From Dehalococcoidia bacterium (GTDB lineage: Bacteria; Chloroflexota; Dehalococcoidia; Dehalococcoidales; UBA2162), in the NCBI GenBank assembly GCA_011191975.1, contig DUFA01000122.1:1-38229 (forward strand): DNA of 38,229 nucleotides. The letters run 5' to 3'. The position numbers and the translations under genes were made by a program. Shown piece by piece: positions 1-38,229 of the stretch (its first letter is position 1; the number at the start of each line of letters is the position of its first letter). The notes below the pieces were generated by a model, which ran no database searches, was not told the DNA's origin, and saw nothing but the letters and a program-made list of their open reading frames with translations.

Positions 1-2
1 AA

Positions 3-380
3 GAGTATTACGATACCTATACAGTTGACGGGAAACAATATCTGCTTGAAAAACCTCTTATACCTGATTTCGGTTTCGTCAAGGCGCAGAAAGCCGACAA
101 ATTTGGCAACCTGGTGTACCGGAGAATGCAGAGAGTCCATAATCCGCTGGTGGCCAGGGCTTCGAAAATCACCATCGCCGAGGTCCTGGAGATAGTGGAA
201 CCGGGGGAGATAGACCCGGACCAGATACATACCCCCCATGTGTATGTCGACCGGATAGTGAAAGTGCCGAAGGGAGGAAAGGGGACTCCCGAGTGGGATG
301 AAATGATGAAAGAGCGGATGTACGGTCCGGAAGGCTCCAGGAGACAATCGAGACTGGCCGCGTCGGGAAGGGGTGCGTAA
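3..380 (+). CDS. 3-oxoacid/acyl CoA-transferase alpha subunit (partial, 5' end outside window)
   Basis: This is the C-terminal part of the alpha (A) subunit of a family I CoA-transferase, which moves CoA between carboxylic acids, for example acetoacetyl- or other acyl-CoA with acetate or succinate. The frame is already open at base 3 and ends in TAA at 378-380, so the start codon lies left of the window. Visible family features are the DFGFVKAQKADKFGNLVYRR segment, the TIAEVLEIVEPGEIDPDQI segment and the HTPHVYVDRIVKVP segment, all typical of the A subunit. An internal GTG at 114 is not the real start, because conserved sequence continues upstream of it. The stop overlaps the ATG of the beta gene (TAATG), so the two are translationally coupled. 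Substrate specificity cannot be told from this fragment. Confidence 0.88.
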   Translation, partial: EYYDTYTVDGKQYLLEKPLIPDFGFVKAQKADKFGNLVYRRMQRVHNPLVARASKITIAEVLEIVEPGEIDPDQIHTPHVYVDRIVKVPKGGKGTPEWDEMMKERMYGPEGSRRQSRLAASGRGA

Positions 381-1114
381 TGGATACAGAACGTGAAAAA
401 CTGGTTGAACGATACCGGACGGAAAAACTCGATATGGAAACAATTGCCATGCGTGTCGCGAAGGAGTTCAAGGATGGGGATGTAGTCAATCTCGGCAGGG
501 GAATACCGGGACTGGTCGGTAACTACGTTCCTGCAGGTGTCGATATATTCTGGCACGGCGAGAACGGTATCCTGGGATACGGTACTGCCTACACCATCGA
601 TGAATGGCAGGAGATGGATATGGCGGTCCATAACTCGTCGATTCAGCAGGTCAGGGAACGACCCGGTATGGCTATCTTCGATTTCGGTGAAGCCTTCGGC
701 ATGTTGCGGGGGCACAAGATCGACACCGGCGTACTCGGCGGCTTCCAGGTCTCGGAACACGGCGACTTCGCCAACTGGTCATTCGACTATCCGCCGTTGA
801 ATTCAGGTATCGGGATAGGCGGCTCGTTCGAGCTGACGATAGGGCCGAAACGCTGCATCGCTGCCATCACGCACCTGGACAAGTACGGAAACTCAAAGAT
901 AGTTAAGGAACTTACCATGCCCCTTACCGGAGCGCCGCAACAGGTGGACCTGATCGCGACCGACCTGGCAGTCATCGAGGTAAAGGGTGAAAAAGGAAGG
1001 AAAGAGGGCCTGGTCCTGAAAGAAGCCGCCCCCGGCTGGACGGCAGAGGATATTGTGACGATAACGGGCGTTCCGATGGAGATAGCCGATGATTTCCTGG
1101 TGTATCAGTTATGA
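380..1114 (+). CDS. 3-oxoacid/acyl CoA-transferase beta subunit
   Basis: 244-residue beta (B) subunit of the same CoA-transferase, full length for the family. It shows the NLGRGIPGLVGNYVP segment near residues 38-52 and the ENGILGYG motif near residues 61-68. In this family the glutamate of the ENG motif forms the covalent CoA thioester intermediate. The glycine-rich GSFELTIGPKRCIAAITHL stretch and the C-terminal VPMEIADDFLVYQL are also typical. The start ATG overlaps the alpha stop by one base. Together the two subunits form a cytoplasmic heteromer that activates or releases organic acids as CoA thioesters. The exact acyl pair (acetoacetate, butyrate, glutaconate-like) is not determined. No terminator is obvious in the 49 bases downstream. 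Confidence 0.9.
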   Translation: MDTEREKLVERYRTEKLDMETIAMRVAKEFKDGDVVNLGRGIPGLVGNYVPAGVDIFWHGENGILGYGTAYTIDEWQEMDMAVHNSSIQQVRERPGMAIFDFGEAFGMLRGHKIDTGVLGGFQVSEHGDFANWSFDYPPLNSGIGIGGSFELTIGPKRCIAAITHLDKYGNSKIVKELTMPLTGAPQQVDLIATDLAVIEVKGEKGRKEGLVLKEAAPGWTAEDIVTITGVPMEIADDFLVYQL

Positions 1115-1163
1115 TACTAGGAAATCGTAATATAGAGAATATCCTTTGTATAATATACTGAAC

Positions 1164-1457
1164 TCATTTCTTTTTCTGTCTGTAATCATTAATAACAAAG
1201 CCAAAAACCAAACCATTCATAATCGTAGCGGAGAGGGTGGCTATTGATACAAGTATATCCTTGATATCTTGTGATTTTACATAAGTAGACAGGACGAAGA
1301 CAGAGAAAGTAAGTGATCCAGCGCCACCCATAAAGAGTAATTTCCTCTTTTTCTTATTCTCAGCCTCTTTAAATCCAAGTAATACAAGAACGCTGCCGCT
1401 TAACACAAACACTACTGTAAATATAATCCTTAAAATATCCAGTTGTTCAGCGTTCAT
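1164..1457 (-). CDS. small integral membrane protein, unknown function
   Basis: 97-residue protein with three predicted hydrophobic helices: about residues 5-28 (LDILRIIFTVVFVLSGSVLV), 39-60 (LLFMGGAGSLTFSVFVLSTY) and 68-89 (ILVSIATLSATIMNGLVFGF). A basic KKKRK loop follows the first helix and the C-terminus is RQKKK, so positive-inside topology puts that loop and the C-terminus in the cytoplasm. I chose the ATG at 1457, which has GGTGAT just upstream; an in-frame TTG at 1475 would add six residues but has no better ribosome site. I do not recognise a family. It stands alone, opposite in direction to the CoA-transferase genes. Confidence 0.55.
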   Translation of the reverse strand: MNAEQLDILRIIFTVVFVLSGSVLVLLGFKEAENKKKRKLLFMGGAGSLTFSVFVLSTYVKSQDIKDILVSIATLSATIMNGLVFGFVINDYRQKKK

Positions 1458-1538
1458 ATTTCTATCACCGATCAAAATATAAAATTGTTATGCTCAGCGC
1501 CGTTTACGCCGCACACGGGCTAATGCTCATAATTTACA

Positions 1539-1910
1539 TCATTTACGGGCTTGTTTTAATAACAGCAAATATTCCATTGCTTTTTTGTGATGGTCCAAGT
1601 TATCTATCCATTCTATATACGGTTCGCATGGAAAGACACCGCAATCTCCGCAATGATTTATTCCTTTTTCTTCGCAACATGTGCGAATATGACAGTCTTT
1701 GATTAAGTGGTCTTCGCTTTTCTTCCCCCAACAGCCTTTACAAAACGGTGGATTTTTTTGTACTGCTTCAGCACCTTCATTTTTTTCAATCCATCCCTGT
1801 TCCCTATACCACTCAACCATAGCTTCCGCTGCTTTTAGATCGTGCTCTTTGTTGTAGGTGCCACATTCGTTGCAATCAACTCCGCAAGCTCCTAATTTAA
1901 GCCTGCTCAT
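1539..1910 (-). CDS. DUF3795 cysteine-rich protein
   Basis: 123-residue protein of the DUF3795 family. The N-terminus LKLGACGVDCNECGTY is the family hallmark. It is followed by PPFCKGCWG, a CHIRTCCEEKGINHCGDC segment and FPCEPY. There are about 13 cysteines in CxxC-like pairs, which suggests a metal (zinc or iron-sulfur) site; no enzymatic role is established for the family. The ATG at 1910 has a good AAGGAGA site 6-7 bases upstream and overlaps a 37-codon ORF (1897-2010) by 14 bases, so coupling is likely. The gene ends in TGA. It is a common accessory gene in anaerobic bacteria. Confidence 0.85.
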   Translation of the reverse strand: MSRLKLGACGVDCNECGTYNKEHDLKAAEAMVEWYREQGWIEKNEGAEAVQKNPPFCKGCWGKKSEDHLIKDCHIRTCCEEKGINHCGDCGVFPCEPYIEWIDNLDHHKKAMEYLLLLKQARK

Positions 1911-2010
1911 CGTTAAGTCTCCTTATTGCTTCGAGTATTCCTGGGAAATACTGTAAGCCAGACGCGCCCATCCTTTCGGATAATTCATCGAATATATTTT
2001 TATCCGCCAT
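1897..2010 (-). CDS. small ORF (37 aa) overlapping the DUF3795 start
   Basis: A small reading frame begins MADKNIFDELSERMGASGLQ and ends AIRRLNDEQA. It has an ATG at 2010 preceded by AAAGGATGG and ends in TAA at 1897-1899, inside the first codons of the DUF3795 gene. The composition is protein-like and amphipathic, with hydrophobic residues spaced as in a helix. The overlap of 14 bases with the downstream start suggests translational coupling. I recognise no family. It may be a real small protein or a leader peptide. A further open frame (2000-2161, 53 codons) overlaps its own start but has no ribosome site. Confidence 0.45.
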   Translation of the reverse strand: MADKNIFDELSERMGASGLQYFPGILEAIRRLNDEQA

Positions 2011-2243
2011 TATTCCATCCTTTAATTGTGTTTATATCAGAGTCGACAAATTTTCCCGCATTGTACATCTTTAGGTATCTAGTATCAAGTGAATCTTCCC
2101 GATTGTTCGTGTCTTGATTTCTTTTACCAGTAAATGCATAATTATGAACATCTTGTTTCATATGATGAATATTATACAGATATTATTATGATGTTATTAG
2201 AAATGCTTAATTATTAGTATAAGATAAGAAAGGAGAAATCATT

Positions 2244-2687
2244 ATGAGTACACTTACCCCTGATGATCCTCGCAGATATCCTAAATCTCCTATAGTTATC
2301 GCAACCGTTCTCGTACGTAAAGAAGATAAAGTACTTCTTGTAAAAAGGGGTGGAGAACCTTTTAAGGGATTGTGGGCTCCACCTGGTGGTGGAATAGATT
2401 TAGGTGAACCTGTTGTCGATGGAGGAAAACGTCAACTTCGTGAAGAAACTGGCATTGATGCTGAAATCGAAGGGGTGCAAGAAGTCGAAGATTACATCCA
2501 TCATGACACAGAAGGAAAAGTAGAAGCCCATCTGGTAATAATACGATTGCTTGGAAGATACGTAGGAGGTATAGCCAAAGCTGACAGTGATGCTGATGAA
2601 GTTGGCTGGTATTCAATTGACGAGTTGGAAAACCTTCCACTGCGACCCGGTGTACGTGAATTGTCGATTCAGGCTATGTCAAAATAA
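2244..2687 (+). CDS. NUDIX hydrolase with a Glu-to-Gln change in the NUDIX box
   Basis: 147-residue NUDIX-fold protein, a family that hydrolyses nucleoside diphosphates linked to a moiety X. The NUDIX box runs from about residue 49 to 71: G49, E55, then R63-Q64-L65-R66-E67-E68-T69-G70-I71. The consensus has REUXEE, so the first glutamate of the metal and catalytic triad is glutamine here (codon CAA at residue 64). The paralogue at 11712-12152 has the same N-terminal DPRRYP segment and an intact REVFEE. A strong AAGGAGA site precedes the ATG. The gene is monocistronic, with an AT-rich 130-base upstream region. It could be a catalytically weakened hydrolase, a binding protein, or an enzyme that uses another base. 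Confidence 0.85.
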   Translation: MSTLTPDDPRRYPKSPIVIATVLVRKEDKVLLVKRGGEPFKGLWAPPGGGIDLGEPVVDGGKRQLREETGIDAEIEGVQEVEDYIHHDTEGKVEAHLVIIRLLGRYVGGIAKADSDADEVGWYSIDELENLPLRPGVRELSIQAMSK

Positions 2688-2812
2688 AAATATGAGCAGT
2701 AAATAAAACTAAATAAGAATTCTCTTTCTAAATTCTGTAGCTAAACGAAACTAAATAGCCATACACATGAAGGGATAAACATTGGGATAAACATATGTAC
2801 CTACGAAAATTC

Positions 2813-2841
2813 TTGACTTCTCTTAAATCCGGTAATAGACT
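2813..2841 (+). promoter_or_regulatory. sigma70-like promoter for the winged-helix/ferredoxin gene
   Basis: TTGACT at 2813-2818, a 17-base spacer, and TAGACT at 2836-2841. It lies about 72 bases before the chosen ATG at 2913 and is the best promoter match in this gap. Confidence 0.55.
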
Positions 2842-2912
2842 GTAGCCATTCTTGAGCTTTATCCGGTGATTGTTGTGTGGTAAATCGGGAGGGTCGAATA
2901 CGAGGAGAAAAT

Positions 2913-4055
2913 ATGAGTGCAGAAAAAGACGCGTATCAGAAAATAGCAGAGCGATACAGCATGGTTGACTCCGAATTGTTTCTCAAGGTGTTGAAGGGGA
3001 TGATAACACCCGAAGAGAGTGGGATTCTCGCCAAATTAGATAAACCGATGACATTGGCTGATCTGGTTGAAAAGACCGGGGCCGGTGAAGACGAGTTGAA
3101 AAGCAAACTCGACGGGATGGTAAAGAAGGGATTGATCGGTCTCATGGGCGACAGATACTCGATGCCGACTCATGCCATGCTGCTGTGCCACCGTACCCAG
3201 AACAAGAGTGATGAAGTCGACAAGCTCTGGACGGAATTTTTCTTCAAGGAGTGGCGTTATACCATAGCGGAACATTCGCATAAACGGCGGCTGACGGGTA
3301 TGTGGTCGACCCACCGCATCGTACCAGCTCTCCAGGCCCTGGCTGCCAGCCCTCATATCCCGAAAGAGCAGATATTGCCGTACGAGAACTACGAAGAGAT
3401 GTTCAAACATTCGAAGATGATACTGTTCCTGCCCTGTTCCTGCCGCACCCAGCACCGACAGTGCGATAACAAGATGGAAGTATGCGTGCATGTCATCCTC
3501 GATGATGACGACAGAAGAAGTGAAAAAGAATTCGCCGGCATCCTGCAGCGTTGGCCGGAACTTAAGCCCCTGACGTATCAGGAAGCGATGGATGAGATGT
3601 ATGCACTGGAGGATGCCGGACTGGGTCACCTGTCTCTGAACTTTCCTCGATTAGAAGAAGCCTGCAACTGGTGCGAGTGCTGCTGCCGCGTGGTCAATCC
3701 TCTTATTTATGCCGGATATGACTACGACCTGATGGATCCCACCAAGAGCCGGTACCAGGCGAGTATCGACCAGAACACGTGCAGCGGCTGCCAGACATGC
3801 ATGGAACGGTGTATATTCGGAGCGGTAGAGATGGTGAAAGTGCCCGGTTCGAAGAAGATGAAGGCAAGCATATCGGAAAAGTCGTGCATGGGATGCGGTC
3901 TCTGCGTCTATACCTGCCCGGAACAGGCGATACGATTCGACATAGTCAGGCCGCCCGAACACATTCCCAATATCACCCGGGAACAGGTTTTCTCATGGGG
4001 TCCTACTCCTTCACCGGAAGATATAAAGAAGGCGTACGAACCGAGAAGTTATTAG
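2913..4055 (+). CDS. winged-helix/4Fe-4S ferredoxin-domain protein
   Basis: 380-residue cytoplasmic iron-sulfur protein. The order is a winged-helix-like segment at about residues 30-87 (TLADLVEKTGAGEDELKSKL, then MVKKGLIGL and DRYSMP), a middle domain with cysteines at 175, 177, 184 and 191 (CSCR...C...C), a second cluster at 251-258 (CNWCECCC), and a C-terminal two-cluster ferredoxin with cysteines at 290, 293, 296, 300 and 325, 328, 331, 335. The ATG at 2913 follows GAGGAGAAAAT; an in-frame GTG at 2877 lacks a ribosome site. The winged helix may act as a DNA-binding or protein-docking module, giving either a redox-responsive regulator or an electron carrier with a partner-recognition domain. 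No specific pathway is known to me. A degraded paralogue lies at 4835-5929. Confidence 0.75.
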   Translation: MSAEKDAYQKIAERYSMVDSELFLKVLKGMITPEESGILAKLDKPMTLADLVEKTGAGEDELKSKLDGMVKKGLIGLMGDRYSMPTHAMLLCHRTQNKSDEVDKLWTEFFFKEWRYTIAEHSHKRRLTGMWSTHRIVPALQALAASPHIPKEQILPYENYEEMFKHSKMILFLPCSCRTQHRQCDNKMEVCVHVILDDDDRRSEKEFAGILQRWPELKPLTYQEAMDEMYALEDAGLGHLSLNFPRLEEACNWCECCCRVVNPLIYAGYDYDLMDPTKSRYQASIDQNTCSGCQTCMERCIFGAVEMVKVPGSKKMKASISEKSCMGCGLCVYTCPEQAIRFDIVRPPEHIPNITREQVFSWGPTPSPEDIKKAYEPRSY

Positions 4056-4138
4056 ATAAGATAAATATCCTGTAAGTATAATGTGTTACAATAAGATATC
4101 AGAGTAAAAGTAATCGTTACTCAGGACAAGGAGACAAA

Positions 4139-4453
4139 GTGAGTAAAGCAGGATATGTAGTGTTCACGTTTAGATTTGAAAAAGAAGATGGGCGTTGGAC
4201 TGCGTACTGTGACGAACTAGGCACTGCGACGTTCGGAAGGTCATTACCGGAAGCAGAGAGGAAACTCAGTGAAGCTATACTACTTCATCTAAAAACGTTA
4301 GACGAAGTAGGGGAAAGAGATCGATTTTTTAAAGAACATAGTATAGAGTTTTACCTCAATAAACCGAAGGACGACATACAGGTTCGTTTACCTGTCAGCA
4401 GTAATTCGTATATCCATCCTCACATTCAACCAATACCCGCTGGTGTGGTTTAG
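4139..4453 (+). CDS. HicB-like antitoxin
   Basis: 104-residue protein with the HicB fold signature: an antiparallel strand pair (GYVVFTFRFEKEDGRWTAYC), then ELGTATFGRSLPEAERKLSE and AILLHLKTLDEVGE, matching the partial RNase-H-like antitoxin fold. No clear C-terminal ribbon-helix-helix or HTH domain is seen, so it may neutralise by binding only. The start is GTG at 4139 with AAGGAGA five bases upstream. It ends in TAG one base before the stop of the HicA-like gene on the other strand. In standard loci hicA and hicB are in one operon on the same strand, so this tail-to-tail order is unusual. Confidence 0.75.
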   Translation: MSKAGYVVFTFRFEKEDGRWTAYCDELGTATFGRSLPEAERKLSEAILLHLKTLDEVGERDRFFKEHSIEFYLNKPKDDIQVRLPVSSNSYIHPHIQPIPAGVV

Positions 4454-4454
4454 T

Positions 4455-4715
4455 CTACAATCCATGTTTGTTAATGATAACGAGTAATCCACTTTTACCG
4501 ATTCCCGTCTGTTTAACTCCTAATATCGCATTAAGAGTACCTTCGGGAAGACTTGCTCTCGAATCCGGCACAATAGTAACTATAGAACGCCTGTTCACGA
4601 TTTTCTTTAGTGATACACCGTGACGTGTTCTACCATGTATTTCCCATCCATCCTTTTGCAGGAGTGAAATCAGTTGTTTCCCACTCAGTGCCGGGATTCG
4701 AGTATACTTCGCCAT
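4455..4715 (-). CDS. HicA-like mRNA interferase toxin
   Basis: 86-residue protein with the HicA double-stranded-RNA-binding-like fold: IPALSGKQLISLLQKDGWEI, then GRTRHGVSLKK with the family's catalytic histidine, and a C-terminal LPEGTLNAIL matching the family's LPxGTLxxIL. In this family the histidine cleaves mRNA in a translation-dependent manner. It is read from the minus strand, converging on the HicB-like gene with a single base between the stops. The ATG at 4715 has no good Shine-Dalgarno, but a TATAAT box lies 17 bases upstream, so the leader would be only about nine bases long. Confidence 0.75.
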   Translation of the reverse strand: MAKYTRIPALSGKQLISLLQKDGWEIHGRTRHGVSLKKIVNRRSIVTIVPDSRASLPEGTLNAILGVKQTGIGKSGLLVIINKHGL

Positions 4716-4731
4716 TGAGTTAAGTTTACTT

Positions 4732-4760
4732 ATTATATTTCATAAGTGCAATACCGTGAA
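4732..4760 (-). promoter_or_regulatory. promoter for the HicA-like gene
   Basis: On the minus strand, TTCACG (4760-4755), 17 bases, then a perfect TATAAT (4737-4732). The expected transcript start is about nine bases before the toxin ATG, leaving almost no leader. Confidence 0.5.
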
Positions 4761-4764
4761 TAGT

Positions 4765-4795
4765 CCGTTCATCCTGAGTAGTTCGAAGGATGAAA
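4765..4795. repeat. palindromic dispersed repeat, CCGTTC...TCGAA type
   Basis: CCGTTCATCCTGAG followed by TTCGAAGGATGAA forms a hairpin (TTCATCC at 4768-4774 with GGATGAA at 4788-4794). Its CCGTTC, GAG and TCGAA core resembles the cores at 19112-19142 and 25151-25182, so it belongs to the same loose repeat class but lacks their flanks. Confidence 0.6.
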
Positions 4796-4834
4796 TGGTG
4801 ATACGGTAGTACAGTATCCAGGATGAACATATTA

Positions 4835-5929
4835 TCATGCACTCAGCCAGTTAGGCACAGCCGCCCTTTTTTTACGGGCTTCAGCCAGTCCACCGGTCGG
4901 GATATGCTCAGGAGGGCGAACCAGTTCCATAGTCAGGGCGTTCTGTTCGCATGTCAGGACGCACAAGCCACAGCCCATACACACGTCGTTATCGACCGAT
5001 GCCTTGAGCTTTTTCGAGTCGGGACTTTTCGTCATTTTGATCGCGTTGAAATGACAGCGGTCGATACAGGTCTGGCACCCGTTACATAATTCCCGATCTA
5101 CCGTTGCCCGGTAACGGCTGGGAGCCAGGTTAGCCTCTTTGGTAACAGGATCGCCGTATTCGATGTATGGATGGGCCACCTCGCAGCAGCATGGGCAGCA
5201 GTTGCAGAAGAGTATCGCTTCCGCCTGGTTGGGCGGGATATTCAGCATGCCCAGGTCTTCGCACTTCTCACAGATTTCGATTGCTTCATCGGCGGTTATC
5301 TGTTTTCTCGGATCGGGCATTCCGCCCATTTCCTGGTAGGAAATACCAATGCAGGTCTCCTAAGGGTATTCGCAGTTGCCCCAGACCGAACGGCAACCGC
5401 AGTTACCTATGGTTATCTTCACCGCTCTCCTGAACATCTCTGGCATATCTTCATACCAGAGTATCTGCTCCGGATTGATGTCGGGGCTGGCTGCAAGCGC
5501 TCTCCGCTAAGGCAGGATACGGTGAATCGGCTGTCCGGAAATGTTATACATCCGTACCCACGTTTCCAGCAGCCACTTCGGGTGTTCGCCCGAACGCCAG
5601 AAATCACTCCAGACTTCCACTACCTTTTCGCGGGGAATATCAGGCAGAGACCTTTCGGGAATCACGCCTATCATGTTCGGTATGCTGATATACTTTCCTT
5701 CAACCGGGCGCGCCCAACCTCCGAGAGAATCGAGTTTTTCCTGGACGTATTCCTCTCTCTCACCGAGTTTTTCAACCAGTTCAGCACGGGTTACCGGAGT
5801 ATTCAGTTCGAGAAGTACCCTTCCTTCTTCGGGCGTAAACGCTATCTCGAATATCTTTATAATCCTGGAATCATCAGGGAACCGCCAGGCATTCGCCACT
5901 TTCCTGTAGATATCATCGGTCTTATCAAT
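4835..5929 (-). pseudogene. winged-helix/4Fe-4S ferredoxin paralogue interrupted by two in-frame UAG codons
   Basis: One continuous reading frame of about 364 codons is homologous along its length to the protein at 2913-4055, but UAG codons stand at 5507-5509 and 5360-5362. No frameshift is present. Between and after the UAGs the frame stays conserved: ALAASPDINPEQILWYED, then CGCR, C, and C after the second UAG, then FCNCCPCCCEVAHP and a two-cluster ferredoxin (CNGCQTCIDRC, CMGCGLCVLTC). The frame's natural start follows a perfect AGGAGG by five bases but reads AUU (5929-5927). A GTG at 5899 is the nearest conventional start and would lose ten residues. Three point lesions argue for a young pseudogene; readthrough is the alternative. 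It lies 49 bases downstream of the alcohol dehydrogenase gene in the same direction. Confidence 0.75.
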
Positions 5930-5978
5930 TGAAACCTCCTTTTAAGAACCTTAACGACAAGTTAATAATTACAAAGGT

Positions 5979-7112
5979 TTAGAAAGCATCCCGGTATATT
6001 TGGGCTATTATTTCAGCATTCATCTCGGTCGGATGAGGAGTATAATCCCAGAGTTTCAGCGCTATCCCGGCTATCTCATCAGCTTTTTCAAGCTCGCAGC
6101 CAAGGTCTCTCAGTCGGAGTTTCATTCCTACTTTTTCCAGCCAGTCTTCGAATGCCGCTATTCCGTCGGTCTTTCCGAACGCATTCTTCCCCAGCAATTC
6201 GAACCTTTCCTTTCTGACAGGCTCGAACTGCTTCATCCATGCCGGCAGCAGAGCAGACAGCCCGGCACCGTGATTGACGTCATAATAGCCGCTGATGGCG
6301 TGCTCGATGCCGTGACAGGTCATGCTGCCGGCTGAGCCACCCAGCCGGGACAGGTCCGAGCTGGCGATGGTACTTGCCCAGGAAATCTGGGAACGGGAAT
6401 CGACATCATCGAGATTGGACAGAACTTCGGGAAGCACCTGTACTATCACCTTCATTACCGCTTCCCTGATGGCGTCGTTCATCGGTAACGGATTTTCCGG
6501 CATCAGGTAACACTCCATGATGTGGGAGAGGGCATCGACTCCTCCCCCGGCAGTAAGTTTTTCAGGCAGGGTGACAGTCAGAGCGGGATCGATTATAGCC
6601 GTCTTCGCCCACAGGTTGGGATCGAATGTGAACCGTTTCTCGTGGCTTTCCCAGTGGGTAAATACGCATATCGGGTTCAGCTCGGAGCCGGTTCCTGCCA
6701 GGGTGGGAATTTGAATAAGGTTTGGAATGGTGCCTTTTGCCTGCGCTTTACCCAGCAGGTAATCCCAGATCGGGGCTTCGCCCGAACTGGCCAGGGCGAT
6801 GCCTTTCGCTGCGTCCATGGCGCTGCCGCCGCCCATCCCGATAACCAGGTCGATCTTTTTTTCACGGGCGATTCCGGCTGCCCGGTCGACCGTGGTAGTG
6901 CGCGGATTAGGCTCAAGTTCTTCGAACACCTCTGTATCGATGCCCTGGCTTTCGAGGTCTTTCAGGACGATATCCAGAAATCCCAGCCTGCGTATATCCG
7001 GGTAGGTGACGATCATCGCTCGACTGCCCAGGCTTTTCGCTTCCTGGCCAACCTGCTCGACGCTTCCGGGGCCGAAAAGAACTTTTACGGGTATGTAAAA
7101 CTGCTGTATCAT
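5979..7112 (-). CDS. iron-containing alcohol dehydrogenase
   Basis: 377-residue group III (iron-dependent) alcohol dehydrogenase, oxidising an alcohol or reducing an aldehyde with NAD(P). The N-terminal nucleotide-binding half carries VIGMGGGSAMDAAKG. The metal-binding half carries AGGGVDALSHIMECY (Asp and His ligands) and CHGIEHAISGYYDVNHGAGL (the two further His ligands), so all four metal ligands of the FucO/butanol dehydrogenase family are present. Length is normal. GGGAGGA precedes the ATG by about nine bases. The substrate is unknown; the closest general type is butanol-dehydrogenase-like. The broken ferredoxin gene follows it, so the two were probably one operon that paired a dehydrogenase with an electron carrier. 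Confidence 0.92.
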   Translation of the reverse strand: MIQQFYIPVKVLFGPGSVEQVGQEAKSLGSRAMIVTYPDIRRLGFLDIVLKDLESQGIDTEVFEELEPNPRTTTVDRAAGIAREKKIDLVIGMGGGSAMDAAKGIALASSGEAPIWDYLLGKAQAKGTIPNLIQIPTLAGTGSELNPICVFTHWESHEKRFTFDPNLWAKTAIIDPALTVTLPEKLTAGGGVDALSHIMECYLMPENPLPMNDAIREAVMKVIVQVLPEVLSNLDDVDSRSQISWASTIASSDLSRLGGSAGSMTCHGIEHAISGYYDVNHGAGLSALLPAWMKQFEPVRKERFELLGKNAFGKTDGIAAFEDWLEKVGMKLRLRDLGCELEKADEIAGIALKLWDYTPHPTEMNAEIIAQIYRDAF

Positions 7113-7157
7113 CGGTATGAATCCTCCCTGTAAAGTAAATCACCTGCCTGTTTTATA

Positions 7158-7601
7158 TTATGAACAGTCGAACTTGATTCTTTCTAGCTCCGATTCTTTC
7201 ATATTATCGGCCATCGTCCAGAAAAACGCTTCTCCCTTACATACGCGGAACAGGACGAACAGGGGATCATTGGGCTCTTCTATTCCAAGCATTTTAAAGA
7301 ACGGTCGCTCTTCAATCAGTTTCGCTTTCAACACCAGATCATCGACGAATTCCATTTCCCCGTTGACTCTCATGACCTTACCGAGTCCTCCGCCTTCGGT
7401 GTCGTAAAAGCATAACTCGACGTATTTATTGGCTTGAAGCTGCTTATAGAAACTCTTAACCGGTTCGGTCTGGAAATAGAAACCCCGTTCGTCGGCGAAC
7501 TGGAGGGCCAAGGGCCTGACATGGGGAATGGTTCCTTCTGTCGTGGCGATGAAAACGGTTCCGCATTTATCGGCAAAATCCACACAGTCTTTGTATTCCA
7601 T
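7158..7601 (-). CDS. pyridoxamine 5'-phosphate oxidase-like (FMN-binding split barrel) protein
   Basis: 147-residue split-barrel flavoprotein of the PNPOx-like family. The pattern is MEYKDCVDFADKCGTVFIAT, then IPHVRPLALQF, FYFQTEPVKSFYKQLQANKY, VELCFYD, and VMRVNGEMEFVDD, typical of small FMN- or F420-binding reductases of anaerobes. The start at ATG 7601 has AAGGAGA eight bases upstream; a longer frame exists but has no ribosome site. The C-terminus is rich in acidic residues and ends DCS. It lies 45 bases upstream of the alcohol dehydrogenase on the same strand and may be co-transcribed. The ligand and reaction are unknown. Confidence 0.8.
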   Translation of the reverse strand: MEYKDCVDFADKCGTVFIATTEGTIPHVRPLALQFADERGFYFQTEPVKSFYKQLQANKYVELCFYDTEGGGLGKVMRVNGEMEFVDDLVLKAKLIEERPFFKMLGIEEPNDPLFVLFRVCKGEAFFWTMADNMKESELERIKFDCS

Positions 7602-7726
7602 TTTCCAAATCTCCTTACCAGATAATAGTAACAGATTACGACATAGTTTTTCTGTACGTTGGGCTAACACCTGAGATATAAATTCACGCAGTTTATCAGA
7701 TTTGTTATTGAATCAAATGACTCGTG

Positions 7727-8422
7727 TTATAGAATAATTTCGAGGATCTCAGATAATTCCTGTACGTATGGGATATCACTGATATCAGTATCTTCATTTC
7801 TTAGCATCACTACTCCATTCATACCCATCTGAATTGCTGCTTTCACATTATCGAGATCATCATCAACGAATAAGAGATTCTTCGGGACGATTCCTATCTC
7901 TTCAATGGCTTTTCTGTATATCGGTTCCTCCGGTTTGCAGCAGCCAACTTCGGCTGATATTGTGAACGATTTGAAATAGTGTCGTATGCCCAGAGAAACG
8001 TATTTATTATGGAGTGATGGCCAGGCATCTGAAATCACTCCCAGTGTTACATCATTGTTTGTCAATTTCTCTAATACTGGTACCGTATCAGGATATAGCT
8101 GAAAATTGCATTCTTCCACATAGGCGTGCATCAGGTCTTCGATCAGTTCATCATCTTGGTTAATGACCAGTTTATCGCAGATGATTCGATAATATGTCCT
8201 GAACTGGTCCTTCTCTTCTTCGAGATTAAGAACCAGGTGGTTCGCATCAAGGTACGCGTATCCCTCATCCAGAGCCGACTTTATGGTATCGGTATCGAAT
8301 TTAGCAGCATCGATGCCATATTGCAGCAGAATTGAGTCAAAGTCAGGTCCCGGCCACCATGCACCGGACTTCGGAAAAACCAGAACATCACCTGAATCGA
8401 ACAAAATTCCGTTAATATCCAT
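7727..8422 (-). CDS. HAD-superfamily hydrolase (subfamily IA)
   Basis: 231-residue haloacid dehalogenase-like phosphatase. Motif I is ILFDSGDVL near residue 8, with the nucleophile Asp and the acid/base Asp (DSGD). Motif II is LGVISDAW, motif III the conserved Lys in CCKPEEPIYRKA, and motif IV LLFVDDDLDNVKAA. An alpha-helical cap lies between motifs I and II, as in subfamily IA. All catalytic residues are present, so it is probably an active phosphatase with an unknown small-molecule substrate. The ATG at 8422 has only a weak GGTAAAAT site. It is separated by 119 bases from the GNAT gene upstream. Confidence 0.85.
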   Translation of the reverse strand: MDINGILFDSGDVLVFPKSGAWWPGPDFDSILLQYGIDAAKFDTDTIKSALDEGYAYLDANHLVLNLEEEKDQFRTYYRIICDKLVINQDDELIEDLMHAYVEECNFQLYPDTVPVLEKLTNNDVTLGVISDAWPSLHNKYVSLGIRHYFKSFTISAEVGCCKPEEPIYRKAIEEIGIVPKNLLFVDDDLDNVKAAIQMGMNGVVMLRNEDTDISDIPYVQELSEILEIIL

Positions 8423-8541
8423 ATTTTACCAATCGTCTTCGTATCCGCTTCGCCGGTTCACGCAGTACAATACAGCAGTTATCCCTGATGTTAACAAAAT
8501 GGACTTTTTGGGATCTGAGATATCGAATATCTTCATAGTGC

Positions 8542-8967
8542 TTAAAACAATAGCAAGTGAGTATATGAAGGATTCTTCACAGACTTGAATCCTATCGATT
8601 CATAGAAATTACTAACGGGTAAGTTACCAATATTAACGACGACGCCTTTATAATACTTCCCGGCAAACGTTATTAAATGATTTACGAGTTCAGTACCTAT
8701 TCCCCGGTTTCGGTATTCCGGTAGAACATACAACCGCCTGATGCGTCCATACTCAGTATATGAAGGCTCGATATTCAAGCCACAGAGCGCTACGACCATA
8801 CACTCCAGAATATAACCAATGAGTTTTTCACCCTCTTTGTCGAACCGGTTTTCACCCGAATCATAATCGGCGACCAGGCGGTTCAACATGTTGTATCCTT
8901 CCTGTTCAGCCATATTTCTGATGTGGCTGATGTCATATTCATCTAAATCGGTAATATCAATAATCAA
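8542..8967 (-). CDS. GNAT-family N-acetyltransferase
   Basis: 141-residue GNAT acetyltransferase. The acetyl-CoA pyrophosphate-binding motif is clear at RRLYVLPEYRNRGIGTELV (R-N-R-G-I-G), and the C-terminal VSNFYESIGFKSVK is the usual motif B. The N-terminal helix pair (NMAEQEGYNMLNRLVADY, SGENRF) precedes it. The best start is TTG at 8967; no ATG with a ribosome site exists, and an in-frame stop lies eight codons upstream. It ends 34 bases downstream of the QueG-like gene's stop, so the two may be co-transcribed. The substrate is unknown. Confidence 0.8.
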   Translation of the reverse strand: MIIDITDLDEYDISHIRNMAEQEGYNMLNRLVADYDSGENRFDKEGEKLIGYILECMVVALCGLNIEPSYTEYGRIRRLYVLPEYRNRGIGTELVNHLITFAGKYYKGVVVNIGNLPVSNFYESIGFKSVKNPSYTHLLLF

Positions 8968-9001
8968 CGATAATAAGTTTCTAACAAACTACATAGCATA
9001 T

Positions 9002-9949
9002 TTAAAGTCCAGACTTTTTTTGTTTGGCCAAAATCTGTTTTTCAATTAATGCGCTCAGGTTTGAGGCTAAAAGTAGGTATTTACCGATACCGAATTTTTC
9101 TATTTTTCGTCTTGTTTCTTCGGATAAGTCCACTATTGGAGTTTTATTCAATATCTCGTAGGTTTCTTCTTCGGAGAAAGCATCTCCGTCTAGAATATTA
9201 CTCACAAAAGATTTGTTCGCCGGACATATTGACTGACAAGACATGCAACCGATGAATGCATTGATCCAATCAGGCTGAAGTTGAGCCCAGTAAGGGAAGT
9301 CTGGTTCTCTCTCGTTAAGAGTACCGAGACATTTCTCAGCACGTATAAGGAAACGGTCGGAGGAAATACTCCCTGTCGGGCAATTCTCAAGACAGAGGGA
9401 GCAATTCTCGCAAATTTTCATTACTTTTGCATCGCCCCAGTTATCATCTTCACAAGGATAATCCGTATAGAAAGCTATCAACCTGTAAAAGCTGCCAAAT
9501 TCAGAAATATAACTGATATTATTTCTTCCGTATTCAGCCAATCCACTTCGTACTGCAAGTGTTTTTAGAGCCAGATGAGCTTTGACTATTGAATATCCAT
9601 ACTGACTTAAGACTGCATTCAAGTTTTCTTCGACGCGTGATTCATCTTCCTCGAAAATGTAATTTGGGGCAATTTCTGCTGAAAAAGTATTTCCCTGCCA
9701 CTCGAATATGAGACGGGTAATAGGTTGGGGCATTGCCACTATGATGATTGTTTCTGCTTCCGGTAGGTTGTTATTGGTACTTAGATAGAAGTGCCAGTTC
9801 TTATACAGCTGCTCATTTATCAGTCCCTGCCTGATCAGATTCTCAACTGCTTCCTGTACCTCTAGCAGGTGTGATATAGAAACGGTCCTAAATCTGAACT
9901 TGCATTGTCTCATTACGCGTGAAATCTGGCCAAGAATATCTGTCACCAT
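9002..9949 (-). CDS. QueG-like 4Fe-4S double-cluster protein
   Basis: 315-residue protein related to epoxyqueuosine reductase (QueG) and to the iron-sulfur domain of reductive dehalogenases. The middle part has LAVRSGLAEYGRNNISYISE and FYTDYPCEDD, which correspond to the cobalamin-binding-domain side of QueG. The C-terminal part has two cluster motifs, CENCSLCLENCPTGSI and CMSCQSICPANKS, plus an isolated C in AEKCLGTL. The start is ATG at 9949 with GAGAGG four to five bases upstream; a TTG at 9961 is less likely. True QueG makes queuosine from epoxyqueuosine in tRNA, but neither tRNA modification nor a B12 site is proven here. Unspecified iron-sulfur oxidoreductase is the safer name. Confidence 0.8.
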   Translation of the reverse strand: MVTDILGQISRVMRQCKFRFRTVSISHLLEVQEAVENLIRQGLINEQLYKNWHFYLSTNNNLPEAETIIIVAMPQPITRLIFEWQGNTFSAEIAPNYIFEEDESRVEENLNAVLSQYGYSIVKAHLALKTLAVRSGLAEYGRNNISYISEFGSFYRLIAFYTDYPCEDDNWGDAKVMKICENCSLCLENCPTGSISSDRFLIRAEKCLGTLNEREPDFPYWAQLQPDWINAFIGCMSCQSICPANKSFVSNILDGDAFSEEETYEILNKTPIVDLSEETRRKIEKFGIGKYLLLASNLSALIEKQILAKQKKSGL

Positions 9950-10027
9950 TTGACCTCTCAATATCGGATGAAAAGTAACACATTATATTTCACACAAAAC
10001 GCTAGTTTGTTAAGTATTAGATTGCTA

Positions 10028-11035
10028 TTAGAATCTGTTAACCCAAAAGCAATTTTGACAGCTCTCGGGCATGCTGGCCTCATCGTTTACTTGTCTTCTT
10101 AACTCCCGGTATCTCTCACTTGTCCAAACGTCCTTAAAACTTTTATTACTCATGTTTTCCACTGTATCCCCGTAGTTGCAGCACAGGTTTACCTCTCCGT
10201 CCCAGGCTATCGCAGTACAGGTAAACGGAGCGTGGCATTTCGTGTCTACAAAGGAGTCGGCGATGTCTGTGTATTCGCTGCTATTCCAGATGTAGTTCTT
10301 CAACCTTACCGGATACATATCAACCGCCATTCCTTTTTCTTCGGCGTAATGAATGGCATCCGCTATATTTCTCATTACCTTTTCGGTTGTCTCAATTTTG
10401 CACTGATCAGGATTAACCACCGGCCACATGCTGATCCGTCTCACTCCCAGATTGTTTGCTGTTTTGATAATGTTTGTCAGGTCACGCCAGTTGTATTTCT
10501 GAATCGATATACCGATACCCGGCGCACGAAATGGATTCATATGAGACGCGAGTGCGGCTATCCGCTCCACGTTCCTGCAGATCTGTGTAAAACTGCTTCC
10601 TCTCCGTATGCGTTCAAAAAGCTCGGCATTCGAACCATCGAATGAAATACAGACTTCGATGTCCTGGTCGATTAAGAACCTGCTTATATCCTCGGTAAGC
10701 AGCATACCGTTTGTGGATATATCAAGTAACGTACCGGGTGATTTTCGCTTTGAAATATACTCTAGCCGGTCTTTAAAATCGTGTAAGAGTAGGGACTCTC
10801 CGGTGTAAAAGAGGGAATAACCGGTCACTCCTTCACAGGTCTCATCTATTATCCTCTTGAACAGCTTCAAATCCATCATGCGGTTTGAGTTTTCTATCGA
10901 CTCTCTGCACATGATACAATAAAGGTTACAGTCGGGCGTCAAATCAAGGTAGACTTTTGCCGGGATATTCGGTGTGATCTGCCCACTCGCTTTACTCATC
11001 TGTTGTTGCAGCATATTATTCGTATATAATTTCAT
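10028..11035 (-). CDS. radical SAM/SPASM-domain protein
   Basis: 335-residue radical SAM enzyme. The cluster motif is C36-N-L-Y-C40-I-M-C43 (CxxxCxxC), which binds the [4Fe-4S] that cleaves S-adenosylmethionine. YTGESLLLHDF, LLDISTNGMLL and EVCISFDGS are the following TIM-barrel strands. The C-terminal SPASM-like part has CHAPFTCTAIAWDGEVNLCC and a final CQNCFW, giving one or two auxiliary clusters. The family includes peptide-modifying enzymes and anaerobic sulfatase maturases, but no precursor peptide or sulfatase is seen nearby, so the substrate is unknown. The ATG at 11035 has no evident Shine-Dalgarno and follows the S51 peptidase stop by 16 bases; coupling to that gene is likely. Confidence 0.85.
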   Translation of the reverse strand: MKLYTNNMLQQQMSKASGQITPNIPAKVYLDLTPDCNLYCIMCRESIENSNRMMDLKLFKRIIDETCEGVTGYSLFYTGESLLLHDFKDRLEYISKRKSPGTLLDISTNGMLLTEDISRFLIDQDIEVCISFDGSNAELFERIRRGSSFTQICRNVERIAALASHMNPFRAPGIGISIQKYNWRDLTNIIKTANNLGVRRISMWPVVNPDQCKIETTEKVMRNIADAIHYAEEKGMAVDMYPVRLKNYIWNSSEYTDIADSFVDTKCHAPFTCTAIAWDGEVNLCCNYGDTVENMSNKSFKDVWTSERYRELRRQVNDEASMPESCQNCFWVNRF

Positions 11036-11051
11036 AATAATTGCAGTAGCG

Positions 11052-11690
11052 TTATCTCTCGTCTATTTCAATAACGTCACCGATACACTTTATTTCGTTC
11101 TCTACTACGACAATACCTCCGCTGTCCCTGGCGGCATAAACACGCATCTGCTTATCGCGCGAGTATTGTTTAAGGTCGTCCAGAGTAACGGGGATGTCCC
11201 CAAAATGCGGCACGAACGAGAAGTCGACAAGCCCCAGGCCTGAAAAGTCAGTCTCTCCTTCCATCACGTCGTCTCCACATAATGCCGACGTGGATATATC
11301 CGGCGTCATCAATATGGAACCTGCGCTGACACCTATCAATACTCCGCCCCGGTCGACGTACCGGATCAAGGTATCCATCATGTTTCGTCTGCGAAGCCAG
11401 TGTAAAAAGTAATAGGTATTCCCTCCGGAAAGATGAACGGCATCGCAGTCGAGGAGTGACTCCAGCAGGTCCGGACTCCAATCATTATCCAGTTCGAAAT
11501 AAACGTCCAGATCCATGCCGAGTTGGTAGTAAAAGGATTTACATTCTTGAAAGTAGCTGCGTTCGGGGTCGGAGGACGAGGGAATGAATGCTATCCTTGG
11601 ATTGGCTTTGTCGAATAACTTCTTTAGTTCGGTATCGATTTCATTCGATAGAGGAGGAATCTGATCGCTGTATAAGACAAGTTTTTTCAT
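11052..11690 (-). CDS. peptidase S51-family (dipeptidase E-like) protein
   Basis: 212-residue cytoplasmic serine peptidase of family S51, related to aspartyl dipeptidase PepE and cyanophycinase. The nucleophile elbow is GVSAGS with Ser122. LSGGNTYYFLHWL at 87-99 is the conserved GGNT segment and VPHFGD with His162 is the expected catalytic histidine. The family cleaves dipeptides with an N-terminal Asp, but this member's specificity is unknown. The length is near that of PepE (about 230). It sits 21 bases downstream of the NUDIX gene and 16 bases upstream of the radical SAM gene, in a close-packed minus-strand run. Confidence 0.85.
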   Translation of the reverse strand: MKKLVLYSDQIPPLSNEIDTELKKLFDKANPRIAFIPSSSDPERSYFQECKSFYYQLGMDLDVYFELDNDWSPDLLESLLDCDAVHLSGGNTYYFLHWLRRRNMMDTLIRYVDRGGVLIGVSAGSILMTPDISTSALCGDDVMEGETDFSGLGLVDFSFVPHFGDIPVTLDDLKQYSRDKQMRVYAARDSGGIVVVENEIKCIGDVIEIDER

Positions 11691-11711
11691 ACTTTCATCC
11701 TTCTGAACCGG

Positions 11712-12152
11712 TCAGGCCAGCGCCCGTAATATGATTTCGCGCAGTTTCTCGGGAATCGGGAGCCCGTCGAGTTCATCGGCAGTAAACCATCCGGCGTCGG
11801 CTGCATCCGAACTCGCTTTTATTTCTCCGCCGGCATATCGTGCTAACAATCTTATGATTATCGTATGTACCTCAACTTTACCGTCGGAGTCCAGGTAGAT
11901 CTGGTCGTCGATTTCCTGGACGCCTTCTATTTCGCACTCGATACCTGTCTCTTCGAATACTTCACGCTTACCGGCGTCATATACGGTTTCTCCCAGGTCG
12001 ACTCCGCCACCGGGCGGCGCCCACGTTCCTTTAAAGGGTTCTCCACCTCTCTGTATTAGGAGTATCCGATCGTCTTTCCTGACAATGGTGTGGGCGCTGA
12101 CTCTGGGATATTCGGGATACCTGCGCGGGTCGCCGGGTGAAAGGATGCCCAT
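11712..12152 (-). CDS. NUDIX hydrolase (intact catalytic box)
   Basis: 146-residue NUDIX hydrolase, paralogous to the protein at 2244-2687 over its whole length (DPRRYPEYPRVSAHTIVRKD, RGGEPFKGTWAPPGGG). Its box at residues 49-71 is complete, with R63-E64 and FEETGI, so it should be catalytically competent; this is the contrast with the Q64 copy. The family removes oxidised or non-canonical nucleotides or cleaves ADP-ribose/NAD-type substrates; the substrate here is not known. GAGGAG lies about ten bases before the ATG. The start is three bases after the FolD stop, so it is almost certainly co-transcribed with folD. Confidence 0.9.
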   Translation of the reverse strand: MGILSPGDPRRYPEYPRVSAHTIVRKDDRILLIQRGGEPFKGTWAPPGGGVDLGETVYDAGKREVFEETGIECEIEGVQEIDDQIYLDSDGKVEVHTIIIRLLARYAGGEIKASSDAADAGWFTADELDGLPIPEKLREIILRALA

Positions 12153-12155
12153 ATA

Positions 12156-13040
12156 TCAGTTACTCCTCACCTGCCGATTTGCTGCTTCGATGACATTTTT
12201 CATGAGCATGATATTGGTCATCGGTCCGGTTCCACCGGGTACCGGAGTTATCATTCCTGCGACCTTCACTGCTTCCTCGAAATCGACGTCACCCGTCATT
12301 TTGTCTTCGACAAAGTTCACGCCAAAATCGATAACCACCGCCCCGGGCTTTATCCAGTCGCCCTTTATCATATTGGCTCTTCCGACCGCGGCACAGAGAA
12401 TATCGGCAGTCCTGCAGAGCCCGGGCAGGTCTTCGGTCTGCGAATGGCACATAGAGACACTGGCGTTTTCCCGAAGCAGCAGGAGAGACATCGGTTTACC
12501 GACGATCGTCGACCGACCGACTACCACCGCATGTTTACCCTGTAAACTTACCTTGTACTGCTTGAGGATTTCCATACCGCCTGCCGGAGTTGCCGGTACA
12601 AAGAAAGGTCCGACCATTGGAGGTCGTCCAACCGGTGCAGCTTGTGCCAGCCTTCCGGTGTTTACCGGATGAACTCCATCGACATCCTTGTCCGGGGATA
12701 AAGCATCTTTAACGATCGATTCGTCAATCCCTTTTGGTAGCGGTTCCTGCACCATGATGCCGTGCACAGAGGATTCAGCGTTCAGCTTCGCCACAAGCTC
12801 CACGATCTCGTCTTGAGAAGCGCTTTCCGGCAGAGTATGGAGTGTGAATCCAAGCCCTCTTGCCCCGAATGCTTTTTTCAGGGCATTACTGTAACTGACG
12901 GAAGCAGGATCTTCTCCTGCCCTAACGACCGCTACAGACGGAGCAAAACCATGTTTAGTAATGAATTCCTGCACCTCTGCTTCTATTTCCTGGCGCATCG
13001 ACTTTGCCAGTTCACTGCCACTCATTATAACTGCATCCAT
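12156..13040 (-). CDS. folD: FolD-type methylenetetrahydrofolate dehydrogenase, cyclohydrolase lysine replaced
   Basis: 294-residue FolD, normally a bifunctional 5,10-methylene-THF dehydrogenase and 5,10-methenyl-THF cyclohydrolase. The family segments GIMVQEPLPKGIDE, PDKDVDGVHPVNTGRL, VVVGRSTIVGKPMS (NAD(P)-binding) and ITPVPGGTGPMT are all present, as is the conserved Gln. The usual YxxxK catalytic lysine (Lys54 in E. coli, Lys56 in human) aligns to Leu54 in Y50-S-N-A-L54-K55-K56 (codon CTG). An FchA-type cyclohydrolase gene lies immediately upstream, so this protein may serve mainly as the dehydrogenase. K55 or K56 might substitute. AGGAGG lies five bases before the ATG. A 17-residue insertion-like stretch (PMVGPFFVPATPAGGM) replaces the usual P-x-T-P region. 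It belongs to the C1 operon running 13699-12156. Confidence 0.88.
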   Translation of the reverse strand: MDAVIMSGSELAKSMRQEIEAEVQEFITKHGFAPSVAVVRAGEDPASVSYSNALKKAFGARGLGFTLHTLPESASQDEIVELVAKLNAESSVHGIMVQEPLPKGIDESIVKDALSPDKDVDGVHPVNTGRLAQAAPVGRPPMVGPFFVPATPAGGMEILKQYKVSLQGKHAVVVGRSTIVGKPMSLLLLRENASVSMCHSQTEDLPGLCRTADILCAAVGRANMIKGDWIKPGAVVIDFGVNFVEDKMTGDVDFEEAVKVAGMITPVPGGTGPMTNIMLMKNVIEAANRQVRSN

Positions 13041-13066
13041 ATCAACCTCCTTACTTTAAATTAATT

Positions 13067-13699
13067 CTATAGTTTACTAATCACGAGTTCGTATATTTCA
13101 TCACGTAATGTGGGTTTATCGCTGAGTAGTTTGTCCAGTTTGTCCCTGCTTTCACTCACGTATTTTTCATCCTTGATCATACCGAGGTTTATGAGAACGT
13201 TGAGAGCTGCGCTTCTCAGACCCGCTTCTGCCATAACGATTCCGACACCGACATCACTCACCGCATTGATATTGCCTTTTTCCGCTGCCGGGTGGCAGAG
13301 ATCCATAACCGCTACACATGTTTCCGCGATACGCATCGGGACATCGGCTGCGTCTTTAAGCGCTTTTTGCATCGCTACGGCGCGAACGTTTTTCTGTTCC
13401 TCGGTATTACGGGGCATCTTCATTGTCTGTGACAGCCTTGTATACGCTTCGACATCCTGTTCAAGTAGCCCGATGAGACTTATTCGCAACCTTTCGGATT
13501 TATCAAGTAATGAGGAAATGTCCTCCTGGACGGAGGCGTATTTCTCTTTACCAACAGTCAAGTTACTTACCATGCTTATCAGGGCGGCGCCGAGAGCTCC
13601 GGAAAGAGCGGCGACGCTGCCTCCGCCGGGAGCCGGCGCAGAACTGGCCAGTTCGGTTAAAAATGACTCGATCGATTTATCCGTCAGCTTTACGGTCAT
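13067..13699 (-). CDS. fchA: cyclodeaminase/cyclohydrolase family protein, FchA-like (methenyl-THF cyclohydrolase)
   Basis: 210-residue protein of the formimidoyl-THF cyclodeaminase/FchA family. The N-terminus LTDKSIESFLTELASSAPAP runs into GGGSVAALSGALGAAL and the TVGKEKY segment, which are the family signature. Its length matches the stand-alone FchA of methylotrophs and clostridia, which hydrolyses methenyl-THF to 10-formyl-THF. It is 26 bases upstream of folD on the same strand. Because that FolD lacks the usual cyclohydrolase lysine, FchA is the likely cyclohydrolase of the pair. A cyclodeaminase role in histidine breakdown is less likely because no formiminotransferase is near. AAGGAGG lies at a good distance before the ATG. 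Confidence 0.88.
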   Translation of the reverse strand: MTVKLTDKSIESFLTELASSAPAPGGGSVAALSGALGAALISMVSNLTVGKEKYASVQEDISSLLDKSERLRISLIGLLEQDVEAYTRLSQTMKMPRNTEEQKNVRAVAMQKALKDAADVPMRIAETCVAVMDLCHPAAEKGNINAVSDVGVGIVMAEAGLRSAALNVLINLGMIKDEKYVSESRDKLDKLLSDKPTLRDEIYELVISKL

Positions 13700-13725
13700 A
13701 TTTTCCTCCTTATTGGTTTTTCACT

Positions 13726-14778
13726 TTATGTCTGCTCTGCAGCCTGTTTCAGCACCTGCATGGCTCGCAGAGTTACCCATTTGTTCGGCTTGTTGTATGG
13801 ACCGTAATCGACCCACCATTTATGCCAGTAGCCGTAATTCCTCTCGCGCAGCCACCTGCCGTTCTCATCCTGTTTGCTTCTTATCAGGTCGAGAGTATTA
13901 GCCAGCCTGGGGTCGGTACCGTATCCCAATCCAGTCAGGGCTTCCGTTACCTGGAGAAGGTCCATGCCTGTCACGGGGAAATGGAATCTCCACCAGCGAT
14001 GATCCGGTCTCGGCGCCGTTTCGCCGGGGAATTCGGCGGTGGCGGGATCACTGGCGAAGAAATAATCGACTCCAGCTTCTATTGCCCGTTTCACCAGTGG
14101 AGAACGTTTTTCCTCAGGTATACGCGAAAAAGCCAGCATTATCTTGGCTCCAGCCCAGGCGCAGTGCTTCAACCGGCGGCAGGAAAATAATGGTCCGGTT
14201 ATAGCGGAGAATGGATAAAGTCTGCTTGAACTGTTGTCGGCTTTGTCCAGGCCTTCCTTTGTCACTTCTGTGGGGAGCTCCTCTCCGGTAACGGTACGAG
14301 CAGTCCATTCGTAAGCCTTGTCTATCCTTTCGTCCCTGCAGCCGAGGTCCATCAGTGAGGTCAGCATATTTCCCTGGAAGCAGTTAAAGGTTTTCGTAGC
14401 ATCACCGGTACTGGAGAACTGACCGCCTTTGACAAGGGCATTATCCAGCAGGTAAGAACAGGTGGTCGCGATGCGTTTATCTTCCTGAATAGAGCCGCCC
14501 ATCTGGGCGAGAGTGAGGATCGACCACGATGTACCGGTACATTTGGGTGCATAAACGGCGCCGGGATGAACCCACCATCCTTCAGGATTCATGTTATCCA
14601 GTATAGTGGCAATCAGTCCTTCACGATGGGCTTTTTGCCTGGCTACGTTTATCTCTTTTTCAACGGCATCCACGATATCCCGCAAAGCAAGATATCTTAC
14701 GCCAGGATTGTCTTCCTCGAGAAGCCAGTCGATAGGGTCTGCCTTTAACTGCTTTTTCCAGTTCACTGCTTTACTCAT
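13726..14778 (-). CDS. alpha/alpha-toroid (squalene-cyclase-like repeat) protein, paralogue C
   Basis: 350-residue protein with the alpha/alpha-toroid fold of squalene/hopene cyclases and prenyltransferases. The N-terminus has WLLEEDNPGVRYLALRDI and the C-terminus has QDENGRW (a QW-motif-like element) and NKWVTLRAMQVLKQ. No DXDD or other cyclase catalytic acid motif is visible, so an enzymatic terpene role is not supported; a polypeptide- or lipid-binding role is possible. It is the third of three tandem paralogues with 20-30 base gaps; AGGATATGAACT precedes the ATG. Database entries in this family sometimes carry the name nitrogen fixation protein NifH, which the sequence does not support. 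No signal peptide is present. Confidence 0.8.
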   Translation of the reverse strand: MSKAVNWKKQLKADPIDWLLEEDNPGVRYLALRDIVDAVEKEINVARQKAHREGLIATILDNMNPEGWWVHPGAVYAPKCTGTSWSILTLAQMGGSIQEDKRIATTCSYLLDNALVKGGQFSSTGDATKTFNCFQGNMLTSLMDLGCRDERIDKAYEWTARTVTGEELPTEVTKEGLDKADNSSSRLYPFSAITGPLFSCRRLKHCAWAGAKIMLAFSRIPEEKRSPLVKRAIEAGVDYFFASDPATAEFPGETAPRPDHRWWRFHFPVTGMDLLQVTEALTGLGYGTDPRLANTLDLIRSKQDENGRWLRERNYGYWHKWWVDYGPYNKPNKWVTLRAMQVLKQAAEQT

Positions 14779-14801
14779 AGTTCATATCCTAATAGTCACG
14801 A

Positions 14802-15851
14802 TCATGAATATACCTGTTTCAACACTCTTAGTGCTCTGAGGGTGACCCATTTGTTTTGTTCACCCTCCTGCCCGAACTGAACCCACATTTTGTTTTTAGG
14901 AACAGCGAACTCCATCAACCATTTCCCGTCCTCATGCTGTTTCTCCCGGATTAAGTCAAACGTGTTTGCCAGACGTGGGTCGTTGCCATAACCCAAGTCG
15001 GTTAACGCTTCGGCTATCTTTAAAACGTCGTTTCCGAAGGCCGGAAAACCGAATTGCCACCACCTTTTATCCGGTACACCCTTGCGGTGACCCGGAAACT
15101 CAGCCTTCGAAGAATCAACGCTTAAGAAAAATTCTGTGTTGATATATATAGCCTTCTCAATAAGATCGGTCCTGTTCCCAGCCGGCAGACGGGAAAACGC
15201 CATTGCGACATTGACCGCCGCCCATCCACAGGACAGGTTGTCATTAGTGCGGCAGCCAAAAACGGGATCGGTAATATATTTCACATACCGGAAGGGGCCT
15301 GGAACTCCTTCATTGGGAGCAAAACCTTCATCGTTCAACTTTCTTGGCAGTCCCTCGCCGGTAACTCTCCTTGCCATCCACTCGTAGGCAATTCCCAGTC
15401 GCTTATCTTTACAGTCCAGGTCGGACAACGCCGTCAACAGGTTACCTTGAAGACACAGGCCTATATTCGATGGGTTCCCCCTGGTCTCGAACTGTCCTCC
15501 CTTTAACAAGGCATGGTCTAACAGGTAGGAACAAGCTTTATCGATCCGTTCATCTTCCTGAATGGAACCGTCAAGCTGTGCCAGTAAAATGATTGACCAC
15601 ACAGTGCTGCGGCATTTTGGGAGATAGCCAGGACCAGGCTTCACCCACCAGCCTTCCGGATTCATATTATCCAGTATTGTTGCTATTGGTCCTTCTTCGT
15701 AAGCTTTTTGCCTGGCGTCAGCCAGTTCTTTTTCACCGGCTTCGACTATATCACGCAAAGCCAGGTATCTCACACCGGGATCGTTTTCTTCGAGAAGCCA
15801 GTCGGTAGGGTCTGCTTTTAGCTGTTTTTTCCAGTTATCTGTGTTTTTCAT
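14802..15851 (-). CDS. alpha/alpha-toroid (squalene-cyclase-like repeat) protein, paralogue B
   Basis: 349-residue paralogue of the neighbouring toroid proteins. Shared features are the N-terminal NWKKQLKADPTDWLLEE, GVRYLALRDIVEA, AILDNMNPEGWWVKPG-like helix pair, CLQGNLLTALSDLDCKDKR and the C-terminal LGYGNDPRLANTFDLI with QHEDGKW. It differs most in the middle (residues 170-260), with a longer loop and NLSCGWAAVNVAMAFSRLPA. No cyclase acid motif or signal peptide is seen. It begins after an AGGATATAACCT site nearly identical to that of paralogue C, so the duplication unit included the upstream untranslated bases. Function is unknown; it is probably soluble and cytoplasmic. Confidence 0.8.
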   Translation of the reverse strand: MKNTDNWKKQLKADPTDWLLEENDPGVRYLALRDIVEAGEKELADARQKAYEEGPIATILDNMNPEGWWVKPGPGYLPKCRSTVWSIILLAQLDGSIQEDERIDKACSYLLDHALLKGGQFETRGNPSNIGLCLQGNLLTALSDLDCKDKRLGIAYEWMARRVTGEGLPRKLNDEGFAPNEGVPGPFRYVKYITDPVFGCRTNDNLSCGWAAVNVAMAFSRLPAGNRTDLIEKAIYINTEFFLSVDSSKAEFPGHRKGVPDKRWWQFGFPAFGNDVLKIAEALTDLGYGNDPRLANTFDLIREKQHEDGKWLMEFAVPKNKMWVQFGQEGEQNKWVTLRALRVLKQVYS

Positions 15852-15960
15852 AGGTTATATCCTAAGAAACCTCCGATTAACATCACTCAATATCGATCAG
15901 GGCATAACTCGCCCTTGACGGGCAAGGTTGGATGAGGGTAAAAAGTATCGATTTATACGT

Positions 15961-16003
15961 AGCCCCCTCACCCTAACCCTCTCCCGCTGCGGGGAGAGGG
16001 AAC
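15961..16003. repeat. CCCTCTCCC palindromic repeat inside the toroid array
   Basis: CCCTCACCCTAACCCTCTCCC followed by GGGAGAGGG forms a hairpin (15977-15985 with 15992-16000, loop of six). It sits in the 179-base gap between paralogues A and B, splitting a tail sequence (CTATTAGGA) that directly links the other two paralogues. A neighbouring GCCCTTGACGGGC hairpin at 15911-15923 is probably part of the same element. Related CCCTC-type hairpins are at 37549-37645. Confidence 0.6.
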
Positions 16004-16030
16004 TTTTAAAAGATTTCCTAATAGTAACAA

Positions 16031-17059
16031 TCATGAATATGCCTGTTTCACTACTCGTAATGTTCTCAGCGTTACCCACTTGTTCGGTTGCTTTTTAGGA
16101 CCAAAATCTCCCCACGTTTTTCCGGCGTAACTATATTCCATCGGCCAGCGTCCCTGTTCGTCCTGTTTATCAAGGATGATGTTCATGGCATTTGCCAGTC
16201 GCGGGTCCTGACCGTAACCGAGACGTACCAATGCTTCGACGTTTTGCAGGATGTCAGTAACCATAAAGGTTGGGAAGCCGAATTTCCACCAGTTGCCGCT
16301 TGGTTTACCGGTAGGTTTGTTACTGTAACCCAGGGGGTAGTCTGCCGTGGCAGGATCTTTGCTGAAAAGGAAGTCCACCCCCGTCTGTATCGCCCTGTTA
16401 ATCAAGGGAGTTCTCTTTTCAACCGGCAATCTGCCGAACCCCAGCATTACCTTCACTGCTCCCCAGGCGCATGGCTGGCTGTTCGTCCCGCGGCAGGCGA
16501 AGACCGGTCCGCATTTGTCGCGTGAATAATAGCGGATCGGTGTTGTCCTGTCGGTCATCGGGGCAACACCTTCACCGGTCACGCTCCGGGCCATCCATTC
16601 GTAGGCTTCATCCAGTCGCGGATCGATGCAGCCCAAGTCGAAGAGGGAATAGCAGAGATTACCCTGCAGACAATCCAGTGTTCCTGCAGGCGTTCCGGTT
16701 GCGGTAAACTGACCGTATTTTGTCAGGCTGTGGTCGAGGATATAATCACAGGCTTTTCCGATACGCCTGTCCATATCTTTAACAGCGCCAAGCTGTGCCA
16801 GTGAAATAACAGCCCATACTGTGCCAGTATACATTGGGAAATATCCGGCGCCCGGTTTTACCCAGAAACCTTCTTCATCTATATTCAACAGGATTTCAGC
16901 AATAGGTCCTTCAGAATGGGCTATTTGCCCGGCTTTTTTAACCTCTTTTTGATCTGCTTCAACGATATCACGCAGGGCAAGATATCTCACACCGGGATCA
17001 GATTCTTCGAGCAGCCAGTCGGTCGGATCTGCCTTTAGCTGGCTTTTCCAGTTATTCAT
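16031..17059 (-). CDS. alpha/alpha-toroid (squalene-cyclase-like repeat) protein, paralogue A
   Basis: 342-residue toroid protein, first of the three tandem copies in transcription order. It carries NWKSQLKADPTDWLLEESD, PGVRYLALRDIVEA, EGFWVKPGAGYFPMYTGTVW, CLQGNLCYSLFDLGCIDPRL, AYEWMARSVTGEG, CAWGAVKVMLGFGRLP and QDEQGRW at the C-terminus. Copies A, B and C share these blocks in the same order, and conserved R/W/C residues suggest a common ligand site. GGAGG lies nine bases before the ATG. The 3' end, with KQAYS and the bases after it (TGATTGTTACTATTAGGA), closely matches that of paralogue B, marking the duplication unit. The thioesterase gene lies 33 bases upstream. Confidence 0.8.
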   Translation of the reverse strand: MNNWKSQLKADPTDWLLEESDPGVRYLALRDIVEADQKEVKKAGQIAHSEGPIAEILLNIDEEGFWVKPGAGYFPMYTGTVWAVISLAQLGAVKDMDRRIGKACDYILDHSLTKYGQFTATGTPAGTLDCLQGNLCYSLFDLGCIDPRLDEAYEWMARSVTGEGVAPMTDRTTPIRYYSRDKCGPVFACRGTNSQPCAWGAVKVMLGFGRLPVEKRTPLINRAIQTGVDFLFSKDPATADYPLGYSNKPTGKPSGNWWKFGFPTFMVTDILQNVEALVRLGYGQDPRLANAMNIILDKQDEQGRWPMEYSYAGKTWGDFGPKKQPNKWVTLRTLRVVKQAYS

Positions 17060-17092
17060 ACCTTATGACCTCCAGGTAGAATCCGGAGTGTG

Positions 17093-17584
17093 CTATTTTT
17101 GACCGCGGATCTTCAGGGCTTCTTCGCATACATCTCGATTCTTAGTAATATAGCCCTCAGACAGCTTTAATCCATGTTTATATGGTCTCCCAACTTTATC
17201 CACGGTGACGAAGGTAGCACTGTTAGTAATCAAAGGAACTGTCTCCTGTTTTCTTATCACCTGACTATAGACCATAATACTTGTTGTACCTAGATAGGAT
17301 ATTATCGATCGAATCTCAATAAGGTCACCATTATTGACCGATTTTTTAAATGTCATAGCGTTCAACTGGACACATACTATATCCTCCGGCTTCCCGGTCA
17401 GCCTGGATGACAGGATAAGGCCAGCCTCTATCAACCATCTGGCCATTTGCCCGGCGAACAACGTTCCATGGTGGTTCAGATCCTCCGGCTTTACTAAATG
17501 GGGTATTGTTAATTCCAGCATATCTGTTTCCGTCATTGAGTCGGTCGGATCTGACTTCATTTGATTCTTTGGGTTTTCTGCCAT
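17093..17584 (-). CDS. hotdog-fold acyl-CoA thioesterase
   Basis: 163-residue hotdog-domain protein of the ACOT/YciA type, which hydrolyses acyl-CoA to free acid and CoA. The core segment is NHHGTLFAGQMARWLIEAGL with the following CVQLNAMTFKKSV strand and GDLIEIRSIISYLGTTSIMV. The usual W-x-D-E segment reads W-L-I-E, so the family's Asp is Ile while the Glu remains; activity may depend on that Glu. The first 20 residues (NPKNQMKSDPTDSMTETD) are not hotdog sequence and resemble the N-terminus of the three toroid proteins that follow. A perfect GGAGG site precedes the ATG. It is the second gene of the minus-strand run that begins with the GlcD-like oxidase. Confidence 0.8.
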   Translation of the reverse strand: MAENPKNQMKSDPTDSMTETDMLELTIPHLVKPEDLNHHGTLFAGQMARWLIEAGLILSSRLTGKPEDIVCVQLNAMTFKKSVNNGDLIEIRSIISYLGTTSIMVYSQVIRKQETVPLITNSATFVTVDKVGRPYKHGLKLSEGYITKNRDVCEEALKIRGQK

Positions 17585-17648
17585 GGTATTACCTCCTTCA
17601 GAAACACCAAGGAGATTCGCCTGAGAGATATATTATACAGGAAATGAG

Positions 17649-19052
17649 CTAAATATCGAATATCTTGCCTGGATTGAGGATATTTTCGGGATCGAAAGCC
17701 TGTTTAACCCGTTTCATCACCGTAAGGAGAGGTTCGTCTATCTGAATGGGAAGGTATGGTTTTTTCTCGATACCGATCCCGTGCTCTCCGGATATGGCTC
17801 CGCCGAATGAGATCGCGGCTTGAAAAATGTCTTTCAGCAGTGAAGGCAGTTTTTCTTTCCACACTTCTTCACTCATGTTCTCGCAGAGAGGGTGAAGGTG
17901 TACATTACCGTCGCCGGCATGGCCGTAGATGATGACAGTTATACCGTGCCGGGCGGATATTTCCTTGACCTGCCTGACGAAGTCGGGTATTCTGCTGCGC
18001 GGTACCACAGTATCGATGAGTTCCATCGGAGCGTATCGCTTAATGGCATGGTAGAATATTTCACGGGCTTCAAGCAGTCTACGCTTGGCACGCTCGCTGC
18101 CGGGCACCAGCGCTTCGGCGGCGCCGTGCTTTTTACAGATCTCACCCACCGTAACGAAATATTCATGGATATCATCCTCGGAATCACCGTCCATAATTAT
18201 CATCAGGAAGGCATCGAACTCAGGATAGGGGATTTCCCTCTCCAGGTAGCCCTCAATAATACTGATTATCCGGCGTTCCATGAATTCCAATCCTGCCGGT
18301 ATCATCCTGAGGTGCAGGATTTCCGGTACCGAGTCGATGGCGTCCTGCAGGCTGGAGAATGGGGCGAAGAGGACTTCTCTTTTCGGCGGCTTCGTGGTCA
18401 GTTTGAGGATTACTTTCGTGATGACGGCAAGCGTTCCCTCGGAACCGGCGATAAGCTGGGTAAGGTCGTAGCCGGTGGAACTCTTCACGTATTCACCGCC
18501 GGTGTTTATAATATCGCCGTTCGGCAGAACCGCTTCAAGGCCGAGGATGTTATTCCTAGTAACACCGTACCGGACAGCATTCATCCCTCCGGCATTAGTT
18601 GAAACGGTGCCGCCGATGGTGGCAGTCATCTCACCGGGGTATAAGGGGTAATACAGACCCCTGCTTTCTATCTCGGTGCAGAGATTGGCCATCGGCACAC
18701 CGGGTTCGGTGACTGCCGTGAAATTCTCTCCGTCGATGCTGATTATCCTGTTCATATTTTCCAGGGAGAGAACGATACCGCCGAAAAGCGGGATGCAACC
18801 ACCGCTGAGCCCGGTACCGGCTCCTCTCGGAGTGACCGGGATTATATATCTCGTTGCTAAAGACAGTATCCGTGAAACGGTCATTGTGTCTTCGGGTTTT
18901 ACCACTACCTCAGGAAAGCGGATCTCAGCATGGGGAGACTCGTCACGGGCATAGTCCTGCATCGCGTCTCTGTTAGTGATTATATTACCGCCTCCGCAGA
19001 TTTCCGCCAGTTCACGGATTAGTTCTTCTGTCAGTTTTTCGTAGTTTGCCAT
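17649..19052 (-). CDS. FAD-binding oxidase, GlcD/D-lactate dehydrogenase type
   Basis: About 467-residue flavoprotein of the PCMH-type FAD family (glycolate oxidase GlcD, D-lactate or D-2-hydroxyacid dehydrogenases). The FAD domain has VTPRGAGTGLSGGCIPLFGG, TIGGTVSTNAGGMNAVRYG and IAGSEGTLAVITKV. The C-terminal substrate domain has IYGHAGDGNVHLHP, GGAISGEHGIGIEKKP and the closing AFDPENILNPGKIF. It should oxidise a D-2-hydroxyacid and pass electrons to an unknown acceptor; no GlcF-type iron-sulfur partner is adjacent. I chose ATG 19052, with GGTGA a few bases upstream; ATG 19064 is nearly as good. A longer frame upstream reads through the repeat at 19079-19206 and is not real. Confidence 0.9.
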   Translation of the reverse strand: MANYEKLTEELIRELAEICGGGNIITNRDAMQDYARDESPHAEIRFPEVVVKPEDTMTVSRILSLATRYIIPVTPRGAGTGLSGGCIPLFGGIVLSLENMNRIISIDGENFTAVTEPGVPMANLCTEIESRGLYYPLYPGEMTATIGGTVSTNAGGMNAVRYGVTRNNILGLEAVLPNGDIINTGGEYVKSSTGYDLTQLIAGSEGTLAVITKVILKLTTKPPKREVLFAPFSSLQDAIDSVPEILHLRMIPAGLEFMERRIISIIEGYLEREIPYPEFDAFLMIIMDGDSEDDIHEYFVTVGEICKKHGAAEALVPGSERAKRRLLEAREIFYHAIKRYAPMELIDTVVPRSRIPDFVRQVKEISARHGITVIIYGHAGDGNVHLHPLCENMSEEVWKEKLPSLLKDIFQAAISFGGAISGEHGIGIEKKPYLPIQIDEPLLTVMKRVKQAFDPENILNPGKIFDI

Positions 19053-19078
19053 CCTGTCACCCATGTTATCACAGTCCG

Positions 19079-19206
19079 GTACGCAGTTATATAGAAAAGT
19101 GGGATAATCAAGCCGTTCGTGGTGAGCCTGTCGAACCACAACGGCGCCCTTCGACAAGCTCAGGGCTAACGGAATAATGAGAGTAAGTGCAACAACTAAG
19201 GACTAT
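19079..19206. mobile_element. MITE-like repeat, copy 1
   Basis: A 128-base element that aligns from its left GTAC to its right CTAAGGACTA with the copy at 25118-25271, including flanks outside the central palindrome. The centre is a CCGTTCGTGGTGAG / TCGAACCACAACGG hairpin, followed by GCGCCCTTCGACAAGCTCAG. The ends form imperfect terminal inverted repeats, clearer in copy 2. Its right end covers the last codons of the ABC-F gene on the minus strand (AGT CCT TAG). No coding capacity; a non-autonomous element is inferred. Confidence 0.65.
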
Positions 19207-21169
19207 TGTTTTCTTTCGCTATGCCGAATTTCTGTTTGAGCTTCTCTATATCTGAAACGATCTTTTTCTGCTCTTCTTCTAGGGTCTGTATAGCTGCTGT
19301 CAGTTCGTGATATTCCTCGACCGTGGCGGTGGCTTTTTCTCTGTCGCGGTACCGGTCGGGATCGGCCAGCTGAATTTCGACTTCACCAAGCCGCTGTCTC
19401 AGCTTCGGAATCTCTTTATCCAGCTTATCAGCACGCTTTCTCAGAGACGAGGATTCTTGATAGTATTTATTTCGCTGTTCGCCTTCCTGTGCCTTCTGTT
19501 TGCGACGGTTTACCCTGGGTTGAACAGACGTCGGTACAGATACCGGATCTTTTTGACCTTCAGAGTTTAACGAATCTCTCCAGTAAAGGTAGCTGTCGTA
19601 GTCGCCGTCGAAGACCGTAACATTTCCATCCCTGATATCGATTATTTTACTGGCTATCTGGCGTATCAGCGTCTGGTCGTGAGTGATGAAGCACAGCGTC
19701 CCCTTATACGCTTCGAGGGCGTCTGTCAGTATCTCCCGCGAAGGTATATCGAGGTGGTTGGTAGGCTCGTCCATCAGCAGGAAATTCGGCGACTGGAGAA
19801 GGACTTTGGCGATAGCAAGCCGGCTTTTTTCACCCCCAGAGAGGACCGATACCTTTTTATAGATATCATCGGCGGTAAACAGGAATGCACCAAGGATGAC
19901 TCTCAAGTGTTCATCGGATTCATCCTTCGCCGATTTTCTCACTTCGTCCAGGATATTATTTGCCGGATCAAGAAGTTCCAGCAGGTGCTGGGCGTAATAG
20001 GCGGTGTAGGCGTTATACCCCAGCTTTCTCTCGCCTTTTTCAAACGGCAGGACTCCGGCCATGATTCTAAGCAGGGTGGTCTTGCCGGCGCCGTTCGGTC
20101 CGACCAGCGCTGCTCTATCACCACGGTGCATCGTCAGGTTCAGGTCGGTATAGACAACATTCTTATCGTAAGCTTTCCTAATATGACTCAGCTTAATGAC
20201 TTCCTCGCCGATACGCGGTGGTTCGGGAAATTGAAAACCGATCTTCCTGGTAGCTCTCGGTACGCTTATCCGTTCCATCTTGTCCAGCTTTTTTATTCGA
20301 CTCTGCACCTGGGATGCTTTTCTTGCCTTGTAACGGAATCGTTCGATAAATCTCATCTCTTTCTTTATCATCAGTTCCTGTCGTTTGGCGGCGGCTTCCC
20401 TGGTCTGGAGGTCTTTCTGCCGTGCCATTACGTAGCTGTCATAGTTTCCGTGGTGGAAGAGCACCTCGTCCTGTTCAATGGCGAGTACCTTTGTCACAAC
20501 ACGGTTCAGGAAAGCGCGGTCGTGAGAGGTAACGAGTACCGCTCCCTGGTACTTTTCCAGGTAGTTTTCAAGCCATATACAGGACTCGAGGTCAAGGTGA
20601 TTGGTCGGCTCGTCAAGGAGAAGCACGTCGGGATTGGAAAAGAGGAGTTTTGCCAACTCGGAGCGCATTACCCAACCGCCGCTGAATTCGGTCATAGGCC
20701 GGTTAAAATCAGATTCCTTAAACCCCAGACCGGACAACACTGTCCTGGCTTCGTAATCGGCGTCATATCCGCCTGCTGCTTCGAACCTGTTCTGAAGTTC
20801 ACCAAGCTGCGTCATGAGTTCTGCGGAGATTTCGGGGTCGGTTTCTTCCGCAAGGTCTTGCCGGAGTATATCTATCCGGTGCGCCATCCCTGTGATTTCT
20901 GTGGAAGAAGAAGCAATATCGTCCAGGAGTTTCTTTTTTGAGGATGAGACGATATCCTGCTTCAGGTAGCCTATCGTGGTACCCCTGCGCATGGTTATAC
21001 TGCCGGTGTCCGCTTTGATATTACCGGTTATAATCTCGAACAGGGTCGTCTTCCCGGAACCGTTGGCGCCGATAACGGCGACGCGGTCACGGGCGCTGAC
21101 ATTGAAACTGATATTCCTGAACAGGACATTGTCTATATATTCTTTCGATATGTTAGTGATTGTAATCAT
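19196..21169 (-). CDS. ABC-F ATPase (ribosome-associated, Uup/YdiF type)
   Basis: 657-residue soluble ABC-F protein with two ATPase domains and no membrane helices. Domain 1 has Walker [12 protein letters not shown], signature [15 protein letters not shown] and Walker [12 protein letters not shown]. Domain 2 has [24 protein letters not shown] and [12 protein letters not shown] linker with [20 protein letters not shown]-type sequence (about residues 265-285) is the P-site tRNA-interaction motif of the family. A basic, glutamate/lysine-rich C-terminal coiled coil follows residue 540. ABC-F proteins act on the ribosome in translation control or antibiotic resistance. The start ATG 21169 has GAGGTAACA upstream. 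It is the third gene of an operon with two GNATs, 28-55 bases apart, behind an attenuator-like leader (22372-22595). The last residues SP and stop TAG lie in a MITE-like repeat. Confidence 0.93.
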
Positions 21170-21224
21170 TTTTTCTGTTACCTCGATATTATACATTGAG
21201 TAATTGCAGGGTGTATAAATTCAT

Positions 21225-21779
21225 CTATTTGTTCGTGTTTACCAGTGCCAGCCATTCTTTCCTGAGTAAGCCGAATATGACGTGGTCGTGGTAGCTTCCA
21301 TCTTTATATATGGATTCTCTCAGCCTACCTTCTTCCGCAAAACCGACTTTTTTATGGAGTCTTATACTTCTCTCGTTAAATGAGAAGGCGTATGAATTTA
21401 TCCGGTGCAGGTTAAGCTGCTCGAACCCGTACCGGATTATCAGCCGGGCAGCTTCGGTGCCATAACCCTTACTCCAGTAGTCTTTCTCGCCAATGGCGAT
21501 TCCGAACTCGGCATGATGGTCTTTCGAGTTTATATTATCCAGCCCGACAGTACCGATCGGTTTATTACCGTTATTTTCGACTGCTTCGATACAAAACATC
21601 GCGTCTTTTCCTGCTTCGGTTGACCCCAGACTCTCGATGAACTTCTCCTCTGCCATTTCGGTCATCGGCAGGTACATACTGAGGTACTGGGTGACTTCAG
21701 GATCGTTGAACCATTTCAGGGAATCTTCAATATCCGATCTTCTGACCGGACGTAAAACAACCTTCTCCCCAATAAACAT
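21225..21779 (-). CDS. RimJ/RimL-type GNAT acetyltransferase, copy 2
   Basis: 184-residue GNAT acetyltransferase of the RimJ/RimL/SpeG class. Key segments are VVLRPVRRSDIEDSLKWFND, HHAEFGIAIGEKDYWSKGYG with the acetyl-CoA-binding GYGTEAARLI, and NLHRINSYAFSFNERSIRLH followed by KVGFAEEGRLRES. It is a clear duplicate of the gene at 21779-22339: the first 35 residues and the acetyl-CoA region are nearly identical. Start and stop overlap in TAATG (21777-21781). RimJ/L-type enzymes acetylate ribosomal protein N-termini or antibiotics; the target here is unknown. The ABC-F gene follows 55 bases later if its ATG is at 21169. Confidence 0.9.
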   Translation of the reverse strand: MFIGEKVVLRPVRRSDIEDSLKWFNDPEVTQYLSMYLPMTEMAEEKFIESLGSTEAGKDAMFCIEAVENNGNKPIGTVGLDNINSKDHHAEFGIAIGEKDYWSKGYGTEAARLIIRYGFEQLNLHRINSYAFSFNERSIRLHKKVGFAEEGRLRESIYKDGSYHDHVIFGLLRKEWLALVNTNK

Positions 21780-22339
21780 TACTTATTCTCCTTCGGTTCG
21801 TTCATCGCCTGCCATTCTTTCTTTAGCAGGCCGAACATGACATGGTCGTGATAATCTCCATTTTTAAAAACGGCCTCTCTTTGTCTACCTTCCTCTTTAA
21901 AGCCCGCTTTCAGGTGGAGTCGAAGACTTCTCTCGTTGAAAGAAATGGCGAACGAATTTATCCGGTGCAGGTTAAGGTGCTCGAAGCCGTACCGGATTAT
22001 CAGCCGGGCTGCTTCGGTGCCATAGCTTTTACTCCAGTAATCTTTTTCACCGATAGCAATCCCGAATACTGCATGATGGTCTTTGGGATGTATATTGCTC
22101 AGACCGACGCTACCAATAGGTTTCTTATCGATGTCTTCGACAGTCTCGATTACAAACATTACTCTTGTTCCTGCCACGGCTGATCCAAGGTCCTCGATAA
22201 ACTTTTCCTCTGCCATTTCGGTCATCGGGAGGTACATACCCAGATACTGAGTAACCTCGGGATCGTTGAACCATTTCAGGAAGTGTTCGATATCCGACCG
22301 TCTAACCGGCCTTAACACAACCTTTTCGCCTTGTAACAT
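21779..22339 (-). CDS. RimJ/RimL-type GNAT acetyltransferase, copy 1
   Basis: 186-residue GNAT acetyltransferase, first gene of the GNAT-GNAT-ABC-F operon. It shares VVLRPVRRSDIEHFLKWFND, PMTEMAEEKFIEDLGSA, FGIAIGEKDYWSKSYGTEAA and NLHRINSFAISFNERSLRLH with copy 2, which is strong evidence for a recent tandem duplication; divergence is concentrated in residues 60-90 and at the C-terminus. AGGGAGA lies eight bases before the ATG at 22339. Transcription probably begins at the promoter 22567-22595 and passes a leader of about 220 bases with mutually exclusive hairpins. Role is inferred as acetylation of a drug, a ribosomal protein or a small amine. Confidence 0.9.
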   Translation of the reverse strand: MLQGEKVVLRPVRRSDIEHFLKWFNDPEVTQYLGMYLPMTEMAEEKFIEDLGSAVAGTRVMFVIETVEDIDKKPIGSVGLSNIHPKDHHAVFGIAIGEKDYWSKSYGTEAARLIIRYGFEHLNLHRINSFAISFNERSLRLHLKAGFKEEGRQREAVFKNGDYHDHVMFGLLKKEWQAMNEPKENK

Positions 22340-22371
22340 TTATTTTTCTCCCTGTTTATTTACTAAAATAA

Positions 22372-22403
22372 TTAAGCCCGGGATTTTCATTTCCCGGGCT
22401 TAA
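22372..22403 (-). terminator. leader terminator-like hairpin before the GNAT/ABC-F operon
   Basis: A perfect 12-bp stem, TTAAGCCCGGGA with TCCCGGGCTTAA (22372-22383 and 22392-22403), has an eight-base loop. On the minus strand it is followed by TTATTTTAGT, only moderately T-rich, 33 bases before the first GNAT ATG. An upstream leader strand, CCGGGCTTA (22467-22459), is complementary to its 5' arm over nine bases, so it can be disrupted by an alternative helix. Confidence 0.6.
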
Positions 22404-22423
22404 AAACTTTCTTTGATTTCTAT

Positions 22424-22521
22424 GCGTCAGTTACGTTTTCATTGTGAAACGGACGCAATAAGCCCGGAAAATCCTACCTTCAGAGGTACGACAACACATT
22501 ACTGTATTAGTATACCGGGCT
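22424..22521 (-). promoter_or_regulatory. candidate attenuator/riboregulatory leader
   Basis: On the minus strand the leader can form stem 1, AGCCCGG with CCGGGCT (22515-22521 and 22461-22467), enclosing a TACCT/AGGTA hairpin (22475-22488). It can also form stem 2, GCGTC with GACGC (22424-22428 and 22452-22456) plus an inner CGTTT/AAACG. The 3' arm of stem 1 (CCGGGCTTA) is the reverse complement of TAAGCCCGG in the downstream terminator-like hairpin, so the two folds are mutually exclusive. This is the logic of transcription attenuation; no known riboswitch class was recognised. Confidence 0.55.
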
Positions 22522-22529
22522 GTACTCAT
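22431..22529 (-). CDS. upstream leader ORF (32 aa) in the GNAT/ABC-F leader
   Basis: An open frame in the leader begins ATG at 22529 (MSTARYTNTVMCCRTSEG...) and ends in TAA at 22431-22433, 32 residues in all. AGGAGAG lies 14 bases upstream, which is longer than ideal; an internal ATG at 22499 starts with MCCRTSEG. The frame runs through both arms of the first stem (22461-22467/22515-22521), so a ribosome translating or stalling on it would open that stem. It is basic with two adjacent Cys codons. I recognise no known leader peptide; its reality rests on position and structure only. Confidence 0.4.
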   Translation of the reverse strand: MSTARYTNTVMCCRTSEGRIFRAYCVRFTMKT

Positions 22530-22566
22530 TGGTTTTACGATTTCTCTCCTTTAGTATATGAATGTC

Positions 22567-22595
22567 ATTCTACATCCTGAGTGAACGAGTGTCAA
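22567..22595 (-). promoter_or_regulatory. strong sigma70-like promoter of the GNAT-GNAT-ABC-F operon
   Basis: On the minus strand, TTGACA (22595-22590), exactly 17 bases, TAGAAT (22572-22567). This is one of the best consensus promoters in the window and implies transcription from about 22560, with a leader of about 220 bases before the first GNAT start. Confidence 0.7.
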
Positions 22596-22635
22596 TAGCT
22601 GGTTCTAGCTGGTTCTAAAACTGATATTGCGTTTT

Positions 22636-22893
22636 TTAATTTCGCCATAGAATCCTGTTATCGAATGGCCACAGGTCAGGAATGAAGAAGTGATCCAATC
22701 CAAGCTGATTATACAGGGTTTTTTTTGTCAGTTCACGACCATTCGGCCCCGCAAACGACATCTGCTCCAGCATCTTTTCTACCATTTCCGGACCCTTGAG
22801 CCATGTGATGAACTGGAGAGCGGAGGATATCAGGAGTACTCCTGCCAGTACTAATAATCCTTTCATTAAAATTCTCGATATTACCACTCTCAT
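22636..22893 (-). CDS. small membrane-anchored protein, unknown function
   Basis: 85-residue protein with a basic N-terminus and one hydrophobic helix (about residues 6-26, ISRILMKGLLVLAGVLLISS), then a charged exterior domain containing EMVEKMLEQMSF and LYNQLGLDHFFIPDLW. I do not recognise a family. ATG 22893 is preceded by GAGAGAAA; a TTG at 22908 would add five residues. It could be a signal-anchored periplasmic-side protein. Its direction matches the GNAT operon but it ends at 22636, upstream of that operon's promoter, so it is a separate unit. Confidence 0.45.
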   Translation of the reverse strand: MRVVISRILMKGLLVLAGVLLISSALQFITWLKGPEMVEKMLEQMSFAGPNGRELTKKTLYNQLGLDHFFIPDLWPFDNRILWRN

Positions 22894-23094
22894 CGATATT
22901 TCTCTCAAACTGTATTTTCACATACATATACGTGAGAACCTGAAAAGTATCACAATCAACGGATGAAAATTTGGTATTATTCGGTTTTGGCTGGTTTTAT
23001 ACTCACCCCTATATACTCCTCTCACGCAGTACCATCGTTAATAGCATTAATAGTCTTGCGCGAAAGGGGGAATAAGTGACTGAGAGGATACTTT

Positions 23095-23176
23095 GCCCCC
23101 TCTGAAATTAACTCCTCTCTCCAGTCTGGATTGACCATCAATAATGGTTCTGGCTGGAGAGGGGTTAGAGGTGAGG
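23095..23176. repeat. CCCTCT/CTGGAGAG palindromic repeat element
   Basis: GCCCCCTCTGAAATTAACTC and CTCTCCAG pair with CTGGAGAG and GGGGTTAGAGGTGAGG across a 29-base loop (CTCTCCAG 23117-23124, CTGGAGAG 23154-23161). It is non-coding, of the same CCCTC-rich kind as the elements at 15961 and 37549, and lies between the small membrane protein and the SDR promoter. Confidence 0.5.
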
Positions 23177-23220
23177 AAATTATCATCAACCAAATGCAAA
23201 CAGAACTTTATATTTCACCA

Positions 23221-23249
23221 TTGACACTACTCGGATTTTCACCTAGCAT
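23221..23249 (+). promoter_or_regulatory. promoter of the SDR gene
   Basis: TTGACA (23221-23226), 17 bases, TAGCAT (23244-23249). The predicted transcript start is about 40 bases before the SDR ATG, which has AAAGGAGA upstream. Confidence 0.6.
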
Positions 23250-23295
23250 AGAGCCACTCTATATAGATGTAAGACCATGACGAAAGGAGATTGAT

Positions 23296-24273
23296 ATGGG
23301 TGATGTTCTGAAAGGAAAGGTTGCGGTGGTGTCGGGTTCCGGGCAGGGGATAGGTCGAAGCATTGCGATAACACTTGCCGGAGAAGGTGCGAAGGTGGTT
23401 ACCAATAACCGTAAACCGGGTTCGACGGGTTTCGTCCACCTGAAGCCCGAGCATTATGAAGCATTGACACAGGAGCAGAAGGACTGGGTGAACAAACTGA
23501 CGAAGGAATATAACGGTGACGCCGAAACCACCGCTAAAACGATCAAGGAACGTGGTGGTGAAGCCACTCCGTTCTTCGGAGATATATCCGATTTTGAAAC
23601 CGCCGGGAAACTGATACAGACAGCGGTGGATACCTACAGAAAAATAGATATACTGGTGAATGTTGCCGGGGCTTTCGGTTTCAGTAATATCTGGGAGATG
23701 CCCAGGGAATTATGGGACCATGTCGTTCCGATAAAGCCGGGTGGATACTTTAATACCATACGTCATGCTGCTCCTCACATGATGGAGCAGAAGTGGGGGA
23801 GGATCATCAACTGCACTTCATTGTCCTGGATAGGAGACAGCCTGAACCATGCCGAGTATGCTGCTGCCAATGCCGGTGTGGTCGGGCTGACGAGAGCTGC
23901 CGCCAGCGAACTGTATGAGTACGGTATTACCTGCAATGCCTTTTCACCGTTCGCCCGGACAAGGGCTTCTTTCGAGTTAATCGCCTATAATATGGCGGTC
24001 ATGGGTGCTGATTCAAGGTCGTCTCTTGAGATGACACCGCATCCTGACGGCATTGGGCCGATGATCGTTTTCCTGGCTTCGGATCAGACTGCCCATATCA
24101 GCGGTTCGTGCTTCAACATCTCGGGGACCAGCGTCGGCCTTTACAGCAAACCCGAGACGGTGGCGAGTATATCTGAGCCTGAAGGCGGCCAGTGGACGGT
24201 AGAGGAAATAATGAAACGGGCGCCCGGCATGTTCGAAGGGTATGAGATCCAGGTGGTCAAACGGATGCGGTAA
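23296..24273 (+). CDS. short-chain dehydrogenase/reductase with Lys replaced in YxxxK
   Basis: 325-residue SDR-superfamily protein. The cofactor motif GSGQGIGRS (residues 14-22) and NVAGAFG are present, as is catalytic Ser175 (NCTSLSW) and Tyr188. The usual lysine of Y-x-x-x-K is Asn192 (Y-A-A-A-N, codon AAT). It has an insertion of about 35 residues after the second beta strand (GFVHLKPEHYEALTQEQKDW) and a C-terminal extension of some 45 residues, so it is longer than classical SDRs (about 250) and resembles the larger multi-step oxidoreductases of anaerobes. The lost lysine may impair hydride transfer or be replaced by another residue. Substrate unknown. It has its own promoter and is followed by a hairpin terminator facing the next gene. 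Confidence 0.88.
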   Translation: MGDVLKGKVAVVSGSGQGIGRSIAITLAGEGAKVVTNNRKPGSTGFVHLKPEHYEALTQEQKDWVNKLTKEYNGDAETTAKTIKERGGEATPFFGDISDFETAGKLIQTAVDTYRKIDILVNVAGAFGFSNIWEMPRELWDHVVPIKPGGYFNTIRHAAPHMMEQKWGRIINCTSLSWIGDSLNHAEYAAANAGVVGLTRAAASELYEYGITCNAFSPFARTRASFELIAYNMAVMGADSRSSLEMTPHPDGIGPMIVFLASDQTAHISGSCFNISGTSVGLYSKPETVASISEPEGGQWTVEEIMKRAPGMFEGYEIQVVKRMR

Positions 24274-24302
24274 GAAAATCATGTACATTACTGAAAATTG
24301 AA

Positions 24303-24328
24303 AAGGGGCGGTACTAGTACCGCCCCTT
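24303..24328 (-). terminator. intrinsic terminator of the DUF5679 gene
   Basis: A perfect 26-base palindrome, AAGGGGCGGTAC with GTACCGCCCCTT. On the minus strand it is followed by TTCAATTTTC, and it lies 30 bases after the DUF5679 stop; in the plus direction the following bases are less T-rich. It may stop both converging transcripts. Confidence 0.7.
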
Positions 24329-24357
24329 ATGATGAAAGCTTTCAAAGCTTTTATAAG

Positions 24358-24498
24358 TTAAGCCTTACCGATCCGGAACATCTTAGTCCCGCAGTTGGGG
24401 CATGTACCTTGTGTCGCTGGTTTACCATTCTTCATGGTGATTGCCTTCGGGTCTTTCATCTCCCTCTTGGCTCTGCATTTAACACAATACGCCTGCAC
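24358..24498 (-). CDS. DUF5679 zinc-ribbon small protein
   Basis: 46-residue protein, starting at GTG 24498 with a full AGGAGGTG ribosome site, reading MQAYCVKCRAKREMKDPKAI then TMKNGKP and CPNCGTKMFRIGKA. Two CxxC pairs (CVKC and CPNC) form a small zinc ribbon; this is the DUF5679 family, found widely in bacteria as tiny stand-alone proteins. It probably binds Zn and may bind nucleic acid, but no function is established. It is followed by a strong hairpin terminator. Its own promoter lies in the AT-rich stretch to the right (24500-24640). Confidence 0.88.
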   Translation of the reverse strand: MQAYCVKCRAKREMKDPKAITMKNGKPATQGTCPNCGTKMFRIGKA

Positions 24499-24680
24499 CG
24501 TATCACCTCCTTTTTCAGAAAATCGACTAATTACCTGAGAATAGACTATCCATTACAGAAAAGTCAATAGCTAAAATCAATAATTTATGCCTATTTTTCA
24601 TCAATTGCGTGATTTTTCTAACTAATTGATGGATTTTTCGTTATAATCTATGAAAACAGCAGAACAAGAGGAGGATCATA

Positions 24681-25118
24681 ATGAAGAAAATTGGAATTCT
24701 AATGATAGTAGTAACAGCTGTGTTAATCCTCACCTTTACAGGCTGCAGCGATGCTACTTCTAACAAGCTGGAAGATACCAAGTGGGTGCTGGTATCATAT
24801 GGTGATCGGGATAATCCCAAGGACGTTATAGAGGGGACAGAGATTACAGCAACTTTTAACAGCGCCGACGATAGAGTGACCGGTTCGGCTGGATGTAACA
24901 ACTATTTCGGTAGTTACGAGACAAAGGACGGACTTAGTTTAGGTATGCTTGCCAACACGGAGATGTGGTGTGGCGAGCCTGAAGGTAGAATGGACCAGGA
25001 GACCGGATACCTGAAGATATTGCAAGCATCAAAGAGTTATACGGTTAAAGGTTCTAGATTGACAATCGATTGCGGTGACAACGTGTTAATTTACACAGCA
25101 TCCGAAGCTGTTAACTAG
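24681..25118 (+). CDS. META-domain (HslJ-like) lipoprotein
   Basis: 145-residue lipoprotein. An N-terminal lipoprotein signal ends in the lipobox TGC with Cys22 as the lipidated residue, so it is anchored on the outside of the membrane. The body is one META domain: LEDTKWVLVSYG, then a beta-rich part with VTGSAGCNNYFGSYETKDGL (the family's CNxxxG-type segment) and the closing MDQETGYLKILQASKSYTVK. The family includes HslJ and surface proteins of unknown role. GAGGAGGATCATA precedes the ATG. A TATAAT box lies at 24642-24647. The stop TAG is followed directly by the left end of the second MITE-like copy. Confidence 0.85.
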   Translation: MKKIGILMIVVTAVLILTFTGCSDATSNKLEDTKWVLVSYGDRDNPKDVIEGTEITATFNSADDRVTGSAGCNNYFGSYETKDGLSLGMLANTEMWCGEPEGRMDQETGYLKILQASKSYTVKGSRLTIDCGDNVLIYTASEAVN

Positions 25119-25271
25119 TACCTCGTTGCACAGTAAAGTAGGAAAATCAAGCCGTTCGTGGTGAGTCTGTCGAACCACAACGGCGCCCTTCGACAAGCTC
25201 AGAGCTTGTCCCGTACTAGATACGGGGGCGAACGGAATAATAATAACAATAATTGCCGCAACTAAGGACTA
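25118..25271. mobile_element. MITE-like repeat, copy 2
   Basis: 154-base copy that aligns with 19079-19206 from GTAC to CTAAGGACTA, with one insertion of about 26 bases (CTTGTCCCGTACTAGATACG region) after CGACAAGCTCAG. Imperfect 15-base terminal inverted repeats are visible: CTAGTACCTCGTTGC at the left and GCAACTAAGGACTAG at the right (12 of 15 match). The right end supplies the last codons SP and stop TAG of the histidine kinase gene. Central hairpin is as in copy 1. It is non-coding. Confidence 0.65.
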
Positions 25272-26722
25272 GCACCATCGTCCCGGTGAAAGGAACGCGA
25301 GGGCAGGGTAATGATGAACTGAGTTCCTTCACCGGGTTCACTTTTTACCCTTATTTCTCCATTATGACGGGTTATTATCTCCCTGACGATCGCCAGTCCA
25401 AGTCCGAATCCGGTTCTTAATCCGCTTGCCTGGTAGAAACGCTCGAAGACGTACGGGATCTGTTCTGGTGGAATCCCGGGCCCGGTATCTGAAATCATTA
25501 TTTCAACTTTATTGTTTTCTTTATTCCTGCCGTGAATTAATATTTCACCTTGACGGGGTGTATTTTTCAGGGCGTTATCCAGCAAATTACTAAAAACCTG
25601 TTCCAGCCGGTCTTCGTCGCCGGATACCGGCACCAGTGGCTCGATATCCGTGATCAGTCGGACGCCTGTTTCTTCAGCCCGGAGACTGAATACTTCCTGG
25701 CAATGAAGGAGAAGTTCTTTCAAATCGACTGGTTCAAGCAATATATCCAGCTGCCCTGCCTGCATGCGTGACAACTCAAGTAATTGGTTGACTTGCTTTA
25801 TCATTCGCTTCGATTCATCATCAATCACTCTGGCTGCATTCTCTCGGGCTTCATCGTCTTTTGCGGTGCCGTCAAGAATTGCCTGGGCGAATCCCTGGAT
25901 CGATGTCAAAGGAGTTCTCAGCTGGTGTGAGACATCGGCAACGAAATGCCTGAGTTGCATCTGTGATTGTTTTACCTTTCCAGCCATTTGATTGAAGTGC
26001 GCAGCTAATGTTTTAATTTCTTTCGGACCCTGGACCGGCACTTCCTGGTCATAATCTCCCTCGGCAATTTTATCAGCTGCTGCTGTAACTTTTTTTACGG
26101 GAAGGTATACAGAACGTGCAATAAGGAAAGCAATTACTATCGATACAGCCAGTGCGATCAATCCGATCCTAAGGAAGGGTCCGAACAAACCGGCAAGTAT
26201 GGATAAGGTACCGGTTCTTGGTACGGCGAGTGTGAGAGTTTCAAAGTTTAAAAAAGCTTGGGTAGTAAACAGTCTACCTATATAATACGAGGTATATACA
26301 AAAGTCCTGCCGTCCGACGCTTCGAACGTACCCTGTACAGGTTTGATTTCGCTTGCCAACGCGCTTACTGATGGCGGTTGGGTCATCTGCGGTTTTACTA
26401 TCGGTAGTTGACTTATCTGCAAGGTTTCTTCTTTCGGGGATATATTTCTCACTATTTTGCCGGTTTTGTCAGCCAGGAAAATATAAACATTATTATTAGC
26501 AGCCTGTTCCTGAAGGTCTTCAAGCAGGTTTCTCCAGGTCTCTTCTCCTCTAGCCAGCGAAAGCACCTGGACGTAAATCGGTCTTGCCATGTTAGTAAGT
26601 TGATCCAGGCTGTATCTATCGCGAATACTCTGGAGAGATACGGTAACCGCTAATGCTACTACCGCCAGGCAGAGGATAATAACCGTAGCAAACGACAGGA
26701 TCAGACGCATCCGAAGACTCAT
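25262..26722 (-). CDS. sensor histidine kinase (HAMP-HisKA-HATPase)
   Basis: 486-residue membrane sensor kinase. Two membrane helices (about residues 5-29 and 178-203) enclose an extracellular sensor domain of about 150 residues. A HAMP domain follows (205-255), then HisKA with the phosphoaccepting His266 in the segment FVADVSHQLRTPLT, and a HATPase_c domain with the N box NLLDNALKNTP, G1 DTGPGIPPEQ, F box FERFYQ and G2 GFGLGLAIV. All catalytic boxes are intact. It overlaps the response regulator stop by four bases (ATGA), a classic RR-HK operon. Its last residues, ASP and TAG, come from the right end of the MITE-like repeat. The signal sensed is unknown. Confidence 0.93.
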   Translation of the reverse strand: MSLRMRLILSFATVIILCLAVVALAVTVSLQSIRDRYSLDQLTNMARPIYVQVLSLARGEETWRNLLEDLQEQAANNNVYIFLADKTGKIVRNISPKEETLQISQLPIVKPQMTQPPSVSALASEIKPVQGTFEASDGRTFVYTSYYIGRLFTTQAFLNFETLTLAVPRTGTLSILAGLFGPFLRIGLIALAVSIVIAFLIARSVYLPVKKVTAAADKIAEGDYDQEVPVQGPKEIKTLAAHFNQMAGKVKQSQMQLRHFVADVSHQLRTPLTSIQGFAQAILDGTAKDDEARENAARVIDDESKRMIKQVNQLLELSRMQAGQLDILLEPVDLKELLLHCQEVFSLRAEETGVRLITDIEPLVPVSGDEDRLEQVFSNLLDNALKNTPRQGEILIHGRNKENNKVEIMISDTGPGIPPEQIPYVFERFYQASGLRTGFGLGLAIVREIITRHNGEIRVKSEPGEGTQFIITLPSRSFHRDDGASP

Positions 26723-27402
26723 TCTGTTTCATCTCCCGTGGTAATCTTGTATCCGGTGCCCCGAATAGTCTCGATACGCACTCCGGAGCCGGCCAGCTTG
26801 TCCCGTAAGTGGTTGACGTGGACGTCAACGGTCCGGCTTTCTCCGTAGTAGTCGAATCCCCATACATCCTCAAGCAGTTTTTCCCGACTGAGTACGATGC
26901 CTGGATTCCTGATGAAGGTTGACAGTAAAGAGAATTCCTTAGTCCTGAGTTTGACTGGGCGGCTTTTTACTGTCACTTCCTGCCTGGGGAAATCTATCCT
27001 CAGTTTTCCCATTTCCGCGATATCTCCGGGTTGTTGCCCGACCTGATAGCGCCGTAGAATTGCTCTGACCCTGGCGACAAGCTCCCGTGGATTGAAGGGT
27101 TTGGTAAGGTAATCATCGGCGCCGAGTTCAAGACCGACGATTTTATCGATATCCTCTTTACGGGCGGTCAGCATCAGGATTGGGGTATCGCTTTGAGTTC
27201 TTATCTGGCGGCATACCTCGTAACCATCGATATCAGGCAGCATAAGATCAAGCAGTATAAGGTCGGGATTCACGGCACGTTGTTTTAAAACTGCATCGGT
27301 GCCATTAGCAGCTTCATCTACCTCATAACCTTCCCTTTCAAGGTAGAGTCTTACCAGTTCAATGATATGGGCTTCGTCATCGACTACCAGTATCTTCGGC
27401 AT
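26719..27402 (-). CDS. OmpR/PhoB-family response regulator
   Basis: 227-residue DNA-binding response regulator. The receiver domain (1-120) has KILVVDDEAHIIELVRLYLE, the phosphoacceptor aspartate in DLILLDLMLPDIDGYEV and the switch Lys in ADDYLTKPFNPREL. The C-terminal winged helix (about 130-225) has TVKSRPVKLRTKEFSLLSTF and SRTVDVHVNHLRDKL. I chose the ATG at 27402 because the perfect TATAAT at 27441-27436 lies downstream of a possible TTG at 27447, which would therefore be untranscribed. It is the first gene of the RR-HK operon and is a candidate regulator of the secreted three-repeat gene upstream. Confidence 0.93.
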   Translation of the reverse strand: MPKILVVDDEAHIIELVRLYLEREGYEVDEAANGTDAVLKQRAVNPDLILLDLMLPDIDGYEVCRQIRTQSDTPILMLTARKEDIDKIVGLELGADDYLTKPFNPRELVARVRAILRRYQVGQQPGDIAEMGKLRIDFPRQEVTVKSRPVKLRTKEFSLLSTFIRNPGIVLSREKLLEDVWGFDYYGESRTVDVHVNHLRDKLAGSGVRIETIRGTGYKITTGDETE

Positions 27403-27435
27403 CTGTTTTTTCTGCCGGGGTTTATTTTTACGGTT

Positions 27436-27464
27436 ATTATACTCCAAAGCTTCGTACCTGCCTA
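27436..27464 (-). promoter_or_regulatory. promoter of the RR-HK operon
   Basis: On the minus strand, TAGGCA (27464-27459), 17 bases, perfect TATAAT (27441-27436). Transcription would start near 27429, about 27 bases before the ATG at 27402, which fixes the start of the response regulator. Confidence 0.6.
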
Positions 27465-27477
27465 TACTTTACGTAAA

Positions 27478-27508
27478 ACCAGGCCGGCTCGTATCAAGTC
27501 GGCCTGGT
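27478..27508 (-). terminator. intrinsic terminator after the three-repeat secreted protein gene
   Basis: ACCAGGCCG and CGGCCTGGT (27478-27486 and 27500-27508) pair over nine bases with a 13-base loop. On the minus strand the stem is followed by TTTTAC and it lies 20 bases after the stop of the gene at 27529. Confidence 0.65.
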
Positions 27509-27528
27509 ATACGCGTGCCTTGATTTCA

Positions 27529-28839
27529 CTACTGAAGAGTATCATCTGTAGTGATTGTGGGATTCTGTAAATTCGGGCGTAATGAAGTAGCGTTACCACT
27601 GTTGCGGTAAGGTTTCACACTGTTTTCAGAAATGTCTTTATCCGGGCTGTTGATGATGTGGATGGTAGTCCAGCCAGGGAAATAGCCCGGTTTGACTGTA
27701 ATCAGCAGGTAATGGCCCTTTTCCTCGAATACATGGTTAACCTGACCTGATCCGTTCGTTCGTCCCAGGAATTCACCATATATGTCCATCAAGGATTCAT
27801 AGTCCTTGTCTTCGGCGGCAACAACAGTATCCTGTTTGAGCGCCTTCAGATCTGCCTGGAGCGATCCCATATTATCTCTGGTCAGCGCCCATACACCAGC
27901 ACCTTGTACTGGTTCGGTAGTTCTGCGATCGGTTACCGTCATTGTTACCTCATCACCAACACGGGCGCGTTTTGGGGCTTCGATAGCCAGAGCCTTGAAA
28001 GTTGGTTCGCCGATCCGGATGCCAGCTTTTCCGGGGATGTATCCACGTTTGATTGAGATCAGAAGGTAACCACCTTCTTCGGAAAATGCATGATCGAGCT
28101 TTCCGTGGCGGTCCGTTCGTCCGAGGAACTCACCGTAAATATTTGCCAGGGATTCGTAATCGATGTCTTCGGCTGCGATATCAGAACTTTCTCTTATCGC
28201 GTTGATCTCGTTATGAAATTTTTCCGCTTTTTCTTTAGTGAATGCCCAGATACCGGCATTTTCAATGGGAGTACCAGTACCTCGTTGAGTGACAGTCATG
28301 GTGACAGTTTCATTCACAAGAGCCTTCTGGGGTGCATCGAGTACCATTGCTTTCGGTATGGTGCCGATACGTATGGTAGTAAATCCGGGGTAGTAACCTC
28401 TCTTCACTGCAGCCAGCAGGTAAATCCCTGTGGCTTCAAAGCCGTGATACACTCTGCCGTCGGAACCTGTTGCTCCAATGAATGTACCATGAACGCTGGC
28501 AAGTGCTTCATAGTCTTTCTTGTCGACCGGAGTCGACTCATCTTCCGCCAGTCTTCTGACTTCTTCCTTCATGATTTCTGCCTGGTCACGGGTAAAAGCC
28601 CAGACTCCTGCTCCTTCGAAAGGTTCCTGGTTCCATCTGAGAAAGACTCTCATCGATATTCTCTGGTTCTCCATGGCGATTCTCGGCGCTACTATTGCCA
28701 GAGAACCAATATATGGATGTTCGGGATTAGCTACGGAAACATCTTCATCTGCTGCCATTGCGATGACCGGCGATAAACAGAGCACTGCCGTTACTACAAG
28801 TATTGGTAACATTGTTAACCATTTTTTCATCCTTTTCAT
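27529..28839 (-). CDS. secreted protein of three tandem beta-rich repeats, unknown function
   Basis: 436-residue exported protein. A Sec signal peptide ends around residue 29 (PVIAMA, then DEDVS). The mature part is built of three tandem repeats of about 115 residues (about 48-158, 164-277 and 283-396). Each has a strand set (TMTVTQR-like), the sequence AGVWAFTRD or AGIWAFTKE, an acidic helix, DYESLANIYGEFLGRT or a variant, then GGYLLISIKRGYIPG, which looks like an Ig-like or carboxypeptidase-regulatory-like fold. I recognise no family. A low-complexity Asn/Ser/Pro tail (397-436) follows. AAGGAG lies six bases before the ATG. The adjacent two-component system and the direct repeats upstream suggest regulation by that system. 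It may be a surface or matrix protein. Confidence 0.7.
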   Translation of the reverse strand: MKRMKKWLTMLPILVVTAVLCLSPVIAMAADEDVSVANPEHPYIGSLAIVAPRIAMENQRISMRVFLRWNQEPFEGAGVWAFTRDQAEIMKEEVRRLAEDESTPVDKKDYEALASVHGTFIGATGSDGRVYHGFEATGIYLLAAVKRGYYPGFTTIRIGTIPKAMVLDAPQKALVNETVTMTVTQRGTGTPIENAGIWAFTKEKAEKFHNEINAIRESSDIAAEDIDYESLANIYGEFLGRTDRHGKLDHAFSEEGGYLLISIKRGYIPGKAGIRIGEPTFKALAIEAPKRARVGDEVTMTVTDRRTTEPVQGAGVWALTRDNMGSLQADLKALKQDTVVAAEDKDYESLMDIYGEFLGRTNGSGQVNHVFEEKGHYLLITVKPGYFPGWTTIHIINSPDKDISENSVKPYRNSGNATSLRPNLQNPTITTDDTLQ

Positions 28840-28881
28840 TTTTTTCTCCTTTTTCTATAGTTTTCGTATATTAATTTGCAG

Positions 28882-28902
28882 TTAATCATTTATCTCTTTC
28901 AT
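28882..28902 (-). CDS. mini-ORF (6 aa) with a perfect ribosome site before the three-repeat gene
   Basis: AAAGGAGG lies ahead of ATG AAA GAG ATA AAT GAT TAA. The sequence AAAGGAGGAAAAAAATGAAA closely repeats the ribosome site and start of the real gene 63 bases downstream (AAAGGAGAAAAAAATGAAA), so it may be a local duplication or a leader mini-ORF. A functional role is not shown. Confidence 0.3.
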   Translation of the reverse strand: MKEIND

Positions 28903-28922
28903 TTTTTTCCTCCTTTGTGTTG

Positions 28923-28987
28923 CTTATAGTTCAATGTTAAAGGGGGATTGTTATCCCGGTTTTATCCGAATGTAAAATCTGTGTAAA
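28923..28987 (-). promoter_or_regulatory. possible activator-dependent promoter with 11-bp-spaced direct repeats
   Basis: On the minus strand, TTTACA-N5-TTTACA (28987-28982 and 28976-28971) has the 11-base period typical of OmpR/PhoP-type binding boxes. A TATAAG box follows at 28928-28923 with no good -35, as expected for an activated promoter. The repeats also lie just upstream of the divergent promoter at 29002, so they may control both directions. Confidence 0.4.
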
Positions 28988-29001
28988 ATCTCTGGTTCTA
29001 T

Positions 29002-29030
29002 TTGATAAAACTAACTCTTCGAGATAGAAT
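29002..29030 (+). promoter_or_regulatory. promoter of the first methyltransferase gene
   Basis: TTGATA (29002-29007), 17 bases, TAGAAT (29025-29030). The predicted transcript start (about 29037) coincides with the start codon at 29036-29041, so the mRNA would be leaderless or nearly so. Confidence 0.6.
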
Positions 29031-29038
29031 ACGGTTTG

Positions 29039-30382
29039 ATGTTCGAAAACGAAATAAGGCAAGTCACGACAACCTCCCAAGATAAGATGGATTTGATGTT
29101 CGATACCTGGCTTAACAGCCAGCACCTTGATTTTGTAAATTCTGAAGCGGAAAGAGCCTACCAGGAAAGGGTACTGAGGATGAAAAACGTTGTTCAACTG
29201 AAAGTACCCGACAGGATTCCTATTTATGCAAACATCGGGTTTTTCCCCGCGTATTATGCTGGAATTACAACACAAGAGGCGATGTATGATTATGATAAGC
29301 TGATCAATGCCTGGAGAGATTATATACTCGATCTTCAGCCGGACGTACATGGCGGTTCAGCAGTCCCCGGCCCCGGGAGATCATATGAAATTCTTGATTA
29401 TACATTGTATTTATGGCCGGGGCACGGCACCGCTTCCGATTCTCCCTACCAGTGCGTAGAGAAAGAATATATGAAGGCGAATGAGTATGACGACCTGATC
29501 CGGGATCCGTCCGATTTCCTGATGCGTAAGTATATGCCCCGTATTTTCGGAAAACTCCAGGCTTTTCAAAAACTCGGGGGTCTTGGTTCTCTCCTCCAGA
29601 TGCCTTTTACCAGCACGTATCTTACTACCTTCGGTCATCCTGAAATGCGGATCGCCCTTGAAGCTCTTATGTCTGCCGGAGAAGAAGCGATTAAATGGCG
29701 TAAAGCGGTTTCTACCTGTAATAGACAGATTGCCGAATCCGGATATCCTCTAGTTGCAGGCGGCTCGACACTGGCACCTTATGACGCGATTGCCGATACT
29801 CTAAGGGGTAGTCAGGGTGTGATGACCGACCTATACAGGCAGCCCGATAAACTTCTGGAAGCAATGGAGAAACTTGCACCAGTAATGGTAGAATTGGGAG
29901 CGGAAGCCGCTCGTGCCACAGGAAGGCCGTTGATATTCATCCCTCTCCACAAGGGTGCCGACGGATTCATGTCCGATAAACAGTATAAGACTTTTTACTG
30001 GCCGACCCTGAAAAAGATGATAATGGAGTATATAGAACAGGGAATGGTACCGTTTCTATTTGCTGAAGGCGAATATACTTCACGGCTGGATATAATCGGA
30101 GATATACCGAAAGGAAAGGTTATCTGGCACTTTGATTTTACCGATATGGCGCTGGCCAAACAAGCACTACACGGTATAGCCTGCATAGCCGGAAATGTCC
30201 CGATAAGCCTGCTGAATACGGGAACGCCTGATGAAGTACGGAAGTACTGTAAAAAACTGATCGATGTAGCTGGTAAAGACGGGGGATTTATCATGACAAG
30301 CGGTGGAGTGATAGATAAAGCCAGGCCGGAAAATGTCAGGGCTATGATTGAGTTCACAAAAGAATACGGGGTATACCGTTAA
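29039..30382 (+). CDS. URO-D-family corrinoid methyltransferase, paralogue 1
   Basis: 447-residue protein of the uroporphyrinogen decarboxylase (URO-D/MtaA/CmuA-like) superfamily, a TIM barrel used by corrinoid-dependent methyltransferases. The N-terminal part has QERVLRMKNVVQLKVPDRIP. The core has LYLWPGHG, LRGSQGVMTDLYRQPDKLL, IPLHKGADGFMSDKQYKTFY and WPTLKKMI. The C-terminal part has the WHFDF ... HGIACIAGN segment, with a His and a Cys shared by paralogues 2 and 3. Like paralogue 4 it has an N-terminal extension of about 30 residues. Because it lies next to a corrinoid protein and a RACE activase it is probably a substrate-specific or folate-side methyltransferase rather than a haem-pathway decarboxylase. 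The methyl donor is unknown. No ribosome site; see the leaderless promoter. An internal ATG at 29087 is an alternative start. Confidence 0.85.
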   Translation: MFENEIRQVTTTSQDKMDLMFDTWLNSQHLDFVNSEAERAYQERVLRMKNVVQLKVPDRIPIYANIGFFPAYYAGITTQEAMYDYDKLINAWRDYILDLQPDVHGGSAVPGPGRSYEILDYTLYLWPGHGTASDSPYQCVEKEYMKANEYDDLIRDPSDFLMRKYMPRIFGKLQAFQKLGGLGSLLQMPFTSTYLTTFGHPEMRIALEALMSAGEEAIKWRKAVSTCNRQIAESGYPLVAGGSTLAPYDAIADTLRGSQGVMTDLYRQPDKLLEAMEKLAPVMVELGAEAARATGRPLIFIPLHKGADGFMSDKQYKTFYWPTLKKMIMEYIEQGMVPFLFAEGEYTSRLDIIGDIPKGKVIWHFDFTDMALAKQALHGIACIAGNVPISLLNTGTPDEVRKYCKKLIDVAGKDGGFIMTSGGVIDKARPENVRAMIEFTKEYGVYR

Positions 30383-30417
30383 GGTAAAAGTGAAAAAATC
30401 CCCGTAAAAAGCAGGAT

Positions 30418-30446
30418 TTGATTATTCTAAGAAAATTCTGTATAAA
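30418..30446 (+). promoter_or_regulatory. promoter of the corrinoid-protein gene
   Basis: TTGATT (30418-30423), 17 bases, TATAAA (30441-30446). It predicts a transcript starting near 30453, with an untranslated leader of about 98 bases. Confidence 0.6.
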
Positions 30447-30456
30447 TATAGACTGA

Positions 30457-30493
30457 AAAGGGTAATATGATGTAGAATACGGAGTTACCCTTT
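30457..30493 (+). promoter_or_regulatory. 5'-terminal hairpin in the corrinoid-protein mRNA
   Basis: AAAGGGTAA and TTACCCTTT (30457-30465 and 30485-30493) form a nine-base stem with a 19-base loop, starting about four bases after the predicted transcript start. Such end-proximal hairpins can protect mRNA. A weak terminator role for the upstream gene is the alternative, but the following sequence is alternating TA rather than poly-T. Confidence 0.4.
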
Positions 30494-30550
30494 ATATATA
30501 TATTACGCAAATAAATATTCAAGCATAATAACAAGGAGGATAAAAAGGTA

Positions 30551-31174
30551 ATGAGTGAACAGTTGACGAATGCAGTTGCGGAGTTGAAAGAAGATGAAGC
30601 TATCCAGATGGTAAAAGACATGATAGCGAAAGGCGAAGATGCCAACATGATTTTCGACTCTGCTCGGAAAGGCATGGAGGTAGTTGGGAAAAGGTTCGCC
30701 GACGGCGAATATTTCCTTCCGGAGCTTATATATTCTGGTGAAATCTTCAAAGCCATTTCCGAAATCGTCAAACCCGTGATGACGGCTGAAGCAGGGGGAA
30801 AAAAGATCGGTAAAGTTATCGTCGGTACGGTAGCAGGTGATATTCATGATATTGGCAAGGATATTGTAGTTTTCATGCTGGATATCAGCGGATTCGAGGT
30901 ATACGACCTTGGCGTCGACGTACCGGTGCAGACTTTCGTTGATAAAATCAAGGAAACAGGAGCTCCTATCGTAGCTTTGAGTGGATTCCTGACCCTGGCT
31001 TTTGATGCCATGAAAGACACCTGCGATGCCATCGTGGCAGCAGGTCTTCGCGACAAGGTTAAGATTATGATCGGCGGCGGCCAGATCGATGAAGAGATCA
31101 AGAAATATGCCGGCGCTGATGCATACGGCAGAGATGCTATGACGGCTGTTGCCCTGGCCAAGGATTGGATATAG
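30551..31174 (+). CDS. corrinoid (B12-binding) methyltransferase subunit, MtbC/MtaC-like
   Basis: 207-residue corrinoid protein. The N-terminal four-helix cap (about 1-85) has NAVAELKEDEAIQMVKDMIA and KGMEVVGKRFADGEYFLPEL, the typical cap motif. The C-terminal Rossmann-like B12 domain has D97-I-H99-D-I-G102 (the DxHxxG base-off lower ligand His99), the SxL segment ALSGFLTL and the GG segment MIGGGQIDEE. It carries the methyl group between a substrate methyltransferase and an acceptor methyltransferase through Co(I)/methyl-Co(III). It is the only corrinoid protein in the window and is surrounded by four URO-D paralogues and an activase. AAGGAGG lies 11 bases before the ATG; a second AAGG is nearer. 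Confidence 0.93.
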   Translation: MSEQLTNAVAELKEDEAIQMVKDMIAKGEDANMIFDSARKGMEVVGKRFADGEYFLPELIYSGEIFKAISEIVKPVMTAEAGGKKIGKVIVGTVAGDIHDIGKDIVVFMLDISGFEVYDLGVDVPVQTFVDKIKETGAPIVALSGFLTLAFDAMKDTCDAIVAAGLRDKVKIMIGGGQIDEEIKKYAGADAYGRDAMTAVALAKDWI

Positions 31175-31656
31175 GGTAAACAGCGGATAATCCGGAGAGG
31201 CTCTCATGTAGCAGGAGGTATTAACCTCTATACCGAAAAAGTTTTTCCGGATATGTCTTTCTGTTGGATCCAGTCTGTCGGTTAGTTAAAAGAGATACTA
31301 TGACGGCGGATGAGCGCGGCTTGTTTCGAAATGAAATTCCGGACTGCACATCCGTCGTTGTTCGTATGGTACCAAAGCAAATCAATATTTATTTACTTCC
31401 ACTCCCGCACTTTACTTTCATATTATCGGTAGTTTCTTCGGCTGTTATCAGTCGGGATATGCTTTATAAGAGTGATAGCAGGGCTCCATCACCGAGCGTG
31501 GTCTTAATAAGTAAGAAAATTTAAATACTTTAGACAGCGGATGTTCTGCTGGAAAATGTAAAAGGATAAAAGTCCGTATAACTTACCGGCGGTAAAATAC
31601 GAACCAAGAGAAATAATGACCGGTAACCGGAAAAAAGAAAAGAATGGAGAATTACA
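31175..31656. other. 480-base non-coding region before methyltransferase 2
   Basis: No convincing gene is visible. It holds several possible hairpins: AGGAGGT-ATTA-ACCTCT near 31216, the A/T-rich CCGAAAAAGTTTTTCCGG near 31233, and GACGG...GGATG with CATCCGTC near 31302-31356. None is followed by a clear T-run. No B12 box or other riboswitch motif was recognised. An 86-codon frame at 31264-31524 has a TTG start without a ribosome site and is not supported. Confidence 0.4.
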
Positions 31657-32898
31657 ATGAGTAAATCCCCGGAAGAATTATATAAAGAACGAGAAACCCG
31701 TATCATGAATGCTGCTCATCTGGAAATACCGGACAGGATCCCGATATTAGTGGCTCTCACATATTTCCCGGCAGTATACACCGGAACACCCAAAAAAGCC
31801 GCATGGTACGATCACGATAAATGGTACGAAGCAACTATGAAAACTTTCCTCGATTATCAGCCGGACGGAATCTGGTCTATCCAGGGATTTTCGCCCGGTG
31901 CGGTCATGGAACTGCTTGAGCCTAAGTCACAGCGGTGGCCTGGCTGGGGTCTTGATGATGATAGTGAGCACCAGGCGATAGAGATTGCCGGTATGAACGG
32001 CGACGAATATGATCTTTATTTCAATGACAGGGGCGATTTCACATTCCGTACCATGTTCGGGCGTATGTTCAGAGCAGCTGAACCGTTCAATAAACTCCCA
32101 CCTCTTTCATCGCTGGGTTCTCCTTTTGCAGGCATGCAATTTGCCGAAGCTATGGCTGATCCTGAAGTAGCGGCTGCTATCGAGAAGTTTCAGAAAGCCG
32201 GTCGACTGTTAAAAGAAATGCGCCCAAAAATGAAGAATTTCTATGCAGAAGCTGAAAAACTTGGCTTTCCATGCCCTACCGGTCCCGGGGGAGGAGTTCC
32301 TTTCGATGGTATTTCTGACTATCTGCGTGGTATGCAGGGAGCAATGATCGATATGTACCGCGATCAAGACAACCTGATGCGGGTAATCGAAGAACGGTTA
32401 CAGAATACGCTTTCAATGCTGGATTCTATACCGAAGTTCACCAAACCGACACGCGGCTTCATGGCTCTCCACCGCGGTTCGGACGGCTTTATGTCGCTGA
32501 AACAATTCGAGAAGTTTTACTGGCCGAGTTTCAAGACGATCCTGCTTAAGATGATTGAAAAGGGTATTACCCCGTTCCCGTTTCTAGAAGGCACCTGGGA
32601 TCAGAGGCTTGAGTACTTCCTCGAGCTTCCAAAAGGTTCTATGGTGTGTCATTTCGCCTATACCGACATGAAAAAAGCCAAGGATGTTTTGAGGGGACAC
32701 ATGTGTATTATGGGCGATATCCCGTCTTCTCTTCTCAATGCCGGAACACCTCAGCAGGTTGAAGAGTATACCAGGGATCTCATGGCATACTGCGGCAAGA
32801 ATGGCGGACTTATTGTTTCCAACAATACCGTCAACCAGGGTAAACCGGAATGTATTCGTGCTATGATAGACACCGTAAAGAAATACGGCGATTACTAG
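31657..32898 (+). CDS. URO-D-family corrinoid methyltransferase, paralogue 2
   Basis: 413-residue URO-D-fold protein without the N-terminal extension of paralogues 1 and 4. It starts MSKSPEELYKERETRIMNAA, then EIPDRIPI. The core has WPGWGLDDD, LRGMQGAMIDMYRDQDNLM, ALHRGSDGFMSLKQFEKFYW and GITPFPFLEGTWDQRLEYF. The conserved His/Cys segment is CHFAYTD ... GHMCIMGDIP. It is closest to paralogue 3. GGAG lies seven bases before the ATG. It is inferred to transfer a methyl group to or from the corrinoid protein; the substrate is unknown. A hairpin at 32920-32960 separates it from paralogue 3. Confidence 0.85.
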   Translation: MSKSPEELYKERETRIMNAAHLEIPDRIPILVALTYFPAVYTGTPKKAAWYDHDKWYEATMKTFLDYQPDGIWSIQGFSPGAVMELLEPKSQRWPGWGLDDDSEHQAIEIAGMNGDEYDLYFNDRGDFTFRTMFGRMFRAAEPFNKLPPLSSLGSPFAGMQFAEAMADPEVAAAIEKFQKAGRLLKEMRPKMKNFYAEAEKLGFPCPTGPGGGVPFDGISDYLRGMQGAMIDMYRDQDNLMRVIEERLQNTLSMLDSIPKFTKPTRGFMALHRGSDGFMSLKQFEKFYWPSFKTILLKMIEKGITPFPFLEGTWDQRLEYFLELPKGSMVCHFAYTDMKKAKDVLRGHMCIMGDIPSSLLNAGTPQQVEEYTRDLMAYCGKNGGLIVSNNTVNQGKPECIRAMIDTVKKYGDY

Positions 32899-32919
32899 CA
32901 GAAGTGAAAACGAATGACT

Positions 32920-32960
32920 CCTGTGTCTTTTTGCTGTCTTCTCAGACAAGAAGACACAGG
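32920..32960 (+). other. intercistronic hairpin between methyltransferases 2 and 3
   Basis: CCTGTGTCTT and AAGACACAGG (32920-32929 and 32951-32960) form a perfect ten-base stem with a 21-base loop. It is not followed by T residues, so it looks like a processing or mRNA-stability element rather than a terminator. Confidence 0.45.
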
Positions 32961-33029
32961 GCACGCAGAATTACAATATATTGAAATTGACCGAGGAGCA
33001 GGAACAATTCAGTCCCTGGGGGAGGGGAA

Positions 33030-34277
33030 ATGGGGAAGCCTCCGAAGGAATTATACGAGGAGAGAAACGAGAGGATTAGCGATGCCATCGAGCTACGTGT
33101 ACCTGACAGGATTCCGCTTAATCTATCGTTCGGTTATTTCCCGGCCAAGTATACCGTTATAAGTTATCGAGATGCCTGGTATGATAGTGATAAGTGGCTT
33201 GAGGCTACCAAAAAAACCATCCTTGATTTTGCTCCTGACGGTCTTTACTATATCCAGCCGTTTGTTCCTGGTGTTGCATTAGAGCAACTGGACTTGCATC
33301 AACTTAAATGGCCCGGTCATGGGTTACCCGATAACATAGGTCACCAGGCAATAGAGGGCGAATGGATGAAAGCCGATGAATACGATGTCGTTCTCGACAA
33401 TATATCCGACTATATGCTGAAGGTGTTCTTTCCGAGGATTAGCGGAGCTTTGGAACCGTTAAAAATGATTCCTCCTATCTCTTCACTCAGGTTCAATTAT
33501 AACGGTCTTCTCTCTCTCGCCGAGGTATTTGCCAGACCTGAAGTTGCCGAAGCAATCAGCAAACTGCAAAAGGCCGGTAGAGAATATGGAAAAATTCGTG
33601 TCAAGTTGCTGACATTTCAACAGGAAATCGAGAGACTTGGATTTCCGGTAACAGGTACCGGTGGTGGAGGATCTCCTTTTGATGCCGTGTCGGATTACCT
33701 TCGGGGCATGCATGGAACAATGACCGATATGTATCGTCAGCCGGAAAAACTTTTAAAGCTCATAGAATACCAGTTCAGAAAGACAATGGATCGAATCGAG
33801 GTGAGGACTTCAGGCAGTGTAAACCGCAGAATATTCATTGCGTTGCACCGAGGTTCGGATGAATTCATGTCCTTACCTCATTTTGAAAAGTTCTATTGGC
33901 CGACCTTGAAAAAGGTGATCATGTCTCTTGTAAACAACGGACTTGTTCCTTGTCCATATTTTGAAGGTGTCTGGGACAGGAGACTCGAATATCTGCTGGA
34001 ACTCCCCAGGGGTAAAGTCCTCTGCCATTTTGCCCGGACAAATCTGAAGCGAGCCAAGGATGTTCTCGGGGGGCATTTGTGTATCATGGGTGATATACCG
34101 GCATCGATTCTTCAGGTAGGCACTGTCCAGAATGTAAAGGACTACTGTAAAAAGCTTATCGACGAATGTGGTAAAGACGGTGGATTTATTCTATCAAATA
34201 TGCCGATGGATTATGCCAGACCTGAAAACGTAAAAGCTATGGTTGATTTTACAAAGGAATACGGCGTATACAGATAA
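33030..34277 (+). CDS. URO-D-family corrinoid methyltransferase, paralogue 3
   Basis: 415-residue URO-D-fold protein, most similar to paralogue 2. The N-terminus is GKPPKELYEERNERISDAI with RVPDRIPL. Core segments are WPGHGLPDN, LRGMHGTMTDMYRQPEKLL, ALHRGSDEFMSLPHFEKFYW, and CPYFEGVWDRRLEYLLELPR. The His/Cys segment is CHFARTN ... GHLCIMGDIP, and the C-terminus AMVDFTKEYGVYR resembles that of paralogue 1. GGAGGGGAA lies directly before the ATG. It is probably co-transcribed with the activase gene 72 bases downstream. Substrate unknown. Confidence 0.85.
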   Translation: MGKPPKELYEERNERISDAIELRVPDRIPLNLSFGYFPAKYTVISYRDAWYDSDKWLEATKKTILDFAPDGLYYIQPFVPGVALEQLDLHQLKWPGHGLPDNIGHQAIEGEWMKADEYDVVLDNISDYMLKVFFPRISGALEPLKMIPPISSLRFNYNGLLSLAEVFARPEVAEAISKLQKAGREYGKIRVKLLTFQQEIERLGFPVTGTGGGGSPFDAVSDYLRGMHGTMTDMYRQPEKLLKLIEYQFRKTMDRIEVRTSGSVNRRIFIALHRGSDEFMSLPHFEKFYWPTLKKVIMSLVNNGLVPCPYFEGVWDRRLEYLLELPRGKVLCHFARTNLKRAKDVLGGHLCIMGDIPASILQVGTVQNVKDYCKKLIDECGKDGGFILSNMPMDYARPENVKAMVDFTKEYGVYR

Positions 34278-34349
34278 TAACCCATAACTTATTTCATGAT
34301 TAAGATTGGCTAATCAATCGTAAATTCTCATGGAAGGCGGCTGCTGATA

Positions 34350-36203
34350 ATGAGTACACACACCATAGTATTTGAACCTATTGGCAGGAAAGGTGAATGC
34401 AGTGAAGAAGAATCATTGCTTGACTGCGCGCGTAACCTGGGAATCGGCATAAGCAGTATATGCGGGGGAAGGGGTACCTGTGGAACGTGCCGCGTCCAGC
34501 TTACAGAAGGAACGCTCTCTAAACCTACCGATCCCGAGATAGCCAAGCTCTCGAAGAAAGAACTCAATGACGGCTGGCGACTAGCCTGCCAGGCTTCACC
34601 CAAGTCCGACTGCCAGATAATCATTCCGCCGGAAGGACTCAGTTCTTCGGAGCGAATATATCTTGATGGAATGGAAACGCCGGTAGCGCTAGAACCGCCG
34701 GTGAAATCTTATAATGTAAAAATGACCGCACCTACCCTTACAGACCAGGAAGCGGACGCCGAGCGTGTCTTGTCAGCACTTAAAGCACAACACAATGTAA
34801 CCTGCAATCGAGTTGAAAACGCTGTTCTTCGTTCTATTTCACCAAACCTGAGAAAGCTGAAATGGGAATGTCAGGTAGCTGTTCGTGGTGATGAGGTGGT
34901 AGCTATCATGTCACCAGACAACCCATTACTCGGTATGGCGGTTGACCTCGGGACTACCACGGTAGCCGGATACCTGGTAGATATGACCACGGGAAAAACG
35001 CTCGCTTCAAAGGGTGTTATGAATCCCCAGATAGGCTATGGCGAGGATGTGATAAGCCGAATTGATTTCGCCGTCAGGAAATCCACTGATGCAAAGAAAC
35101 TTCAGAAACTGGTGGTAAACAGGTTAAATGACCTGGCAAAAGAACTTTGTTCAGAAGTAAAGGCGGATACGAAATCAGTAGTTGAAGTGGTCATTGTCGG
35201 AAATACCGCGATGCATCACCTCCTGCTGAATCTGCCTGTCAGACAACTGGTGCTTACTCCCTTTACAGCCGCAGTCAGTATGGCTGTGGATGTAAAAGCG
35301 TATGAACTGGGGATGAAAATAGCTACCGGAGCATATATTCATTTCCCTCCGGTAGTTACCGGTTTCGTCGGAGCCGACCACGTTGCTATGCTTCAGGCAA
35401 TCGATAATCGTGACGATGGCAAGGTTATAGTCGCTCTTGATATCGGTACCAATACCGAGATATCTCTGATAAAGGGTGACAAAATCACTTCTACGTCGTG
35501 CGCTTCCGGTCCTGCTTTCGAAGGCGGACATATCAAGCAGGGGATGAGGGCAGCGAAGGGAGCAATCGAACGCGTCAGGATAGAAGACAAGAGAGTGATT
35601 TACCAGACTATAGGCGAAGCCCCTCCAATAGGGATATGTGGTTCGGGAGTACTCGACGCACTGGCGGAGATGTACCTTGCAGGAGTAATAGATGAAAGCG
35701 GGCGTTTCGCTAGGGAATATCCGGGTATCCGTCGAGAAGACGGTAAAACGGAATTTGTGCTTGCAGAGAGAATAGATGCTGACGGTGAAAAGACAGCTAT
35801 CGTAATGAACCAGAAAGATGTCCGTGAACTCCAGCTGGCAAAAGCAGCGATCCGTTCTGGCATCCAGTTACTGCTTGAAAGGAACAATTTTACCGATGAG
35901 GACATAGATATGGTGATTGTTGCCGGAGCGTTCGGTACTTATATCGACCTGGCAAGCTCCATGAGCGTTGGGCTTCTTCCTTCATTGCCGGTTGAACGAT
36001 TCAAGCAGGTAGGAAATGCCGCCGGTATCGGCGCAAAGATGAATCTAATCTCACTTTCCAGTAGGAAAGAAGCTCGGGACATCGTTTCACGGGCAACGTA
36101 TATCGAACTTGCCGGTACCATGGAGTTTAAACGGGCTTTTGTCGAGACCAGTTTCCTGGGACGGTACAGGCTAAACGAAGGAAAAAGAGAGGCAATTGAT
36201 TAA
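34350..36203 (+). CDS. RACE-type corrinoid reductive activase ([2Fe-2S] + ASKHA domain)
   Basis: 617-residue ATP-dependent activator of corrinoid proteins. The N-terminal plant-type [2Fe-2S] ferredoxin domain has Cys38, Cys44, Cys47 (C-GGRGT-C-GT-C) and Cys80. A linker domain (about 90-190) follows, then a C-terminal ASKHA (actin-like ATPase) region with MAVDLGTTTVAGYLVDM, VVIVGNTAMHH, VALDIGTNTEISLI and ICGSGVLDALAEMY. Such proteins (RACo/RamA-related) reduce inactive Co(II) to Co(I). The gene ends in TAATG, overlapping the next methyltransferase by one base, so the two are translationally coupled. The 2Fe-2S form distinguishes it from the 4Fe-4S RamA. It supports the assignment of the whole cluster as corrinoid-dependent. 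Confidence 0.93.
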   Translation: MSTHTIVFEPIGRKGECSEEESLLDCARNLGIGISSICGGRGTCGTCRVQLTEGTLSKPTDPEIAKLSKKELNDGWRLACQASPKSDCQIIIPPEGLSSSERIYLDGMETPVALEPPVKSYNVKMTAPTLTDQEADAERVLSALKAQHNVTCNRVENAVLRSISPNLRKLKWECQVAVRGDEVVAIMSPDNPLLGMAVDLGTTTVAGYLVDMTTGKTLASKGVMNPQIGYGEDVISRIDFAVRKSTDAKKLQKLVVNRLNDLAKELCSEVKADTKSVVEVVIVGNTAMHHLLLNLPVRQLVLTPFTAAVSMAVDVKAYELGMKIATGAYIHFPPVVTGFVGADHVAMLQAIDNRDDGKVIVALDIGTNTEISLIKGDKITSTSCASGPAFEGGHIKQGMRAAKGAIERVRIEDKRVIYQTIGEAPPIGICGSGVLDALAEMYLAGVIDESGRFAREYPGIRREDGKTEFVLAERIDADGEKTAIVMNQKDVRELQLAKAAIRSGIQLLLERNNFTDEDIDMVIVAGAFGTYIDLASSMSVGLLPSLPVERFKQVGNAAGIGAKMNLISLSSRKEARDIVSRATYIELAGTMEFKRAFVETSFLGRYRLNEGKREAID

Positions 36204-37528
36204 TGGATAAGAAATGGGAAGAAATGACTCCCGAAGAAAAGAGAGAAGTCAGGTTTCGACGGTGGCTGGATGCAGAAAGTATTCAATTCGTTAGCTCCGA
36301 GGCTAAAAAGAGATATCAGGAAAGAGTGACCAGGATAATCAAAGCAATCAAGATGGAGGAACCGGACAGAATTCCTCTCAACCTGGCTCCCGGCGCGTTT
36401 CCTGCCATATACAGGGGTGGAACTTTAAAGGAACACATGTACGACTTTCAAAAGATGAAGGATGATTTCATCAGTTTCCACCAGGAGTACGATATGGACT
36501 TCGCCATGGCACCGCTTGCCTGGCCCGGCAAGTTGTTTGACATACTTGATTTTAAGCTTATGAAGTGGCCGGGACACGGTGTTCCGGAGGACGGGACTTT
36601 TTTTCAATATGTAGAGGATGCCTACATGAAGGAAGAAGAGTATGACGAATTGATCAACAATACCTATGACTTTTACACGCGGAAGATGCTTCCGCGTATT
36701 ACCGGAACGCTGGAACCTCTCCAGTACCTTGGAGCATTTAATCCGGCGTTCTTCGTTCCGGTAGGTTTCGTCGCTCCTTTTGCCAGACCGGATGTTCAGA
36801 ACGCCTTCCAGCAGCTGGTAAAGGCTTCGGAAGTGTTTATGGAATGGGATATGACAATCGGAGAGACGGTGCAGCAAATACACTCGATGGGATTTCCAAC
36901 TTGGGGAAGCAGTCTTACCATCACCGCCTATGACATGATAGGGGATTTTCTCAGGGGTACCCGGGGGATCATGCTCGATATGTATCGCTGTCCGGACAAG
37001 CTTCTGGAAGCAATCGATAAATTCACTCTTCAGACTATCGAGCTTGGCTTGCGCAATGTTGAGACGGACCTCTGCCCGGTAATTTTCATCCCGCTTCATA
37101 AGGGGTCGGATACCTGGATGTCCAACGAGCAGTTCAAAAAGTTCTACTGGCCATGCCTGAAAACATTGATGGTTGCCCTTTACAAGGAAGGACTGGTTCC
37201 TTTCCCGCTTGCCGAGTCGACGTATAACAAGAGGCTTGAAATCATCGCCGATGTACCGCATGGTTCGACGATGTGGTGGTTCGAAGATATCGATATCAAA
37301 CGGGCAAAGGAGATAGTGGGAAAGAATACGAGTATTGCCGGCGGTATTACTGCGTCTCTACTCAGCGCCGGTTCGAAACAGGAAGTAGAAGACTGTGTCA
37401 AGCAACTTGTCGAGGACTGCGGTAAAGACGGTGGATACATGATGAGCGTTACTGCTTCCATAGAGCAGGCAGTTCCTGAAAATCTCCATACTCTGATGGA
37501 AGCCGTCAAAGAATACGGGACCTATTAG
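36203..37528 (+). CDS. URO-D-family corrinoid methyltransferase, paralogue 4 (His/Cys segment altered)
   Basis: 441-residue URO-D-fold protein with an N-terminal extension like paralogue 1 (KWEEMTPEEKREVRFRRWLD). It shares the MKWPGHGVPED, LRGTRGIMLDMYRCPDKLL, IPLHKGSDTWMSNEQFKKFY segments. In the conserved His/Cys segment it reads MWWFEDIDIKRAKEIVGKNT then SIAGGIT, so the His of the other three is Trp and the Cys is Ser. It may therefore not bind the metal or methyl acceptor in the same way, and may be a partner or scaffold rather than an enzyme. Its ATG overlaps the activase stop (TAATG). Last gene of the cluster; a palindromic repeat follows. Confidence 0.85.
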   Translation: MDKKWEEMTPEEKREVRFRRWLDAESIQFVSSEAKKRYQERVTRIIKAIKMEEPDRIPLNLAPGAFPAIYRGGTLKEHMYDFQKMKDDFISFHQEYDMDFAMAPLAWPGKLFDILDFKLMKWPGHGVPEDGTFFQYVEDAYMKEEEYDELINNTYDFYTRKMLPRITGTLEPLQYLGAFNPAFFVPVGFVAPFARPDVQNAFQQLVKASEVFMEWDMTIGETVQQIHSMGFPTWGSSLTITAYDMIGDFLRGTRGIMLDMYRCPDKLLEAIDKFTLQTIELGLRNVETDLCPVIFIPLHKGSDTWMSNEQFKKFYWPCLKTLMVALYKEGLVPFPLAESTYNKRLEIIADVPHGSTMWWFEDIDIKRAKEIVGKNTSIAGGITASLLSAGSKQEVEDCVKQLVEDCGKDGGYMMSVTASIEQAVPENLHTLMEAVKEYGTY

Positions 37529-37548
37529 ATAAGAAGCCTCTGAAAAAG

Positions 37549-37645
37549 TCCCCTCTCCCCATCGCAGGAGAGGAGCAGGGTGAGGGAGCTACACGCATAT
37601 CGTTACTTTTCACCCTCACCTAACCTCTCCCGTCAAGGGAGAGGA
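37549..37645. repeat. CCCTCTCC palindromic repeat after the methyltransferase cluster
   Basis: CCCCTCTCCCCATCGCAGGA, GAGGAGCAGGGTGAGGG and CACCCTCACCTAACCTCTCC, CGTCAAGGGAGAGG form nested inverted repeats around a 25-base AT-rich centre. The outer halves pair (AGGGTGAGGG with CACCCTCACC). It is related to 15961-16003. It may also act as a transcription terminator between two converging genes. Confidence 0.6.
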
Positions 37646-37660
37646 ACGTCCTGATCGATA

Positions 37661-38229
37661 TTAGGCCTTTAAAATATCCTTACGTCTTAGAGCCCTCTCC
37701 AGCGACGGTTGCATCTTCATCTCACGAAATTCTTTGATGGCGAAGTCAAGGTGTTCAAGAGCTTCGGGTTTTTCATCTGGATAGTGGTCGAGTAACACCT
37801 CACCTAGTCCTAATCGTGATAATGCCAATTCGGGACGGAATCTCATGTCAGTGCAGACAGTGATTGCTTCTTCGAAGTGTTCTTTAGCTTCGTCATATCT
37901 TTCGAGAAGAGCGGCTGCCCCTCCAAGGTGACGGGGGATACATGTCAACCACCACATCCCTGTCGTAGACACAGTCGTTGACTTGAGACGTTCAAACAAG
38001 GTTTCAGCTATTTCTTTATGCTTCAACAATACAGAGGCTTCTAGAATGCAAACTGAAGGAAATGTATTAATTTCATCCTGTTCACTACCAGCTACCGGAT
38101 AGATAGTCATACTCTGCTCTAATAACTCGACCGCCTCTTTTTCGCGCCCCATATATGCCGAACAAACTGCAAGAGTCCATTGAACAGGGGCATACGAGTT
38201 GGCGAGTTGAAGTGCCTCATCGACCATAC
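37661..38229 (-). CDS. TPR-repeat protein, C-terminal part (partial)
   Basis: The C-terminal 188 or more residues of a helical TPR protein; the frame runs off the right edge, so the start is not in the window. Repeats of helix pairs are visible (ALQLANSYAPVQWTLAVCSA, KEAVELLEQSMTIYP, AAALLERYDEAKEHFEEAIT). The C-terminus LGEVLLDHYPDEKPEALEHL then DFAIKEFREMKMQPSLERAL is typical of the TPR tails of large adenylate-cyclase-like or LuxR/ATPase-type regulators. It is therefore probably the end of such a signalling protein. An ATG at 38227 is at the very edge and may be internal. Confidence 0.75.
   Translation of the reverse strand, partial: MVDEALQLANSYAPVQWTLAVCSAYMGREKEAVELLEQSMTIYPVAGSEQDEINTFPSVCILEASVLLKHKEIAETLFERLKSTTVSTTGMWWLTCIPRHLGGAAALLERYDEAKEHFEEAITVCTDMRFRPELALSRLGLGEVLLDHYPDEKPEALEHLDFAIKEFREMKMQPSLERALRRKDILKA

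Follow-up and report, generated by a model that had tools for sequence, protein, structure and literature searches.

The question raised by this locus is whether the DNA in front of two acetyltransferase genes and an ABC-F gene forms a regulatory leader and, if so, what such a leader would respond to. The window (the whole stretch of DNA analyzed, 38,229 nt) comes from the draft genome of an uncultured Dehalococcoidales bacterium (164 contigs; completeness 92.7%, contamination 8.3%). The initial annotation had read a leader of about 220 nt as attenuator-like, starting from a consensus promoter and containing a small upstream ORF (uORF) with a Shine-Dalgarno (SD) sequence, two stems, and a perfect 12-bp hairpin, with two mutually exclusive folds. 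All of these elements are present (Table 1), and the comparisons given below lead us to read the leader, with a probability of about 0.85, as a ribosome-controlled transcription attenuator, in which stalling on the uORF would permit transcription of the GNAT-GNAT(-ABC-F) genes.

Table 1. Positions in the window of the leader elements and of the genes behind them.
Feature	Coordinates	Strand	Remarks
Sigma-70-type promoter, TTGACA-17-TAGAAT	22567..22595	-	11 of 12 consensus matches; TTGACA 22595-22590, spacer 17 nt, TAGAAT 22572-22567
SD sequence of the uORF, AAAGGAGAG	22544..22552	-	from sequence; ~16 nt before ATG
uORF, 32 aa, MSTARYTNTVMCCRTSEGRIFRAYCVRFTMKT*	22431..22529	-	equal length, indel-free, in two other genomes
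Segment 1, AGCCCGG, anti-antiterminator arm	22515..22521	-	in the MFE fold, forms stem 1 with segment 2 (AGCCCGG 22521-22515 with CCGGGCT 22467-22461)
Segment 2, CCGGGCTTA, in 3′ part of uORF	22459..22467	-	partner is segment 1 or 3
Stem 2, TGCGTC/GACGCA	22423..22457	-	inner helix extending antiterminator 2:3; arms TGCGTC 22457-22452 and GACGCA 22428-22423
Segment 3, TAAGCCCGG, 5′ arm of terminator and partner of segment 2	22394..22402	-	from sequence and folds
Perfect 12-bp intrinsic-terminator-like hairpin (segments 3:4)	22372..22403	-	from sequence; R1 match; followed by UUAUUUU (22371-22365), an imperfect U tract
GNAT acetyltransferase 1 (PF13302)	21779..22339	-	nearest solved: probable acetyltransferase 1nsl, spermidine acetyltransferases
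GNAT acetyltransferase 2, tandem copy	21225..21779	-	78% identical to GNAT 1
ABC-F ATPase, 657 aa, YheS-like	19196..21169	-	order-wide ortholog; own -10-like TATAAT 21193-21188

The promoter is the top promoter-like site across 18-26 kb. A transcription start predicted near 22560 would give a leader of ~221 nt, up to the first GNAT start at 22339, in agreement with the annotated length. A tandem repeat, two copies of TAGAACCAGC (22596-22617), adjoins the -35 box on its upstream side. As in attenuators of the his/trp class, promoter, SD sequence, and short leader ORF lie ahead of an intrinsic-type terminator. The minimum free energy (MFE) of the leader is -61.1 kcal/mol, against -40.9 +/- 4.5 for shuffled sequences (z = -4.45). 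Segment 2 is complementary to segment 3 as well as to segment 1, so that two exclusive folds exist: stem 1 together with the terminator hairpin, or an antiterminator formed by segments 2 and 3 with stem 2 nested within it.

BLAST searches with the leader found a AAGCCCGGG hairpin elsewhere in the genome and in the order, and when the flanks were read most of these hairpins proved to have with them a promoter and a short ORF whose 3′ part includes a CGGGCTTGG segment; CGGGCTTGG is also what is conserved at segment 2 in the alignment of this shared chassis. A pattern comprising segment 2, spacer, segment 3, loop, and segment 4 had 12 matches in 156 genomes, vs. 1 for the reversed control. A covariance model of the chassis (R1), built from 17 examples, matches the window at 22362-22467 with E 1.1e-13, the window sequence itself being part of the model. 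R1 has 13 hits at E <= 0.5 in the window's own genome, about nine of them convincing, with more hits in numerous genomes of the order Dehalococcoidales. In a 251-genome sample of the phylum, all hits at E <= 1e-4 fall in this order; sampling of class and phylum together indicates that the chassis is almost confined to it, with one convincing exception (genome G482, of another order). Weak hits (E above ~1e-4; contigs C52 and C53 of G000, the window's own genome) were excluded from the argument. About eight more chassis attenuators were noted in G000 (contigs C119, C20, C134, C160, C97, C50, C157, and C17), ahead of valS, metG, tyrS, leuS, two methyltransferases with an MFS transporter, a methyltransferase, a TGS-domain GTPase (uORF NLVIVFLPATV), and a GNAT.

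The function of the chassis is best read from leaders other than that of the window. In the strongest R1 hits, the uORF has a run or cluster of codons ahead of segment 2 that agrees with the downstream gene: YYSEYYY before tyrS, LMLTRL before leuS, VVVVV and LVVVV before valS (in two genomes), MMM before metG and, in many genomes, before HcyBio (homocysteine synthesis) genes, HHH.HH before a hisZ/hisS-like gene, and LVLIVVVALL before ilvD. An ornithine carbamoyltransferase gene is likewise preceded by an Arg-rich uORF on the chassis. Because these codon runs match the genes behind them, they identify the chassis as a device for classical ribosome-mediated transcription attenuation, and nothing about the leader in the window has to be presupposed. 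Since R1 finds the same element before amino-acid-matched genes in many relatives, that leader is more than a chance arrangement, and the attenuator-like reading is well supported.

Covariation of the two folds, which had been suggested as a check, was sought by pairing segments with their own or with permuted partners in 32 leaders. Beyond the conserved core, the segment 2 extension gives -8.7 kcal/mol with its own pre-terminator region, vs. -6.9 +/- 0.45 for permuted partners (0 of 2000 permutations), and segments 1 and 2 pair at -16.65, vs. -14.8 +/- 0.43 (1 of 20000); since several of the 32 leaders are homologous, these permutation figures, like that for the wider window below, are not strict probabilities. 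The 24-nt window used in the first of these tests excluded the window's own stem 2, which is located further upstream; with a 45-nt window, 13 of 20000 permutations did as well, and the window's own extension pairing has -11.9, vs. -6.7 with the partners of others. Both alternative pairings are thus retained by compensatory change. The window leader and its homolog in G002 differ in where segment 1 lies and in its sequence, yet in both it pairs with segment 2. Comparison of sequences in this way demonstrates the alternative pairings and the shared chassis, and the conserved, mutually exclusive 1:2, 2:3, and 3:4 pairings are those of the his/trp class.

Leaders of the window type precede GNAT orthologs in two other genomes, G002 (same family; GNAT 63% identical to the window's) and G482. 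Both retain the promoter boxes TTGACA and TAGAAT, uORF, stem 1, antiterminator, and terminator, and in both the spacing between SD sequence and start codon is unusually long, as it is in the window. Long spacings (13-16 nt) were seen in the window (22527-22552), G002, G482, and several hisZ leaders. The three uORFs, MSTARYTNTVMCCRTSEGRIFRAYCVRFTMKT in the window and MTKNSLQSMTMCRATFEGSDGRALCVFGFRMT and MKTKSLVCGTICCAHFDVSIYWAWCVSNFKET in G002 and G482, are each exactly 32 aa long, without indels. C12, A23, C25, V26, and T32 are invariant in all three, a motif [MI]-C12-[CR] is common to them, and the invariant residues are encoded by alternating codons (TGT/TGC, ACG/ACA). The G002-G482 pair is identical at 24, 19, and 15 of 33 first, second, and third codon positions, respectively, the third position being the least conserved. 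The case for conservation rests on this third genome and on the equal length, because the window/G002 pair, with 5 of 17 identities ahead of segment 2, is by itself only suggestive. Taken together, these features support translation of the uORF. The motif is based on three sequences, and part of its region lies inside a local hairpin (UACCU-CUGA-AGGUA), so that constraint at the RNA level is possible. Of about 15 GNAT orthologs, only 3 are preceded by the leader: it is missing from close relatives of G482 (GNAT 78-90% identical) and was not found before GNAT orthologs of family f16 and beyond, and it is therefore gained or lost often. A search of 393 genomes of the class for the uORF pattern MC..T.EG returned the window plus chance matches only; on inspection, three of the matches (L107, L108, and L109) proved to lack an attenuator.

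From these elements, we infer that stalling, termination, and induction occur at the window leader as follows. With no stalling, or no translation of the uORF, stem 1 (segments 1:2) and the terminator (3:4) would form, and RNA polymerase would halt near 22365. A ribosome stalled in the middle of the uORF, at about codons 11-18 and short of segment 2, would keep segment 1 off segment 2; the free segment 2, extended by stem 2, would then capture segment 3, block the terminator, and allow the GNAT-GNAT(-ABC-F) genes to be transcribed.

What might stall the ribosome is a separate matter. The window uORF has no codon run matching the pathway of the products, and the leader is therefore not classed as an amino-acid attenuator. 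Given the mechanism, the likeliest trigger seems to be an inhibitor of translation, with the ribosome stalling on the nascent uORF peptide, and we lean toward it with some reserve, because the uORF has no single-amino-acid run and keeps a peptide motif. The same is favored by other leaders of the chassis. Here, uORFs free of codon runs are found ahead of genes of resistance type (ABC-F, other GNATs, MFS transporters, methyltransferases). Three MFS leaders keep a G-V-x-G motif with varying synonymous codons (GGA/GGG; GTC/GTT; GGG/GGC/GGA), which argues for selection on the nascent peptide in these three. Two orthologs of the window's ABC-F, in G143 (63% identical) and G139, stand directly behind the chassis; their uORFs contain ...ISAG[LV]SPRA... 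and differ by a 15-nt in-frame insertion. A single motif across all resistance-type uORFs was considered and dropped, as pairwise similarity stands out for the MFS trio only.

The annotated GNAT-GNAT-ABC-F operon holds as to its genes, two GNATs and an ABC-F, and is less secure as to the dependence of the ABC-F gene on the leader. In G002, the leader has a single GNAT gene behind it and no ABC-F. A TATAAT is found shortly before the ATG in the window (21169-21217) and in most inspected ABC-F orthologs (L221-L248), suggesting a conserved ABC-F promoter with a very short 5′ UTR. Control of the ABC-F gene by the leader is therefore likely to be partial, and for these two reasons a GNAT attenuator, shared by ABC-F through the operon, is better supported than an ABC-F attenuator. 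Orthologs of this ABC-F occur in 58 of 151 genomes (E <= 1e-150), and the nearest solved structures in the PDB set are YheS and YbiT. The protein scores 441.8 against NF000355 (“ribosomal protection-like”), above the cut-off of 380, and falls below the cut-offs of the Vga, Msr, Lsa, and OptrA models. In sequence it thus resembles YheS more closely than an acquired resistance factor, which qualifies the annotation's grouping of it with stalling-induced ABC-F ribosome factors. The two GNATs (21225-22339) are a tandem duplication; G002 has one copy behind its leader. Tandem GNAT pairs ~41% identical to the window's were also seen in Vulcanibacillus and Tepidibacillus (L044 and L045, at ~4700-5000), preceded by RNA resembling the guanidine-I/ykkC riboswitch group (in L045 with 44.7 bits, below the gathering threshold of 63).

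Among other explanations, two keep the mechanism and change the signal. The uORF might respond to slow or stalled translation in general, with scarcity of the YheS-like ABC-F causing stalling and so inducing the operon in a feedback loop. The relationship to YheS/YbiT would suit this, as would the chassis leaders of the G139 and G143 orthologs; it seems rather unlikely, however, for a leader that precedes a GNAT in both G002 and G482, in the former with no ABC-F behind it. Alternatively, the leader might sense shortage of cysteine (Cys-tRNA) through Cys codons 12-13. All three uORFs have C12, as part of Cys-Cys in two of them, and the chassis is used for amino-acid sensing within the same genome. 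Yet the control region has one or two Cys codons, vs. three to five or more of the relevant codon in the leaders for His, Val, Tyr, and Met; the G002 uORF has Cys-Arg; neither GNAT nor ABC-F is a cysteine gene; and Cys25 falls in the segment 2 “RA.C” stretch of many leaders, where it is probably RNA-driven. We consider a cysteine signal doubtful.

The remaining two explanations dispense with the uORF. A perfect hairpin could terminate on either strand, and similar AAGCCCGGG hairpins recur in the genome; it might thus be the terminator of the small upstream ORF (22636-22908), or bidirectional, with the uORF present by chance. A strong promoter stands between that ORF and the hairpin, however, the recurring hairpins are accompanied by the complete attenuator, and the uORF has kept its length and motif, all of which makes this very improbable. 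Hardly credible is a metabolite riboswitch or T-box: the leader is structured and has a terminator, and distant GNAT homologs have T-box and guanidine-I-like leaders nearby, but its core overlaps the conserved uORF, and it has no match to any Rfam covariance model above the gathering threshold (T-box, riboswitch, and amino-acid leader families included), the best sub-threshold matches being noise.

As a ribosome-controlled attenuator, the leader has several known counterparts. The closest in design is the vmlR leader of Bacillus subtilis, whose ~220 nt hold a uORF-containing anti-antiterminator and a terminator, the antiterminator that can form instead, and a second hairpin of the pause type (PMC9226507). 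The window leader has the same three-structure design (uORF-containing anti-antiterminator, antiterminator, and terminator, as in the vmlR/msrD type), a like second hairpin, and about the same length. It differs in phylum, sequence, and uORF, and its first genes are GNATs rather than the ABC-F gene vmlR; for VmlR, both the role in resistance and the induction by drugs are proven, while the inducer here is presumptive. The mef(E)/mel (msrD) leader of streptococci, which acts by transcription attenuation with the leader peptide MTASMRLR (PMC4335068), likewise precedes resistance-type genes including an ABC-F; at 327 nt, it is of a different build, and the window uORF contains no known drug-arrest peptide such as MRLR (motif list of PMC4335068). 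The classical his, trp, and ilv attenuators of Proteobacteria, and the his leader peptides of bacilli (PMC2965389), share the leader peptide and the 1:2, 2:3, and 3:4 pairings. Several chassis members resemble them further in appearing to sense His, Met, Val, Leu, Tyr, or Ile/Val, while the window uORF has no codon run, and the chassis sequence is common to many unrelated genes of one order. Neither Chloroflexi nor Dehalococcoidia is mentioned in that broad survey of attenuators (PMC2965389), and searches of the open-access literature for leader-peptide attenuation in Chloroflexi or Dehalococcoides turned up no paper.

The window leader is part of a lineage-specific set, in which one RNA switch is combined with interchangeable peptide sensors, many for amino acids and some probably for translation-blocking drugs. 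The odds seem about even for a stronger version, in which the chassis would serve Dehalococcoidales as a plug-in platform, the RNA switch being retained while uORF sensors are exchanged: sensors for amino acids (His, Met, Val, Leu, Tyr, Ile/Val, Arg) on the one hand and, on the other, new arrest peptides specific to a drug or a stall ([MI]C[CR] ahead of GNAT, GV.G ahead of MFS, ISAG[LV]SP ahead of ABC-F) that would control resistance-type genes. The chassis leaders of one genome, about ten in all, include positive controls in which the sequence tells the amino acid that is sensed, and because these share the chassis, the codon-run-free leaders can be interpreted as candidate new arrest peptides. 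They point to inducible resistance-type responses in uncultured anaerobes, and suggest a route from amino-acid attenuator to drug sensor for which a change of the small ORF alone could suffice. Two further leaders (L177, in G138:C83, and L187, in G139:C54) have a common Thr run, GTTTP[SV]RA, with the first long ORF 314-335 nt downstream.
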